Under the pieces are notes generated by a model. It had not been told where the DNA came from and did no database searches. It saw only the letters and a program-made list of their open reading frames with translations. A program made the position numbers and the translations under genes. Shown one piece after another: positions 1 to 64,000 of a stretch of DNA of 64,000 nt (the first letter of the stretch is position 1; every line of letters begins with the position of its first letter). The DNA comes from Sulfuritalea sp. GTDB lineage: Bacteria > Pseudomonadota > Gammaproteobacteria > Burkholderiales > Rhodocyclaceae. The stretch spans positions 62,001-126,000 of the forward strand of contig NZ_JAFLDR010000003.1 in assembly GCF_017302275.1 (NCBI RefSeq), written 5' to 3'.

Positions 1-219
1 GGTAGCCAGATCCAGAGCCGACGGTCGGGTCGAGGCATGCCAGGTCGCCAGCAGGTAGTCCTCCAGTCCCCGTGCATAGGCGCAGTAACGCGAGCGCATC
101 AGGGTTTCGGCGTCCGGCGCCACGAGCCCGGCGTGGTGGCGGCCGCAGCAGGCGGCGTACGGCAGCGGCCGACCGCAGGGACAGGGGTTCCGGATCTTCG
201 GCGACGCCGAGCTGCCCAT
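1..219 (-). CDS. YchJ-family SEC-C zinc-binding protein (UPF0225), N-terminal part only
   Basis: The gene is read leftwards from an ATG at 217-219 and runs off the window, so only the first 73 residues are present. The N-terminus carries the SEC-C type cysteine cluster (C13-P-C15-G and C24-C25, followed by H28). After it come LMRSRY.AY and YL..TW/STRP blocks typical of the YchJ/UPF0225 family. The family is thought to bind zinc through the SEC-C motif and its cellular role is not established. The start codon overlaps the stop of the small membrane protein upstream (TGATG), so this is the last gene of the dacB transcription unit. Confidence 0.85.
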
Positions 220-452
220 CACTGACCCTTGCCGGGTTCGGGCGGCAGTGCGCACTTCGGGCATGCGCGGCCGAAGGGCGAGATGTAGCGCCACCAGATC
301 CAGGCCAGCCCCGGCAACAAGGCGATCAGCGCGATGTCGGCCCAGCCAGGCTGCGCCAGCTCACCCTGCCACCAGGCGACGGCGGCGCGGATCGCCTCGA
401 TCAGCAGCACCATGTAGCCGAATGCGGCGGCGAGCAGCAGCAGGCGCTTCAC
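219..452 (-). CDS. small membrane protein with C-terminal CxxC
   Basis: A 77-residue protein that I do not recognise as a named family. Two hydrophobic segments (about residues 3-25 and 38-55) suggest two membrane helices. The C-terminal tail has a C-P-K-C pair, which could bind a metal or be redox active. The start is a GTG overlapping the dacB stop by four bases (GTGA), and its stop overlaps the start of the YchJ-like gene. It is therefore translationally coupled on both sides. That coupling is the best evidence that it is a real gene. Confidence 0.7.
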
Positions 453-1867
453 GTTCCACGCCCCGCGTAAACCCACTCCAGCAGCGCGTCCTGGGCCGCC
501 TGCGCGCCGCCGGCATGGGGGTGGTTGACGAAGAAAACCACGATCCAGCGCCGTCCGCTGCGATCCAGCACCCAGCCGGCAATGCTGCGCACGCCTTCGA
601 GCGAACCGGTCTTGATGTGGGCCTGGCCGGCGACGCCGTTCTGCTTCAGCCGCTTGCGCATGGTGCCGTCGGTCGCCGTCACCGGCAGCGACGCGACCAG
701 TTCCGGCATCACCGCGCTTTTCCATGCCGCCTGCAGCACGCGGCCGAGGCCCTCGGCGGAAATCCGCTCACGGCGCGACAGGCCCGAGCCGTTTTCCAGC
801 ACCAGTTCGGGCAGTGCCAGGCCGCGCGCATCGAGCCAGGCACGGATCGCGGCGTCGGCATCCTCGGTGCCGGCGGGACGGCGCCCGGCTTCCATGCCCA
901 GCGTCAGAAACAACTGGCGCGCCATGACATTGTTGGAGAACTTGTTGATGTCGCGCACTACTTCGGCAAGAGTCGGCGATGGCAGCACGGCAAGCGGACG
1001 GGCGTCGGCCGGCACCGGGCCGTCGCGCACGCCTCCCGACATGCTGCCGCCCAGTTCGGCCCACAGTTGCTGGAAGACGCCAAGCACGAATTGGGGATGG
1101 TCCATTACCGCGATGTTCCAGCGCTGCTCGCTGCAGCCCGGCGGAAAGACACCGGTCAGCACCAGGCGCGTGGTCGGCCCGTGCGCGAACACGTCGGCGC
1201 GCAGGCGCTCCTTCCAGTCGCCGCAGCCATTGCCGGTGCCCAGTGTGGTCTTGTTGATCAGGTCGAGGTTGGCCGGCGCCGGCTCGGCGCTGACCAGCAG
1301 GGTCTTTTGCTGCGGGTCGGGAACCAGTTGCAGCGTCACCGCCTTGAAATTGACCAGCAGCGCGTCGGGCGCGACGTTGTAGGGGCGCATCGGCTGCGCG
1401 TCGAAACGTGCCGGATCGCCGTTGGCCGTGAGGAAAGCGCCGCGATCGAGCACCAGGTCGCCGCGTATCTCGCGGATGCCGCGCGCGCGTATCTGGCGCA
1501 GCAGGCGCCCGAACTGGTCGTAGGTCAGCTTCGGGTCGCCGCCGCCGCGCAGGTGCAGGTCACCCGTGAGCACACCTTCGCTCAAGGTACCGCCCGCAAA
1601 CGCCTCCGTTTTCCAGACGTAGGCCGGACCCAGCAGGTCGAGCGCGGCATAGGTGGTGACCAGCTTCATGGTCGAGGCCGGATTCAGCGCCGTGCGCGCA
1701 TTCACCGCCAGGCGCGGCGACGCGGCATCGACCTCCCGGACCCAGGCGGCGGTAGCCGAAACCGGTATGCCGGCGGACTTGAGGGCGTGCATCACGGATG
1801 GCGGCAACTCGTCGGCGCGGGCGCCCAGGGCAAGCAAGCAGGCCAGCAAGGGTAAAAATAGTCGCAT
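449..1867 (-). CDS. dacB: D-alanyl-D-alanine carboxypeptidase/endopeptidase (PBP4, peptidase S13)
   Basis: A 472-residue periplasmic penicillin-binding protein that trims or cleaves peptidoglycan cross-links. It starts with a signal peptide (LFLPLLACLLALGARA). The S13 catalytic motifs are all visible: S65-T-M-K68 (SxxK), S-N-N in KFSNNVMAR (SxN), and K-T-G in HIKTGSLEG near the C-terminus. Length matches the family. It heads a three-gene unit with a small membrane protein and the YchJ-like gene. Positions 968-992 carry a diverged copy of the dispersed 25-bp repeat, read here on the opposite strand as AVLPSPTL just before the SxN region. The start chosen gives a clean signal peptide. Confidence 0.95.
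   Translation of the reverse strand: MRLFLPLLACLLALGARADELPPSVMHALKSAGIPVSATAAWVREVDAASPRLAVNARTALNPASTMKLVTTYAALDLLGPAYVWKTEAFAGGTLSEGVLTGDLHLRGGGDPKLTYDQFGRLLRQIRARGIREIRGDLVLDRGAFLTANGDPARFDAQPMRPYNVAPDALLVNFKAVTLQLVPDPQQKTLLVSAEPAPANLDLINKTTLGTGNGCGDWKERLRADVFAHGPTTRLVLTGVFPPGCSEQRWNIAVMDHPQFVLGVFQQLWAELGGSMSGGVRDGPVPADARPLAVLPSPTLAEVVRDINKFSNNVMARQLFLTLGMEAGRRPAGTEDADAAIRAWLDARGLALPELVLENGSGLSRRERISAEGLGRVLQAAWKSAVMPELVASLPVTATDGTMRKRLKQNGVAGQAHIKTGSLEGVRSIAGWVLDRSGRRWIVVFFVNHPHAGGAQAAQDALLEWVYAGRGT
968..992 (+). repeat. 25-bp dispersed repeat, diverged copy inside dacB
   Basis: It matches the family consensus (core AGTCGGCGCTGGCGACACGG) with a few substitutions and is closest to the copy at 4336-4360. 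It lies antisense within the dacB reading frame. Similarity this close over 25 bases makes membership likely, but the encoded segment also fits a normal DacB. Confidence 0.5.
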
Positions 1868-1953
1868 GGCGCGATCTTAGCGCGCAGTTACCGTCGCCGG
1901 CTTGCGCCGATGGCCTATAGAATCGGTGGCAAGGCAAAAAGGGGAACAACCCG

Positions 1954-3930
1954 ATGGAATCACCCGCCTGGCATCCGTCGGCAAAGACAGCACGCGCGGC
2001 GAAACTGACGCCCTTCGGCGACTGGCTGGAGCGCGAGCGCGGACTGCGTTTCGCCGACTACGACGCACTCTGGCGCTGGTCGGTCGACGACCTCGAGGGT
2101 TTCTGGTCGGCGATCTGGGACTACTTCGCGATTCCGGCGGCGACGCCGCGCGGTCGGGTACTGGCCGAGGCAAGGATGCCCGGCGCGCGCTGGTTCCCAG
2201 GCGTCACGTTGAACTACGTCGACCAGGTCTTCCGCCACGCCACGGCGGCGCGCCCGGCCATCGTCTCGCGCAACGAAGCAGGAGAGAACCGCGAGATCGC
2301 CTGGGCCGAGTTGCAGCGCCAGGTCGGCGCCCTGGCGGCGACCCTGCGCGGCATGGGTGTCGAGCGCGGCGACCGCGTCGTCGCTTACCTGCCCAACATT
2401 CCCGAAACCGTGATCGCCTTCCTCGCGGTCGCCAGCATCGGCGCGATCTGGTCGGCCTGCTCGCCCGACATGGGGCGCATCGCTGTGGTCGATCGTTTCC
2501 GCCAGATCGCGCCCAAGGTACTGATCGCCGTCGATGGCTACCGCTACGGTGGCAAGAACTTCGACCGGCGCGAACTGATCCACCAACTGCTGGCCGAGTT
2601 GCCGAGCATCGCCCACTTGGTGCTGCTGCCCGGCATGGACCCGCAAGCCGATCCTGCCGAATTTGACCACTGCACGAGCTGGACCCGGGCCACGGCCGGC
2701 AATGCGCCGCTGCGGGTGGCGCAGGTGCCTTTCGAGCATCCGCTGTGGGTGGTCTATTCCTCGGGCACCACGGGCCTGCCCAAGCCCATAGTGCATACGC
2801 AGGGCGGCATCGTGGTCGAGCACGTCAAGATGTGCGCCTTCCATTTCGACCTCGGTCCGGAAGACCGCTTCCACTGGTATTCCAGCAGCGGCTGGGTCAT
2901 GTGGAACTGCCAGGTTGCCGGGTTGCTGATGGGCAGCACGGTCTGCATCTACGACGGCAATCCCGGCTGGCCGGACTGGAATGCCCTGTGGCGCTTCGTC
3001 GGCGAAACGCGGGTCACGTTTTTCGGCGCCGGCGCGGCCTTCTTCCTTTCCTGCCTCAAGGCGCATGTCGAGCCCAATGATGTCGCCGATCTCTCGGCCC
3101 TGCGCGCCATCGGGTCCACCGGTTCGCCGCTGCCGCCCGAGGGCTACCAGTGGATCTACGACCACGTCCGAAGTGACATCTGGCTCAACCCGGTTTCCGG
3201 CGGCACCGATTTCGCCGGCTGCTTCGTCGGCGGCGTGCCGACACTGCCGGTATACCTCGGCGAGATGCAATGCCGCTGCCTTGGCGCCAAGGTCGAAGCC
3301 TGGGACGAGGCCGGCAGGCCGCTGGTCGATGAAGTCGGCGAACTGGTCTGCAGCGCGCCCATGCCATCGATGCCGCTGATGTTCTGGAACGATCCCGGCG
3401 ACGCACGCTACCGCGAAAGCTATTTCGACATGTATCCCGGCGCCTGGCGCCACGGCGACTGGATTCGCATCACGCCGCGCGGCGGCGCGATCATCTACGG
3501 CCGCTCGGATGCCACCATCAACCGCCACGGCATCCGCATGGGTACCAGCGAGTTGTACCGCGCGGTGGAGGAAATACCTGAAATCCTCGACAGCCTGGTG
3601 GTCGACCTCGAATACCTGGGGCGCGAAAGCTACATGCCGCTGTTCGTCGTCATACGCCCCGGCCATGAACTGACGCGGGCGCTGGAAGCCCTGCTGCGCG
3701 AGCGCATCAGGGTCGCGCTCTCGGCACGCCATGTGCCCAACGAAATCTTTGCCGTGGCGGAAATTCCGCGCACGCTTTCGGGCAAGAAGATGGAGTTGCC
3801 GGTGAAGAAGCTGCTGCTCGGCCAAGCCATCGAAACGGTGGCCAACCCGGATGCAATGGCCAATCCGGCGAGCCTGCAGTGGTTCGTCGACTTCGCCGCG
3901 CGCCGCGCCGCCGGGGAGAAGACAGCATGA
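1954..3930 (+). CDS. aacS: acetoacetyl-CoA synthetase (acetoacetate-CoA ligase)
   Basis: A 658-residue ANL-superfamily acyl-CoA synthetase that activates acetoacetate with ATP and CoA, linking ketone bodies or polyhydroxybutyrate turnover to acetyl-CoA. The P-loop-like adenylation motif YSSGTTGLPKP lies near residue 268. The C-terminal catalytic lysine region reads PRTLSGKKMELPVKK. The N-terminal block (FGDWLERERGLRF, DLEGFWSAIWDYF) and the length separate acetoacetate ligases from ordinary acetyl-CoA synthetases. The start at 1954 is preceded by a purine-rich GGGGAA. The gene stands divergent from dacB. The acetate-type symporters elsewhere in the window would fit C2-C4 acid metabolism, but no direct link is visible. 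Confidence 0.93.
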   Translation: MESPAWHPSAKTARAAKLTPFGDWLERERGLRFADYDALWRWSVDDLEGFWSAIWDYFAIPAATPRGRVLAEARMPGARWFPGVTLNYVDQVFRHATAARPAIVSRNEAGENREIAWAELQRQVGALAATLRGMGVERGDRVVAYLPNIPETVIAFLAVASIGAIWSACSPDMGRIAVVDRFRQIAPKVLIAVDGYRYGGKNFDRRELIHQLLAELPSIAHLVLLPGMDPQADPAEFDHCTSWTRATAGNAPLRVAQVPFEHPLWVVYSSGTTGLPKPIVHTQGGIVVEHVKMCAFHFDLGPEDRFHWYSSSGWVMWNCQVAGLLMGSTVCIYDGNPGWPDWNALWRFVGETRVTFFGAGAAFFLSCLKAHVEPNDVADLSALRAIGSTGSPLPPEGYQWIYDHVRSDIWLNPVSGGTDFAGCFVGGVPTLPVYLGEMQCRCLGAKVEAWDEAGRPLVDEVGELVCSAPMPSMPLMFWNDPGDARYRESYFDMYPGAWRHGDWIRITPRGGAIIYGRSDATINRHGIRMGTSELYRAVEEIPEILDSLVVDLEYLGRESYMPLFVVIRPGHELTRALEALLRERIRVALSARHVPNEIFAVAEIPRTLSGKKMELPVKKLLLGQAIETVANPDAMANPASLQWFVDFAARRAAGEKTA

Positions 3931-4043
3931 GCGCCCCCCGCCGGGCCGCCCCAAGGGTGGCGCAGCCAACAGACGGAGCCGCGCAGCGGCAGACCGCCAT
4001 CACCCCCTGCCTTGGGCAGGGGGCTGGGGGGAGGGTAGTTCGG
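3930..4043 (+). repeat. intergenic repeat B, copy 1 (about 110 bp, C-rich/G-rich hairpin end)
   Basis: The segment shares an ordered set of blocks with 33201-33316 and 45232-45344: GGGCCGCCCC, a middle block around CCGCGCAGCGGC, and a terminal CCCCCT / AGGGGG hairpin ending in GGGGGGAGG. Here it fills the gap between aacS and the flavin reductase gene. Its terminal G-rich run sits where the ribosome binding site of the next gene would be. Confidence 0.75.
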
Positions 4044-4600
4044 TGAGCGGGCGCGTCGCGGTTCCCTTGCCCAAGGCCTACCTGCTGCTCAACCACGGGC
4101 CGACCGTGCTGGTTTCCAGCGCCCACGGCGACCGGCGCAACGTGATGGCGGCCGCGTGGAACATGGCGCTGGACTTCGATCCGCCCAAGGTCGCCGTGGT
4201 GATCGACAAATCCACGCTGACGCGCGAACTGGTCGAGGCCTCGGGCGAGTTCGTGCTCAACGTGCCGTCGCGCAGGATCGCCGCCTTGACGTTGGCTGTG
4301 GGCAGCGAAAGCGGACGCGGCATCGACAAAATATCAAAAGTCGGCGCTGGCAGCACGGCGGCCGCCGTGGTCAAGGCGCCGCTGATCGACGATTGCCTGG
4401 CCTGGCTGGAATGCCGCGTGATTCCCGAGCCGCACATCCAGAAAAGCTACGATCTGTTCTTCGGTGAAGTGGTCGCCGCCTGGGCCGACCCCGAGGTGTT
4501 CGCCAACGGTCGCTGGCATTTCCCCGATGCACAGCGGCGCAGCATCCACTATCAGGCCGGCGGCAACTTCTTCGCCACCGGCGAGCCGTTCGACGCATAG
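4043..4600 (+). CDS. flavin reductase-like FMN-binding domain protein
   Basis: A 185-residue single-domain protein of the flavin reductase-like/split-barrel FMN family (motifs MAAAWNMALDFDPPKVAVVID, FVLNVPS, APLIDDCLAWLECRV). Such proteins reduce or bind FMN and often serve as partners of monooxygenases; the partner is not evident here. I chose the GTG at 4043 because the family starts near LPKAYLLLNHGPTVLVSS and upstream codons fall inside repeat B. A copy of the 25-bp dispersed repeat (4336-4360) is translated as SKVGAGSTAA (around residues 98-107). It replaces, without changing length, a segment that varies in the family. Confidence 0.85.
   Translation: MSGRVAVPLPKAYLLLNHGPTVLVSSAHGDRRNVMAAAWNMALDFDPPKVAVVIDKSTLTRELVEASGEFVLNVPSRRIAALTLAVGSESGRGIDKISKVGAGSTAAAVVKAPLIDDCLAWLECRVIPEPHIQKSYDLFFGEVVAAWADPEVFANGRWHFPDAQRRSIHYQAGGNFFATGEPFDA
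4336..4360 (+). repeat. 25-bp dispersed repeat, inside flavin reductase-like gene
   Basis: A near-consensus copy that differs mainly at GCAGCACGG versus GCGACACGG. It is translated in the gene's frame as K-V-G-A-G-S-T-A. Confidence 0.85.
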
Positions 4601-4653
4601 CTGAAGCGCGCGTTGCACACCGATTGTCTTCGACGAGCAGAGCGAGCGAATCA

Positions 4654-4690
4654 ACCCCCTCCCCCGCGAGGGGGAGGCCGGGAGGGGGCG
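4654..4690. repeat. C/G-rich hairpin related to the end of repeat B
   Basis: CCCCCTCCCCC is followed by GAGGGGGAGG and GGGAGGGGG, forming a strong GC hairpin like the terminal part of repeat B. It may terminate the flavin reductase transcript, although there is no U-run. Confidence 0.5.
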
Positions 4691-4703
4691 GGTCATCGAA
4701 GAC

Positions 4704-4758
4704 GTCTGACGCGACTTTGACGCCCGGTCGATGAGCGGGCGTCAAAGTCGCGTCAGAC
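4704..4758. terminator. perfect 23-bp inverted repeat between convergent genes
   Basis: Left arm 4704-4726 and right arm 4736-4758 are exact reverse complements with a nine-base loop. It lies between the ends of two convergent genes, and the right arm contains the nnrU stop codon. It probably works as a bidirectional transcription barrier. It lacks a T-run, so it may instead be a remnant of a mobile palindrome. Confidence 0.6.
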
Positions 4759-5334
4759 GCGGAACGGCGCCACGCCGATCAGCCAGGCGTGGCCCCAGAG
4801 TGCGAACACGGCCCAGGCCAGCGCGCCGACGGCTGCCACCGTGGCGTCCCGCGTCCAGCCGCAGACGGGATAGCTGCGGCCGGCAAGGCGATCGCGGCGG
4901 CGCGCCACGATGAAGTTCGCTATCGCCCAGGCGAGGAAGGCGCCGAACAGCACGACATCGGCGCGGTTGCCGTTGGCCAGCAAATGGGCCAGAGCCCAGA
5001 GCTTGACCCCGGCGACCATCGGATGGCCGACCCTGGCCTTGATGTGGCTGCCCGGCAGGTAGGCGGCCACCAGAAGGATAAAGGCCGGCAGGGTCAATCC
5101 CGCCGCCAGGTGGCGCATCGGCGTCGGTGGCGCCCAGAGCACCACATCGCCGGCTCGCGCCAACCCGTAGCCCCAAATGATCAGGCCCAATCCTGCGGCA
5201 GAAAAGAGTGAGTACACGCCCTTCCAACGCAATTCACCGATCCGGGCGATCTGTGCGCTACGCCATGTATCGGCGAACATGCGCACCGAGTGCACACCGA
5301 GAAACAGCAGCAGGCCGAGGATCAGGGTGGTCAT
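4753..5334 (-). CDS. NnrU family membrane protein
   Basis: A 193-residue integral membrane protein with about five to six hydrophobic segments. Family landmarks are the start MTTLILGLLLFLGVHSVRMF, LVAAYLPGSHIKARVGHPMV and VKLWALAHLLANG. NnrU proteins are associated with nitric oxide and denitrification regulons in proteobacteria; their exact role is unclear. The ATG at 5334 was chosen because it places the first helix at the N-terminus as in relatives. The stop codon lies within the 23-bp palindrome at 4704-4758. No denitrification genes flank it here. Confidence 0.88.
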   Translation of the reverse strand: MTTLILGLLLFLGVHSVRMFADTWRSAQIARIGELRWKGVYSLFSAAGLGLIIWGYGLARAGDVVLWAPPTPMRHLAAGLTLPAFILLVAAYLPGSHIKARVGHPMVAGVKLWALAHLLANGNRADVVLFGAFLAWAIANFIVARRRDRLAGRSYPVCGWTRDATVAAVGALAWAVFALWGHAWLIGVAPFRV

Positions 5335-5427
5335 GGAACACTTTCCGCAACAACGTAGTGCGGCCATGATACTTGCGATGTAAAGCGTCCGGGGCCATCT
5401 TGACGTTATCGCCCCCAGGAGAATTCC

Positions 5428-6285
5428 ATGTCCAGCCGTCGCCTGCAGCAGATCATTCCCGCCGTCGCCACCTCGGATGGCGCCGGCGTCAACCTGCGTC
5501 GCAGCCTGGGCCGTGCGCCGGAAGCTCGCCTCGACCCATTCCTGATGCTCGACGAATTCTCCTCGGACGATCCCGACGACTACATCGCCGGCTTTCCGTC
5601 CCACCCCCATCGCGGCTTCGAGACCGTAACCTACATGCTCGACGGCCACATGCTGCACCAGGACCACCTCGGCAACCGCGGCAACCTGCTGCCCGGCGGC
5701 GCGCAATGGATGACGGCCGGGCGCGGCATCATCCATTCCGAGATGCCGCAGCAGGAACGCGGCCGCATGCGCGGCTTCCAGCTCTGGATCAACCTGCCGG
5801 CGGCGGAGAAGATGAAGCCGGCGTCCTATTGCGACATCCGCCCCGACGAAATTCCGACCGTGGCACTGGCCGGCGGGGGCGAAGTGCGCGTGATCGCCGG
5901 GCAAATCGACGTTGGTGCCGACGAGGTCGCCGGCCCGGTGCGAGGCATCACCACCGAGCCGCTATATATGGACGTGCGCTTGCCGGAAGGTGGCAGTTTC
6001 AGCCATCCCGTCGCCACAGGCCACAGCGCGTTTGTCTACGCCTACGAAGGCAGCCTCGCCATCGGCGAGGAAGCAGACGCGCGCCGGTTACCGGCGCAGT
6101 CCGCCGGCGTGCTGGGCGGAGATGGGCCGGTAGCAATCCGGGCAGCGGGCGGCCCGGCCCGCTTCCTTCTCCTTGCCGCGCGTCCGCTGCATGAGCCGAT
6201 TGCACACTACGGCCCCTTCGTCATGAACACCCGCGAGGAAATCGAGCAGGCCGTAGGCGACTACCGCAACGACCGACTGACCTGA
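5428..6285 (+). CDS. pirin family protein
   Basis: A 285-residue bicupin of the pirin family. The metal-binding residues of the N-terminal cupin are present: H59 and H61 in HPHRGFETVTY, and H103 and E105 in GIIHSEMP. Bacterial pirins include quercetin 2,3-dioxygenases and regulators of central metabolism, so the substrate cannot be read from sequence. The start is preceded by CAGGAGAATTCC, a good Shine-Dalgarno. The gene appears to be monocistronic, between nnrU (divergent) and the groESL promoter region. Confidence 0.93.
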   Translation: MSSRRLQQIIPAVATSDGAGVNLRRSLGRAPEARLDPFLMLDEFSSDDPDDYIAGFPSHPHRGFETVTYMLDGHMLHQDHLGNRGNLLPGGAQWMTAGRGIIHSEMPQQERGRMRGFQLWINLPAAEKMKPASYCDIRPDEIPTVALAGGGEVRVIAGQIDVGADEVAGPVRGITTEPLYMDVRLPEGGSFSHPVATGHSAFVYAYEGSLAIGEEADARRLPAQSAGVLGGDGPVAIRAAGGPARFLLLAARPLHEPIAHYGPFVMNTREEIEQAVGDYRNDRLT

Positions 6286-6437
6286 AGCGGCCTGGGCCGG
6301 CGCCGGTCCACGGCCGCTCTGGCCGGTACCTGGCTCAGACGCCCGGTATCGCCTTCAGCACCGGATGCAGGCACGGTCCGCCTACCGCGACCGTGCGCCA
6401 CTGGCGGCGCGCGGGGACAATATTTGGCGTCCCCTAC

Positions 6438-6466
6438 TTGAACAAGTGGCAACAAGGCCCTATTAT
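6438..6466 (+). promoter_or_regulatory. sigma70-type promoter of groESL
   Basis: TTGAAC at 6438-6443 and TATTAT at 6461-6466 are separated by 17 bases. The -10 element touches the left arm of the CIRCE operator, so a repressor bound there would block initiation. Confidence 0.8.
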
Positions 6467-6492
6467 TAGCACTCGTTTGCGATGAGTGCTAA
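6466..6492 (+). promoter_or_regulatory. CIRCE operator (HrcA binding site)
   Basis: A perfect TTAGCACTC-N9-GAGTGCTAA inverted repeat, the classical HrcA operator. It lies 84 bases ahead of groES. This predicts heat-shock control of groESL by an HrcA repressor encoded outside the window. Confidence 0.97.
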
Positions 6493-6576
6493 CACTCTCT
6501 CGCTTCTGTCCACCCGGCGGCCTGGCCGCTCAGGTTTCTTGTCTGTAACAACCCGTTTGAAGAGGAGAGCAAGTCC

Positions 6577-6867
6577 ATGAAGATTCGTCCCTTGCATGAC
6601 CGCGTGATCGTCAAGCGCCTCGAGGAAGAGAAGCGCACCGCCTCCGGCATCGTCATTCCCGACAACGCCGCCGAAAAGCCCGACCAGGGCGAAGTCAAGG
6701 CCGTCGGCGCCGGAAAGATCCAGGACGACGGCAAGGTCCGTCCGATGGCACTCAAGGTCGGTGACCGCGTGCTGTTCGGCAAGTACTCCGGCCAGTCCGT
6801 CAAGGTCGATGGCGAGGAACTTCTCGTCATGCGCGAAGAAGACATCATGGGCGTGGTTGAGCTCTAA
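6577..6867 (+). CDS. groES: co-chaperonin GroES (Hsp10)
   Basis: A 96-residue co-chaperonin forming the heptameric lid of GroEL. It has the family start [18 protein letters not shown], a mobile-loop region ([24 protein letters not shown]) and the C-terminal [12 protein letters not shown]. The Shine-Dalgarno GAGGAGAG lies about ten bases upstream. It is followed 30 bases later by groEL in the same transcript. Confidence 0.99.
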
Positions 6868-8556
<1,689 letters not shown>

Positions 8557-8599
8557 TCGACGGCGTCGAATACATGTCCTGCGGACAAGGTTAGGAACA

Positions 8600-8620
8600 G
8601 GGGGAACCCTGGTTCCCCCC
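8600..8620 (+). terminator. GC-rich hairpin downstream of groEL
   Basis: GGGGGAACC and GGTTCCCCC are paired around a two-base loop, giving a very stable stem shortly after the groEL stop. There is no T-run, so it may attenuate transcription or protect the 3' end. Confidence 0.45.
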
Positions 8621-8651
8621 GTACCCCCTTCCTACTGGACCGTGCATATCG

Positions 8652-8686
8652 AAACCCCCGACTCTGGAAACAAGGTCGGGGGTTTT
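8652..8686 (+). terminator. Rho-independent terminator of groESL
   Basis: AAACCCCCGAC pairs with GTCGGGGGTTTT across a 12-base loop, and the stem ends in a short T-run. It is the most likely end of the groESL transcript. Confidence 0.8.
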
Positions 8687-8700
8687 CCATTTCGGGTTCA

Positions 8701-8725
8701 AAAAGTCGGCGCCGGCGACACGGCG
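8701..8725 (+). repeat. 25-bp dispersed repeat, intergenic after groEL
   Basis: Nearly identical to the consensus, with GCC in place of GCT in the centre. It stands directly behind the groESL terminator. Confidence 0.9.
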
Positions 8726-8824
8726 AATGCATGGCGGATGCATTGGTGGCGCAGCGATTTTCCCGATCCGGCAACGGACAGGCTATTATTTCGCCCATAC
8801 CCCTAAAGTCAGAGGAGGTGTCCA

Positions 8825-9331
8825 GTGGGCAGCGATGGCATTTATCGCAAGACTGAAAAGGGACGGACCGAGGTGGCGACTCGCGCCAACAAACTCGGAC
8901 TTCGCGAGCGAACCATGCTGATCATGGTCGACGACAAGACCACCCGCCGTGGCCTGCTGGAAAAGAACACCCATCCGACCAGCGAAGGCATCCTCAACGA
9001 CCTGCTGGCCGGCGGCTACATCGAAACCACCCCGGGCACCGGTGACGCGCCCGCGGAGCCGCCCGTCGCCGCGGCCGCGCCGGCAAGCGCCCCTGCCCAG
9101 CCCGCGGTCGAGGTCTCGGTCAAATCCGCGTCAAGCTACGCCTGCCGCGCGCTGGTGGCCTACCTCGGCCCCAGCGCGGACGACCTGACGGTGTTGGTGG
9201 AAAAATGCAAGGGACTCGACGAACTCACCGAGCGGTTGCAGAAGTGTCGCGACGTCATCCAGGCCATGGCCGGGCGGAAAAAGGCCGACGAATTCTGGTT
9301 CAGCGTCAGCGCCCGCCTGCCAAAGGCCTGA
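8825..9331 (+). CDS. conserved-looking hypothetical protein with Ala/Pro linker
   Basis: A 168-residue soluble protein that I cannot name. The N-terminal 65 residues (YRKTEKGRTEVATRANKLGL, TMLIMVDDKT) look like a small helical or winged-helix-like domain. An Ala/Pro-rich linker covers about residues 75-98, then comes an acidic C-terminal helical domain. The start is a GTG at 8825 with AGAGGAGGTG just upstream, a strong Shine-Dalgarno. It lies 62 bases ahead of the response regulator gene on the same strand, so it may be part of that unit. Confidence 0.7.
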   Translation: MGSDGIYRKTEKGRTEVATRANKLGLRERTMLIMVDDKTTRRGLLEKNTHPTSEGILNDLLAGGYIETTPGTGDAPAEPPVAAAAPASAPAQPAVEVSVKSASSYACRALVAYLGPSADDLTVLVEKCKGLDELTERLQKCRDVIQAMAGRKKADEFWFSVSARLPKA

Positions 9332-9392
9332 TCTGTGGCAAGCTGGCGCTGATTCGAGACTTACCCGGAAACTCGTTCAGACATCCGCCGCC

Positions 9393-10079
9393 ATGAGAAT
9401 TCTGCTCGCCGAAGACGACCGCATCATTTCGCAGGGCCTGATCGCCGCCTTGCGCAAATCCGGTTATGCCGTGGATCACGTGAATAACGGTGCCGACGCC
9501 GATACCGCCCTGCTGTCCCAACAATACGACCTCCTGATCCTCGACCTGGGCCTGCCGCGCCTGTCGGGCATCGATGTGCTCAAGCGCCTGCGCGCGCGCA
9601 AAGTGACCATGCCGGTGCTGGTGTTGACGGCGCAGGACGGCGTCGAAGACCGGGTGCGCGGCCTCGATGCCGGCGCCGACGACTACCTGACCAAGCCCTT
9701 CGCCCTGCCCGAACTGTTCGCCCGGGCGCGCGCACTGACCCGGCGCGGCACCGGCAATCCGACCCGGATCGAAGTCGGCCCGCTTTCCTACGACCAGTCC
9801 GAGCGCATGGCGCGGCTGAACGGAGAGATCGTCGAGCTTTCGGCGCGCGAGCTGGCGCTGCTGGAAATCCTGCTGCTGCGCGCAGGTCGCCTGGTCGCCA
9901 AGGAACAATTGGTGGACCAGCTTTGCAGCTGGGGCGAGGAAGTCAGCAACAACGCGATCGAAGTCTATATCCATCGCCTGCGCAAGAAACTCGAACCGGG
10001 CGGCGCCCGTATCACCACCGTGCGCGGCCTCGGCTATTGCCTGGAGAAACCCGCAGAAACGGCCGATGACAAAGCCTGA
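9393..10079 (+). CDS. OmpR/QseB-type response regulator
   Basis: A 228-residue two-component regulator. The receiver domain (residues 1-115) has the acidic pocket ED near residues 7-9, phosphoacceptor D51 in LILDLGLPR, and K101 in DYLTKPF. A C-terminal winged-helix DNA-binding domain (VYIHRLRKKLEP, TVRGLGYCL) follows. It overlaps the histidine kinase gene by 14 bases, so the two are coupled. The cluster directly upstream of a DUF4212/symporter pair suggests control of carboxylate uptake, by analogy with TctDE systems. That link is inference. Confidence 0.95.
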   Translation: MRILLAEDDRIISQGLIAALRKSGYAVDHVNNGADADTALLSQQYDLLILDLGLPRLSGIDVLKRLRARKVTMPVLVLTAQDGVEDRVRGLDAGADDYLTKPFALPELFARARALTRRGTGNPTRIEVGPLSYDQSERMARLNGEIVELSARELALLEILLLRAGRLVAKEQLVDQLCSWGEEVSNNAIEVYIHRLRKKLEPGGARITTVRGLGYCLEKPAETADDKA

Positions 10080-11649
10080 TGCCGGCCGGCGCCGCGGCAT
10101 CCTCGGCATGCGGCGCCCATCCTCGCCCGCCAAGGCCGCAGGCGCGGCTGCGGCCAAACCGGTAAGTAGCGGAGCCCAGGGCAACAATCCCTTCGTCAGT
10201 TTCGAATACCCGAATTCTCTGTTCGGCGAGATCCTCGACTGGATGCTGGCGCCGCTGCTGCTGCTGTGGCCGATCTCGATTGCCGCCACCAACCACGTCG
10301 CCGGATTCATCGCCAACCAGCCCTACGACCACCACCTCGGCGACAACGTCGCCGCCATCGTGCAACTGGTCAAGGTGGATGGCGACCGCGTCACGGTCAA
10401 CCTGCCGGCGGCGGCGCGCACGGTGCTGCGCACCGACGAGAGCGACACGCTCTACTACCAGGTGGTCGGCCCCAATACCCGGGTGATCCATGGCGACCGC
10501 GAAATCGCCTATCCACCGCTGCCGGAAAAGATCGAGCCGGGCAAGGTGCTGTTCCGCGACGATCGCATCGATGCCGACGCTGTGCGCGTAGCCTACGCCT
10601 TCATTCCGGTCAGGAAGGGGGTTCCCCCCGCGCTGGTGCAGGTCGCGGAAACGCTGCACAAGCGCGAGGCGCTGGCCTCCAGCATCATTTCCGGCGTCCT
10701 GCTGCCGCAATTTGCCATCATTCCGCTGGCCGTGATCCTGGTCTACATGGGGCTCACGCGCGGCATCGCCCCGCTGCGCCTGCTGCAGGAGCGCATCCAT
10801 CGCCGGCGGCCATCCGATCTATCGCCGATACCTGTCACCCGCGTGCCCGACGAAGTGCGCCCGCTGGTGGTGGCCTTCAACCAGATGATGGGCCGGCTGG
10901 AAGAAAACCTGCAGGCGCAGCAGCGCTTTATCGCCCAGGCCGCGCACCAGATGCGCACGCCGCTGACCGGGCTCAAGACCCAGACCGAAATCGCGCTCTC
11001 GGAAACCGATCCGGCGCAGATGCGCCATGCCTTGCAACTGATCGCCGAGAGCACCGACCGCGCCGCGCACATGATCAACCAGTTGCTGATCCTGGCGCGC
11101 ACCGAGGCCAGCCACGAAAAGCTGCACCAGGTGGTGCCGCTCGACCTCGACGCACTGGCCCGCGAAGTCACCGGGGACTGGGTGGTGCGGGCAATGGCCA
11201 AACGCATCGACCTCGGCTTCGAGGACCACGGCAGTCCGCTGATGATCAACGGCGTGCCCCTGCTGCTGCGCGAACTGCTGATCAACCTGGTGGACAACGC
11301 GATCAAGTACACCCCGCCGGGGGGGCACGTCACCGTGCGCGTGCGCGGTGGTCGCCTGGCGCTGATCGAGGTCGAGGACGATGGCATCGGTATCCCGGCG
11401 CAAGAGCGCGAAAGCGTGTTCGAGCGCTTCTACCGGGTGCTGGGTACCGATGCCGAAGGCAGCGGCCTGGGCCTGCCGATCGCCGCAGAAATCGCCGAAC
11501 TGCACCAGGCCCGGATCGATTTGCTGCAAGGCAGCAACGGCCAGGGCTGCCTGTTCCGCGTCAGCTTTCCGCGCCGTGCGCAGTCCCGTGACGCGCCGCC
11601 GCCACGGGCCGCCAGGGCAGCCTCCAGCGGATTTCCGGTCGGGCTGTAA
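10066..11649 (+). CDS. sensor histidine kinase, TctE/QseC-like
   Basis: A 527-residue membrane kinase. Two hydrophobic segments (about residues 57-80 and 207-230) flank a periplasmic sensing domain of the 2CSK-N type. They are followed by a HAMP-like region and the HisKA box with H294 in QAAHQMRTPLTGL. The ATPase domain shows N-box LINLVDNAIKYT, G1 VEDDGIGIP and G2 GSGLGLPIAAEIA. The N-terminal 45 residues are a cytoplasmic Ala/Arg-rich extension. It is coupled to the preceding regulator and precedes the DUF4212/symporter genes, which are its likely targets (inference). Confidence 0.94.
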   Translation: MTKPDAGRRRGILGMRRPSSPAKAAGAAAAKPVSSGAQGNNPFVSFEYPNSLFGEILDWMLAPLLLLWPISIAATNHVAGFIANQPYDHHLGDNVAAIVQLVKVDGDRVTVNLPAAARTVLRTDESDTLYYQVVGPNTRVIHGDREIAYPPLPEKIEPGKVLFRDDRIDADAVRVAYAFIPVRKGVPPALVQVAETLHKREALASSIISGVLLPQFAIIPLAVILVYMGLTRGIAPLRLLQERIHRRRPSDLSPIPVTRVPDEVRPLVVAFNQMMGRLEENLQAQQRFIAQAAHQMRTPLTGLKTQTEIALSETDPAQMRHALQLIAESTDRAAHMINQLLILARTEASHEKLHQVVPLDLDALAREVTGDWVVRAMAKRIDLGFEDHGSPLMINGVPLLLRELLINLVDNAIKYTPPGGHVTVRVRGGRLALIEVEDDGIGIPAQERESVFERFYRVLGTDAEGSGLGLPIAAEIAELHQARIDLLQGSNGQGCLFRVSFPRRAQSRDAPPPRAARAASSGFPVGL

Positions 11650-11674
11650 GCTTCCCGTCAGGAAGGATGGTCGA

Positions 11675-11699
11675 CAATTGCCCTATCTTGGGGCAATTG
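11675..11699. promoter_or_regulatory. dyad symmetry upstream of the DUF4212/symporter operon
   Basis: CAATTGCCC and GGGCAATTG are perfect nine-base arms around seven bases, between the kinase gene and the symporter operon. It could be a binding site for the adjacent response regulator or a terminator of the kinase gene. It lacks a T-run after the stem. Confidence 0.4.
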
Positions 11700-11830
11700 G
11701 CGCTGGCATGGGCCTTCGGTAGTACTGCTCCGGGAATATGGCGGGCGCGCGACACAGGGAAAACCCGGAGTGCGCCTCAGGAACGGCGGACTGTTCCGGT
11801 TCGCCGCAAGACCAAAAGGAGGAGTGCTAC

Positions 11831-12094
11831 ATGCAACTCACGGAGAAGCACAAGCAGTACTGGAACATCAACCTGAAGATAAGCACGATCCTGCTTGTCC
11901 TCTGGTTCGTGGCCACGTTCGTCATGGGCTGGTTCGCCCGCGAACTCAATGAAATCAACTTCATCGGCCCCCTGGGCTTCTACATGTCGGCGCAAGGCTC
12001 CTTGATCATCTACGTCGCGATCATCGCCTATTACGCCTATTACATGAACAACCTGGACAAGGAATACGGTGTCCATGAAGGGGAGCTCGACTGA
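11831..12094 (+). CDS. DUF4212 small subunit of sodium:solute symporter
   Basis: An 87-residue membrane protein with two hydrophobic helices (about residues 17-37 and 50-70) and the family pattern YW..NL...ILLVLWFVATFVMGWF. DUF4212 proteins accompany sodium:solute symporters of the acetate/carboxylate type and are thought to be an accessory subunit. The Shine-Dalgarno GGAGGAG precedes the ATG. The stop overlaps the symporter start (TGATG), so they are translated together. Confidence 0.9.
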   Translation: MQLTEKHKQYWNINLKISTILLVLWFVATFVMGWFARELNEINFIGPLGFYMSAQGSLIIYVAIIAYYAYYMNNLDKEYGVHEGELD

Positions 12095-14199
12095 TGAGTG
12101 CCGTTACCCAATCGCAATTCAATGCCAACCTGAAGAAGTACTATAGCTTCTACACGGGTGGCTTCGTCGCCTTCGTCATCGTCGTCGGCATCCTCGAACA
12201 GATGGGCGTGCCGAACAAGATCCTCGGCTACATCTTCCTGTTCGCCACCATCGCCCTGTATGCCGGCATCGGCTTCATGTCGAAGACGGCGGAGGTCGGC
12301 GAGTACTACGTTGCCGGCCGGCGCGTGCCCGCGCTGTTCAACGGCATGGCGACCGGCGCCGACTGGATGTCGGCGGCCAGCTTCATCGGCATGGCCGGCA
12401 CCCTGTACCTGACCGGCTACGACGGCTTGGCCTTCGTGCTGGGCTGGACCGGCGGCTACTGCCTGGTGGCGATCCTGCTCGCGCCCTACCTGCGCAAGTT
12501 CGGTCAGTTCACGATTCCGGACTTCCTCGGTGCGCGCTTCGGCGGCCATCTGCCGCGCTTCATCGGCGTCATCGCCGCCATCACCTGCTCCTTCACCTAC
12601 GTGATCGCGCAGATCTACGGCGTCGGCATCATCACCTCGCGCTTCACCGGCCTCGAGTTCCAGGTCGGTGTCTTCGTGGGCCTGGCCGGCATCCTGGTCT
12701 GCTCCTTCCTCGGCGGCATGAAGGCGGTGACCTGGACCCAGGTGGCGCAGTACATCATCCTGATCGTGGCCTACATGATCCCGGTGGTCTGGCTGTCGGT
12801 GAAGCATACCGGCGTGCCGATCCCGCAGATCGCCGCCTACACCTCGGCCCTGCCCAAGGTGACGGCGCTGGAAGCCGAGTTCAACGACAAGGCCACGCCC
12901 AAGGGTGCCAAGGAAGAGTCGGTGCGCGCCATATTCCGCGAGCGTGCCGCCGCCGCCGACACCAAGCTGAAAGGCCTGGAGAAGGACGGCCCGGCTTTCC
13001 TCGCCGCCGAGAAGCAGAAGCTGACGGACAAGGTCGCGGCCCTCAAGGCCGAAGCCACGCCCGATGCCAAGGCGATCGAAGCCGCCGAGAAGGCCGTCAA
13101 GGACTTCCCGGCCGATGCCGCTGCGGCAAAGAAAGCCTGGGAGGCCGAGAAGAAAGTCGGCGCTCGCGCCGCGCCGACCAAGCGCCATGCCGAAGCCTTC
13201 GGCGTTGGCGGCAAGACGCCGGAAGAGGTCGAGAAGAACCGCGGCATCGCGAAGAAGAACTTCCTCGCTTTGATCGCGTGTCTGATGATCGGAACCGCCG
13301 CCCTGCCGCACATCCTGATGCGCTACTACACCACGCCTTCGGTGCATGAGGCGCGCGTTTCGGTGTTTTGGGGTCTGTTCTTCATCTTCCTGCTGTACTT
13401 CACGGCACCGGCGCTGGCCATCCTGGCCAAGTTCGAGGTGTACAGCAACTTGGTGGGGTCGAGTTTCTCGGCGTTGCCTGCCTGGGTCAGCAACTGGTCC
13501 ACGGTAGACAAGACGCTGATGAACATCGCCGACATCAACAAGGACGGCATCGTGCAGCTGGCGGAAATCGTCATCGGCGGCGACCTGATCGTGCTGGCAA
13601 CCCCGGAAATCGCGGGCCTGCCTTACGTGATCTCGGGCCTCGTTGCTGCCGGCGGTCTGGCAGCGGCGCTTTCCACCGCTGACGGCCTGCTGCTGACCAT
13701 CGCCAACGCGATGTCGCACGACCTGTACTACAAGATGATCGACCCGAACGCCTCGACGGTGCGCCGTATCGCGGTGTCCAAGGGTCTGTTGCTCGTAGTG
13801 GCCCTGACGGCCGCTTACGTCACCAGCCTGAAACCGGGCGACATCCTGTTCCTGGTCGGCGCGGCCTTCTCGCTGGCAGCCTCGGGCTTCTTCCCGGCGC
13901 TGGTGATGGGCGTGTTCTGGAAACGTGCCAACTATCTGGGTGCGGTGCTGGGCATGAGCTTGGGTCTGGGCATCTGCGCCTACTACATGTACATGACCTA
14001 TCCCTTCTTCGGCGTCAATGCACCGAAGTGGTGGGACATCAACCCGATCTCTGCCGGCACCTTCGGCATTCCCGCCGGCTTCCTTGGCATCATCATCGGC
14101 AGCCTGATTTCCCCGGCACCGAGCAAGGAAATCCAGGAACTGGTCGACCATGTGCGCTATCCGAGCCTGGAAGGCGACATCGACACCAAGGGCGCCTGA
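12094..14199 (+). CDS. sodium:solute symporter (VC_2705-type), with long hydrophilic insert
   Basis: A 701-residue SSS-family transporter expected to import a monocarboxylate such as acetate with Na+. Typical SSS landmarks are EYYVAGRRVPALFNGMATGADWMSAASFIGMAG near the start and later LSTADGLLLTIANAMSHDLYY. It is clearly longer than the ActP-like protein at 25.4 kb (560 residues). A Lys/Ala/Glu-rich soluble segment of about 120 residues (roughly 255-390) interrupts the membrane helices. This insert contains a half copy of the 25-bp repeat, read as KKVGARAA. Upstream DUF4212 is its partner, and the two-component pair is the likely regulator. Confidence 0.9.
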   Translation: MSAVTQSQFNANLKKYYSFYTGGFVAFVIVVGILEQMGVPNKILGYIFLFATIALYAGIGFMSKTAEVGEYYVAGRRVPALFNGMATGADWMSAASFIGMAGTLYLTGYDGLAFVLGWTGGYCLVAILLAPYLRKFGQFTIPDFLGARFGGHLPRFIGVIAAITCSFTYVIAQIYGVGIITSRFTGLEFQVGVFVGLAGILVCSFLGGMKAVTWTQVAQYIILIVAYMIPVVWLSVKHTGVPIPQIAAYTSALPKVTALEAEFNDKATPKGAKEESVRAIFRERAAAADTKLKGLEKDGPAFLAAEKQKLTDKVAALKAEATPDAKAIEAAEKAVKDFPADAAAAKKAWEAEKKVGARAAPTKRHAEAFGVGGKTPEEVEKNRGIAKKNFLALIACLMIGTAALPHILMRYYTTPSVHEARVSVFWGLFFIFLLYFTAPALAILAKFEVYSNLVGSSFSALPAWVSNWSTVDKTLMNIADINKDGIVQLAEIVIGGDLIVLATPEIAGLPYVISGLVAAGGLAAALSTADGLLLTIANAMSHDLYYKMIDPNASTVRRIAVSKGLLLVVALTAAYVTSLKPGDILFLVGAAFSLAASGFFPALVMGVFWKRANYLGAVLGMSLGLGICAYYMYMTYPFFGVNAPKWWDINPISAGTFGIPAGFLGIIIGSLISPAPSKEIQELVDHVRYPSLEGDIDTKGA
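13153..13177 (+). repeat. 25-bp dispersed repeat, half-conserved copy in symporter insert
   Basis: The first half (AAAGTCGGCGCT) is identical to the consensus and the second half has diverged. It lies in the hydrophilic insert of the symporter and is translated as K-V-G-A-R-A-A. Confidence 0.5.
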
Positions 14200-14250
14200 T
14201 AAGTCTTATGGAGGAGGAGGAGGGCTAGGGAGCATACCCACCCTCATTTG

Positions 14251-14284
14251 ACCGGCCCCCGGGAAACCGCGGGCCGGTTTTTTT
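14251..14284 (+). terminator. Rho-independent terminator of the symporter operon
   Basis: ACCGGCCCCCGG and CCGCGGGCCGGT form a 12-bp stem with one mismatch and a GAAA loop, followed by seven T. Confidence 0.92.
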
Positions 14285-14390
14285 ATGTCTGGCTCGGAGA
14301 GCCAGACGGTACCCCCTGGTGGGATATGTCTCGCGGGGGTGGCTGGACGGTACCCTTGAGGAGTATGTTCCGCCCGGATCGCGCCTTGTT

Positions 14391-14415
14391 CGCCGTGTCG
14401 CCAGCGCCGACTTTT
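14391..14415 (-). repeat. 25-bp dispersed repeat, intergenic copy
   Basis: An exact consensus copy in reverse orientation, in the gap between the symporter terminator and the end of the TPR gene. It is one of the best-preserved copies. Confidence 0.92.
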
Positions 14416-14438
14416 TGCGTCGGCGGCGGATGCAAATA

Positions 14439-15029
14439 TCAGAAAGGAAGTTCGGGAATGAGTTTCATCAAGTCGGCTCGCGCGGTGTCCTTTACCAGCT
14501 TCCTTGCCCGCTTGGGCTCGAAGGCGACCAGGCGCTTGACGATAGCCGTCACGTCGTCGGGACGGTTGGCATGATGGTAGGCCATGCCCAACTGGTAGAA
14601 GCCTTCGCCGCTCATGGGCTGCAGTTCGACCACCTTTTCCAGGGCCTTGACCGCTTCGTCGTGCTGCCCCAACCGCGCGTGGGCCAGGCCCATGCCGTAC
14701 CAAGCCATGTCCTGCGCCGGCACCAGTCGCACCGCCTCGGCAAACGCGGCAATCGCCTCCTTCGGCTTGCCGGCGTGTTCGCAGACGTAGCCGAGGTTGA
14801 ACCAGTTGGCGCCGTCGTCCGGCGTCAAGGCCAGGGCCGCCTCGAACCACTTGATCGCGACCTCGTAGTTCTTGCGCTTGGCGGCGATCGCCGCCAGGTG
14901 TCGCGCCGATTGCACGTCCTGCGGGTTGTTGCGGAAGGCCGTCAGGTAGGCTTCGAATGCGGCGTCCTCGCGACCGAAAAAATGGAACAGCCAGCCGCGG
15001 GCATAATGCCGCCAGTGCTCGTAATTCAT
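14439..15029 (-). CDS. tetratricopeptide repeat protein
   Basis: A 196-residue soluble protein made of about five TPR units (for example NWFNLGYVCEHAGKPKEAIAAFAEAVRLVP and the following AWYGMGLAHARLGQHDEAVKALEKVVEL). TPRs mediate protein-protein contacts; no enzymatic domain is visible and the partner is unknown. The ATG at 15029 gives MNYEHWRHYARGWLFHFFG, where the first repeat begins. It is transcribed divergently from the small membrane protein at 15069, with only 39 bases between them. Confidence 0.85.
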   Translation of the reverse strand: MNYEHWRHYARGWLFHFFGREDAAFEAYLTAFRNNPQDVQSARHLAAIAAKRKNYEVAIKWFEAALALTPDDGANWFNLGYVCEHAGKPKEAIAAFAEAVRLVPAQDMAWYGMGLAHARLGQHDEAVKALEKVVELQPMSGEGFYQLGMAYHHANRPDDVTAIVKRLVAFEPKRARKLVKDTARADLMKLIPELPF

Positions 15030-15068
15030 GAAAATGCCCAGGCAAGATAACGGAGACCGAAACATACC

Positions 15069-15374
15069 ATGAGCCACCCGGAACTACTCATCCTCGGCGT
15101 GCTGCGCGCGCTGGCGGAAGTCGCCATGCTGTTCCTCCTCGGCCAGGGCCTGCTGGCCCTGCTGGCGGGCAGCCGGCGTCATGACAACACCATGTACAAG
15201 CTGTTCCTGATCATCACCGCGCCGGTGCTGAAGGTGGTGCGCAAGGTGACCCCGCCGCAGGTCATCGACCGGCACCTGCCCTATGTTGCCTTCGCCTTGC
15301 TGTTCTGGTGCTGGATCGGGCTGGCCTATCTCAAAAGGCTCTACTGCGAAAACAACATGCTGCAGTGCTTCTGA
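15069..15374 (+). CDS. small membrane protein, unknown function
   Basis: A 101-residue protein with an N-terminal hydrophobic helix (LRALAEVAMLFLLGQGLLALLAG), a charged middle and a C-terminal helix (YVAFALLFWCWIGLAYLKRLY). It suggests two or three membrane spans. I do not recognise the family. It is divergent from the TPR gene and followed by a palindromic repeat rather than another gene. Confidence 0.65.
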   Translation: MSHPELLILGVLRALAEVAMLFLLGQGLLALLAGSRRHDNTMYKLFLIITAPVLKVVRKVTPPQVIDRHLPYVAFALLFWCWIGLAYLKRLYCENNMLQCF

Positions 15375-15410
15375 GGCAGTACGGGACCGCTATTGATCCG
15401 GCTGAAACCT

Positions 15411-15484
15411 CTTGAACGTTCGCCCTGAGCTTGTCGAAGGGCACGCAGGGCTTCGACAAGCTCAGCCCGAACGGCGGTTTCAAG
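15411..15484. repeat. large imperfect palindrome with TTCGCCCTGAGCTTGTCGAA-type arms
   Basis: The left arm (CGCCCTGAGCTTGTCGAAGG) is largely complementary to the right arm (CTTCGACAAGCTCAGCCCGA). The outer flanks CTTGAA and TTTCAAG extend the pairing. Elements with this arm sequence are widespread intergenic repeats in proteobacteria. It sits between two convergent genes. Confidence 0.8.
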
Positions 15485-15517
15485 TTCACCGATGCCGGCT
15501 CAAGACTATGGCGACAA

Positions 15518-16126
15518 TCAGGAGTCGTCGGCCACGCCCAGGCTGATCCGGACCAGTTGCGGAACGCTGGTCGCCCCGAGCTTGGCCATCATCCGGGCCT
15601 TGTGCACTTCAACGGTGCGCGCGCTGATGCCCAGCAGATCGGCGATTTCGCGATTGTGCCGGCCGGCGATGACGAGTTCCATGACTTCGCGCTCGCGCGG
15701 CGTCAGTTCGGTGAGCCGGCGCACGAAGCCGTCCTGCTGAAGCTGGCTGCGCAGCGTCGCCGACTGCTGGCCGTAGGCCTCGTTGATGGCCTGGATCAGG
15801 CGCGCTTCGTCGAGCGGCTTTTCCAGGAAATCGATCGCCGCCGAGCGGAACGCCTCTCTGGCGCTACCGATGTCGCCATGGCCGGTGATGATGACGACCG
15901 GGATGGCGCAGCCCCGTGTCTGCAGTTCGCGCTGCAAGCTCAGGCCGTCCATGCCTTTCATGCGTATGTCGATGATCAGGCAGCCCTGCCAGTCGGCGCG
16001 CCAGGCCGCCAGGAAACTCGCGGCGTCGGCGAACACCGCGCAACGGAAGCCGTGCAGGCCCAGCATGAGGCCCAGCGCATCCCTCACGGAGGCGTCGTCG
16101 TCGATGATGAATACCGTGTTTTCCAT
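15518..16126 (-). CDS. FixJ-like response regulator (NarL/LuxR HTH)
   Basis: A 202-residue regulator. The receiver domain has phosphoacceptor D53 in CLIIDIRMKGMDG and K in DFLEKPLDE. The C-terminal LuxR-type HTH reads LTPREREVMELVIAGRHNREIADLLGISARTVEVHKARMM. This is the FixJ/TtrR architecture. It is preceded by the histidine kinase gene with a four-base gap, so kinase and regulator form one operon. Target genes are not identifiable from the window. Confidence 0.93.
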   Translation of the reverse strand: MENTVFIIDDDASVRDALGLMLGLHGFRCAVFADAASFLAAWRADWQGCLIIDIRMKGMDGLSLQRELQTRGCAIPVVIITGHGDIGSAREAFRSAAIDFLEKPLDEARLIQAINEAYGQQSATLRSQLQQDGFVRRLTELTPREREVMELVIAGRHNREIADLLGISARTVEVHKARMMAKLGATSVPQLVRISLGVADDS

Positions 16127-16130
16127 GGAG

Positions 16131-17711
16131 TCACCTGTTCGTCGATGCCACCGGCAGGACCAGCCGGAAGCAGCCACGGCCGCCGAGTTCGACGGACAGG
16201 CTGCCACCGTGCGCCTCCGCAATCGCCCGGCTGATGGCCAGGCCAAGGCCGAGGCCGGATGACTTGGTGGACATGAAGGGTTCGAAGATGTTGTCGCGCA
16301 ATGTCGCCGGAACGCCGTGCCCGCTGTCGATGACTTCGATCGCCACCTGGCCGCCCGCATCGGCGCAGGCACCCAAGCGAACCCGCGCCTGCCCCGGCGC
16401 CAATTCGGCCACGGCTTCGAAGGCATTGCTCAGCAGATTGCGCAGCACCACTTCGAGTTGCAGCCGATCCGCATTCACCGCCAGTTCCGGCACCTCGTCC
16501 AGTATGAAATCGACCTTCTCGTCGTTGGCCCTGCCCCGAAAGCTTGCCGCCACCGCGTCCAGCAGTTCGGGCAGCAAAACACGCTCCAGTTGGGTCGCCC
16601 CGGTGCGGAAAAAGTCGCGCAGGCGGCGCACCACCTCGGCGGCTCGGCCGGCTTCGTCGATCATGCGCTGCACGACCTGGCCCAGTTGCGCCGGGTCAGC
16701 GCCCCGTTCCAGCAACTGCTTGGTCGCCGACCCGTAAGCGGCGAGGGCCGTCAGCGGCTGGTTGAGTTCGTGTGCCAGCGCGCCGGCCATCTCGCCGGCC
16801 GCGGCGAGACGCAGCGAATGCCGCAACTCTGCGGCGGCGCGGCGCTGTTCGTCGACGGCGACCCCGATCAGGAAGCCGACCAGGGCAAGCAAAAAGGCAC
16901 GCATTTGCAATTCGAACAGCGAGAGCTGTTCGGATTGCTGCAACAAGCCGGCAAGCAGCAGCCCGAGTTGCAGCGTCGTGACGCAGAACACCGCCCCGGC
17001 CAGGCCCTGCCGCGATGCGGCCCAGACCACCGGCAGGAACAGGACGTAGAAATAACGGAAGTGGGCCTCGGCGCCGGGAACGAAGGCGATCCACAGGCAA
17101 AACACCGTCAGCCCGGAATAGAACAGGGTTTCCCAACGCAGCAGGATGGTCCGCAACAGCAGGCGGCGCGGCGCATCCTGCAGCCACCACAGCAGAGGGA
17201 ATGTGACGAAGACGCCGACACCGTCGCCCACCCAGAAACGCATCATCGCGTCCCACCACTCGCCGCGTGAGAGCAAGCCCGCCAGCAGCAGGGTCGAGAC
17301 GAAGCACAGGCTGTTCAGCAGCGAACCGAAGATCACGATGCTCGACCAGCGCAGCAATCCGACGCGGTCGGCAAAGAGGCCGGATTCCGGACAATGCCGC
17401 CGCAATCCCCAGGCCATCAGCGCGTACCCGGCGGTCAGGGTGACGCCCAGCCACAAGGTGATGCCCAGGTTGCCCGGGACATCGCGCACCAGGATGTCGC
17501 TGGCCACGATCGCGACGAACAGCGCGGCGATCGCCGGGCGCCCGCGACGCAGCAGAAACAACAGGCCGAGCGCGGACGCGGGGTTCCATGGCGTGACGTT
17601 CAGGTGCCGCAGCGGCAGGATGAAGCTTGCCCAGTCGAGCAACACGTAGAACACGACAAAGGCGCCCAGCCAGGCAGCAGATTTCGCAGTCTTGGGCAGG
17701 AGATCGGGCAA
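16131..17711 (-). CDS. membrane sensor histidine kinase, MASE1-like plus FixL-type kinase
   Basis: A kinase of about 526 residues whose N-terminal half consists of eight or so membrane helices in a MASE1-like arrangement (start of domain WNPASALGLLFLLRRGRPAIAALF). The HisKA box is GEMAGALAHELNQPLTALAAYG with the phosphorylated His in AHELNQP. The ATPase domain shows NLLSNAFEAV and GLGLGLAISRAIAEAHGG. I placed the start at a TTG (17711) with AGAAAGGAA just upstream; an ATG at 17765 would add 18 residues. It forms a FixLJ-type pair with the downstream regulator. Confidence 0.88.
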   Translation of the reverse strand: MPDLLPKTAKSAAWLGAFVVFYVLLDWASFILPLRHLNVTPWNPASALGLLFLLRRGRPAIAALFVAIVASDILVRDVPGNLGITLWLGVTLTAGYALMAWGLRRHCPESGLFADRVGLLRWSSIVIFGSLLNSLCFVSTLLLAGLLSRGEWWDAMMRFWVGDGVGVFVTFPLLWWLQDAPRRLLLRTILLRWETLFYSGLTVFCLWIAFVPGAEAHFRYFYVLFLPVVWAASRQGLAGAVFCVTTLQLGLLLAGLLQQSEQLSLFELQMRAFLLALVGFLIGVAVDEQRRAAAELRHSLRLAAAGEMAGALAHELNQPLTALAAYGSATKQLLERGADPAQLGQVVQRMIDEAGRAAEVVRRLRDFFRTGATQLERVLLPELLDAVAASFRGRANDEKVDFILDEVPELAVNADRLQLEVVLRNLLSNAFEAVAELAPGQARVRLGACADAGGQVAIEVIDSGHGVPATLRDNIFEPFMSTKSSGLGLGLAISRAIAEAHGGSLSVELGGRGCFRLVLPVASTNR

Positions 17712-17895
17712 ACGCGGTTCCTTTCTGGTGGCAGCGACATTGTCGCCGATTCGGCGCCGACCCATACCTCGTTGCCAGAGCCAGGCGAAGCAGGGCGTTG
17801 CCCTTCCCCGGACCGCGCAAGCCCTGACGTAAGGGATGCCCTTACGGGCTCGCCCGAATTTCCCTGGGGACGATTCGACTCTACGATGCGCGCTG

Positions 17896-18396
17896 ATGAA
17901 AATCGCCATGGCAGTCACCCACTCGCACTTGCAGAACGCTGCGCATCCGCAAGCGATGCGGCGGCTTCTGATTCCGGTGAAGAACGCGAAAAGCGCTGCC
18001 GGCGCGGTGATGTACGCCATCCGGCGGCGCGCCGAGGCGCGCGACGTTGCGGTGTGCCTGCTGCACGTCGAGGAATCGCCGACGCAGTGGCAGGCATTGC
18101 TGGGTGGAACCGGCATCCATGGCGCACGACGCTCGCGGGCCGATGCGGTATTCGGCCCGGCGCGGCGGATGCTGGACGGGCTGGATATCGAATTCGCCGC
18201 CTATGTCAGGTCGGGACCGGTGGTGTTCACGATCCTCGATGCCGCGGAGGAACTCGAATGCGACGAGATCGTGGTTCCTGCGCCGAACTGGGGCCTGTCG
18301 CACCTGCTGTCGCGCCATGTGGTGACGGTGCTGACGGCACGGCAACGATCCGCGCGACTGGTGGCGGTAACGAACTCCGGAATCGTGGTGACCTGA
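17896..18396 (+). CDS. UspA-like universal stress family protein
   Basis: A 166-residue protein with the alternating hydrophobic strand/helix pattern of the Usp fold (RRLLIPVKNAKSAAGAVMYAIRRRAEARDVAVCLLHVEE, and CDEIVVPAPNWGLSHLLSRHVVTVLTAR). The canonical nucleotide-binding G-2x-G-9x-G-S/T motif is not obvious, so assignment to the family is moderate. An ATG at 17908 is an alternative start. It is divergent from the sensor kinase gene. Confidence 0.6.
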   Translation: MKIAMAVTHSHLQNAAHPQAMRRLLIPVKNAKSAAGAVMYAIRRRAEARDVAVCLLHVEESPTQWQALLGGTGIHGARRSRADAVFGPARRMLDGLDIEFAAYVRSGPVVFTILDAAEELECDEIVVPAPNWGLSHLLSRHVVTVLTARQRSARLVAVTNSGIVVT

Positions 18397-18488
18397 ACGG
18401 GTTGCCGCGGAGGACAAAGTCTCCAGAGGAGGAGAGGTTAGGGCGGAACCGGTGAAAACTGCTTCCGCCCGTTTTTTCCGGTGCCCCG

Positions 18489-18513
18489 AAAAGTCGGCGC
18501 TGGCGACACGGCA
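18489..18513 (+). repeat. 25-bp dispersed repeat, just upstream of otsA
   Basis: A full consensus core (AGTCGGCGCTGGCGACACGG) about 30 bases before the otsA start. Confidence 0.92.
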
Positions 18514-18541
18514 GGCAACCCCGAAAGGAACACGTCCCCGC

Positions 18542-20773
18542 ATGAGCCTTTCCCTGCGCTTCGTCCTTCCCCTGCTGCTGGCGCTGGCGGGTATTGCCTA
18601 TGCCATCGCGCCGCTGGTCGACCAGCTGACGCTGAAATGGTTTGTGCGCGACCTCGACATCCGCGCCACGCTGATCGCCAACACCGTCCAGGAGCCGCTG
18701 CTGGAACAATTGGCCGCAGGAAAGAAGGTCAAGGTTGACGCATTTTTCGCCCGCATCACGCAGGACGAGCGACTGTATGCAGTCGGCTACTGCGCTTCGG
18801 ATCAGGCGGCGGCGTTGGCCAGTCGCGCTATGCCGTCTGAAATACGTTGTAACGATCTTGCGCGCTGGGAAGGGGCGGGCGACCACCTCTTGGCCAGAAG
18901 CCAGGGGCCCTTGCACGTTTCGGTAAAGCCGATGCCAAACGAGGTTGCACCCGCCGGAAAGCTGGTTTTGGTGCACGACATGAGCTTCGTCACGCGCCGC
19001 AGCGAGGAAACCAAGCGCTACGTGTTCTATTTCTTCATGGCCCTGGCGGCGGTCGTGTCGCTGATCACGGTGATCATCGCCCAGTTGTCATGGCGCGGCT
19101 GGATGGCCGGCATGCGCTCCCTGCTTCGCGGCGAAGGTCTGCTGCGCCAACCGGAAGCGGGGGCGCCACCCGGGCTGTCGGAATTCAGGCCGATTGCCCG
19201 CGACCTGCAACGCCTGGTGCGCGAACTGGAGGCGGAAACGCGCGCACGCGACGAAAGCCAGATCACCTGGACGCCGGAGGCGCTGCGCGCCATTCTTCAC
19301 GGCGAACTGCGCGGCGAGGACGTCATCGTGGTGTCCAATCGCGAGCCCTACATCCACCAGCGGCGCGGCGAACGCATCGAGGTGCAGCGACCGGCCAGCG
19401 GCCTGGTCACGGCGCTGGAACCGATCATGCGCGCCTGCTCCGGCACCTGGATCGCCCATGGCAGCGGCTCGGCCGATCGCGAGGTGGTGGACCGGCATGA
19501 CCGTGTCGCCGTGCCGCCGGACAAGCCCGCCTACCAGATCCGCCGCGTCTGGCTCACGGCCGAGGAGGAGGCCGGTTATTACTACGGGCTGGCCAATGAG
19601 GGCCTCTGGCCGCTGTGCCATATCGCCCATGTGCGGCCGACCTTCCGCTCGGGCGACTGGGCCCAGTATGTCGCGGTCAATCGCAAGTTCGCCAAGGCCG
19701 TGGCGAGCGAAGCGAAAACCAAGGCGCCCATCGTGCTGGTCCAGGATTACCACTTCGCGCTGCTGCCGAAGATGATCCGCGAGGTACTGCCCGATGCTAC
19801 GATCATCACCTTCTGGCACATTCCGTGGCCCAATCCGGAATCCTTCTCCATCTGTCCGTGGGGCGAGGAGGTGCTGGCCGGACTGCTGGGCAGCAGCATT
19901 CTCGGCTTCCATACGCAGTTCCATTGCAACAACTTCGTCGACACCGTGGATCGCCTGCTCGAGGCCCGCGTCGATCGCGAATCCTTCACTGTTTCCCTCG
20001 GTGGCAAGCTGACCGCCGTCCGTCGCTATCCGATCTCGATCGCCTGGCCGCCGGAAGCGGAGCTGATGCAGAAGGATGTCGCAAGCTGTCGCGACGACAT
20101 CCGCAAGGCGAACGGCCTGCCGGCGGGACACAAGCTCGGCATCGGCGTCGATCGCCTCGATTACACCAAGGGCATCGTCGAACGATTTCGCGCCATCGAG
20201 CGCCTGCTGGAAATGAATCCCGAATGGATCGGGCGCTTCAGCTTCATCCAGATCGCGGCACCGACGCGCTCGGGTATCGATGAGTATCAGCACCACGAGG
20301 CGCAAGTGCGGACCATGGCCGCGCAGATCAATGCCCGCTTCGGGCGCGAAGGCCCGCCGCCGATCGTGCTCAAGGTCGAGCACCACGATGCGAAGGAGGT
20401 GTATGAACATTTCCGTGCCGCCGACCTGTGTTTCGTCAGCAGCCTGCACGACGGCATGAACCTGGTCGCCAAGGAGTTCGTCGCCGCCCGCGACGATGAA
20501 CGCGGAGTCCTGATCCTGTCCCAGTTCACCGGCGCCGCGCGCGAATTGCCTGAAGCCCTGATCGTTAGTCCCTACGATGCCGACCAGTGCGCGGCCGCGC
20601 TGCACCTCGCGCTTAACATGCCCGAGACCGAACAACGCGACCGCATGCGTCTGATGCGCGGACTGGTGGCCGAGTACAACGTCTTCCGCTGGGCCGGCCG
20701 CATGCTGCTCGATGCCGCCGCCATGCGCCGGCGCGGCCGGCTGATCGGCAAGGGCGGCGGCAGGTCCGTATGA
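18542..20773 (+). CDS. otsA: trehalose-6-phosphate synthase with membrane sensor-like N-terminal domain
   Basis: A 743-residue protein. The C-terminal 470 residues are a GT20 synthase making trehalose-6-phosphate from UDP-glucose and glucose-6-phosphate ([78 protein letters not shown]). The first 270 residues are extra compared with classical OtsA. They comprise a membrane helix at the N-terminus, an extracytoplasmic region, a second helix ([21 protein letters not shown]) and a HAMP-like linker, as in a sensor protein. I start at ATG 18542 because upstream codons fall inside the 25-bp repeat. It overlaps otsB by four bases. Confidence 0.93.
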
Positions 20774-21522
20774 GACAGGGAACCCTGCGCCGGCCGCCGG
20801 CCCCATGTATCGAGTGCGCCTTCTTTCTCGATGTCGATGGCACGCTGCTCGACATCGCCGACACGCCTTCTGCCGTGCGGGTAGACTTGGAACTGCTCGA
20901 GCTGATCGAAAGGCTGTCCCGAGTCAGCGGCGGTGCGCTGGCCCTGGTCAGCGGCCGTTCGATCTCCGACCTGGAAGAACTGCTGGGCGCACGGCGCATG
21001 CCGCTGGCCGGCCAGCATGGTCTGGAGCGGCGCGACGCCGCCGGCCGGCTGTGGATCCATGCCGCGCCGCCCGGCGCCAAATGCACCATCAAGGAGGCGC
21101 TGGCGCCGGTGCTGGCCAGGCATGCCGGCCTGCTGCTGGAAGACAAGGGGCTCACGCTCGCGCTGCATTACCGGCAGGCGCCCCACCTTGCCGCCTATGC
21201 GCATCGACTGATGGCGAGGCTGATGCAGGAAGCGGGAGGCGAACTGGAACTGCAGAAGGGCAAGCGCGTGATAGAAGTCAAACCGGCGGGCATCGACAAG
21301 GGCACGGCAGTGGCCGAGTATCTTGCGGAATCGCCTTTTCGCGGACGGCATCCGGTGTTCATCGGCGATGACCTGAATGACGAACACGGCTTTGCCGAGG
21401 TGAACCGGGTCGGCGGAATCTCAATCAAGGTCGGCCCCGGGGCGAGTTGCGCCAGCTATCGCCTGCCGCACGTCGCGGCAGTCCGCAACTGGCTGAATGA
21501 CGCACTGAAGGGAGCAGGATGA
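20770..21522 (+). CDS. otsB: trehalose-6-phosphate phosphatase
   Basis: A 250-residue HAD-superfamily phosphatase that removes phosphate from trehalose-6-phosphate. Motif I is FFLDVDGTLLD (D21, D23), and motif IV is GDDLNDEHGF near residue 198. The trehalose-phosphatase features ALVSGRSISDLEELLG and KGTAVAEYL are also present. It is coupled by ATGA overlaps to otsA before it and to the GH15 gene after it. Confidence 0.95.
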   Translation: MRQGTLRRPPAPCIECAFFLDVDGTLLDIADTPSAVRVDLELLELIERLSRVSGGALALVSGRSISDLEELLGARRMPLAGQHGLERRDAAGRLWIHAAPPGAKCTIKEALAPVLARHAGLLLEDKGLTLALHYRQAPHLAAYAHRLMARLMQEAGGELELQKGKRVIEVKPAGIDKGTAVAEYLAESPFRGRHPVFIGDDLNDEHGFAEVNRVGGISIKVGPGASCASYRLPHVAAVRNWLNDALKGAG

Positions 21523-23297
21523 ACACTCTGGACCTGGCCTTGATTGGCAACTGCACGGTGGGCGCGCTGGTCGACGCACGGGCGAAGATCGTCTGGGGCT
21601 GCTTCCCGCGCTTCGACGGCGATCCCGTGTTCTGCTCCCTGCTGCGGAACAGCGATGACTACGGTTTTTCCGCAGTCGAGCTGGCGGATTGCGAGCGCAC
21701 CGAGCAACACTACCTGGAAAACACGGCGATCCTGGTGACCCGCCTTTTTGATTGCCACGGCGGCGGCATCGAAATCACCGATTTCGCGCCGCGCTTCGGC
21801 CAGTACGGGCGCATGTTCCGGCCGATGATGCTGGTGCGCCGCATCCGTCGCCTCGGCGGCAGCCCGCGCCTGACGCTGCGTGTGCGGCCGGCCTGCAACG
21901 ACGGCGCTGCACGCCCGGAAGTGACCTGGGGCAGCAACCACATCCGCTATGTGGCGCAGGGGTTGACCCTGCGGCTTACCACCGATGCCTCGCTGACCGC
22001 GATCCTGCAGGAAACCGCCTTCTTTCTCGAAGATACCGTGACCTTGCTGCTGGGCGCCGACGAATCGGTGCATGAGGCCGCCAACGAAGTCGGCCGCCGC
22101 TTCCTGGCGGAGACCACCGAATACTGGAGCGAGTGGGTACGCTTCCTCGGCATTCCCTTCGAGTGGCAGGAAGCCGTGATCCGCGCCGCGATCACGCTCA
22201 AGCTGAACGCCTACGACGACACCGGCGCCATCGTCGCCGCGATGACCACCTCGATTCCCGAAGCGGCGGGCAGCGAACGCAACTGGGACTATCGCTATTG
22301 CTGGGTGCGCGACGGCTATTTCGTGGTGAACGCCCTGAATCGGCTGGGCGCCACGCGCACCATGGAACGCTACCTCGGCTACATCGTCAATGTTGCCGCC
22401 AATGCCGGCGACGGCGTGCTGCAACCCGTGTACGGCATCGATGGCCGGGCGGCACTGGACGAAAGGGAAGTCCCGTCGCTGGCCGGCTATCGCGGCATGG
22501 GCCCGGTGCGCATCGGCAACCTGGCCTACCGCCAGGTGCAGCACGACGTCTATGGCTCCGTCATTCTCGCGGCAACCCACATCTTCTTCGACCAGCGTCT
22601 GGTACGGCGTGGTGACGAGGCCCTGTTCCATCGCCTCGAAGTCCTCGGCGAACAGGCCCGGCGCTGCTACGACCAGCCCGATGCCGGCCTCTGGGAGTTG
22701 CGCGGCAGCGCCCGGGTGCATACCTTTTCGTCGGTGATGTGCTGGGCGGCCTGCGACCGCCTGGGACGGATCGCCGCCCGCCTCGGCCTGGCCGAGCGCG
22801 CGGCGTACTGGTTCGGCCATGCCACGCAGATGCACGCGACGATCAGCAAGAAGGCATGGAACAGCAAGCGCGGCAGCTTTGTCTCGACCTTCGACGGCAA
22901 GGCCATGGATGCCAGCCTGCTGTTGCTGGCCGAGGTCGGTTTCCTCGATGCCGCCGATCCGCGCTTCGCCGCCACGGTTGCCGCCGTCGAAAAGGATCTG
23001 CGTCACGGCGATTACATTTTCCGCTATGTCGAGAAGGACGATTTCGGCGAACCGGAGAACGCCTTCCTCGTGTGCACCTTCTGGTATGTCAATGCGTTGG
23101 CCGCGCTGGAACGCCGCGACGAGGCGCGGGCGCTGTTCGAGAAGCTGCTGGCCTGCCGCAACCGCCACGGCCTGCTGGCCGAGCATATCGATCCGCGCAG
23201 CGGCGAACAATGGGGCAATTTCGTCCAGACCTACAGCATGGTCGGCCTGATCAATTCCGCCATCCGCCTTTCCATGCGCTGGGACCAGGCGTTTTGA
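21519..23297 (+). CDS. glycoside hydrolase family 15 protein (glucoamylase/trehalase-like)
   Basis: A 592-residue cytoplasmic GH15 enzyme. It has an N-terminal beta-sandwich domain and a C-terminal (alpha/alpha)6 barrel with the substrate-binding block SERNWDYRYCWVRDGYF and the C-terminal catalytic region LLAEHIDPRSGEQWGNFVQTYSMVGLI. Family members hydrolyse alpha-glucosides, and bacterial members linked to otsAB can act on trehalose. Its coupling to otsB suggests trehalose turnover, but substrate specificity is not readable. Confidence 0.9.
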   Translation: MNTLDLALIGNCTVGALVDARAKIVWGCFPRFDGDPVFCSLLRNSDDYGFSAVELADCERTEQHYLENTAILVTRLFDCHGGGIEITDFAPRFGQYGRMFRPMMLVRRIRRLGGSPRLTLRVRPACNDGAARPEVTWGSNHIRYVAQGLTLRLTTDASLTAILQETAFFLEDTVTLLLGADESVHEAANEVGRRFLAETTEYWSEWVRFLGIPFEWQEAVIRAAITLKLNAYDDTGAIVAAMTTSIPEAAGSERNWDYRYCWVRDGYFVVNALNRLGATRTMERYLGYIVNVAANAGDGVLQPVYGIDGRAALDEREVPSLAGYRGMGPVRIGNLAYRQVQHDVYGSVILAATHIFFDQRLVRRGDEALFHRLEVLGEQARRCYDQPDAGLWELRGSARVHTFSSVMCWAACDRLGRIAARLGLAERAAYWFGHATQMHATISKKAWNSKRGSFVSTFDGKAMDASLLLLAEVGFLDAADPRFAATVAAVEKDLRHGDYIFRYVEKDDFGEPENAFLVCTFWYVNALAALERRDEARALFEKLLACRNRHGLLAEHIDPRSGEQWGNFVQTYSMVGLINSAIRLSMRWDQAF

Positions 23298-23358
23298 CCT
23301 TGGCGAAACACCACGGCGCCGCGGAGCCTCGGCGCGGACTGATCTACACTGCGGCACT

Positions 23359-25305
23359 GTGAGTATCCAGTTCGACCGCGCCCGCCTCGCCCTGCTGCTG
23401 TTGCTGCTGGCCCTGCTCGGCGTCGGCCTGTGGGCATATCGTGGTGTCGACTCGTCGCTTCGCGAGATCCGCGCCACCGGCCTGCAGACCCTGCTCAATA
23501 CCCAGGTCGGCACCCTTGAGCAGTGGATCGCCGAACGTCGCCACGAAACCGAGCAGCTCGCCCGCAGTCCTGAGCTCGGTGCCATACTTTCGTCCCTGCT
23601 GCAGGGGCGCGGCGCCGACCCCGAACTGCTGGCCCGGAACGTACTGGACAAGTCGGCCACGATAGGCGTCAGCGGCGTGCTGGTAATCGATTCCAAGGGC
23701 GGGATACGCGCCGCCTCCGATCCCTCGCGCATCGGCCGCCGGGTGAGCGACGAGTTCCTGACCCACCTCGCCCGGGTGCTCGCCGGCGAGACATCCTTCG
23801 TCCGTCCGTCGCGAACCGGAACAGTGGACGGCAGCGCCGGCAGCATTCGTGTCTGGGTCGCGACGCCGGTGCGCGGCCGCGACGGGCGCATCCTCGGCGC
23901 CCTTGCGCTTGGCTCCCCCGCGGTGGCTGGAATGGGCGCCCTGTTCGAGGCCGCGCGTCCCGGCGAGACCGGCGAGGCGCTGGTATTCGACGACGAGGGC
24001 TGGCTGCTGGCGCCCAGCCGCCATGCCGCGGAGATGGCACAGCGCGGCCTCGAGGCGCGCATGGCGCCGCCGGGTGCCGAAGGCGGCCAGCTGACTCCGC
24101 TGGCCGCCGCCGCCGTGGCGGCGCGCACCGCGGGCGGCGAAGGCCTGCTGCTCGATCCCTATCCCGGCCACCTCGGGCGGGAGGTGATCGGCGCCTGGCG
24201 CTGGCTGCCTGAGCATGACATCGGCGTGGCAGTCGAGATTGAAGCCGGCGAGGCCTACGCGCCGCTGGCTTATCTCCAGATCGGCTTTGCCATCGTGCTG
24301 CTGCTACTGTTCGCCGTCTGGTTCTCCGGATTTCTGTCACCGGGAACGCTTGCCGCCCTGTTGCGGCGCGAGGGCCAGAAGCAGATGGGCCCCTACAAGC
24401 TGCTGCGGCAGATCGGTGAAGGCGCGATCAGCAACGTCTACCTGGCTCAGCATCGCATGCTGAAGCGCCCGGCGGCGGTCAAGGTGCTGAAGGCACAGAG
24501 CACCAAGGAAGAGTGGATCGCCCGCTTCCAGCGCGAAGTACAGCTTTCCAGCCTGCTGCACCACCCCAACACGATTTCCATCTACGACTACGGCACCGGC
24601 ACCGGCGGCGAATTCTGGTATGCCATGGAGTACCTGGAAGGCCTGTCGCTGGCCGACCTGGTCGAGCGCTATGGCCCGGTGCCGCCCGCACGCACCGCCT
24701 ACATCCTGCGCCAGGCATGCGCCTCGCTGTGGGAGGCGCATGCCTGCGGCCTGGTGCATCGCGACATCAAGCCACAGAACATCATGCTCTGCGACATGCG
24801 CGGCGAGCGCGACTTCGTCAAGGTGCTGGATTTCGGCCTGGTCAAGCAGATCGACGGCAAGCAGACGCGCGACCTTACCGGCGTCATGCGCATCCTCGGC
24901 ACGCCGCTCTACATGTCGCCGGAACGCATTCGCAACCCGGCCGATGCCGATGTCCGCGCCGACATCTACGCGCTGGGCGCGGTCGGCTTCTTCCTGCTTA
25001 CCGGCAAGCGCCTGTTCGAAACGGAAACCGAGCACGACCTGACCTACCACGTGCTGCACGAAGCACCCCGGCTGGCTTCGGAATGCTCGCCCTTCGCGGT
25101 CCCCGCCGAACTCGACGCGCTGATCGGCCGCTGCCTGGAAAAGGACCCGGCAGCCCGTCCGCAGGCCATTGCCGAGGTGGCCAGCGCGCTGGATGGCGTG
25201 CTGGTGCATCAGCCCTGGCGACGCGACCAGATCGAGGCCTGGTGGCGGCAGAACTGGGTCGGGGAAAGCGATCCGGGGCGGCGCTTCACGGCTCCCGTCG
25301 CCTGA
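23359..25305 (+). CDS. membrane Ser/Thr protein kinase with extracytoplasmic sensor domain
   Basis: A 648-residue protein starting with GTG. One membrane helix (residues 8-24) is followed by a Cache-like extracytoplasmic domain of about 270 residues and a second helix (LQIGFAIVLLLLFAVWFSGFL). A Hanks-type kinase domain follows: glycine loop IGEGAISNVYLA, AVKVLK lysine, catalytic H-R-D-I-K-P-Q-N (D469), and D-F-G in VLDFGLVKQ. The topology is inverted relative to most bacterial Hanks kinases, which carry the sensor at the C-terminus. It lies 61 bases after the GH15 gene, possibly co-transcribed with the trehalose operon. Confidence 0.92.
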   Translation: MSIQFDRARLALLLLLLALLGVGLWAYRGVDSSLREIRATGLQTLLNTQVGTLEQWIAERRHETEQLARSPELGAILSSLLQGRGADPELLARNVLDKSATIGVSGVLVIDSKGGIRAASDPSRIGRRVSDEFLTHLARVLAGETSFVRPSRTGTVDGSAGSIRVWVATPVRGRDGRILGALALGSPAVAGMGALFEAARPGETGEALVFDDEGWLLAPSRHAAEMAQRGLEARMAPPGAEGGQLTPLAAAAVAARTAGGEGLLLDPYPGHLGREVIGAWRWLPEHDIGVAVEIEAGEAYAPLAYLQIGFAIVLLLLFAVWFSGFLSPGTLAALLRREGQKQMGPYKLLRQIGEGAISNVYLAQHRMLKRPAAVKVLKAQSTKEEWIARFQREVQLSSLLHHPNTISIYDYGTGTGGEFWYAMEYLEGLSLADLVERYGPVPPARTAYILRQACASLWEAHACGLVHRDIKPQNIMLCDMRGERDFVKVLDFGLVKQIDGKQTRDLTGVMRILGTPLYMSPERIRNPADADVRADIYALGAVGFFLLTGKRLFETETEHDLTYHVLHEAPRLASECSPFAVPAELDALIGRCLEKDPAARPQAIAEVASALDGVLVHQPWRRDQIEAWWRQNWVGESDPGRRFTAPVA

Positions 25306-25339
25306 AGCAAAGCGACAGCGACTTATCGAAGCCCGATAA

Positions 25340-25367
25340 AAAAGGCCAGCCCGAAGGCCGGCCTTTT
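25340..25367. terminator. bidirectional Rho-independent terminator
   Basis: AAAAGGCCAGCC pairs with GGCCGGCCTTTT around a CGAA loop, with A-run and T-run on opposite sides. It separates the convergent kinase and actP genes. Confidence 0.9.
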
Positions 25368-25387
25368 GCCCTGCCGAAAACTGCTGC

Positions 25388-27070
25388 TTAGTGGCCGGAT
25401 GCGCCCGAAGCGCCGACGCCGGTTTCCGAGCGGATCAGCTGGGCCGGGAACAGGGCGCGTTCCTTCTTCGCCTGCGCGCTGTTGTCCATCTTGGAGACCA
25501 GGTAGATCACCACGAAGGCGGCGGTCATCGAGAAGATGGCCGGCGACGCGTAGGGGAACATGGCGGAACCCTTGGCGTGACCCAGCGAGACTTCCCACAC
25601 TGCCGGCGACATGATCGTCAGTGCCACGGAGGAGATCAGGCCAACCGTACCGCCCGCGACCGCACCCTTGGTGGTGCAATCCTTCCACAGCACGGACATG
25701 AACAGCACCGGGAAGTTGGCCGAGCAGGCCACGGCGAAGGCCAGCATCACCATGAAGGCAACGTTTTCCTTCTCGAACACGATGCCCAGCAGCACGGCGA
25801 AGATGCCGAGGCAGACCGTCGTGATCTTCGACACGCGCAGTTCGGTGGCCGAATCCACGTTGCCATGACGCCACACCGAGGCGTACAGGTCATGCGACAC
25901 CGCCGATGCGCCGGACAGCGTCAGGCCCGCCACCACCGCCAGAATCGTGGCGAAGGCCACGGCGGAGATGAAGCCCATGAACAGGTCGCCGCCCACAGCC
26001 TTGGACAGATGCACGGCTGCCATGTTGCCGCCGCCGTTCAGGCCCTTGGCGATTTCGCCATTGACGAAGTAGTCGGCCGGGTTGGGGATCAGGTTGGTGA
26101 TGGCGCCGAAGCCGATGATGAAGGTCAGGATGTAGAAATAGCCGATCCAGGTCGTGGCCCAGCCCACCGACTTGCGGGCTTCCTTGGCGCTCGGTACGGT
26201 GAAGAAGCGCATCAGGATGTGCGGCAGGCCGGCGGTGCCGAACATCAGCGCCATGCCGACGGAAATCGCCGAAACCGGATCGTTGATCAGCGCGCCCGGC
26301 CCCATGATGGCATCCTTTTTCGAATGCACTTCGACCGCCTTGCTGAACATCGCCTCGGGGCTGAAGCCGAACTGCAACATCACGGCGAAGGCCATGAAGG
26401 TGGCGCCGGTCAGCAGCATCACCGCCTTGATGATCTGCACCCAGGTCGTCGCGGTCATGCCGCCGAACAGCACGTAGACCATCATGATGCAGCCGACCAG
26501 GCAGACCGCGACGATGTAGTCGAGGCCGAACAGCAGCTTGATCAGCTGGCCGGCACCCACCATCTGGGCGATCAGGTAGAAGGCCACCACCACCAGCGAG
26601 CCGCAGGCGGCGAAGGTGCGGATCGGACCCGGGTCGAAGCGGTAACCCGCGACGTCGGCGAAGGTGAACTTGCCCAGGTTGCGCAGGCGCTCGGCCATCA
26701 GGAAGGTGATGACCGGCCAGCCGACCAGCCAGCCGATCGAGAAGATCAGGCCGTCGAAGCCGGAGCCGAACACCAGGCCCGAAATACCGAGGAAGGACGC
26801 CGCCGACATGTAGTCGCCGGCGATCGCCAGGCCGTTCTGGAAGCCGGTGATGCCGCCACCCGCGGTATAGAAGTCAGCGGCGGTCTTGGTCTTGCCGGCC
26901 GCCCACTTGGTGATCCACAGCGTGATGCCGACGAACATGGCGAACATCACGATGGCGGTCCAGTTGGTGGCCTGCTTTTGCGCCTGACCGAGGTCGGCGC
27001 CGGCGGCGAGAACAGCGCCCGCGGCCAGGAGGGCGGCAGCGCCGCCGAGGATGTGTTTGGCCTTGATCAC
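25388..27070 (-). CDS. actP: cation/acetate symporter, ActP-like
   Basis: A 560-residue SSS-family Na+/acetate-type symporter. It has a signal-like first hydrophobic segment ([15 protein letters not shown]) and about 13 further helices. The family block [36 protein letters not shown] is present, as is the later [16 protein letters not shown]. The start is a GTG overlapping the DUF485 stop by four bases. The upstream DUF485 gene is the classical companion (yjcH-actP arrangement). It imports acetate or related short acids in relatives. Confidence 0.92.
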
Positions 27071-27381
27071 TTGGAAGCCTCCCTTACGATTTCGTCCTTG
27101 GTCGCATCGAACTCGTTGTTGGCGCGGCGGACATAGATGGCGGTGATGACGATGGTGAAGACGAGGACGCCGACGCCGAGCGGAATCCCGATCGAGGTCA
27201 CGGCACCCGCGCTGATCTTGGTCGCCAGGAACTGCTTGTTGAAGGCAACCAGCAGGATGTAGCCGAAATACACGACCATCATCATGATCGACAACACGAT
27301 CGAGTAGTTGTTGCGCATTCTTACGAACTGCATGAACTTCGGATTCTTCTGAATCCTTTCAACGATGTCTTCTTCTTTCAT
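27067..27381 (-). CDS. DUF485 membrane protein, ActP partner
   Basis: A 104-residue YjcH-like protein with two hydrophobic helices (about residues 27-47 and 62-84) and the motif [46 protein letters not shown]485 genes precede actP in many proteobacteria. Shine-Dalgarno GGAGGACA lies ahead of the ATG at 27381. The coupling to actP is direct. Confidence 0.93.
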
Positions 27382-27418
27382 ATTGTCCTCCGGAGGATGG
27401 AAGGGATTGTTTAAGTGA

Positions 27419-27433
27419 CAAATGATGCATTTG
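27419..27433. promoter_or_regulatory. short dyad upstream of the DUF485-actP operon
   Basis: CAAATG-ATG-CATTTG is a perfect six-base dyad 38 bases ahead of the DUF485 start. It could be an operator half-site pair; nothing else supports this. Confidence 0.25.
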
Positions 27434-27531
27434 CAACGCACAATTCTAGGAACCGGCTCTTACACGCGCCTTACTCTGCCTGTCAGCCAGTCGTCAGCAA
27501 GGCAGTGGTCGTCCATCCCCAGGCAAGGTCT

Positions 27532-27560
27532 TTGACGTTCCCGCCCCGAGGCCCTATAAT
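27532..27560 (+). promoter_or_regulatory. sigma70 promoter of tRNA-Phe
   Basis: TTGACG (27532-27537) and a perfect TATAAT (27555-27560) with 17 bases between, ending 13 bases before the mature tRNA. Confidence 0.9.
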
Positions 27561-27573
27561 TCGCGGCCTTTCC

Positions 27574-27649
<76 letters not shown>

Positions 27650-27717
27650 AGATCAGAGCGGGGGTTCTTCGGAACCCCCGCGTTTGTTTGCAGATCCGGT
27701 TGCCAATCGTCGATTGG

Positions 27718-28500
27718 ATGCCCCGAGTGACCTCCTCCCACGACCATGAACGCCGCTTCGGCGGCATCGAACGGCTGTATGGTGCCGGCGCCCTGGCGCG
27801 CGCCACGGCAGCGCATGTCACGGTGGTCGGCGTCGGCGGCGTCGGGTCGTGGGCGGCGGAGGCGCTGGCGCGCTCGGGCATCGGCCGCCTGACGCTTATC
27901 GACCTCGACCACATCGCCGAATCCAACGTGAATCGGCAGATCCACGCCCTGGAATCGACCTTCGGCGCGGCCAAGGTCGACACGATGAAGGAGCGAATCG
28001 CGGCGATCAATCCGGCCTGCGTGGTCGCCACCGTGGAAGAGTTCATCGACGAGCCCAATGTGGCAGCGCTGATCCCGCCCTGCGACGCGGTGATTGACGC
28101 CATCGACCAGGTGCGTGCCAAGGCCGCGCTGATCGCGCATTGCCGCCGTGCCGGGATCCGCATCGTGACCACCGGCGGCGCCGGCGGCCGCACCGATCCG
28201 ACGCGGATCGAAGTGATCGACCTGGCGCGTACGACGCAGGATGCGCTGGCTTCGAAGGTGCGCGCACGCTTGCGCAAGGAGTTCGGCTACCCGCGCGACC
28301 CGAAACAGAAGTTCGGCGTCGACTGCGTGTTTTCGCCGGAGCAGGTTCGCCGTCCGACGGCGCAGGCTTGCGCCATCGAGGATGACTTCGACGCCGCCGC
28401 CGGGCTCGCCTGCGCGGGCTACGGCTCATCGGTGGCGGTCACCGCGAGTTTCGGTTTCGCCGCGGCGGCGCGAGTGCTCGCCGGTATACTCGCGCCATGA
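27718..28500 (+). CDS. tcdA: tRNA threonylcarbamoyladenosine dehydratase (TcdA/CsdL, ThiF family)
   Basis: A 260-residue E1-like enzyme that uses ATP to cyclise t6A37 to ct6A in tRNAs. Landmarks are RRFGGIERLYG, the nucleotide-binding VGVGGVGSWAAEALARSGIG, LIDLDHIAESNVNRQ, and the C-terminal CAGYGSSVAVTASFGFAAA. The ATG at 27718 gives the family N-terminus; a GTG a few codons later is also possible. Its stop overlaps the next gene (ATGA), starting a long run of coupled housekeeping genes. Confidence 0.93.
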   Translation: MPRVTSSHDHERRFGGIERLYGAGALARATAAHVTVVGVGGVGSWAAEALARSGIGRLTLIDLDHIAESNVNRQIHALESTFGAAKVDTMKERIAAINPACVVATVEEFIDEPNVAALIPPCDAVIDAIDQVRAKAALIAHCRRAGIRIVTTGGAGGRTDPTRIEVIDLARTTQDALASKVRARLRKEFGYPRDPKQKFGVDCVFSPEQVRRPTAQACAIEDDFDAAAGLACAGYGSSVAVTASFGFAAAARVLAGILAP

Positions 28501-29240
28501 CACCTGCCCCCGTCGTCCTCGTCACCGGCGCCGCCCGTCGCGTCGGCGCGGAGATCGCGCGCGCACTGCACGAAGCGGGCGCCCGCGTGGCGATCCACTA
28601 CCGCGCCTCGGCAGCCGAAGCAAACGAACTGGCGGCGCGGCTGAATGGCTCACGTGCCGACTCGGCCCTGACCTTCGCCGCCGACCTGCTCGACACCGCC
28701 GCCCTGCCGCCGCTGGTGGACTCCGTCGTACAGCGTTTCGGCCGGCTTGACGCGCTGGTGAACAACGCCTCCTCGTTCTTCGCCACGAAAGTCGGCGCTG
28801 TCGACACGGCGGCATGGGACGACCTGATCGGCTCCAACCTCAAGGCGCCGCTGTTCCTCTCGCAAGCGGCTGCGCCGCATCTTGAACGGAGCGCCGGCTG
28901 CATCGTGAACATCACCGACATCCATGCCGAGCGTCCGCTCAAGGGCTATCCGCTGTACTGCGCGGCGAAGGCCGGCCTGCTCGGGCTGAGCCGGGCCCTG
29001 GCGCTGGAACTGGGGCCGCGGGTGCGGGTCAACGCCGTGGCGCCGGGGCCGATCGAATGGCCACAAAACGATCATGACTTTCCGCCCGCCACGCGCGCCG
29101 CTATCATTGAACACACCTTGTTGAAACGCGTCGGCTCGCCGGCCGACATCGCGCGCACCGTGAAATTCCTCGTCTTCGATGCTCCTTACATCACCGGCCA
29201 GGTGATCAATGTCGACGGCGGAAGGACGGCGCGATTGTGA
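28497..29240 (+). CDS. pteridine reductase-like short-chain dehydrogenase (FolM-type)
   Basis: A 247-residue SDR. The N-terminal NADP-binding motif [15 protein letters not shown] with arginine doublet is characteristic of pteridine/dihydromonapterin reductases. The catalytic site Y-C-A-A-K and the upstream [16 protein letters not shown] fit. Residues 97-105 (KVGAVDTAA) are encoded by a copy of the 25-bp dispersed repeat at 28787-28811. Relatives carry a similar V-G segment there, so length is unchanged. Coupled with tcdA and ttcA. Confidence 0.9.
28787..28811 (+). repeat. 25-bp dispersed repeat, inside pteridine reductase-like gene
   Basis: A near-consensus copy with GTCGACACGG in place of GGCGACACGG, read in frame as K-V-G-A-V-D-T-A. 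Confidence 0.85.
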
Positions 29241-30154
29241 ACGCCCTCTTGAATCCTGCACCGACCGCCAGGCAAGCCCAAAGGGCAGCCTTCGAGAGCA
29301 ACAAACTCGCAAAACGCCTGCGCCGTGAAGTGGGACAGGCGATCGCCGACTTCAACATGATCGAGACCGGCGACAAGGTCATGGTCTGCCTTTCGGGTGG
29401 CAAGGATTCCTTCGCCCTGCTCGACATCCTGCTGTTCCTGCGTGAGCACGCGCCGATCGGCTTCGACATCGTCGCGGTCAATCTCGACCAGAAGCAGCCC
29501 GGCTTCCCCGCCGAGGTGCTGCCGGACTACCTGCGCAGCATAGCCGTGCCCTTCCACATCGAGAACGAGGACACCTATTCCATCGTCAAGCGCGTGATCC
29601 CTGCGGGCAAGACCACCTGCTCGCTCTGCTCGCGCTTGCGGCGCGGCGTGCTGTACCGCGTCGCCTGCGAACTGGGGGCGACCAAGATCGCGCTCGGCCA
29701 CCATCGCGACGACATCCTGCAAACGCTGTTCCTCAACATGTTCTTCGGCGGCAAGCTGAAGTCGATGCCGCCCAAGCTGGTCTCGGACGACGGCCGCAAC
29801 ATCGTGATCCGCCCGCTGGCCTATTGCCGCGAAAGCGACCTCGAAACCTGGGCCGAACAACGCGCCTTTCCGATCATTCCCTGCAACCTTTGCGGCTCGC
29901 AGCCCAACCTGCAACGGCAGCAGGTCAAGCAGATGCTGCGCGACTGGGAGAAGCGTTTCCCGGGCCGCATCGAGACCATGTTCCGCAGCCTCGCCAACGT
30001 CGTGCCTTCGCATCTGCTCGACGCGCGCCTGTTCGATTTCGCCGGGCTGGTGGCCACCGGCACGCCCGATCCGGAAGGCGACCTGGCTTTCGACCCGCAA
30101 GCCCTGCCGCCCGTCGCGCCGCAGGTCATCGACTTCATGGCGCACGACGACTGA
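29237..30154 (+). CDS. ttcA: tRNA 2-thiocytidine(32) synthetase TtcA
   Basis: A 305-residue PP-loop ATPase that thiolates C32 of tRNAs. The PP-loop S53-G-G-K-D-S is followed by the Fe-S ligating C128-S-L-C131 and a downstream PCNLCGSQ. Length is typical. It starts with GTG overlapping the SDR stop by four bases. Confidence 0.97.
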
Positions 30155-30951
30155 TGGACGCCCGCCGCCTGCCCGCCCGTCACGGCATCCTCTGGCTGCT
30201 TGCCGGATTTGCCCTGTTCCGCCGCCATCCGCCGCTGATGACCGCGCTCACCTTCGGCTACCTGCTGACGGTACTGGTGGTCAACCTGGTGCCGACCATC
30301 GGTCCCTTCATCCTGCCGCTGCTGCTGCCCACGCTGACCGTGATGCTGGCCAACGGTTGCCGCGCCATCGAACGCCGGCAATCCCTCGATGCCGACACCC
30401 TGGGCGTCGGCATCGGCGCCCAGCGCCTGGGCCTGCTTCGCCTCGGCATCCTGCACCTGGTCGGCTCCAGCCTGCTGGTACTGATCAGCGGCATCGCGCT
30501 GGGTGAACCGATCAACCTCAAGGACGGCATGGACGCCGACGAGGCGGCGGCGTTCATGGCCGACATGGGCGTGATCGTGGTGCTCGCCTCGCCCTTGCTG
30601 ATGGCCTTCTGGTTCGCGCCGCTGCTGACGGCATGGGATGGGGTCAGCGCCGGCAAGTCGTTGTTCTTCAGCTTCGTCGCCAGTTGGCGCAACTGGCGTT
30701 GCTTCGCCATGTACGGCCTGGCACTGGCGCTGGTCGGCGCGGCGCTGCCGGGCCTGATCCTGATCGTCGCCGGCACGCTCTCGCAATCACTGCTCAGCAT
30801 CCTCTCGGTCGCGCTGCGCATGCTGCTGATCTTCATCCTGGCGCCGACCATGGTAGCCAGCGTCTACCTGTCCTACCGCGACGTGTTCGCGACGCCCGAC
30901 CCCGTGTCCGAATCCATCCCGGAAGCGGAGCCCGCCCAACCCGATGAGTGA
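30154..30951 (+). CDS. BPSS1780-family membrane protein
   Basis: A 265-residue integral membrane protein with about six helices; the start ARHGILWLLAGFALFRRHP is characteristic of this betaproteobacterial family. Function is unknown. The C-terminal tail is acidic and proline-rich. Start codon overlaps the ttcA stop (TGATGG), and its own end overlaps nadD by eight bases. Confidence 0.85.
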   Translation: MDARRLPARHGILWLLAGFALFRRHPPLMTALTFGYLLTVLVVNLVPTIGPFILPLLLPTLTVMLANGCRAIERRQSLDADTLGVGIGAQRLGLLRLGILHLVGSSLLVLISGIALGEPINLKDGMDADEAAAFMADMGVIVVLASPLLMAFWFAPLLTAWDGVSAGKSLFFSFVASWRNWRCFAMYGLALALVGAALPGLILIVAGTLSQSLLSILSVALRMLLIFILAPTMVASVYLSYRDVFATPDPVSESIPEAEPAQPDE

Positions 30952-31624
30952 GGCCGCCGGCGCGCTGGGGATACTCGGCGGCACCTTCGATCCGCTGCAC
31001 ATCGGGCATCTGCGGCTGGCGATCGAAGCGCGCGAAGCTTTGGGCCTCGCCGAAGTATGCCTGGTCCCGGCCGGCAACCCGGCGCTGCGCGACGCACCGT
31101 GCGGCACGCCAAAGGATCGACTGGCCATGGTCGAGCGCGCCCTGGCCTCGCTGCCCGGCTGCAGCGTGGGCCCGGCCGAAGTGCTGAACTCGACGGCAAA
31201 CCCGGCGCCAAGCTACACCGTCCATACGCTGCAACGCTTTCGCGCGCTGCACGGACCACAGCGCGCCTTGGTGCTGCTGCTGGGCGCCGACGCCTTCGCC
31301 CGGCTCGAAGCCTGGCACCGCTGGCACGAACTGTTCGACCTGGCGCATGTCGCCGTGGCGACGCGACCGGGCCACGACATAAGAGTCGGCGCCGGTGATA
31401 CGGCGCTCGACGCCGAATTCCTCAGCCGGAAAGGCACCGCCGCCGATCTCGCCGGCGTGCCGGCCGGACGCATCGTTCCCTTCGCGATCACGGCGCTGGA
31501 GATTTCCGCGACGGCGATTCGCGAGCGGCTGGCCCGCGGTCTCTCGGTGCGCCATCTGGTCCCCGATCCCGTTCTAGACTATATTGAATCCCATCAGCTC
31601 TACCGGACTCCGCATGGACATTAG
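30944..31624 (+). CDS. nadD: nicotinate-nucleotide adenylyltransferase
   Basis: A 226-residue enzyme converting nicotinate mononucleotide and ATP to deamido-NAD. The nucleotidyltransferase motif GGTFDPLHIGHLRLA and the C-terminal ISATAIRERLARG are present. Between them, the variable loop after RPGHDI contains RVGAGDTALD, encoded by a copy of the 25-bp repeat. It precedes rsfS and rlmH, the usual bacterial order. Confidence 0.97.
   Translation: MSEAAGALGILGGTFDPLHIGHLRLAIEAREALGLAEVCLVPAGNPALRDAPCGTPKDRLAMVERALASLPGCSVGPAEVLNSTANPAPSYTVHTLQRFRALHGPQRALVLLLGADAFARLEAWHRWHELFDLAHVAVATRPGHDIRVGAGDTALDAEFLSRKGTAADLAGVPAGRIVPFAITALEISATAIRERLARGLSVRHLVPDPVLDYIESHQLYRTPHGH
31381..31405 (+). repeat. 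25-bp dispersed repeat, inside nadD
   Basis: A copy with a few transitions, translated R-V-G-A-G-D-T-A in a variable loop of NadD. Confidence 0.8.
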
Positions 31625-31982
31625 AAAACTGCAGAAAATCGCCGTCGCCGCGCTCGAGGACATCAAGGCCAAGGACATCGAGGTGATCAACACCTCGAAG
31701 ATCTCGGCGATGTTCGACCGCGTCATCATCGCCACCGGCGATTCCAACCGCCAGGTCAAGTCCCTGGCGAAGAACGTCCATGACAAGGTAAAGGAAGCCG
31801 GCGGCCAGGTGATCGGCATCGAGGGCGAGGAGGCCGGCGAATGGGTGCTGGTCGATCTCGGCGACATCGTGGTCCATGTCATGCAACCCGCGGTACGCAC
31901 CTACTACAACCTCGAAGAATTGTGGAAGGTCGTCCCCAAGCGAACGCGCAAGAAGGCCGCCGCCGACACCGAAGGCGAATGA
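31614..31982 (+). CDS. rsfS: ribosome silencing factor RsfS
   Basis: A 122-residue Iojap/RsfS protein that binds ribosomal protein L14 and blocks subunit joining in slow growth. Motifs: [60 protein letters not shown] and YYNLEELW. The ATG at 31614 overlaps the end of nadD by 11 bases. Confidence 0.97.
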
Positions 31983-32449
31983 AGCTGATCGTCGCGGCAG
32001 TGTCGGCCAGGCCGCCGGACTGGGTCGCCGCCGGCTGGACCGAATACGCGAGGCGCATGCCGCGCGAACTGCCGCTGGAACTCATCGAGATCAAGCCCGA
32101 GCCGCGCAGTTCGGGCAAGACCGCGCAGGCCATGATGGCGCTCGAAGCGACGCGCATCGATGCCCGGTTGCCGGCCCGCTGCCGTCGCATCGCACTCGAC
32201 GAAAGCGGCGAGGCGCCGACCACGCGGCAACTGGCCGAGCGTCTGGCAAAATGGATGGTTGACGGCGCGGACGTCGCCTTCATCATCGGCGGCCCCGATG
32301 GACTCGATCCGCGCATCAAGGACAACGCCGACGAAACCATGCGCCTTTCCAGCCTGACCCTGCCCCACGCCCTGGTCCGGGTGATCCTCGCCGAAGCCCT
32401 GTATCGGGCCGTCAGCGTGACAAAGAGCCACCCCTACCATCGGGACTGA
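31979..32449 (+). CDS. rlmH: 23S rRNA pseudouridine-1915 N3-methyltransferase RlmH
   Basis: A 156-residue SPOUT methyltransferase. The SAM-binding knot segment [11 protein letters not shown], the [22 protein letters not shown] block and the terminal SHPYHRD identify RlmH. ATG overlaps the rsfS stop by four bases. Confidence 0.97.
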
Positions 32450-32589
32450 AGCTATGCTCGGAAGCCCCGTTTTAGTCAAAAGGAATGATCCGGTGCGAGA
32501 CACCCCTCGGCGTGATACGACGCAAGGACGAATTGGTCGCCCCCGTCCCGGGGCGGGGCTATCCTGATGCCTATCGCTAACGTCCTCGC

Positions 32590-33201
32590 ATGATCGATCC
32601 GCGCATCTACCTTGCATCGAGAAGCCCGCGCCGCCGCGAATTGCTGGCGCAGATCGGCGTCCGCTTCGACCTGTTGCTGTTTCGCAGCGGATCGCGCGAG
32701 GACGATGAGGTCAGCGAAGCCTGGCTGCCCGGCGAAACGCCGGAAGCCTATGTCCAGCGCGTGGCGCGGGCCAAGGCCCAATTCGGCGCCGACCTGCTGG
32801 CGCGGCGGCCGCTGGTGTCGCATCCCGTACTTGCCGCCGACACCACCCTGGACCTCGACGGCGAGATCATCGGCAAGCCGCGCCACGAGGATGATGCGAT
32901 GGCCATACTTGACCGCCTCTCCGGACGCAGCCACCGCGTGCTGACCGCGATCGCCATGGCCAGGGACGGACGCATCGAGCACCGCCTTTCGATCAGCGAC
33001 GTGCGCTTCCGCACGGTCAGTGCCGGCGAGATCCGGCGCTACGTGCAAAGCGGCGAACCGATGGACAAGGCCGGCGCCTATGGCATCCAGGGCCGCGCCG
33101 CCACCTTCATCGAGGAAATCCGCGGCTCGCACTCGGGCATCGTCGGCCTGCCGCTGTGCGAAACCGCGCTGCTGCTGCGCGATTTCGGCTATCCGCTGTG
33201 A
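32590..33201 (+). CDS. maf: Maf-family nucleotide pyrophosphatase
   Basis: A 203-residue Maf/HAM1-type house-cleaning pyrophosphatase acting on dTTP/UTP or modified nucleotides. The N-terminal signature YLASRSPRRRELLAQIG, the catalytic LAADTTLDLDG and the middle SGRSHRVLTAIA are clear. It is separated from rlmH by 140 bases with no recognisable signal. Repeat B copy 2 follows. Confidence 0.95.
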   Translation: MIDPRIYLASRSPRRRELLAQIGVRFDLLLFRSGSREDDEVSEAWLPGETPEAYVQRVARAKAQFGADLLARRPLVSHPVLAADTTLDLDGEIIGKPRHEDDAMAILDRLSGRSHRVLTAIAMARDGRIEHRLSISDVRFRTVSAGEIRRYVQSGEPMDKAGAYGIQGRAATFIEEIRGSHSGIVGLPLCETALLLRDFGYPL

Positions 33202-33316
33202 GACCCCCGCGCAGGGCCGCCCCAAGCCGGGGTCAGCGTTCAACCCGGAGGCTGCAGCGCGGCCGAACCATTGTCACCCCCTCCCCGGGGGAGGGGGATG
33301 GGGGGAGGTTTTCTTC
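33201..33316 (+). repeat. intergenic repeat B, copy 2
   Basis: Blocks AGGGCCGCCCCAAG, GTTCAACC and GGCCGAACCATTGTCACCCC, plus the terminal hairpin CCCCTCCCC/GGGGAGGGG and GGGGGGAGG, align with copies at 3930 and 45232. Its G-rich tail lies where the Shine-Dalgarno of rng would be. Confidence 0.8.
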
Positions 33317-34789
<1,473 letters not shown>

Positions 34790-34809
34790 GGCTAAAATCC
34801 GCTTCCGAC

Positions 34810-34883
34810 GCGGGTGTCGTATAACGGCATTACCTCAGCTTCCCAAGCTGATGAAGAGGGTTCGACTCCCTTCACCCGCTCCA
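34810..34883 (+). tRNA. tRNA-Gly (anticodon CCC)
   Basis: A 74-nt gene with GCGGGTG/CACCCGC acceptor stem, anticodon arm CAGCTTCCCAAGCTG giving CCC, T-loop TTCGACT and encoded CCA. It lies 20 bases after rng, probably read through or from its own promoter. Confidence 0.97.
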
Positions 34884-34924
34884 GTCCGCAGGATACCGTC
34901 CGCCCTCCGGGTCGGACGAAATGA

Positions 34925-34956
34925 AGAAGGCCGGCGCATGCGCCGGCCTTCTGCTT
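34925..34956. terminator. terminator after tRNA-Gly
   Basis: A perfect 26-bp palindrome (GAAGGCCGGCGCA and its complement) followed by TGCTTT. It separates tRNA-Gly from the convergent FecR gene. Confidence 0.85.
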
Positions 34957-34976
34957 TCCGCCAACCGGCCGCGGAA

Positions 34977-36218
34977 TTACTGCTGGGTGGTTTCCGCCTT
35001 CACGGCGATCCACTTGCCGGAGCGCAGCTCAAGCGAGTATTGCTCCAGCGATTCGAAGCGATAGGCCTTGCCGGACTGCTTGCCCTGCTCGACCACCACC
35101 GACCTCAGGCTGATGCGGTCGCAAGCATCGCCGCCGGCAAGGTCGGTCAGCCGGGCGTCGGTCCATACGCGGCGCTGCTTGTAGTCCTTGAGGCCCTTCA
35201 TGGCGGCGATGGTGCTCTGCGCCAGTTCTTCGCGGCCAAGGTCGACGCTGGCCAGCTTGCCGCCCTTTTCCTTGATGTTGGCGCGCACCGCGACATCCGC
35301 CGCGAACATGGCGATGATGGCCTGCGCGTCGCCCTTGGCAATGGCGCCGTCGAGCGCGGCCAGCCAGGTCTTGGCAATATCGGTCGGCGCGCACTGTTTG
35401 CCGGCAGCGGCGGCGGCAGGCGACTTGCGCTTCTGTTCGAGCTGCTTCTGGCTCTCCTGGTCGGCGGTCTGCGAATAGCGGTCGAGTTCGGCGTCGAATT
35501 CCCCGGGGACGTAGAAGTTTGGCACCTTGTCCAGCAGCACCGGCAGCAGGATGGTTAGCAGCGCGCGCTCGCGAACCTTGGCCGGGGCGCGCACGAAACC
35601 GACTTTGCCGGGATCGATGTCGAGCGTGTTGTCGCCGACCTTCATCGTGGTGCCGCCGCGATTGACCTTGTCGTAGGTTCCCTCGGGATTGTTGGTTTCC
35701 TTCGCCAGTTCCGGCGACAGCACATAGGGCTCGTGGTCGGTGCCGCGAATGCCGATGGTGGCGGACGCGGTCACGACGTTGTGACCGCTGCGGTTGGTCC
35801 GGGAGATCCAGCCGCTGATGACGCGCAGCGAACCGGTCACGAGGCGGATGGTGAGGCTGTCGGTCGGCTTGTCCTCGGCGGCGAATCGCTCGGCGACGAA
35901 CTCGGTGCCGGGGCGCACCGCGACCACGCCCGCATCCTCGGTGCGCAGCACGGCTTCGGCCTGGGCGGCGGCACGCACGCGCTCGCCGACATAAACCGGG
36001 TCGCCCTCGCGCAGCTTGCGCTGAGCGCTGCCGCGCGTCGCGCTGACGTCGCCACGCAGGCGCCAGACCACGGCAAAGCGGGTCGCGCCCGGGGCTGCCG
36101 CCTCGGCAGTCGGCGCCGGTGCCGCGTGAGCCGGCAAGGCCGCGCTCATCACGAAGAAGCAAAGGCCGAGGCTGCCGGCAAGGGCGCCGAGGCCGGCCCG
36201 ATTGAACATCCATTTCAT
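34977..36218 (-). CDS. secreted FecR-domain protein with C-terminal NTF2/SnoaL-like domain
   Basis: A 413-residue exported protein: signal peptide to about residue 32 (GLCFFVMSAALPAHA), a FecR beta-domain (GDVSATRGSAQRKLREGDPVYVGERVRA, VRPGTEF, ATIGIRGTD) covering about 50-180, a Lys/Gln-rich linker, and a C-terminal domain (TWLAALDGAIAKGDAQAIIAMFAADVAV) resembling the NTF2/SnoaL fold. Not a sigma-regulating FecR of the TonB type because no sigma factor or receptor is adjacent. Function unknown. Shine-Dalgarno GAGGAG precedes the ATG. Confidence 0.85.
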   Translation of the reverse strand: MKWMFNRAGLGALAGSLGLCFFVMSAALPAHAAPAPTAEAAAPGATRFAVVWRLRGDVSATRGSAQRKLREGDPVYVGERVRAAAQAEAVLRTEDAGVVAVRPGTEFVAERFAAEDKPTDSLTIRLVTGSLRVISGWISRTNRSGHNVVTASATIGIRGTDHEPYVLSPELAKETNNPEGTYDKVNRGGTTMKVGDNTLDIDPGKVGFVRAPAKVRERALLTILLPVLLDKVPNFYVPGEFDAELDRYSQTADQESQKQLEQKRKSPAAAAAGKQCAPTDIAKTWLAALDGAIAKGDAQAIIAMFAADVAVRANIKEKGGKLASVDLGREELAQSTIAAMKGLKDYKQRRVWTDARLTDLAGGDACDRISLRSVVVEQGKQSGKAYRFESLEQYSLELRSGKWIAVKAETTQQ

Positions 36219-36368
36219 GGCGAACTCCTCATGTTTCCAAAAACCGATTGACCGCCCAACATTGAAGCACAGACGATCCTGCCCGTCATGCGGTTTTTTC
36301 ACGGATCGCGACATTTTTGAGACGCCAGCGTTCTACATGAATCTTCGTCCCGCGCCATCGCGACGGGC

Positions 36369-36950
36369 TCAGGACTGCCGACCGGCGCCCAGGTCTTCCA
36401 GGGTATTGACGTTGGCGAAGGCCTCCGCCTCGTCGTCGAAATCCACCTCGACCACCTTCAGCGACGCGTGCCAGAGGCCGACCCGGCGCTCGCCGCTGGC
36501 GAGAAAGGCGTCGAGTCCGGGTCGCAGATCGCTGCGCAGCAGGCAGAAGGCGCGGTGCACACGTCCGTCCGCGCGAGCCACGGCGAGGTCGGCCGCCTTC
36601 GCTTCCAATGCCGCGCGCAGGCGTGCCACCAGGTCGGCGGGCAGGAAGGGCGAGTCGCAGGGCGCGCTGACCAGCAGCGGGGTCCCGGCATGCGCCAGCG
36701 CGGCCTGCAGACCGGCCAGCGGGCCGGCGTAACCGGGGATCGTGTCACCCAGCACGGGGCAGCCGAAACCGGCATAGCGTTCGCGATTGCGGTTGGCGCT
36801 GATCAGCACGCTATCCACCTGTGGCGCCAGGCGAACCAGCACGCGTTGCACCAGCGGCTGGCCGTTGAGCTCCTGCAGGCCCTTGTCGACGCCGCCCATG
36901 CGACGGCCGGCGCCGCCGGCCAGTATGACGCCGGTGATCGGCGCGCTCAC
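36369..36950 (-). CDS. mobA: molybdenum cofactor guanylyltransferase
   Basis: A 193-residue enzyme attaching GMP to molybdopterin to form the MGD cofactor used by formate dehydrogenase. The N-terminal GVILAGGAGRRMGGVDKGLQELNGQPL and the SAPCDSPFLPADL block are diagnostic. It starts with a GTG overlapping the zinc-ribbon gene by four bases. It is the last gene in the selC-lipoprotein-GcvH-DsrE-Zn-ribbon train. Its product is needed for the FdnG encoded 10 kb upstream on the same strand. Confidence 0.95.
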   Translation of the reverse strand: MSAPITGVILAGGAGRRMGGVDKGLQELNGQPLVQRVLVRLAPQVDSVLISANRNRERYAGFGCPVLGDTIPGYAGPLAGLQAALAHAGTPLLVSAPCDSPFLPADLVARLRAALEAKAADLAVARADGRVHRAFCLLRSDLRPGLDAFLASGERRVGLWHASLKVVEVDFDDEAEAFANVNTLEDLGAGRQS

Positions 36951-37654
36951 CGGCGCACCAGGTCCCACACCATCGCCACGCCGTCCAGCAGCAGGTCGCC
37001 GATGTCGGCATTGAGCCCGCTGCCGCGCTCGCGCTGCTGGCGGCTGCGCTCGCGCTCGGCGTCGAGGATCGTCTCGGCCAGCAAGGCCGGGGCCGGCGGC
37101 GTGGCCTGCTTCGCCGCGGCCTCCCGGTAGCCCGACAGCGCCTGTTCCACCGCCTGCGGATCGAGGATCGCGATCGGCGCGCGGCAATGGGTGCAGGCGC
37201 TGTCCTTGCGGATATCCACCGGCGCGCCGCAACCGGTGCAGCGCACCGTGCCGATGCGGACCTTGATCTCGTCGATCTCGGCGCCGGTCAACTGGCGCAC
37301 GAAGCCCTTCTCGATCATGAACTGGGCAAAGGTGATGAAGCGGCCGTGCTGGCCGCAACGCTGGTAGTTGAATACTCCGCTCCTGACCCGATCCTGGGAA
37401 TGGATCAGGCGTTCGCCGCAACGCGGACAGTGCAGGGGATTGGCCAGCGAAACGCGCTGGTCGTCGCGATGTTCGTGGATCAGGCGGAACAGGTCGACCA
37501 CGCCGGCCGGCGCCAGTTGCAGGCTTTCGTAGTCGTCGAACCAGATGCCCTGGCAGGAAAAGCACAGGTCGAGTTCGACATCGCCATTGAGCTTGCGCGG
37601 GAAGCGCTGCGCCTGCATCGGCGCGCGGCAGGAGGGGCAGGCAGGGGCGGCCAT
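36947..37654 (-). CDS. zinc-ribbon protein with TFIIB-like zinc finger
   Basis: A 235-residue cytoplasmic protein with four CxxC pairs in the first 170 residues: CPSC and CFSCQGIWFDDYE (the TFIIB-type zf domain), CPRC, then CTGC with CTHC. It likely binds two zinc ions or another metal. The C-terminal 60 residues are a charged helix followed by a hydrophobic end. I know no function. Its position between a DsrE-like gene (three-base gap) and mobA (overlap) suggests a role in metallo-cofactor or sulfur handling; this is inference. Confidence 0.8.
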   Translation of the reverse strand: MAAPACPSCRAPMQAQRFPRKLNGDVELDLCFSCQGIWFDDYESLQLAPAGVVDLFRLIHEHRDDQRVSLANPLHCPRCGERLIHSQDRVRSGVFNYQRCGQHGRFITFAQFMIEKGFVRQLTGAEIDEIKVRIGTVRCTGCGAPVDIRKDSACTHCRAPIAILDPQAVEQALSGYREAAAKQATPPAPALLAETILDAERERSRQQRERGSGLNADIGDLLLDGVAMVWDLVRR

Positions 37655-37657
37655 GGC

Positions 37658-38044
37658 TCAGAACACCAGCGTCGCCCACTCGGGGTCGAGCGCGCGATCG
37701 ACGAACGCGCTGGCGGCGATGGTGCCGGCATACTCGGAAATCAGCGCCTCGCCAGGGCCGACCAGCGCGCCCATGGCCATGGCGCAGGCACGCAGCTCGA
37801 CGCCGAGGTTGGTGGCCTGGCGCAGCATCTGGTAGATCGAGGTTTCGACCCCCGGCCACGGCCGCATCCCATCGGCAACGCCGGCCACCAGCAGGCGCAC
37901 CGCCGGGCCGGCGAAATGGATTTCCACCCTGCAATCGAAGGCCGCCGCCGCTGCCGCGTGCACGAAGGGCGTGGCGCATAGATCGGGGCGCTCCGGCGTC
38001 GCCGACCAGAGCAGGATGGCGAGCTTGTCGCGGCGGACGCTCAC
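37658..38044 (-). CDS. DsrE-family-like small sulfur-carrier-type protein
   Basis: A 128-residue protein with a DsrE/DsrF-like fold signature: LAILLWSATPERPDLCATPFVHAAAAAAFDCRVEIHFAGPAV, and the C-terminal cysteine-containing segment GVELRACAMAMG (C87), where DsrE-type proteins carry the sulfur-binding cysteine. C23 and C38 are additional. The GTG start overlaps the GcvH-like stop by four bases (GTGA). DsrE-family proteins shuttle persulfide sulfur, but the partner here is unknown. Confidence 0.8.
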   Translation of the reverse strand: MSVRRDKLAILLWSATPERPDLCATPFVHAAAAAAFDCRVEIHFAGPAVRLLVAGVADGMRPWPGVETSIYQMLRQATNLGVELRACAMAMGALVGPGEALISEYAGTIAASAFVDRALDPEWATLVF

Positions 38045-38472
38045 AGGAATTCCGCCGCCGGTTCGGCGCGCCGCACATGGGCGCGGTAGCGCTCGGCGTC
38101 CACCAGGCGGTCGCACTCGGCATCCCAGTGCGTCGGCCGCGCGCGCACCATCCAGCCGGCATGGTAGGGATCGCGATTGAGGATGGCCGGATTCTCCTCG
38201 GCCTCCTCGTTGGCCGCGACCAGCACGAAGGAAATCGGTCCGCGCACGGCGAGCACGGTCTTGGCGCATTCGACCGTGCCCAGGCCGCGCCCCCGCGCCA
38301 CGTCGGCACCCTTCGGCTTGGCGGTGAAGCCGATGATTTCGCCGGCGCGAAAAATGCCGTAGGCCGTAGCGCCGATCAGCGCCTCGCCGCCATCCCGCTT
38401 CACCCACATGTCGTGCTCCAGGTCGTAGAGCAGGCCATCGGGAATCGCGCCGCGAAAGGGCACAGGATTCAT
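38041..38472 (-). CDS. GcvH-like lipoyl-domain protein
   Basis: A 143-residue protein of the glycine-cleavage H/lipoate-binding type (IGATAYGIFRAGEIIGFTAKPKG, TVECAKTVLAVRGPISF, ENPAILNRDPYHAGWMV). K71 aligns with the lipoylated lysine of H proteins. No other glycine cleavage genes are nearby; instead the neighbours are a DsrE-like protein and a lipoprotein. This recalls lipoate-binding proteins (LbpA) of sulfur metabolism rather than glycine cleavage. ATG overlaps the lipoprotein stop (ATGA). Confidence 0.85.
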   Translation of the reverse strand: MNPVPFRGAIPDGLLYDLEHDMWVKRDGGEALIGATAYGIFRAGEIIGFTAKPKGADVARGRGLGTVECAKTVLAVRGPISFVLVAANEEAEENPAILNRDPYHAGWMVRARPTHWDAECDRLVDAERYRAHVRRAEPAAEFL

Positions 38473-38606
38473 CGGGTCGGGCACATGGCGCCGGGGGCCG
38501 CGCCATCCGGCTTGCCGTCGTGCGGCATCCCGGCACAGCCAGAGAGCATGGCCAGCGCCAGCAGGACTACAGCGCGTCGGGAACAAGTCCGGGTCCCGGC
38601 CGCCAT
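38469..38606 (-). CDS. very small lipoprotein
   Basis: A 45-residue ORF with a classic signal (RRAVVLLALAMLSGC) and lipobox L-S-G-C; the mature part is only about 22 residues and holds one further Cys. It starts 16 bases after the 3' end of selC and ends in an ATGA overlap with the GcvH-like gene. It may be a processing leader or a genuine tiny lipoprotein. Confidence 0.55.
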   Translation of the reverse strand: MAAGTRTCSRRAVVLLALAMLSGCAGMPHDGKPDGAAPGAMCPTR

Positions 38607-38622
38607 GGTGCCACGCGTCGGA

Positions 38623-38718
38623 TGGCGGAAGAGAGAGGGAGTCGAACCCACCAGGGACCGCGTGGCGACCCCTGCCGGTTTTGAAGACCGGCCGCCCCAC
38701 CGGGGAACGTTCTCTTCC
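38623..38718 (-). tRNA. selC: tRNA-Sec (anticodon UCA)
   Basis: A 96-nt minus-strand tRNA with an eight-base-pair acceptor stem (GGAAGAGA/TCTCTTCC), a long variable arm, anticodon loop CTTCAAA giving UCA, T-loop TTCGACT, and encoded CCA at 38623-38625. It aligns well with known bacterial selC in layout. It lies nine bases after the selB stop and before the lipoprotein gene, so it may be excised from a selAB read-through transcript. Confidence 0.97.
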
Positions 38719-38727
38719 ATTGTTGAT

Positions 38728-40668
38728 TTACTCATCGAGCCATGCATGGGTGGTCGCGCCGCCGCGCAGCAGGTGCTCATCGCGCACGCGGCGAGTGTAG
38801 CCGATGCGATCGAAGAATTCGAGGATCTGGATCGCCACCTTGCGCCCGCCGCCACCATCGCCGTAGATGATGTCGCGCAGATCGGCGGCACGCGCCATTC
38901 CACGCTCCGCGTTCAGGCGCCGGACGATGGCGGCCAGGTTCGCGACCGCGGCGGCGGTGAAGTAATGGTCGTGGGCAACCGGGTAAAGCTCGCCACCGCG
39001 CGCCATGCGGCGGAACAACTGGCGTACCACGTCTTCGGCGGTGCCGCTGGCGCGGAACACGTCGCGCACGCGCGGCGGGTTGAACGGCGCCGCGTCGAGC
39101 AGCGGCTTCAAGACGGTGAACAGGTCCCGGTCGCCGGCCGAGACGCTGGCGACGTGCCCGGGCAGGTGCAGCCAGGCACGGGTCTGCGCAATCCCGCCGG
39201 CGGCCAGCAGTTCGCCGACCAGGGCATCGAAGGCGGCACGCGGCAGGTTGGCGGAGGTCATGCGCCGCAGGCGTTCGCGCTCGACGCCGGTCAGGTCCGG
39301 GGCGCGTTCGTGCTCGCGCGCCAGGACATCGAGAAGGCGCCGTTCCAGCGCAGACCAGGCCGCGCCGGCAAACCCGAGGCGCCCTTCGCCGTCGCGGACC
39401 AGCGTCAGTCCGGCGCGCGCCCACAACGCCTCCGCCTCGGGCGCGGCAAGGTTCCAGGCGGCAGCGAAGCGCGCGAGGTCGACGCCAGCGCCAGTTCGTG
39501 CGGCGAGCAGGGAAAGCGTCGGCAGCGGATCATTGTCGCGCATCGCCGCCAGCAGGGCGAGCCGCTCGGCGCTGCGCTTGTGTCGCGTCGGCGGAAAAAT
39601 GTCGAGCACGCGCCCGCCGCCGACGCTGCGCTGCGCGCCGGCATCGCGCAGCACGAAGCGGTCGCCGCGCAAGGCCAGGGTTTCGCGTTCGAGCAGGATT
39701 TCCACCAGCGCCGCCTCGCCGGCGCCGGCTTCCGCGCAATCGAGCAAGGCGACGCGCCCCATGATGTCCTCGGCGCCCAGATGCACATGCACGGTCTGCA
39801 GGTGCCGCAGCGCCGCCTGTCCGGGCGGCACGCGCAGTTCGCCCTGGAATCGGCGCAATGGGATCGCGAGTGCGGGGTCGACCACCCACATGCCACGTTC
39901 GATGTCGCGCTTTTCGAAGTCGCCGACCAGCGCCAGCGCGCAACGCTCGCCGGCCTGCCCCTGCTGCGCGGGCCGATCCTGCACGTGCAGGCTGCGTACG
40001 CGCGCTCGAAGTTGTCCGCTGCGCCCCGGCGGCGACACGATCACCGTGTCGCCAGCGCCGACTTTTCCGGAATGGGCCGTGCCAGTGACCACCGTGCCGG
40101 CGCCGGCGAGGCTGAAACAGCGATCGATGGCCAGCCGGAAGCGACCTTGCGCCAATGCGCGCGCGGTGCCGGCGGCGACCGCATCGAGGTGTGCGCGCAA
40201 TGCGGGCACGCCCTCGCCGCCGCGGGCCGAAAGCGGAAACACCGGGCTGCCGGCGAGCCCGGTTCCGGCCAACAGCGCCGCCACCTCGGCCTGCGCCTCC
40301 GCCAGCCGTTGCGGCGTCACGACGTCGATCTTGTTCAGTGCGACGGCGCCGCGCGTGAGGCCGAGCAGGTCAAGCAGTTCCAGGTGCTCGCGCGTCTGCG
40401 GCATCGGGCCGTCGTCGGCGGCAATCACCAGCAGCACGAAGTCGATGCCGGTGGCGCCGGCCAGCATGTTGTGGATAAGCTTCTCGTGGCCCGGCACATC
40501 GACGAAGCCCAGCACCGAGCCGTCGGCCAGGGCTGTGTAGGCGTAGCCCAGGTCGAGCGTGATGCCGCGCGCCTTTTCCTCTGGCAGGCGATCGGCATCG
40601 ACGCCGGTGAGCGCCTTCACCAGCGTGGTCTTGCCGTGGTCGATGTGACCCGCGGTGCCGATCAGCAT
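38728..40668 (-). CDS. selB: selenocysteine-specific elongation factor SelB
   Basis: A 646-residue GTPase delivering Sec-tRNA to UGA codons bound by SECIS. It has G1 [14 protein letters not shown]3 DVPGHE and NKID G4 (ALNKIDVV). EF-Tu-like domains 2 and 3 follow, then C-terminal winged helices for SECIS binding. Residues 207-214 (KVGAGDTV) are encoded by the 25-bp repeat at 40042-40066. SelB relatives also have a V..GD segment there. ATG overlaps the selA stop by seven bases. Confidence 0.97.
40042..40066 (-). repeat. 25-bp dispersed repeat, inside selB
   Basis: A copy with one mismatch to consensus, in the direction of the gene, read as K-V-G-A-G-D-T-V. Confidence 0.9.
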
Positions 40669-42062
40669 CGTCCGACTTCCAGGCCCGCCAGCGCGGCGGC
40701 GAACGCTGTCTCTTCGTCCGGTTCGAGGCAGCGCAGGTCGAGCAGCAGGGCGCCATCCTCGATGCGGCCGATCACAGGCTTGGGCAGGGCGCGCAAGGCC
40801 GCCTCGATGCGGTTCAGCACGCCGCCTTTCCTGCCTTGCGGACGGATGGAGAAACCGGCTGAGGGCAGGCGGTCGACGGGCAGCGAGCCGGAGCCGATCT
40901 GCGATTTCAGCGCGACGATTTCCGCCGTCACCGGCAGGCCGGCCAGCGCGTTTTTCAGCGTCGGCAGCAGGCGTTCGGCGGCGGCTCGAATCTCGACTTC
41001 GGGCCGCGTCAATTGGCGCACGGCGGTGACGCGCAGGTGCAGGCGGTCGGGATCGCGGTAGAGCGCCAGCACGGCTTCCAGCGCGGCCAGCGTCAGCTTG
41101 CCGACGCGCAAGGCGCGCTTCAGCGGGTTCTTCTTGATCCTGGCGATCAGGTCGCGGCGCCCGACCAGCAGGCCGGCCTGCGGCCCGCCCAGCAGTTTGT
41201 CGCCGGAGAAGGTGACGAGATCAGCGCCGGCGGCGATGGCTTCGCGCGGCGTCGGTTCGTGCGGCAGGCCGTAGGCGGAGAGGTCGCTCAGCGTGCCGCT
41301 GCCGAGGTCGACGACGAAGGGCAGATTGTTCTGGTGCGCCAGTGCGGCGAGTTCGGCTTCGGGCACGGCATGGGTGAAACCGTGGATCGCGTAGTTGCTG
41401 GCATGCACCTTCATCAGCATCGCGGTGCGCGGGCCGAGGTTCTCGGCGAAGTCCCTGAGGTGGGTGCGGTTGGTGGTGCCGACTTCGACCAGCTTCGCGC
41501 CGGCGCGGCTCATGATGTCGGGCACGCGGAAGGCGCCACCGATCTCGATCAATTCACCGCGCGAGACGATGACCTCCTTCTTCTGCGCCAGGGTGTTGAG
41601 CAGCAGGAACACGGCGGCGGCATTGTTGTTCACCACCGTCGCCGCCTCGGCCCCGGTGAGTTCGCAGAGCAGTTCATCGACCACGCTGTCGCGGTCGCCG
41701 CGGCCGCCGGAGGCTATGTCGTACTCCAGCGCGCAAGGCGAACGCGCGGCGGCGATCAGCGCCTGCACGGCTTCCTCGGGCAGCGGCGCGCGACCGAGGT
41801 TGGTGTGCAGCACGGTGCCGGTGAGATTGAACACCGGGCGCAGCTTTGGCGTCGTTTTCGCCGTGACGCCAGCGCCGACTCTTGTGATCAGCGCGTCCTC
41901 GCTTGGCATGGCACCCCCTTGCTTCACGGCCTCGCGCGCGGCGCCCAGCACCTCGCGCACAACCCCGGTGACAATGGCGCGGCCATGCAGATCGATCAGG
42001 GAGGAAACCGTCGCGGCGGAAAGCAGGCGGTCGACGGAGGGAAGCAGGGAGAGCGGATTCAT
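40662..42062 (-). CDS. selA: L-seryl-tRNA(Sec) selenium transferase
   Basis: A 466-residue PLP enzyme converting Ser-tRNA(Sec) to Sec-tRNA(Sec) with selenophosphate. Landmarks: [37 protein letters not shown], and the PLP lysine in [15 protein letters not shown] (K289). Near residue 60 the segment [12 protein letters not shown] is encoded by the 25-bp repeat. The ATG at 42062 gives [14 protein letters not shown], which matches the family N-terminus. It heads selA-selB-selC. Confidence 0.97.
41859..41883 (-). repeat. 25-bp dispersed repeat, inside selA
   Basis: A copy with two mismatches, oriented with the gene, read as R-V-G-A-G-V-T-A. Confidence 0.85.
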
Positions 42063-42232
42063 GATTTCACCCGGACCGGGCAGAAACGAGATCGATTTAT
42101 TGTAGCGGCTTCCGTGCGGTGGCGGGCCTTGACATGAGTCATTGCCCGCTACCGCGCGCGAACCATAGTATCGATGCAAACCCGGCGTGCAGGATTCGCG
42201 CCACGAGACCGGACTCATGCGAGGAGCGCCAC

Positions 42233-42973
42233 ATGAACAAGCACAATCCGTCGAAAATATCGACTTGGCTCAGGCTCCTGGGCATCGAGCTCAGTCCGGT
42301 CAGCCATCGCGAACGACTGGTGTCGGCGCTAGGCGGCTGCTTCGGTATTTTCGCTGTGTATTGGATCAGCAATGCCGTACTTGGCAGTGCCGCCTCGCCT
42401 ATCCTGCTGCTGTCGATGGGTTCCACCGCCGTCATGCTCTTCGCGGTGCCGCACGGCGCCCTGTCGCAGCCCTGGCCGCTGCTCGGCGGCCACCTGGTGT
42501 CAGGGCTGATCGGCATCGCCTGCCTGCTGTACGTGCCGGATCCGATGCTGGCCGCCAGCCTGGGCGTCGGCCTGGCCATCGGCGCCATGCACTATCTGCG
42601 CTGCATCCATCCGCCCGCGGGCGCCACGGCACTGGCCGCCGCACTCGGCGACGCCTCGGTGCGCGCCATGGGTTTCGGCTTCGTCGTCGCCCCCGTGATG
42701 CTCAACGTCCTGATCATCCTGGTCGCAGCCGTCGCCTTCAACGCCCTGTTTCCCTGGCGCCGCTACCCGGCTGCGCTGGTGCGCGGCGGCGCAGCGCCAG
42801 CGCCGCCGGCTGGATACGAGTCCATTTCACACGAGGACTTTGTCTACGCGCTGACCCAAATGGATTCCTTCATCGATGTCTCCGAGGAAGACCTGCTGCG
42901 CATCTACAGCCTTGCCACCGGCCGCCGCGATACCGGGGCGGCCGGCAATGTCAGCTCTTCTGCGCCTTCCTGA
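42233..42973 (+). CDS. HPP-family membrane protein
   Basis: A 246-residue protein with four to five hydrophobic helices and the family motif [14 protein letters not shown] proteins are integral membrane proteins implicated in nitrite or other small-solute transport. The C-terminal 60 residues ([28 protein letters not shown]) form a soluble domain. It is divergent from selA, and its 3' end overlaps the convergent selenoprotein-like gene by 23 bases. Confidence 0.85.
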
Positions 42974-43454
42974 AGGCGGCGAAATCACCACCCTTCAGGT
43001 AATGTTTCTCGGCCACGTAACGGTCGAGCAGCAGCGCGTCGTCGACGGTCTTTAGCCCGCCGGTCAAGCGCGCAACCTCCTTGCCCGCGCCGTCGAGGAA
43101 GACCAGCACCGGCCGCAGCTTGCGCGGATTGTGGCGCTTGACCATCGCGTGCAGCGGGTCCTTGTCGTCGAGTTCCAGCTCGCCGAAATCGGCATGGGCG
43201 CCGAGGAAATGCTTCGAGTATTTCGCGGTGACTTCGGGCTTCTTGAGCACACTCACGGTGTAGCGACAAGCCCCTCAGTTCAAATGATCGCCGAAGTACA
43301 GCATGACGTGGCGGTCGGGCTGCTGCTTCGCCGCCGCCAGCGCGGCGTGGTCATCGGCATGCAAGGGCAGCACGCCGTCGAGATGGTCCGCCGCGGCCGG
43401 CAGGCTGAAGGCAGCGGCGCAAAGAAATGCGAGCAGGGCAAGCAGGCGCTTCAT
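42951..43454 (-). CDS. predicted selenocysteine-containing thioredoxin-like protein (UGA at codon 60)
   Basis: A 167-residue secreted thioredoxin-fold protein if the in-frame UGA at 43275-43277 is read as selenocysteine. The first part has a signal peptide (LLALLAFLCAAAFSLPAAA) and ends HVMLYFGDHLN. After the UGA comes G-A-C-R-Y-T, then KKPEVTAKYSKHFLGAHADFGELELDD and a Trx-like C-terminal part (RPVLVFLDGAGKEVARLTGG). The UGA therefore occupies the first Cys of a CxxC site, giving U60-G-A-C63. A hairpin suitable as a bacterial SECIS follows the UGA (43236-43273). selA, selB and selC lie close by. Shine-Dalgarno AAGGAGA precedes the ATG at 43454. Confidence 0.75.
43236..43273 (-). promoter_or_regulatory. 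candidate bacterial SECIS hairpin of the thioredoxin-like gene
   Basis: Directly after the UGA, GGGCTT and AAGCCC can pair as an outer stem. ACAC and GTGT form an inner stem with loop CGTGA at about 18-22 bases past the UGA. This matches the position of the apical loop in known bacterial SECIS elements. Pairing was done by eye. Confidence 0.5.
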
Positions 43455-43556
43455 GGGTTCTCCTTGGGACGAGGTTACTGGCAGACAGTGTAGGCTGAAG
43501 TTTGGTTCCGTGAAATGCCTCGGGGTTCCGTCCGCGGGTAAGCGATGAAACGAAAT

Positions 43557-43581
43557 CACCGTGTCGCCAGCGCCGACTCTT
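43557..43581 (-). repeat. 25-bp dispersed repeat, downstream of fdhE
   Basis: Near-consensus, just past the fdhE stop. The 24 bases at its upstream end are identical to those at selB (40042-40066) except for one position. Confidence 0.9.
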
Positions 43582-43586
43582 GCAAT

Positions 43587-44513
43587 TCAGCCCCCGGGCA
43601 CCAGCAGCAGATTGGGCCCGCTGCGCGAATAGCCGGCTTCGTCGACCAGGATGTCGAGCGCCAGGGTGGCGAGGTCGTCGGCCACCGGATCGACGGGTGC
43701 CTTCTCGGCATACACGATCTTCAGGTAGCTCTTGCAGGCCTCGCAGGTTTCGGCGCGCACCGCGTCTGGCCCGGGCTGGCCGGTCCCGGTTTCGAGGTAA
43801 CGGTAACCGATGCCTTCGGTGGCGTCACAGGCGGAGCACTTGACGCGCACGAGGTTCCACTCGGTGTTGCACAAGGCGCAGTGCAGGTAGCGCAGGTTGC
43901 CGACCTCGCCGGCGCCGCGCACCACGCTGGCCACGGGCAGGAAGCCGCAACAGGGGCAGACGCCGGGCACGTCGAGCGCGACAATCTCGGCAACGCCGAG
44001 GCGGGCAGCGCCGGCTGTCCAGAGCACCTGCAGGGCGGCGCCGACATAAGGCAGCAAGGCGGCATCCGGCCCGTAGAGCTCGGTATGCAGCACGCGCTCG
44101 GCCAGGGCTTCGATCCGCTCGGCATCGTAGGCGGCAAGCCGCGCCAGATCATCGCGCGCCATGTCCGGCGCGTCGCGGGCCACGGCGGCGACAATCAGGG
44201 AAAGGCTGTCGCGCCAGGCGGCGGAACGCGGCCAGGATTGTGCCGGCAGGGGCGGCATGCGGTGTTCGCGCGCCACGCCCATGCGTGCCGCATCCGGCAA
44301 ATCCAGCGCGGGCATGGCCTGCAGGGCCAGGTGCTGGGCGCGGCTGATGGCACCGAGGAAGCGCAGCCAGTCGCCCAGGCTGTGGCCGTCGGCGAGTTGC
44401 TCGAAGCGCAGTGCGCGCTGGCTGAAAAGTGTCGCGGGGTCGGGCGCGATGACGTGGGGCGGCTCGCTGCTCGACTTGATGGGAATGATCGGGGCTTGGA
44501 AAGTGGCGCTCAT
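43587..44513 (-). CDS. fdhE: formate dehydrogenase accessory protein FdhE
   Basis: A 308-residue rubredoxin-like protein required for maturation of respiratory formate dehydrogenase. It has the family's CxxC pairs (VPGVCPCCGFLPVASVV, HCALCNTEWN, KCSACDATEGI, ETCEACKSYLK). Its location next to fdnGHI fits. The ATG at 44513 was chosen since it gives the family N-terminal length. Confidence 0.96.
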   Translation of the reverse strand: MSATFQAPIIPIKSSSEPPHVIAPDPATLFSQRALRFEQLADGHSLGDWLRFLGAISRAQHLALQAMPALDLPDAARMGVAREHRMPPLPAQSWPRSAAWRDSLSLIVAAVARDAPDMARDDLARLAAYDAERIEALAERVLHTELYGPDAALLPYVGAALQVLWTAGAARLGVAEIVALDVPGVCPCCGFLPVASVVRGAGEVGNLRYLHCALCNTEWNLVRVKCSACDATEGIGYRYLETGTGQPGPDAVRAETCEACKSYLKIVYAEKAPVDPVADDLATLALDILVDEAGYSRSGPNLLLVPGG

Positions 44514-44548
44514 GGGGAAGAGTCTATTCGATTGGGGTCGTACAAACG

Positions 44549-44572
44549 ACCCGCGGGCCGGAGCCCGCGGGT
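44549..44572. terminator. GC hairpin between fdnI and fdhE
   Basis: Perfect ten-base arms ACCCGCGGGC and GCCCGCGGGT with a CGGA loop. It could attenuate the fdn transcript before fdhE. Confidence 0.6.
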
Positions 44573-44596
44573 TTGTTGGCGCTGCGAAATGCCGGT

Positions 44597-45220
44597 TCAG
44601 GACTTGCCGGTGACCTGACGGTACCAGGCGCGGTGATGCTGCTTGGCCCAGGCGCGGGTGACCGTGCCATAGACCATCGCCCGCACCGTGCCGCGAACCC
44701 AGAGCGCGGCATAGACATGGACGAAGATCATCGCGATCATGATCGCGGCGACCGCCGAATGCACCACCGCGCCCAGGCGCACCACATCCACCGGCAGGTT
44801 GAAGTAGGCGCGCCACAGGAAGACGCCGGAAACGAACAGGAGCAGCATGCACAGCGCCATGGCCCAGAACATCGCCTTCTGCCCGCCGTTGTACTTGCCC
44901 TGTTCCGGCATGTTGTGGTCGTTGCCGCTGACCATCTCGCCGGCCCGCGAGAGCCATTCCTTGTCCGCCGGCGTCATCACGTTGAGCGACTTGAAGCGGA
45001 AGAACATCACCAGGAAGGCCAGCGCCATGAGAACGCCGAGGAAGGGGTGCAGGATGCGCGCCCAGACCCCGCCGCCGAAGAGCTGCGTCAGTGGATAAAA
45101 GGCCGGATGGAAGAAGGCCAGGCCGGACAGCGCGAGCAGGATGAAGCAGATGCCGACGAGCCAGTGATTGGCCCGCTCCTGCGCGTCGTAGCGCGTGAGG
45201 TCTTTCGGATTGCGGATCAT
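44597..45220 (-). CDS. fdnI: formate dehydrogenase cytochrome b556 subunit (gamma)
   Basis: A 207-residue membrane di-heme b-type subunit that passes electrons to the quinone pool. Four membrane helices with conserved His (RANHWLVGICFILLALSGLAFF, LHPFLGVLMALAFLVMFF, VVHSAVAAIMIAMIFVHVYAAL). It follows fdnH with repeat B copy 3 between them. Confidence 0.96.
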   Translation of the reverse strand: MIRNPKDLTRYDAQERANHWLVGICFILLALSGLAFFHPAFYPLTQLFGGGVWARILHPFLGVLMALAFLVMFFRFKSLNVMTPADKEWLSRAGEMVSGNDHNMPEQGKYNGGQKAMFWAMALCMLLLFVSGVFLWRAYFNLPVDVVRLGAVVHSAVAAIMIAMIFVHVYAALWVRGTVRAMVYGTVTRAWAKQHHRAWYRQVTGKS

Positions 45221-45231
45221 GATGCTGCCTC

Positions 45232-45344
45232 CGATGGGCCGCCCCGAGGGGGCAGCGAGTCAACAAGCTGGAAGCCGCGCAGCGGCTGAACCGTCGTTAC
45301 CCCCTTCCGCGGGAAGGGGGCTAGGGGGATGGTCGTTTTCATTT
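45232..45344 (+). repeat. intergenic repeat B, copy 3
   Basis: GGGCCGCCCC, the GCAGCG.GTCAACAAGCT and CCGCGCAGCGGCTGAACCGT blocks, and the CCCCCTTCC/GGAAGGGGG hairpin. It lies inside the fdn operon between fdnH and fdnI, opposite in direction to the genes, so here it cannot supply a ribosome binding site. Confidence 0.8.
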
Positions 45345-46223
45345 CTCCTCCTTCTCCAGTTCGTCCTCAAGCTCCTTGCTGACCTCGTTCGGACCCTTCA
45401 TCACGTAGTGGAACAGGCTGCCCAATGCCACGGCAGCCATGGCCACAGTGGCCACCGGCTTGGCGATGCCCTTCCACAACGACACCAGCGGACTGATACT
45501 GGGATTGTTGGGCAGGCCCTTGTAGAGCTCCGGCCGGTCGGCGTGGTGCAGCACGTACATGACGTGCGTGCCGCCCACCCCTGCCGGATCATAGAGCCCC
45601 GCCTTGTCGTAGCCGCGCATCTTCAGGTCGACCACTCGCTTCGCCGCGTAATCCTTCATCTGCTCCTTGGAGCCAAACTGGATCGCACCGGTCGGGCAGA
45701 CCTTGGCGCAGGCCGGCGCCTGGCCGACGGCGACGCGGTCGGAACACAGCGAGCACTTGTAGGCCTTGTTGTCTTCCTGCGAGATGCGCGGGATGTTGAA
45801 GGGACAGCCGGTGATGCAATAGCCGCAGCCGATGCAGTTTTCCTGGTGGAAATCGACGATGCCGTTGGCGTACTGGATGATGGCGCCGGGGGCCGGGCAG
45901 GCCTTGAGGCAGCCCGGATCGGCGCAATGCATGCAGCCGTCCTTGCGGATCAGCCACTCCAGCTTGCCCTTTTCCTCGACTTCGGCGAAGCGCATCACGG
46001 TCCACGACTTGGCCGTCAGGTCGATCGGGTTGTCGTAGACGCCGTGGTTGACGCCGACCTCGTCGCGAATGTCGTTCCATTCCATGCAGGCCGCCTGGCA
46101 GGCCTTGCAGCCGATGCAGGTGGACACGTCGATCAGCTTGGCCACTTCCGTGGTCTGCCGGACGCCGGGTGCCGGTGTGGTCGTCGCCGAGCGGCGGGCG
46201 ATATCTAGCGATTGCAATGCCAT
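45339..46223 (-). CDS. fdnH: formate dehydrogenase iron-sulfur subunit (beta)
   Basis: A 294-residue subunit with four [4Fe-4S] cysteine clusters ([71 protein letters not shown]) and a C-terminal membrane helix ([14 protein letters not shown]) anchoring it. It carries electrons from FdnG to FdnI. Confidence 0.97.
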
Positions 46224-46235
46224 GTCATATCCCCC

Positions 46236-49200
46236 TTAGATCTTCTCGATGTTGACCAGGAACGCCTTGTATTCTGGCGTCTGGCAATTGGCGTCGCCGA
46301 CGAACGGCGTCAGCGTGTTGGTGATGAAGCCCGGCTTGGTGACCCCCTTGAAGCCCCAGTGGATCGGAATGCCCACGGTGTGCACCTTCTTGCCGTCGAC
46401 GTCGAGCGTCTTGATCCGCTTGGTGACCACGGCCACGGCCTTGATGAAGCCGCGGTTGCTGCGCACCTTGACCTTGTCGCCGGTGGCAATGCCCTTCTCC
46501 TGCGCCAGTTGCTCGCTGATCTCGACGAACTGGTCGGGTTGCAGCACGGCATTGATCATCGAGTGCTTGGTCCAGTAATGGAAGTGCTCGACGAGGCGGT
46601 AGGTAGTGGCCACGTAGGGGAAGTCCTTCGCCTTGCCGAAGGTTTCCATGTCGCCCTTGAACACCCGTGCCGCCGGATTGCTGATGGCCTTGGGGTTGTT
46701 GGGATGGAAAGGATTCTTGTCCAGCGGCGTCTCGAAGGGCTCGTAATGCTCGGGGAAGGGACCGTCGGCCATGGCCGGCGCGAAAAGCCGCGCCACGCCT
46801 TCCGGGGTCATGATGAAGGGCATCACCCCCTCGTCGGGTGCCGCGTCGGGCCGCATGTCTGGCACGTCGTTGCCGCCCCAGGCCGTGCCGGTCCACTTGA
46901 TCACCGTGCGCTTCGGGTCCCACGGCTTGCCGGAAAGGTCGCAACTGGCACGGTTGTAGAGGATGCGCCGGTTGGCCGGCCAGGCGAAGCCCCAGTTCAG
47001 CGATTGGCCCAGCCCGGTGGGGTCGGAGTTGTCGCGCCGCGCCGTGAGGTTGCCCGCCTGCGACCAGCAGCCGCCGTAGATCCAGTTGCCGCAGGACGTG
47101 CTGCCATCGTCCCGCAGTTGCGCGAAGCCGGCCACCTGCTCGCCGGCCTTGACGATGACCTTGGTCTTGTCCTTGGGATCGAAGACGTCGCCCAGCGCCT
47201 TGCCGGAAATCTCCATGAGGAGTTCCGCCGGCGACGGCTTGGCCGGGATGCGGTAGGGCCAGGTCAGGTTCATGATCGGCTCGGGCAGCTTGCCGCCGTC
47301 CTTGGCATACATCGCCCTGAGCTTGAGGAACAGCGCCGCCAGGATCTCGATGTCGCCCTTCGACTCACCGGGACCGTCGGCCGCCTTCCAGTGCCACTGG
47401 ATGACGCGACCGGAGCTGGTGAAGCTGGCCGTCTCTTCGGCGAAGAGGTTGGCCGGCAGGCGGAATACCTCGGTCGCGACCTTGGTCGGGTCGACCTCGT
47501 TGAACTCGCCGTGCGGCTTCCAGAACTCCGAGGTATCGGTGGCCAGCGGATCGATGACGACCAGGAACTTGAGCTTGGCCAGCGCATCGGCCACCTTCTT
47601 CTTGTTCGCCACCGAGGCCAGCGGGTTGAAGCCCTGGCAGAAGAAGCCGTTCATCTTGCCCTGGTGCATGCGCTCGAACATCGCCAGCACGTCGTAGGCA
47701 CCATCCTTCTTCGGCAGCCAGTCGTAGCCGTAGTCGTTCTTGTCGGTCGCCGCCGCCCCGTACCAGGCCTTCTGCAGGCTGGTGAACCACTTCGGGAAGT
47801 TCTGCGGGAAGTTCATCTGGTTCGGCCGCAGCGGTTTCGGCGTACGCTTTTCCAGATAGGTCTTGCGATCGACGTCGGCATCGGTCGGCGCCGACAGGTA
47901 GCCGGGCAGTACTTCCGAATACAGGCACATGTCGGTGATGCCCTGCACGTTGGCGTGGCCGCGCAGCGCGTTGATGCCGCCGCCCGCCATGCCCATGTTG
48001 CCGAGCAGGAGCTGGATCAGGGCCATGGTGCGAATGTTCTGCGAGCCGACCGAATGCTCGGTCCAGCCCAGCGCATAACAGATCGTCATGGTCTTGTCGG
48101 GTGCCGCCGTCTCCGCGATCATTTCGCAGATCTTGAGGAAGGCGTCCTGCGGCGTGCCGGTGGTCTTGCTCACCAACTCGGGCGTGTAGCGGCTGTAGTG
48201 CTTCTTCAGCAACTGGAAGACGCAGTTCGGGCTTTCCAGGGTCGGATCGACCATGGCGAAGCCGTCCTTGCCGATCTGGTACTTCCAGGTGTCCTTGCCA
48301 TAGCTGCGCTTCTCGGCGTTGTAGCCGGAGAACAGGCCGTCCTCGAACTTGAAGCCCTCGTCGATCAGGAAGGCGGCGTTGGTGTAGTTCTTGACGTACT
48401 CGTGATGGATCTTGTCCTTCGACAGCAGGTAGTTGATGACGCCGCCGAGGAAGGCGATGTCGGAACCGGCGCGAATCGGCGCGTAGAAGTCGGAAACGGC
48501 GGCCGAGCGCGTGAAGCGCGGGTCGACCACGATCAGCCGGGCCTTGCGGTCCTTCTTCGCTTCGATGACCCACTTGAAACCGCAGGGATGCGCTTCGGCG
48601 GCATTGCCGCCCATGACGATCACCAGGTCCGAATTCTTCAGATCGACCCAGTGATTGGTCATTGCACCACGCCCAAATGTCGGACCCAGACTGGATACCG
48701 TGGGGGCGTGTCAAATACGTGCTTGCGTGTCGAGTGCGACGACTCCGAGGTTGCGCAGGATCTTGCTGGTGAGGTAGCCGGCTTCATTGCCGGCGGCCGA
48801 CGAGGCGAGGAAACCGGTGGTGTTCCAGCGGTTGACGGTCACGCCGTCGGCATTCTTCTCGATCAGGTTGGCGTCGCGGTCCTTCTTGACGTGGGCCGCG
48901 ATGCGGTTGATCGCGTCATCCCAGGAGATGCGCTTCCACTCGTTGCTGCCGGCTTCGCGCACTTCGGGAAACTTGAGCCGGTTCGGGCTCTTGACCATGT
49001 CCATCAGGCCGGCACCCTTGGGGCACAGCGTACCGCGATTCACGGGATTGTCCGGATCGCCCTCGATGTGGATGATGTCCGCTTTCGCGTTCTTGGACTT
49101 GTCGCCCGTGGTGTAGATCAGGACCCCGCAACTGACCGAGCAGTAGGGGCACATGTTGCGGGTTTCCGTGGCGTGGGCCAGCTTGTAGCTGCGCACCTCC

Positions 49201-49298
49201 GCCAGGGCCGATGTGGGCGAGAATCCCATCAAAGCAATGGATGACCCGCTCATGCCGGCGCCGCAGATCTTGAAGAACTGCCGCCGTGAGACTTGCAT
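46236..49298 (-). CDS. fdnG: selenocysteine-containing formate dehydrogenase, major (alpha) subunit
   Basis: A 1020-residue molybdopterin oxidoreductase that oxidises formate in the periplasm. A twin-arginine signal (SRRQFFKICGAG) is followed by the [4Fe-4S] motif C-P-Y-C-S-V-S-C and the Mo-bisMGD domains. The codon at 48711-48713 is TGA in frame (residue 196, the same position as in E. coli FdnG). It is flanked by DTQARI and HAPTVSSLGPTFGRGA, so it encodes selenocysteine. The ATG at 49298 has GGAGGAGT upstream. Gene finders will split it into two parts. Repeat-free. Confidence 0.97.
48668..48710 (-). promoter_or_regulatory. SECIS element of fdnG
   Basis: CACGCCC and GGGCGTG form a seven-base outer stem. 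Inner pairs CGG/CCG and ATCC/GGGT enclose loop AGTCT, which resembles the E. coli formate dehydrogenase loop containing GUCU. It begins directly after the TGA. Confidence 0.85.
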
Positions 49299-49428
49299 CT
49301 GACTCCTCCTTTTTTGTTTGATTTCCAGCATTGACAGCCGGACAAGTATCTGCTTCCGTACGAGCGAAAGCAATGCTTCAAACAGGATTTCTTATGCCGC
49401 ATAGCAGCATCTACGGACGCGCGGAACG

Positions 49429-49454
49429 GTCTGCGGCGGCTGGCCGCCGCAGAC
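49429..49454. terminator. hairpin downstream of dsbC
   Basis: GTCTGCGGCGGC and GCCGCCGCAGAC are perfect 12-base arms with a two-base loop, in the gap after dsbC and before fdnG. Confidence 0.65.
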
Positions 49455-49480
49455 TATGAAGGCAGGGAGTTCGCGGCCGC

Positions 49481-50158
49481 TCAGCCGCCGGCGGCGAAGC
49501 GCTTTTCGATCTCGGCCGCCGGTATGTAGCCACCGACACGCTCGCCGCCGGCAAAGAAGATAGCCGGCGTACCGTTGATGCGCAGCTTGCCGCCCAGTTG
49601 CGCGGACTTGTTCAGACCGGAGGTGTCGCACTTGCCCGACGCCGCGGGCGGCGCCTTGTTGGCAGTCATCCAGTCGACCCAGGCCTTGGCCTTGTCCGGC
49701 GCACACCAAATGGCCTTCGATTTTTCGTAGGAATCGTCGCCCAGCACCGGCAGCAGGAAGGTGTACACGGTCACGTCCTTCAGCGTCAGCACGTCCTTCG
49801 CCAGCTTCTTGCAATAACCGCAGTTGGGATCCTCGAAAGTGACCATTACGTTCTTGCCGTTGCCGCGAACCTGCTTGAGCGCCAGATCCAGCGGCAGCGC
49901 GTTGAACTGCCGCTCGGCAGTGATGTTCCGGCCGGTCTTCATGTCGAGCAGGTTGCCGAAGATCAGGTATGACGCCTTGTCGTCTACATAAAAGATCTGG
50001 CTATCCACGGTTACCTCCCACAATCCCGGCATGGGGGCCTTGACCAACTTTTCGACCTTGCCCAGCTTGGCTTCGGCGGCCTTTCTCACATCGGACTCGT
50101 CGGCGATGGCGGCGAGGGACACGCAGGCCAGGGCGGCTGCAAGCAGGGACGGTTTCAT
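49481..50158 (-). CDS. dsbC: DsbC-like periplasmic disulfide isomerase
   Basis: A 225-residue secreted thioredoxin-fold protein: signal peptide (LLAAALACVSLAA), DsbC N-terminal dimerisation region (GLWEVTVDSQIFYVDDKASYLIFGNLLD), and active site C-G-Y-C in FEDPNCGYCKKLAKDV; cis-Pro segment NGTPAIFFAGG. It sits 20 bases after the UbiH-like gene and ahead of fdnG, same strand. Confidence 0.93.
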   Translation of the reverse strand: MKPSLLAAALACVSLAAIADESDVRKAAEAKLGKVEKLVKAPMPGLWEVTVDSQIFYVDDKASYLIFGNLLDMKTGRNITAERQFNALPLDLALKQVRGNGKNVMVTFEDPNCGYCKKLAKDVLTLKDVTVYTFLLPVLGDDSYEKSKAIWCAPDKAKAWVDWMTANKAPPAASGKCDTSGLNKSAQLGGKLRINGTPAIFFAGGERVGGYIPAAEIEKRFAAGG

Positions 50159-50177
50159 GAGTTCTCCAGGGAAATTA

Positions 50178-51338
50178 TCAGGATGCCAGCGCGTAGCGGA
50201 CCAGCAGGTCCTTTACGACCGGCAAGCCGTTGGTGAGGTTCAATCCAAAATTGCGCAGGCGGGCCAACGGTCCGGCGGCCGGGCCGAAAAGGTCGTGCAG
50301 CGTGTCCGTCACCGTTTGCAGGGTCACCACGTCAGACTTGCGTGCCCGCTCGTAAGCGCGCAGCAGGGACAGGTCGCCGCAATCAATGTGGGCCGGCTTT
50401 TCGCAGAGGAGAGACGACAGCGCCTGAGCATCCTGAAATCCGAGGTTGATGCCGTGCCCGGACAGCGGGTGAATGGTATGCGCGGCATCGCCGATCAGCG
50501 CCAGGCGCGAGGCCACGGCCCGTGGCGCACGCATCAGGCGTAGCGGGAAGCCCGCCTGCGCGGTGATCAGTTCCAGTGCGCCCAGTCGCCCGCCGCCGGC
50601 CCCGGCGACACGCCGGGACAACGCCTCTGGTTCCATTTCGAGCAACTCGCGGCCGAGGTATTCCGGTGCCGACCAGACCATGGAAATGCGATTGCCGGGC
50701 AGCGGCAACCACGCCAGCACACCCTCGCTGCAGCGAAACCACTGAAACGCCGCATCGCGATGCGGCAATTCCGTGGCGAAATTGGCCACCACGCCGAGTT
50801 GATCGTACGGATCGAAACGCGCTTCCAGGCCTGCCGCGGCACGGGTCCAGGAATCGGCGCCATCGGCAGCAACGACCAGCCGAGCGGCGATTTTTCGTCC
50901 GTCGTCGAACGTCAGATGCGCCGCGTCCGGAGTAATTGCCAGCGCCGTCGGACGCGCCGGGCAAAACAGGCTCAGGTTACCCTGGCGCTTGGCGGTTTCC
51001 CAGAGCTCGCGCAGCATCAGGGAGGATTCAATGATCCAGGCCAGTTCCGGAACGCCGCTGCCATAGGCACTGAAATCCAGCCGGCCGCCGGCATCGCCGT
51101 GTATCTCCATTGCCCGTACTGCCTCCATGCGCGCCGGGTCGAGATGGCGCCAGGCGCCTACCTCGTCGAGAAAGCGGGCATTGGCCGGACTGATGGCATA
51201 GATCCGCGAATCCCACCCGTCCGCGAAGACCGGCGCCCGACCTTCGACCAAGGCAACCGAAAGTGCCGCCCGACGCAGGGCCGCAGCAAGCGAGAGGCCG
51301 GCGAGGCCACCCCCCACGATCACAATATCGAAATCCAT
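50178..51338 (-). CDS. UbiH/UbiF/VisC-family FAD monooxygenase
   Basis: A 386-residue flavoprotein hydroxylase of ubiquinone biosynthesis type. FAD motif DFDIVIVGGGLAGLSLAAAL at the N-terminus, DG motif VVAADGADSWTR, and the GD motif ALIGDAAHTIHPLSGHGINLGFQDA. Which ring position it hydroxylates cannot be told. ATG at 51338 places the FAD motif at the start. Confidence 0.92.
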   Translation of the reverse strand: MDFDIVIVGGGLAGLSLAAALRRAALSVALVEGRAPVFADGWDSRIYAISPANARFLDEVGAWRHLDPARMEAVRAMEIHGDAGGRLDFSAYGSGVPELAWIIESSLMLRELWETAKRQGNLSLFCPARPTALAITPDAAHLTFDDGRKIAARLVVAADGADSWTRAAAGLEARFDPYDQLGVVANFATELPHRDAAFQWFRCSEGVLAWLPLPGNRISMVWSAPEYLGRELLEMEPEALSRRVAGAGGGRLGALELITAQAGFPLRLMRAPRAVASRLALIGDAAHTIHPLSGHGINLGFQDAQALSSLLCEKPAHIDCGDLSLLRAYERARKSDVVTLQTVTDTLHDLFGPAAGPLARLRNFGLNLTNGLPVVKDLLVRYALAS

Positions 51339-51367
51339 TGCGCAATTGTCGCCTAGCGGGCCTCGCC

Positions 51368-51397
51368 TTGACAAGGCAAGCGTGCGGCGAGGATAAT
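51368..51397 (+). promoter_or_regulatory. sigma70 promoter of tRNA-Met
   Basis: TTGACA (51368-51373) and GATAAT (51392-51397) with an 18-base spacer, ending 15 bases before the tRNA. Confidence 0.8.
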
Positions 51398-51412
51398 TCC
51401 GCCCCTTTGCAC

Positions 51413-51489
51413 GGTGATGTAGCTCAGCTGGTTAGAGCGACGGATTCATAATCCGTAGGTCGAGGGTTCAAGTCCCCCCATCACCACCA
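51413..51489 (+). tRNA. tRNA-Met (anticodon CAU)
   Basis: A 77-nt gene with acceptor stem GGTGATG/CATCACC, anticodon arm GGATTCATAATCC giving CAU, T-loop TTCAAGT and encoded CCA. The base-paired first position suggests an elongator tRNA. A CAU tRNA could also be tRNA-Ile after lysidine modification. Confidence 0.9.
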
Positions 51490-51825
51490 GTCATACCAAG
51501 CCCCCGCAGGTTTTCATGCCTCCGGGGGCGTTTCATTTGGTACGCCGGCCGCATCATGCTGTCGATGGTGGGCCTGTCCGACCGCCATCGCGTCATGGCC
51601 AACACGAGCCCAACCGTTTGCGGTACGCCAGTATTTGAAAGGTATTACTTTGGTAATATTTAACATATAAAACAATGAATTAGATGCTTGACACGAGCGC
51701 GACCGAGGCGAAGAATAGGCCTTTGTCAGGAAGATCGCCGCTTGCGGCGGGCTATTCAGGAACGAACCGGCCTGCCCGCATAATCGACAAACAGCTGCAC
51801 CGTCCACGGGTATCGCACCATCACC
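51490..51825. other. 336-bp AT-richer gap without a gene
   Basis: After the tRNA, the sequence becomes AT-rich around 51640-51690 (GTATTACTTTGGTAATATTT and a short dyad). I see no convincing coding frame. It may carry a promoter for the small gene at 51826; no clear -35/-10 pair was found. The only short hairpin is CCCCCGCAGG and CCTCCGGGGG at 51499-51529, a likely terminator of the tRNA. Confidence 0.5.
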
Positions 51826-52155
51826 ATGACAGCACTCACCTCAGTCAAAGCTCCGGAAGACATCGCCTACTTCGCGGCCGACTCAGCGGAACTCGACACG
51901 GTGAACGTGAAGTGCTTTTGCAGCCGGGATTACGGGAAATACATCAGTTGCTTCATCGAAACCGGGCAGCCGGCCGCGTCGAAACTCGCCAAGGCAATGG
52001 GCGGCGACGTGATTGGTGACAAGCTGGTAAATTTCATCGTCGCGATTCCACCCGACTTCGCCTGCAAGGGACGCGACGAGAGGCAGATGGTAACCAGCGG
52101 TCGCTGCCTTTGCCGGCGCTGCTTCAGCAAGCAGGAAACCAGTTTGGCGGCGTAA
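51826..52155 (+). CDS. small Cys-rich hypothetical protein
   Basis: A 109-residue ORF with two CxC and one CxxC motif (NVKCFCSRDYGKYISCF and SGRCLCRRCFS). I do not know the family. Codon use has mostly G/C in third positions, as in neighbours, which supports coding. No strong Shine-Dalgarno. It might bind a metal. Confidence 0.45.
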   Translation: MTALTSVKAPEDIAYFAADSAELDTVNVKCFCSRDYGKYISCFIETGQPAASKLAKAMGGDVIGDKLVNFIVAIPPDFACKGRDERQMVTSGRCLCRRCFSKQETSLAA

Positions 52156-52236
52156 CGCCCGCCGAGCAGGCATTCGACAACGGACGCCCCGGCTGCCCAG
52201 CGTCAAGCCGCCGGACAGCATTCGCCGAGCATCCAC

Positions 52237-52485
52237 TTATTTTCGGCGGCGCGACTCGACGATACCCATGCTGGGCGCCAACACCCCGGTTCCGGAAGCC
52301 AGCACCCCGCGGCGCTGTTCGCAGCGCCGCAACACGTCCCGCTGTTGTTGGTCGCTATAGGCAATCCACCAGTCGCGCTCATCCTGCGTGCGCTGACAGC
52401 CCCGACACAGTCCGCTGACCGGATCCATTTCGCAAACCTTGACGCAGGGCGAACGCACCGGCGTGGGCGTACGACTGTCGATCAT
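52237..52485 (-). CDS. DUF1289 family protein
   Basis: An 82-residue protein with the DUF1289 signature SPCVKVCEMDPVSGLCRGCQRTQDERDWW: four Cys, probably Fe-S or zinc binding. Function unknown; widespread in proteobacteria. The ATG at 52485 sits before the signature. Confidence 0.88.
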   Translation of the reverse strand: MIDSRTPTPVRSPCVKVCEMDPVSGLCRGCQRTQDERDWWIAYSDQQQRDVLRRCEQRRGVLASGTGVLAPSMGIVESRRRK

Positions 52486-52543
52486 CGGAATCTGTCGCGG
52501 GGCATCGCGCCAGTTCGCAAATCGCCGTGCCTCATTCCGTGCC

Positions 52544-53122
52544 TCATTTCTTCTGCGCTTTCGCCTTGCGACAACCGACCTGCCTGGCCTTGTCGTTAGC
52601 GAAGTATTCGAGTCCGGCGGCGCATGCCATCGGTTTGGCCGGGGCTGCGGCGCCCTTGCCGCCCTTGCAGGCGAAGTCCCCTGCCTTGCCGGCCTTGCCC
52701 TGCATCTTGTAGCCGTCGGGGCAGACAGCCGCCGCTGGTTTGGCATCGGTTTTTGCCGCGGCCGGATCGGCTTCGACGACGAGCTTTGCCGTTGCGGCGC
52801 CGACACAGGGGAAGTGGGTCGTGACCTTCCTGCCCTCGGCCTTGATGCTGTAACTGCCGGCCTTGGCATAGGTCTTGGCAATGGTCACGGGGAACTTGCC
52901 TTCCTTGCCGTCGATCTTTACCTGGCGCGATTCGCTACCATCGTCGAAATGCACCACCATGCCGCAGAAGGCCGGCGCCTCGCCTTCGGCCGAGATCGTG
53001 ATCTTCACTTCCTGGCCCGCGCGCACCGGGTTCGGATCGACCTTGACGGCGCCGATGCCGCTTTGCTGGGCGAAGGCGAAGGTCGAGGCCATGGCCAGGA
53101 CGAGACTCAACGGGGTTTTCAT
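52544..53122 (-). CDS. secreted PKD-like domain protein
   Basis: A 192-residue exported protein: signal peptide (LSLVLAMASTFAFA), then one PKD/Ig-like domain (VDPNPVRAGQEVKITISAEGEAPAFCGMVVHFDDGSESRQV, YAKAGSYSIKAEGRK), and a Lys/Ala/Gly-rich C-terminal segment with several Cys. Role unknown. It is divergent from the AsmA gene. Confidence 0.7.
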   Translation of the reverse strand: MKTPLSLVLAMASTFAFAQQSGIGAVKVDPNPVRAGQEVKITISAEGEAPAFCGMVVHFDDGSESRQVKIDGKEGKFPVTIAKTYAKAGSYSIKAEGRKVTTHFPCVGAATAKLVVEADPAAAKTDAKPAAAVCPDGYKMQGKAGKAGDFACKGGKGAAAPAKPMACAAGLEYFANDKARQVGCRKAKAQKK

Positions 53123-53187
53123 GGGGTGGCTCCTTGGTCTGATAATCTGCGTAATCTAACTCCTTTTTTTCAGAACAGGAAATCGGC

Positions 53188-55227
53188 ATGAAGGTACTGC
53201 GCATCCTTGGCATCGGCGTCGGCATCCTCGTGGCGCTGCTCGCGGCGGGTGTCGGACTGCTCCATGCATTGTTCGACGGCGAGAAGGTCAAGGCCGAACT
53301 GTCGCGGGTGGTAATGGAACAGAAGCAACGCAAGCTCGACATCGCCGGGCCGGTAGTGCTCGCGGTCTGGCCCGAAGTGAGCCTCCGTCTTGGCCGCGTC
53401 AGCCTGACTGAACCAGGCGGCAAGGAGGAGTTCGCCGCGCTGGATTCGGCGCGCGTGGCCGTGGCGGTAATGCCGCTTCTGTCGAAACAGGTTCAGGTGC
53501 GGCGCATCGAGATCACCGGCCTCAAGGCGACGTTGGTGAAAAAGAAGGACGGTACGCTCAACATCGCCGATCTGGTCAGCGGCGACAAACCCGCTCAGAA
53601 AGTCGGCGCTGGTGCCACGGCGAGCTCACCGATGCAACTCGACATCGCGGGCATCAAGGTCGCCAATGCGCAACTGACCTGGCGCGATGAAAAGGCGGGC
53701 AGCACGACCTCATTGTCCAACCTCGACATCGGCAGCGGCCGCATCCTGGCAGACGGCGCGAAGCAGACGCTGGCGATCGATACCCTGTCGATCGCGGCGA
53801 AAGGCAAGACCGGCGCCGATGCCTTCGAACTGAAACTGGAGGCGCCGAAACTACAGGTCGCGCCGGACAAGTCCGGCGGCGAAACACTGAGCCTTTCCGC
53901 CACGCTGGCCGGCAGTGGCCGCAACGTCGCCGCGAAGCTGCAGCTTTCGGGCGTCGAAGGCAATGCCAAGGCACTGAAGATCGGCAAGCTGGCGCTCGAC
54001 CTGGACGCCAAGGCGGGCGAAACGACGGCCAGGGGCCGCCTCGAATCGCCGGTTGCAGCCGATCTCGCGGCGCAAACGCTGGCGCTGGAGAACCTCGCCG
54101 GCAAGATCGAAATCGCCAACCCGCAGATGCCGATGAAGCAGCTTTCACTGCCCATCGCCGGCAAGTTGCGCGCCGACCTGGCAAAGCAGAACGCCCTGCT
54201 GGAACTGGGTACGAAGTTCGACGAATCGAAGATCGCGCTGAAGCTGGACGTGGCGAAGTTCGCACCGCTGGCGCTCGGATTCGACATCGACATCGATCAG
54301 CTCAACCTCGACAAGTACCTGCCGCCTTCCAGCGCCAAACCCGAGAAGGCGCCCAAGGAGGACAAGCTGGATTTCTCCGCGCTCAAGGGGCACGAGGTGC
54401 ATGGCAGGCTCCGCATCGGCACGTTGCAGGCCTCGAAACTCAAGCTTGCAAAACTCAATGCGACGATCCGGCTCACCGGCGGCAGGCTCGACATAGCGCC
54501 GATCAGCATGAACCTTTACGAAGGCGCGGCGAGCGGCAGCCTTTCGCTCAACGCCAACGGCAACCAGCTCGCGCTCAAGCAGAACCTCGCCGGCATCAGC
54601 ATCAATCCGCTGATGAAGGACCTCGCCGACAAGGACCTGGTCGAAGGCCGCGGCAATGTCGCGCTCGACGTCAGCAGCCGCGGCGAAAACATCGCGGCAA
54701 TGAAGAAGGCGCTGGGCGGCAGCGCCTCGCTGAACCTGAAGGATGGCGCGATAAAGGGCATCAACCTGGCCCAAAGCCTGCGCGACATCAAGGGCAAACT
54801 CGGTGCAAAGCAGGATGCGACGCAACAGGCCAGGGCAGACGACAAGACGGACTTCTCCGAACTAACGGCCTCGCTCAGGATCGCCAGCGGCGTCGCGCGC
54901 AATGACGATCTTTCGATGAAGTCGCCTTTCCTGCGACTGGCGGGTGCCGGCGACATCGACATCGGCGCCGGGCAGATGAACTATGTGGCAAAGGCCAGCG
55001 TCGTCGCCAACAGTGCCGGCCAGGGCGGCAAGGACCTGGAACACCTCAAGGGAATTACCGTGCCGGTGCGCGTCAGCGGCCCCTTCGAAAGCCTGTCGTA
55101 CAAGCTTGAGCTGGGAAACCTGGTCGCGGATGCGGCAAAAGCCAAGGTCGAAGAGAAGAAAGAGGAAGTCAAGGCCAAGGTGGAAGAAAAGGCCAAGGAC
55201 AAACTCAAGGGCCTGTTCGGCAGGTAG
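53188..55227 (+). CDS. AsmA family protein
   Basis: A 679-residue envelope protein with an N-terminal membrane helix (ILGIGVGILVALLAAGVGLLHALF) and a large periplasmic AsmA-type domain (VEITGLKATLVKKKDGTLNIADLV). It has a conserved DUF3971/AsmA C-terminal region and an acidic/Lys-rich coiled tail ending KLKGLFGR. Members are thought to bridge phospholipids across the periplasm. The 25-bp repeat at 53598-53622 encodes KVGAGATA (residues 138-145). Confidence 0.9.
   Translation: MKVLRILGIGVGILVALLAAGVGLLHALFDGEKVKAELSRVVMEQKQRKLDIAGPVVLAVWPEVSLRLGRVSLTEPGGKEEFAALDSARVAVAVMPLLSKQVQVRRIEITGLKATLVKKKDGTLNIADLVSGDKPAQKVGAGATASSPMQLDIAGIKVANAQLTWRDEKAGSTTSLSNLDIGSGRILADGAKQTLAIDTLSIAAKGKTGADAFELKLEAPKLQVAPDKSGGETLSLSATLAGSGRNVAAKLQLSGVEGNAKALKIGKLALDLDAKAGETTARGRLESPVAADLAAQTLALENLAGKIEIANPQMPMKQLSLPIAGKLRADLAKQNALLELGTKFDESKIALKLDVAKFAPLALGFDIDIDQLNLDKYLPPSSAKPEKAPKEDKLDFSALKGHEVHGRLRIGTLQASKLKLAKLNATIRLTGGRLDIAPISMNLYEGAASGSLSLNANGNQLALKQNLAGISINPLMKDLADKDLVEGRGNVALDVSSRGENIAAMKKALGGSASLNLKDGAIKGINLAQSLRDIKGKLGAKQDATQQARADDKTDFSELTASLRIASGVARNDDLSMKSPFLRLAGAGDIDIGAGQMNYVAKASVVANSAGQGGKDLEHLKGITVPVRVSGPFESLSYKLELGNLVADAAKAKVEEKKEEVKAKVEEKAKDKLKGLFGR
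53598..53622 (+). repeat. 25-bp dispersed repeat, inside AsmA gene
   Basis: A near-consensus copy with two changes, in frame with the gene as K-V-G-A-G-A-T-A. Located in a Gly/Ala-rich linker, where an insertion would be tolerated. Confidence 0.88.
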
Positions 55228-55356
55228 CCCCGGACTCACAGCCAGCATAGTCCGGCATCCGCCAATTGAACGAATCCACGCTCTGCCGGCCAGGTATGTG
55301 CAGCCAGTTGTGTAGCTATCGAAATCGACTGCAAACACTGGTACTCAAGGATCTTG

Positions 55357-56283
55357 ATGTTAAGAATAGGTATTGACCTCGGCGGCACCAAAATGGAAGT
55401 AATCGCCCTCGGCAGCGGTGGCGACGCCTTGCTGCGCGAGCGCACGGCGACGCCGCAGGGAAATTACCCTGCGACGATCGCCGCCGTCGCTGGACTCGTC
55501 GCGATGGCGGAAAGGAAAGTCATGTTCCTGCGCGGCTGCGCCAAGGACGGTACTCAAGCGGACGCCACCGGCGCCACGGTAGGCATCGGCATCCCGGGCG
55601 CCGAATCGCGCGCCAGCGGCCTGGTCAAGAACGCCAACTCCACCTGCCTGATCGGCAAGCCCCTCAAGCGCGACCTGGAGCTGGCGCTCGGACGCGAAGT
55701 GCGCATCGCCAACGACGCCAACTGCTTCGCCCTCTCCGAGGCGGTCGACGGCGCCGGCGCCGGCGCGTCCGTGGTATTCGGTGTCATCCTCGGCACGGGC
55801 GTCGGCGGCGGCATCGTCATCGACGGCAAGGTGCTGAGCGGCGCCAACGCCATCGCCGGCGAATGGGGCCACAACCCGATGCCGGGCGAGCACCACAAGG
55901 ATGTCTGCTATTGCGGACGCAAGGGCTGCATCGAGCTCTACCTTTCAGGTCCAGGCCTCGCGGCCGACCATCGCCGTGTCACCGGAGTCGACGCATCCGC
56001 AATCCGGATTGTGGAGTGCGCCGCAACCGGCGACGCGCAATGCGAAGCCACCCTGCAGCGCTATGAAGCCCGCCTCGCGCGTGCGCTGGCGCAGGTCATC
56101 AACATCCTCGACCCGGACGTGATCGTGCTCGGCGGCGGTCTCTCCAACATTGACAGGCTCTACGAAAACGTGCCGCGACTGTTGGGCGAGCACGTCTTTT
56201 CCGACCGGGTGGCAACCCGTTTGCTCAAACATCGGCACGGCGATTCCTCCGGCGTGCGCGGCGCGGCGTGGCTATGGAACTGA
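55357..56283 (+). CDS. ROK-family sugar kinase
   Basis: A 308-residue ROK kinase. ATP motif GIDLGGTKMEVIAL, the catalytic Asp in NDANCFALSEA, ROK signature GVILGTGVGGGIVID, zinc motif GHNPMPGEHHKDVCYCGRKGCIELYLSGPGL. Probably a fructo- or glucokinase. Near residue 53-66 an unusual segment (RKVMFLRGCAKDGTQADATG) precedes VGIGIPGA and looks like an insertion. I start at ATG 55357 with AAGGA upstream. Confidence 0.92.
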   Translation: MLRIGIDLGGTKMEVIALGSGGDALLRERTATPQGNYPATIAAVAGLVAMAERKVMFLRGCAKDGTQADATGATVGIGIPGAESRASGLVKNANSTCLIGKPLKRDLELALGREVRIANDANCFALSEAVDGAGAGASVVFGVILGTGVGGGIVIDGKVLSGANAIAGEWGHNPMPGEHHKDVCYCGRKGCIELYLSGPGLAADHRRVTGVDASAIRIVECAATGDAQCEATLQRYEARLARALAQVINILDPDVIVLGGGLSNIDRLYENVPRLLGEHVFSDRVATRLLKHRHGDSSGVRGAAWLWN

Positions 56284-56951
56284 TCGCGCCCGTCATCGTC
56301 AGCGGCGTTTTTACCGGCAAGGTCGGCTTCCTGCCGGGTGAGAGCCGTGGCAGCGCGATCACCAAGGAAACGCGGCGCGGCCCCTGCCGGATCGGGCCTG
56401 AGGGCTTGGCCGGCGACGAGCACGCCGACCCGCGCGCCCACGGTGGCGCCGAAAAGGCGGTGCATCTGTTCCCGGCCGAACACCACGAGGCCCTGGCGCG
56501 CGCCTTTCCCGAGGCGCGCCACCTGGAGCCCGGCGGGCTCGGCGAGAACCTGTCGACACGGGGCATCACCGAAGACATCACCTGCATCGGCGACATCTTC
56601 GCCCTGGGCACGGCGCGGCTGCAGATCGCGCAGCCGCGCACGCCCTGCTGGAAGATCGACGCCCGCTGCGGCGTCGAGGGTGTTGCCGCGCATGTCGCGC
56701 AACATGGCATCGCCGGCTGGTACTTTCGCGTACTGACGGCCGGCGAATGCGTTGCCGGCGACACGCTGATCCACCTTGCCAGGCCGCCGGGCGCGGTCAG
56801 CCTGGCGCGCTTCAATCGCGGCCTGCGGGCGCAGCGTCCCGCGTTGCAGGCGCTCGACCTGCTGGCGAGCGCACCGGGGCTGGCACCGGAGTGGGTGCGC
56901 AAGATCCGCGATCGCATGGCATGGCTGCAAAACCACGGAGATGCCCCTTGA
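56274..56951 (+). CDS. MOSC domain protein (YiiM-like)
   Basis: A 225-residue MOSC protein with EHADPRAHGGAEKAVHLFPAEHH, LGENLSTRGI and the Cys in QPRTPCWKIDAR. YiiM-like MOSC proteins reduce N-hydroxylated substrates using molybdopterin. ATG overlaps the ROK stop; TTGA overlap with the MFS gene. Confidence 0.9.
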   Translation: MELIAPVIVSGVFTGKVGFLPGESRGSAITKETRRGPCRIGPEGLAGDEHADPRAHGGAEKAVHLFPAEHHEALARAFPEARHLEPGGLGENLSTRGITEDITCIGDIFALGTARLQIAQPRTPCWKIDARCGVEGVAAHVAQHGIAGWYFRVLTAGECVAGDTLIHLARPPGAVSLARFNRGLRAQRPALQALDLLASAPGLAPEWVRKIRDRMAWLQNHGDAP

Positions 56952-58147
56952 ACCTCTGGCTGCGCGTTTTCCTGCCCTTCGCCACCGGCTATTACTTTTC
57001 CTATTTCCTGCGCAACGTCAATGCCGTGATCGCGCCGGAACTGACGCGCGAACTCGGCGTCTCCGCCGCCGACCTGGGCCTGCTCACCAGCGCCTACCTG
57101 CTGGCCTTCGGCGCCGTGCAACTGCCACTGGGCCTGGCGCTGGACCGCTACGGCGCGCGGCGCGTCGAAGCCGCGCTGCTGCTGGTCGCCGCGGCAGGCT
57201 GCGGCCTGTTCGCGGTCGGTGCCTCGCTGACGCAGCTGGCCGTGGCGCGGGCGCTGATCGGGCTGGGCGTTTCGGCCTGCCTGATGGCCTCGTTCAAGGC
57301 CTTCGGCCAGTGGTTCGGCACCGAGCGCCAGGCCTCGCTCAATGCTGCGATCATGGCCGCCGGCGGCCTCGGCGCACTGACCGCCTCGACGCCACTGGCC
57401 TGGGCAATTCCACAATATGGCTGGCGCGCCGTGTTCGCCGCGCTGGCGGTGGCCGGCCTGCTGGTGGCCGTCGCGATCTTCAGCACACCGGAGAAGCCGG
57501 CTGGCGCCAAACCGGAACCATTGCGCAGCCAGGTCGCCGGCCTGGTCCAGGTACTTACCAGTCGCGCCTTCTGGCGCTACGCGCCGCAATCGACCCTGAT
57601 CATTGGCGGCTTCCTCGCCCTGCAGGGACTCTGGGCGGTGCCCTGGCTGATGAACTTCTCCGGCTTGCCGCGCGACGCCGCCGCCCACCACCTGCTGCTG
57701 ATGGGCGGCGGCATGCTGGCCGGCTTTCTCTGCATCGCCTTCGGCGTCGCGCCGCTGACGAAGCGCGGCATCGGGCCGGGCCGGCTGCTGACGGTGGGCA
57801 TGGGACTGGGCCTGTTCGCCACGCTGCTGATCGTGCTCGGCATCGGCCCGAGCGAACCTGCCTGGCTGATCCTCGGCCTGGTCTTCTCCGTCGGCAACCT
57901 GGCCTATGCGCTGCTCCAGGCCGGCTTCAGTCCTGGCCTCGCCGGCCGCGTTAACACCGCGCTGAACCTGATGGTCTTCGTCGGCGCCTTCGGCATCCAA
58001 TGGGGCTTCGGCGCCATGGTCGACGCCCTGCAGGCCGCCGGCCACGCGCCGCAAGCCGCCTACCAGTTCACCTTCGGCGGACTGCTCGCGCTGCAGTTCG
58101 CAAGCTGGCTCTGGTTTCTCGCTGGAAGTCGAGGGCAATTGAAATAG
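56948..58147 (+). CDS. MFS transporter
   Basis: A 399-residue major facilitator with about 12 helices (LRVFLPFATGYYFSYFLRNVNAVIAPEL, LPLGLALDRYGARRVEAALLLVAA). The A-motif variant DRYGARR between helices 2 and 3 is present. Starts with TTG with GGAG upstream, overlapping the MOSC stop. Substrate unknown. Confidence 0.88.
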   Translation: MNLWLRVFLPFATGYYFSYFLRNVNAVIAPELTRELGVSAADLGLLTSAYLLAFGAVQLPLGLALDRYGARRVEAALLLVAAAGCGLFAVGASLTQLAVARALIGLGVSACLMASFKAFGQWFGTERQASLNAAIMAAGGLGALTASTPLAWAIPQYGWRAVFAALAVAGLLVAVAIFSTPEKPAGAKPEPLRSQVAGLVQVLTSRAFWRYAPQSTLIIGGFLALQGLWAVPWLMNFSGLPRDAAAHHLLLMGGGMLAGFLCIAFGVAPLTKRGIGPGRLLTVGMGLGLFATLLIVLGIGPSEPAWLILGLVFSVGNLAYALLQAGFSPGLAGRVNTALNLMVFVGAFGIQWGFGAMVDALQAAGHAPQAAYQFTFGGLLALQFASWLWFLAGSRGQLK

Positions 58148-58303
58148 AGAAGGCCGATTTTCATTCAAGTCACGGCACTGCGTCTAAGCCAGACATAGCC
58201 AAACTTAAGCGAGTCTGAACTTCCGTTTGGTTGCATCCCCACCTGCTTATGATCCACAATTCGCATTGCTCCTGTCGCCTTTTCAGAAGGAATCCCGATC
58301 TTC

Positions 58304-58987
58304 ATGCATGACAATCCCGCCTACACGGCAAGCGAAGCAGCTCGAATTCTTGGGCTGCCAGTAGCAACGCTCAAGGCTTGGAGCTTTGGGCAGGTAAATC
58401 GCACACCCGCTGGCGAGCTTCGTAAATTTCACGCGGTCATTCGTCCGGCCGATGCCAAGCGCCGTCTGCTTTCGTTCGCGAACCTGTGTGAATTGCACGT
58501 CCTGTCGGCAATTCGGCGCCAGCACAAGGTGTCCCTGCCCAAGGTCCGCGCCAGCGTAGAGTACGTGCGGGAGAAACTTGGTTCCGACCGCCCTCTGCTT
58601 GACCGCGATTTCAAGACGAACGGTGTCGACTTGTTTGTTCGGCACGCATCGAAATTGTTGAACGTGACGAAGCAGGGCCAGGAGGCACTGCGAGGTGATT
58701 TTGAACTAGCCTTGGCGCGTATCGAACGCGACGGTCGGGGCGCCCCCATTCGCTTGTTCCCATTCAGCCGCAGTTCCCAGACCGAAAGGAACCAGCCAAG
58801 AACGGTGGTGATTGATCCGCACCTTGCATTTGGTCGTCCCGTGATTTCCCAGATAGCGGTTCCTACCGCGATCATCATCGACAGATTCCGTGCCGGCGAC
58901 TCCATGGCCGAGATGGCTGGCGACTATGGCGTCCGCGAAGAGGATATCGAAGAAGCGCTCCGCTTCGAGCAACGGCTTGCAGCCTAA
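58304..58987 (+). CDS. DUF433/MerR-like antitoxin
   Basis: A 227-residue protein: N-terminal MerR-like HTH (YTASEAARILGLPVATLKAWSFGQ) and C-terminal DUF433 domain (HLAFGRPVISQIAVPTAIIIDRFRAGDSMAEMAGDYGVREEDIEEAL). It overlaps the downstream PIN-like gene, as antitoxins do. Preceding 156 bases are lower in GC, hinting at horizontal acquisition. Confidence 0.8.
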   Translation: MHDNPAYTASEAARILGLPVATLKAWSFGQVNRTPAGELRKFHAVIRPADAKRRLLSFANLCELHVLSAIRRQHKVSLPKVRASVEYVREKLGSDRPLLDRDFKTNGVDLFVRHASKLLNVTKQGQEALRGDFELALARIERDGRGAPIRLFPFSRSSQTERNQPRTVVIDPHLAFGRPVISQIAVPTAIIIDRFRAGDSMAEMAGDYGVREEDIEEALRFEQRLAA

Positions 58988-59375
58988 TCCGGCTACGCCG
59001 AGGCTTTTTATCGACCGCTGTGCCTGGAGCCGTCGACTTGGCGATGCACTGAAGCAGGCAAATATTCCATTTGTAGCCCACCACGACAAATTTGCGCCCG
59101 CCTGCCCCGATACGGAATGGCTGGCGGTCGCCGGCCGCGAGGGCTGGATAGTACTGACCAGAGATCAAGCCATACGGCGCAAGGCGAATGAATTGCAGGC
59201 GTTTCGCGATGCCAAGCTGATCGTATTTGCACTCGCTTCCGGCAACGCCACCGCCGAAGATACGGCCAAGCTGGTGATCCAACTCTACCCCAGGATTCTG
59301 AGCAAGGCGGCAGCGACGACACCGCCCGCAATGTTCTCGGTCACTCTTGCGGGCGGCATCAACCCGGTACGGTAG
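58977..59375 (+). CDS. PIN-like toxin (VapC45/DUF5615-type)
   Basis: A 132-residue protein with acidic residues in PIN-like order (LFIDRCAWSRRLGDAL, HHDKFAPACPDTEWLAVAGREGWIVLTRDQAIRR). Start TTG at 58977 overlaps the antitoxin stop; no ATG fits. Probably an RNase toxin paired with the DUF433 protein. Confidence 0.7.
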   Translation: MQPNPATPRLFIDRCAWSRRLGDALKQANIPFVAHHDKFAPACPDTEWLAVAGREGWIVLTRDQAIRRKANELQAFRDAKLIVFALASGNATAEDTAKLVIQLYPRILSKAAATTPPAMFSVTLAGGINPVR

Positions 59376-59383
59376 AACCTTTT

Positions 59384-59408
59384 CGCCGTATCGCCAGCGC
59401 CGACTTTT
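59384..59408 (-). repeat. 25-bp dispersed repeat, after PIN-like toxin
   Basis: Near-consensus with one transition; lies in the short gap between the toxin stop and the frameshifted small gene. Confidence 0.9.
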
Positions 59409-59451
59409 CGTTGCGGCGCGCAGCGGCAAGATCGGTTGGCCCGAAAGTCAT

Positions 59452-59729
59452 TCAGGCACGGCGAAGACCGAGCACTTCAGGGCTATGGTCGAGGATTCGA
59501 TCATCGCCGATGGTATAGAAGGATGCGAGGGCTTGCGGTGAAATCGTCACTTCGAGGTCGTCGTGGCGCAGCACGAAGTCCGTGAATTCCCCCCCCCGTC
59601 GCGACAGATGCGAAAGAAGGTGTTGCCATCAATATCCCTGTGCAGGCAGCCAGCCACGCCAGCGGCAGACTCTTCCTCGGCGACGGAGTTGCCGTACCGA
59701 TAACGCGACTGAACGGTCTTGGAATTCAA
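59452..59729 (-). pseudogene. small hypothetical gene, frame broken at a nine-G tract
   Basis: Starting at TTG 59729 (GGGAG upstream) the frame reads SKTVQSRYRYGNSVAEEESAAG, then HRDIDGNTFFRICRDGGG. It runs into a stop soon after the nine C/G tract at 59589-59597. If the tract were ten or seven G the frame would continue as EFTDFVLRHDDLEVTISPQALASFYTIGDDRILDHS to a stop at 59452, about 92 residues. The gene is 34 bases after the restriction-modification gene, same strand. Either the gene is phase-variable or the base is wrong. Confidence 0.6.
59589..59597. repeat. homopolymer (C9/G9) tract
   Basis: Nine consecutive C on the plus strand, in the middle of the broken small gene; a typical slippage-prone tract. 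Confidence 0.95.
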
Positions 59730-59763
59730 ATCGCTCTCCCTGGGTGCTGCGGTAATCCTGCGG

Positions 59764-62673
59764 TTATTGAGTGTCGGCATCCCCGAGGCTGGTGAGTCGC
59801 TGATACAGCGCGAACAGGAACGCAACGCGCTCGCGGTCACCGCCCCACTTTCCCTTGAAACCCAGTCCCTTTGCATCGGCGGAGTAGGCAGCATCGACGG
59901 CACGGTCGAGAGCCTGATGGGCCTTCACCAGCGCCGGGGGCATCAGGTCGGGATCGTAGAGCGTTGCCAGCGTCGTCGCTGCATCACGCTTGAATTCGGC
60001 CGCGCGGGCATCGAGCACGGCTTGCGCGGCGGCTTCGAGATCGGTGGATTGTTTTTCCGTTGCCGCGGTGGGCCAAGAGAAGTTGTTATAGACGATCTGG
60101 GCGGAGTACTGGTAGTCGCTCTTCATCCGACCACAAACCGCTCGCATCCACGCCATGTGCATTGTCGAAGACAAAACACCGAAATGCCAAAGCGTGGCAT
60201 CAGGCATGACGAGAGCACTGCCGCTGGCAACCACACCCGGCGACAGAATGCCGAGCGGCATGTACGTGCGGCGTTCCGACGACACCTTGGGGATCAGCAG
60301 GTATGACCGGGTGGGTTGTCGAATTTCGCCAAAGAGTGAGGGTGTCGCCGCCAGATTGCGTGTCGCCGGACGTCCGCTACCCAAGCGGAATTCGCGCACC
60401 CGCTTCACTCGCTCGGCGATGAAACGAATCGCGCCAATATCCGTGGCCGGTGCATCCGCAAGCCAAAGGCAATACCGGCGCATGTCGTTAAGGAACTCAT
60501 CCCCGCCCATCAGCGGACGAACGTAGCGTTCTGCCTGAGGTGCCTCCGCAAGCAGTTCGTTCCGTTCGTCGGGCGACAGAATCAAATGGCCGTCGTCAAT
60601 GGCCATGCTGCCGTAGTTGATGCCTCGAACGGCCGAAACCGGCGAAGTGCGCTTGCTGATGACGATTTCCGTCGCGTCCACGAGATAGGGGTTAATGCAC
60701 GTCACTTTGACTTCGTGCGGCGGGCCGTCCACGGTGTCGTATTCGAAAAGTCGGCGCTGGCGGGACGGCGAAGTACCGAAGCCGACAATCACGCAATGCA
60801 CCGCGGCCTTGCCCGGCGCCTCGTTCATCCACTGGAATGTGCGATGCGCGAACTGAATGTGCAGCCCCTGATTCAGCAGCCAGCCCCAGAGCACGCCGAC
60901 CTGTTCGCCCTGGGTGATGCTGTTGGTCGAGACGAAGGCGCAGCGCACTGCCCGGCGCGACTTGACCTCGACCTCGGCGGCATCGAGAAACATGTCGTGC
61001 ATGACCTTTTCGCCTTTGCCGAAACGCACGTCCTTGAACTTCTTCTTTCCCGGAGCGGCGCGTTCGATGATCTGGCTAAACGGGTTGATGTCGGCCGTGA
61101 GATAGCGCGCTGCCTTGACATACCAGCCGGCGACGAAGTCCAGCACGCCTGCGCCGTGAATACCTGTCGTAACCCCTTCCAAGTCAGCCTTCTGTTCCAG
61201 CGTTCGCTCTTTCTTTCCCACGAAGGGCGGATTGCCGAGGATGTAATTGAGCCGCGTCGGCGGCACGAAGCTGGCCCAATCGAGTTGCAAGGCATTGCCG
61301 TGGCGGATGTGCGCGCTCTTCACCAGCGGAATGCGCAGAATGGGTTCGCCGAAGACTTCGCTGGCCTCGATGTTCATCTGGTGGTCGGTGAGCCACATGG
61401 CGACCTGGGCGACCTGCGCCGGAAATTCCTCGATTTCGATGCCGTAGAACTGGTCGACGTCGACCGTGATGGCCTGGAAGACGTTGCCCCAGCGCTGGCC
61501 CAGCTTTTCGGCGGCGCGCAGCACTTCGATTTCGAGGCGGCGCAGTTCGCGGTAGCTGATGACGAGAAAATTGCCGCAGCCGCAGGCGGGGTCAAGAAAC
61601 GCGAGTCGCGAAAGCTTTTTTTGGAATTCGAACAACTGATTCTTGTTGGTCTTGACCCGTTCAAACTCGATCCACAGTTCATCGAGAAACAGCGGACCGA
61701 TCAATTTGAGGATGTTGGCTTCGGAGGTGTAGTGCGCGCCGAGCTGGCGGCGGCGATCGCGCGCGTCGAGTTCGATCACGGCCTGGAACATGGCGCCGAA
61801 AATGGCCGGCGAGATCGCGCCCCAGTTCATTGAGCAGAGATCGGTGAGCAGGCCACGCATTTCCCGATTGAAGACGGGCGGATCGAGGCGCTCTTCGAAC
61901 AGGCGACCGTTCACATAGGGGAATGCGGTGAAGATATCGGGCAGGGATTTCTGGCGCTTCTCGTATGGCGTGTTGAGCACGACGAACAGGCGGTGCAGTT
62001 CGTCGCCGAGGTCGGAACCATCCTCGGCAGTGTGGTTTTCGATCAGATCCTGCAGCGCGTCCTTGGGCTGGAAGATGCCCGTGTCGTCAGCGAACAGGCA
62101 AAACAGCAGGCGCACCAGAAAGACTTCGAGTACGTGCCCCTCGTAACCGTCGCGCTTGAGCAGGTCGTGCAGATCGCCCATCTTCTGCACCGCTTCGACG
62201 TTGATCGGGTCCTGCTCGCGAACCTTTTGGCGGCGATAGCCGGCGATGAAACCGAAGAGGTGGATCTTGCGCGGGAATTCCTTGAGCGTCAGTTCATGGC
62301 GGGTGTGGTCTTCCAAGTCGTAAAGCACGAAGCGCGCAAAATCGGACACCACGACATAGCGCGGCAATTCCTTGTCGTTCAGTCCTTCAAAGTAGTCCGC
62401 CGCCTGCTGAAAGGCGGCATCGAGGTCGGCGCCCGCGCTCTTGTGTTCGGCCAGAAGCAAGCCCGGCCAGAATACGTCGATGCGCCCCAAGCCGGCATGC
62501 TTAAGGCGCGAAACCGTTTTTTCATAGACGGCCACGCGGCGACGCTGCACTCCAAACACGGCGAAGAACTCGTTCCAAAAGGTTTGCGCCTCGGCCCGTT
62601 CGGAGGTGGCGTCCGCCCAATCCTTGGCGAAACGTTGTGCGTTGGCGCGTATGTCGGACCAGAGCAGCGGCAT
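59764..62673 (-). CDS. MmeI-like type IIG restriction-modification enzyme (endonuclease fused to DNA methyltransferase)
   Basis: A 969-residue protein. The N-terminal nuclease motif D66-X9-E76-H-K78 (IDVFWPGLLLAEHK) matches MmeI. The methyltransferase has motif I DPACGCGNFLVI and motif IV NPPFVGKKE. C-terminal target recognition domain expected from about residue 600. It cuts and methylates DNA at a defined offset, with no separate subunit. A copy of the 25-bp repeat lies within (60746-60770), read as SPSRQRRLF. Its GC is lower than that of neighbours. Confidence 0.92.
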   Translation of the reverse strand: MPLLWSDIRANAQRFAKDWADATSERAEAQTFWNEFFAVFGVQRRRVAVYEKTVSRLKHAGLGRIDVFWPGLLLAEHKSAGADLDAAFQQAADYFEGLNDKELPRYVVVSDFARFVLYDLEDHTRHELTLKEFPRKIHLFGFIAGYRRQKVREQDPINVEAVQKMGDLHDLLKRDGYEGHVLEVFLVRLLFCLFADDTGIFQPKDALQDLIENHTAEDGSDLGDELHRLFVVLNTPYEKRQKSLPDIFTAFPYVNGRLFEERLDPPVFNREMRGLLTDLCSMNWGAISPAIFGAMFQAVIELDARDRRRQLGAHYTSEANILKLIGPLFLDELWIEFERVKTNKNQLFEFQKKLSRLAFLDPACGCGNFLVISYRELRRLEIEVLRAAEKLGQRWGNVFQAITVDVDQFYGIEIEEFPAQVAQVAMWLTDHQMNIEASEVFGEPILRIPLVKSAHIRHGNALQLDWASFVPPTRLNYILGNPPFVGKKERTLEQKADLEGVTTGIHGAGVLDFVAGWYVKAARYLTADINPFSQIIERAAPGKKKFKDVRFGKGEKVMHDMFLDAAEVEVKSRRAVRCAFVSTNSITQGEQVGVLWGWLLNQGLHIQFAHRTFQWMNEAPGKAAVHCVIVGFGTSPSRQRRLFEYDTVDGPPHEVKVTCINPYLVDATEIVISKRTSPVSAVRGINYGSMAIDDGHLILSPDERNELLAEAPQAERYVRPLMGGDEFLNDMRRYCLWLADAPATDIGAIRFIAERVKRVREFRLGSGRPATRNLAATPSLFGEIRQPTRSYLLIPKVSSERRTYMPLGILSPGVVASGSALVMPDATLWHFGVLSSTMHMAWMRAVCGRMKSDYQYSAQIVYNNFSWPTAATEKQSTDLEAAAQAVLDARAAEFKRDAATTLATLYDPDLMPPALVKAHQALDRAVDAAYSADAKGLGFKGKWGGDRERVAFLFALYQRLTSLGDADTQ
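60746..60770 (+). repeat. 25-bp dispersed repeat, inside MmeI-like gene
   Basis: Two mismatches; opposite to the gene and in a different reading frame from the other copies, giving SPSRQRRLF. Confidence 0.88.
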
Positions 62674-62716
62674 GATGGGGCGGCGTGGCTATGAAGGTCG
62701 CATCATAGCCGAGAGT

Positions 62717-64000
62717 TCAGAACTCCAGCGGGTCGACATCCAGGTGCCAGCGCAGGCCGGCAGGCATCTTCAGGGCGTAGAGCTTTTCCATCCAGGCGGC
62801 GAGGAAGGCCTGCAGCGCCGGGCGGCTCGTCGATTCGACCAGCAGTTGCCCGCGTTCCAGCGTCATCAGGCGCTGCATGCGCATCGGTACCGGATCGTAG
62901 AGCGTGATTCCGTTGGCGAACCCGGCGGCAGCGTCGCGCGCGGCGGCAAGAAAGGCCAGCGCCTGTTCCATGGCACGCGCCTCTGCGCGCAGCATGGCCT
63001 GGAAGCTGAAGGGCGGAAAGCCGGCGATGCGGCGCTCCTCGAGCTGGTTGCGGGCGAAACGGTCGTAGTCGTGGTCGATCAGTGCCTGGTACAGCGGATG
63101 ATCGGGATACTCGGTCTGGATCAGCACTTCGCCGGGCAACGCGGCGCGCCCGCTGCGGCCGCCGACCTGCATCATCTGCGCAAACAGCCGTTCCGGCGCG
63201 CGGAAGTCGGCAGCAAACAGGGCGGCATCGGCGCCGACTGCGCCGACCAGGGTGAGCATCGGGAAATCATGGCCCTTGGCCAGCATCTGGGTGCCGACCA
63301 GGATGTCGGCGCCACCGGCATGTATGGTCGCCAGCAGCGCCTGCCATTTCTTCGGCGTGCTCGCCGAGTCGCGGTCGATGCGCAGCACGCGGGCCTCCGG
63401 AAAGCGCTCGGCGAGCATGGCTTCGAGGCGCTGCGTGCCGCGCCCGAAGGCCATCAGGTCGACGTTGCCGCAATCGGGGCAGGCGCGCGGCACGCGCGCC
63501 TCGAAGCCGCAGTGGTGGCAGCGCAGCCGCTGGTCGGCCAGATGCAGCACGAGGTTTGCCGCGCAGCGCTGGCAGCGCGAGACCCAGCCGCAGGGCGGGC
63601 AGGCCATCACCGGCGCATAGCCGCGCCGGTTGAGGAAGACCAGGCTTTGCTCGCCGCGCTCAAGACGCTTTTGCAGGCCGCCGAGCAGCGCGGCGGAAAG
63701 ACCTTCCTGCAACTTCTCGCGCCGGGTATCGACGATGCGCACCAGCGGCATCGATTCGGCCACGGCGCGCTCGGGCAATTCCAGCATGACATAGCGCCCC
63801 GTGCCGGCATGATGGAAGGTTTCCAGCGACGGGGTCGCCGAACCGAGGACCATGGGGATGTCCAGTTGGTGGGCGCGCCAGATCGCGACATCGCGCGCCG
63901 AATAGCGCAGGCCTTCCTGCTGCTTGAACGAGGCATCGTGTTCCTCGTCGACCACGATCAGGCGCAGGCGTGGCATCGGCATGAAAATCGAAAGCCGGGT
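62717..64000 (-). CDS. priA: primosomal protein N' (PriA helicase), C-terminal part
   Basis: The last 427 residues of PriA, a 3'-5' helicase that restarts stalled replication forks; the start is beyond the window. The DEAH-like VVDEEHDASFKQQEGLRYSARD and the zinc-binding CPPCGWVSRCQRCAANLVLHLADQRLRCHHCGF are visible, as are LGSATPSLE and the helicase motif V region GTQMLAKGHDF. The frame stays open to the window end. Confidence 0.97.
   Translation of the reverse strand, partial: TRLSIFMPMPRLRLIVVDEEHDASFKQQEGLRYSARDVAIWRAHQLDIPMVLGSATPSLETFHHAGTGRYVMLELPERAVAESMPLVRIVDTRREKLQEGLSAALLGGLQKRLERGEQSLVFLNRRGYAPVMACPPCGWVSRCQRCAANLVLHLADQRLRCHHCGFEARVPRACPDCGNVDLMAFGRGTQRLEAMLAERFPEARVLRIDRDSASTPKKWQALLATIHAGGADILVGTQMLAKGHDFPMLTLVGAVGADAALFAADFRAPERLFAQMMQVGGRSGRAALPGEVLIQTEYPDHPLYQALIDHDYDRFARNQLEERRIAGFPPFSFQAMLRAEARAMEQALAFLAAARDAAAGFANGITLYDPVPMRMQRLMTLERGQLLVESTSRPALQAFLAAWMEKLYALKMPAGLRWHLDVDPLEF

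Follow-up and report, generated by a model that had tools for sequence, protein, structure and literature searches.

The stretch of DNA analysed here (hereafter the window; 64,000 nucleotides from Sulfuritalea sp., contig NZ_JAFLDR010000003.1) carries, among genes for formate dehydrogenase and for selenocysteine (Sec) decoding, a thioredoxin-fold gene whose frame is interrupted by a UGA codon. The question that this locus raises is whether the codon ends the protein or is decoded as Sec and, if so, what the resulting protein would do. The gene, for which the name SecTrx is coined here, very probably encodes a protein with selenocysteine at its active site. Taken as a whole, the explanation in which we place high confidence is that of an exported thioredoxin-fold selenoprotein, made by way of SelB and a hairpin after the UGA, that would act as a UxxC reductase with formate dehydrogenase as a likely client. 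The features of the region are collected in Table 1.

Table 1. Features of the SecTrx region, in window coordinates
Feature	Position	Strand	Details
selC, tRNA-Sec	38623..38718	-	anticodon tca
selB	38728..40668	-	TIGR00475, 436.7 bits (cut-off 242.25)
selA	40662..42062	-	TIGR00474, 587.9 bits (cut-off 267.9)
HPP-family membrane protein gene	42119..42973	+	PF04982, E 7.6e-45 on 42239-42970; start codon provisional
SecTrx, thioredoxin-fold gene with in-frame UGA, candidate selenoprotein	42951..43454	-	167 codons + terminal TGA
Wider stem-loop after UGA	43236..43274	-	fold -14.2 kcal/mol; lower stem varies between species
SECIS candidate core	43247..43264	-	GC-U-ACAC CGUGA GUGU-GC; bulged U, GU in loop
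In-frame UGA, codon 60, first residue of UxxC (U60-G-A-C63)	43275..43277	-	motif N-U-G-A-C
Putative Sec-type signal peptide, N-terminal hydrophobic stretch with AxA	43389..43454	-	by eye
Shine-Dalgarno-like AAGGAG, 5' of SecTrx ATG	43460..43465	-	from the sequence
fdhE, directly upstream of SecTrx	43587..44513	-	TIGR01562, 265.5 bits (cut-off 187.65)
Formate dehydrogenase cytochrome b (gamma) subunit	44597..45220	-	TIGR01583, 190.5 bits (cut-off 115.85)
Formate dehydrogenase beta subunit	45339..46223	-	TIGR01582, 474 bits (cut-off 334.7)
Formate dehydrogenase alpha subunit (fdhA)	46236..49373	-	TIGR01553, 1495.5 bits (cut-off 814.2); start codon provisional
SECIS of fdhA	48658..48716	-	Rfam SECIS_3, 77.5 bits, E 1.4e-16
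Sec UGA of fdhA	48711-48713	-	

The minus-strand frame 43454..42951 is interrupted only once, by the UGA at 43277..43275, as seen in both the sequence and its translation. An earlier note on this DNA had described a signal-peptide-like start and a thioredoxin-like C-terminus lying in one frame and split by the UGA only, and had foreseen that automatic annotation would report two truncated proteins. The sequence and the frame bear out this description, and mechanical ORF calling does cut the gene into two pieces, 43275..43559 (94 aa) and 42951..43256 (101 aa). A GGAG, AGGA or GAGG motif is found within 18 bases 5' of the start in 31 of the 32 SecTrx genes compared below. The HPP gene stands between SecTrx and selA, is convergent with SecTrx and overlaps it at the 3' ends. 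The Sec machinery that had been called complete is indeed adjacent, with selA and selB over their TIGR cut-offs and selC beside them, the word complete covering these three genes only. A DsbC-type gene is placed at window 49481-50158, just upstream of fdhA, so that thiol oxidoreductase genes flank the fdh-sel cluster at two points.

A search of 60 relatives and of the window's own genome with the read-through protein gave 27 places, in which all full-length matches contain one in-frame UGA, located at the same codon in the 26 of 26 matches read out. Scanning the contigs of public genomes turned up 33 loci, labelled Sulfuritalea or Rhodocyclales/Rhodocyclaceae, and the 30 that are full-length all carry the UGA (30/30). 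Together with the window and one further genome these 30 make up a set of 32 distinct SecTrx genes, in which the relatives are 61-92% identical to the window protein. Codon 60 is UGA in the whole set (32/32) and never UAG or UAA, while the terminal stop is variable (26 TGA, 5 TAG and 1 TAA). The dN/dS ratio is 0.284 before the UGA and 0.296 after it, or 0.283 with the SECIS codons left out, these values being means over all pairs, which are not independent. The likeness of the two sides indicates that the UGA is no protein end, since a true stop would leave no such selection downstream, and the combination by which a selenoprotein is recognized, a kept in-frame UGA followed by coding selection, is found here. 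The concern of the earlier note that the UGA might be a sequencing error or a disabling mutation, for which it pointed to sister genomes, is thus answered by a codon kept in every distinct gene and by purifying selection on both of its sides.

Stop-free homologues were found in other families, a profile of the UGA proteins giving a match in 83 of the 369 genomes of the class. Among the 59 loci aligned to this profile four have UGA, two stop short of the site and 53 have Cys. Both the UGA column and the position three residues further on are occupied by Cys in all of the aligned stretches that reach the site (55/55, from 53 loci), mostly as CPFC or CPYC, in a search whose profile had Cys at the UGA column and therefore favoured Cys-bearing matches. 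Homologues lacking a cysteine at this position, which would have spoken against a selenoprotein, did not appear among the 53 loci reaching it, and the expected CxxC was present at all of them. The five Cys homologues tested are Thioredoxin_2 (PF13098) proteins, and the best NCBIfam scores of the Cys relatives are to DsbH, far below its cut-off. A Cys paralogue with 33% identity is present in the window's own genome (G000:C63). A close Cys orthologue of SecTrx was not found, all the Cys relatives found being distant.

The hairpin that had been placed at the right distance after the UGA could be recognized in a SECIS candidate with a UGA-to-loop spacing of 17 nt, a loop of 5 nt with G-U at positions 2-3, and an upper stem of 6 bp with one bulge. 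The 42-nt MFE ranges from -9.8 to -23.1 in the 32 SecTrx genes (32/32). The published rules for bacterial SECIS elements, namely a loop of 3-9 nt, a stem of 4-16 bp, G at loop position 1-2, a spacing of 16-37 nt and an MFE up to -7.5 (Fig 2 legend of PMC13188914), all hold for this hairpin. The stem pairs of the core are invariant in 32/32 genes, the last loop base alone being variable, and codons 64-69 (CGC TAC ACC GTG AGT GTG) show no synonymous variation among the same 32 genes. These codons lie within the most conserved 7-codon window of conserved residues, with 5 of 20000 permutations as extreme, and the three genes with a residue other than serine at position 68 use GGT and CGT, which preserve the GT. 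For the fdhA SECIS of the window the fold is CGG-U-AUCCA GUC UGGGU-CCG. Counted from the U of the UGA, the bulged U is at nt 16 and the GU at 22-23 in SecTrx, and at 17 and 23-24 in the fdhA element, so the two geometries differ by at most 1 nt. E. coli SelB contacts a bulged U and a loop GU at such places. As a separate observation, L043, L060 and the window (48667-48713) share the same 47 nt counted from the fdhA UGA, though their SecTrx proteins have diverged.

The folding energy alone is unremarkable, with z values of -1.39, -2.68 and 0.26 across three species; the first of these belongs to the 42 nt of the window, where 19 of 200 shuffles fold as well. Taken by itself, the core has an energy of only -3.5 kcal/mol, and the exact core is contained in the single-sequence MFE structure of only 14 of 26 genes. 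A relaxed Rfam search (E up to 5) did not find a SECIS at SecTrx, and its four matches look like chance. The covariation test was uninformative, as the six upper pairs never vary, which leaves the core without covariation support, and the four tested pairs of the lower stem are for the most part unpaired. It is the frozen synonymous codons 64-69, together with a stem identical in 32/32 genes, that place the hairpin above chance.

Within the genus SecTrx is present in 26 of 31 genomes. Of these 26, 25 have a selB above its cut-off, as does one of the five genomes without SecTrx. In the one SecTrx genome without such a selB (G019, 83% complete) the SecTrx contig carries selA and breaks off shortly past that gene (L050). 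Counting sel genes, SecTrx is found in 26 of the 27 genomes that have them and in none of the four that do not (Fisher p 0.00016), so that the association with the Sec machinery, first remarked at this one locus, holds across the genus. A tRNA-Sec over the cut-off is present in 23 of the 31 genomes and in 22 of the 26 with SecTrx, the remaining four being 70-85% complete. SecTrx is usually placed between fdhE and selA, with selA downstream in 26/30 loci and fdhE upstream in 22/30. Within the locus stretch examined eight of the 30 lack fdhE and four lack selA, and in three of these four selB is found about 6-12 kb away on the contig. One Sec-decoding genome that is 99% complete (G017) has the fdh-HPP-sel cluster without SecTrx there; its loci L146 and L147 keep fdhB-fdhC-fdhE, HPP, selA and selB. 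A second selB, 36% identical to that of the window and adjoined by a second tRNA-Sec match, was also seen in this genome. Two different SecTrx clusters (L034 and L062) were seen in the G025 bin, which has 10% contamination and may hold two species.

The AlphaFold model of SecTrx (pLDDT 85.4, pTM 0.80, 20 sequences) displays a thioredoxin fold, in which the motif is predicted at the start of the first helix (residues 61-70) after a strand (residues 49-55), with U60 between the two. Foldseek gave 32 matches at E up to 0.001, and the top folds are DsbH (2ju5), a Xylella disulphide isomerase (3fk8), thioredoxin-fold proteins of Bacteroides and Helicobacter, and DsbD-gamma. The sequence search of the PDB gave nothing significant, the best thioredoxin match being again 2ju5 (E 0.44). 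In the mechanism that we propose, SelB, attached to the hairpin that closely follows the UGA, would deliver Sec-tRNA-Sec to codon 60, and translation would pass this codon to give a protein whose active site, U60-G-A-C63, lies where an alpha helix begins. The selenol-thiol pair, placed in the periplasm, may then act on partner proteins by reducing (or isomerising) their disulfides or oxidised Sec/Cys residues, with a mode of action maybe like that of DsbH or of the C-terminal domain of DsbD. A function as periplasmic selenol-thiol reductase is suggested by the predicted fold and the genomic setting. The position of SecTrx between fdhE and selA makes an oxidised periplasmic formate dehydrogenase a likely client, and the loci without fdhE (8/30) or without selA (4/30) mean that this client is not compelled.

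In the family (199 genomes) eight genomes carry the UGA form; three of these eight belong to other genera, and these three have selB over the cut-off. Among the matches listed for the 369 genomes of the class, UGA was seen in the window's genome only, and among those listed for 395 genomes from the phylum to which a Desulfarculaceae genome belongs there was no SecTrx, eight of these genomes having distant stop-free matches. A search of the order (399 genomes) revealed one more UGA gene, in another family (G844), whose genome has selB over the cut-off, and the use of this gene to search 74 genomes of that family gave four intact UGA genes and a broken one. This second, diverged UGA clade (clade B) comprises the intact L165, L166, L167 and L168 and the broken L169, with the genes around 1501-2019; L169 is broken further downstream of its UGA. 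The intact genes are 47-51% identical among themselves, with motifs U-A-G-C, U-S-Q-C, U-S-L-C and U-S-A-C, and two hairpins follow the UGA, one of which, with CUCUCC-GG[C/G]-GGAGAG, is kept in all five. In L165 the first hairpin likewise has a bulged U, with GUCA as its loop. No sel or fdh genes were seen within about 1.5 kb on either side of the clade B genes.

A first tree (96 rows, with 80 of 108 Cys rows sampled) placed a long-branched Cys row, L112, on the Sec side, and the support for that side was only 81 (SH-aLRT). For a second tree nine named long or distant Cys rows were dropped and 45 of the rest were drawn at random, and the UGA rows were 12 of the 32 clade A genes and the 4 of clade B (16 UGA and 45 Cys rows). 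In this second tree both UGA clades are located on one side of a branch against the Cys homologues (100/96), and Cys genes are absent from inside the UGA side. A single Sec origin of both UGA clades is likely from these sequences; the placement of L112 in the first tree and the selection of rows for the second keep it likely, not settled. At least two of the clade B genomes (G1399 and G1418) also hold a distant Cys homologue, so that the UGA form appears to be a line of its own, with Sec only.

These data can be set against other readings of the UGA. A pseudogene or a sequencing error, in which translation stops at the UGA and what follows is a relic frame, would agree with the two pieces delivered by ordinary gene callers and with the broken state of the diverged L169, but a UGA at one codon in 32 genes from many assemblies, an equal dN/dS before and after it, and relatives that are no near-copies make this highly improbable, and it was rejected on sequence grounds. 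Read-through with an ordinary amino acid by a near-cognate tRNA draws what room it has from the fact that Sec insertion is inferred from sequence; against it stand the Cys of the homologues at the UGA position, the way in which SecTrx tracks the sel genes within the genus, the element with fdhA SECIS geometry after the UGA and a codon that is always UGA, and it was likewise rejected as very improbable. A third possibility accepts a real selenoprotein and adds that its UGA and SECIS gauge selenium, with leader read-through tuning selAB translation or mRNA decay. In its favour, selA follows the end of SecTrx by about 40-54 nt, in the same orientation, in L049, L052 and L056, but in the window and in 21/30 loci the convergent HPP gene intervenes, and the SecTrx protein itself is under clear purifying selection, so that this added role is improbable.

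The alternatives are more evenly matched as regards the client of a Sec-containing SecTrx. A general periplasmic thiol reductase without a special tie to formate dehydrogenase, its linkage reflecting shared dependence on sel genes only, has close to an even chance: selA is found downstream of SecTrx at more loci than fdhE is upstream, and clade B has neither sel nor fdh genes nearby, but in the window and in many relatives SecTrx follows fdhE directly. The most specific form of the formate dehydrogenase proposal, in which a putative selenol reductase of the fdh-sel cluster keeps the Sec/Cys residues of the exported enzyme reduced or repaired and belongs to a Sec-only subfamily older than the split of two families of the order, for which no close Cys orthologue was found, is put forward tentatively and is, in its entirety, rather unlikely.

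In the accessible part of the 2006 survey (PMC1794560) FdhA is the sole selenoprotein family of Sec-decoding Betaproteobacteria, and SecTrx would be a second one, encoded in the cluster to which the host owes its Sec trait. Annotation that ends proteins at UGA still leaves prokaryotic selenoproteins undercounted, and Sec-only families escape methods that depend on Cys homologues, as pointed out in the 2025 prediction paper (PMC12013277, as far as its text was available). The SecTrx clade offers a basis for building an NCBI-type annotation model, as well as a simple system for asking what SelB reads, with one cluster, two selenoproteins, one SelB and two SECIS elements of like geometry.

With respect to known systems, SecTrx appears to be an undescribed selenoprotein family, the best reading being that it forms a new subfamily, with Sec only, among the periplasmic UxxC reductases of DsbH/DsbD-gamma-like type. 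A literature search, mostly without subscription papers, found nothing on a Sulfuritalea selenoprotein or selenocysteine and nothing related for a Rhodocyclaceae selenoprotein, and the case is not mentioned in the available portions of a 2016 survey (PMC5029168) and of the 2025 paper (PMC12013277). The earlier note had proposed a new selenoprotein: the selenoprotein part is supported, and the word new needs care because UxxC thioredoxin-fold selenoproteins are already known, one of them under PF13098 (Table 1 of PMC13188914). This 2026 catalogue, in the part consulted, holds 119 selenoprotein families or subfamilies, and the nearest entry is a PF13098 UxxC 'thiol:disulfide interchange protein' with WP_011366075.1 as representative (PMC13188914 Table 1, PMC9312934), recorded in Table 3 of the 2006 survey (PMC1794560) in Syntrophus and Geobacter, with none in Betaproteobacteria. 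Both are bacterial proteins with a Thioredoxin_2-type fold and Sec first in UxxC, but SecTrx falls below the gathering score of PF13098 (27), with 20.2 bits for the window protein and 16.3 and 24.7 for L059 and L060 of clade A. In clade B, L166 (32.6) and L168 (30.9) are over this score and L165 gives no match.

Other thioredoxin-like selenoproteins are represented in NCBIfam by TsoB (NF045694), SaoT, HUIPC (NF047660) and VPGUxxT (NF041383), and the window protein finds no match at E up to 1 in these or any other NCBIfam models. The best score among five other UGA proteins tested is that of L060 to TsoB (25.6 bits, where the cut-off is 805), and the few relatives that match TsoB or DsbH do so weakly, far below the cut-offs. 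FdhA resembles SecTrx as a selenoprotein of the same cluster with a SECIS of like geometry, but the proteins are unrelated. The nearest solved folds are those of DsbH (2ju5; NF043050) and the C-terminal domain of DsbD. The DsbH model (cut-off 190) does not match the window protein at E up to 1 and gives 21.3 bits for L060. DsbH is, as SecTrx is predicted to be, an exported single-domain reductase, and the active site sets them apart, with CxxC in DsbH and DsbD and UxxC in SecTrx.
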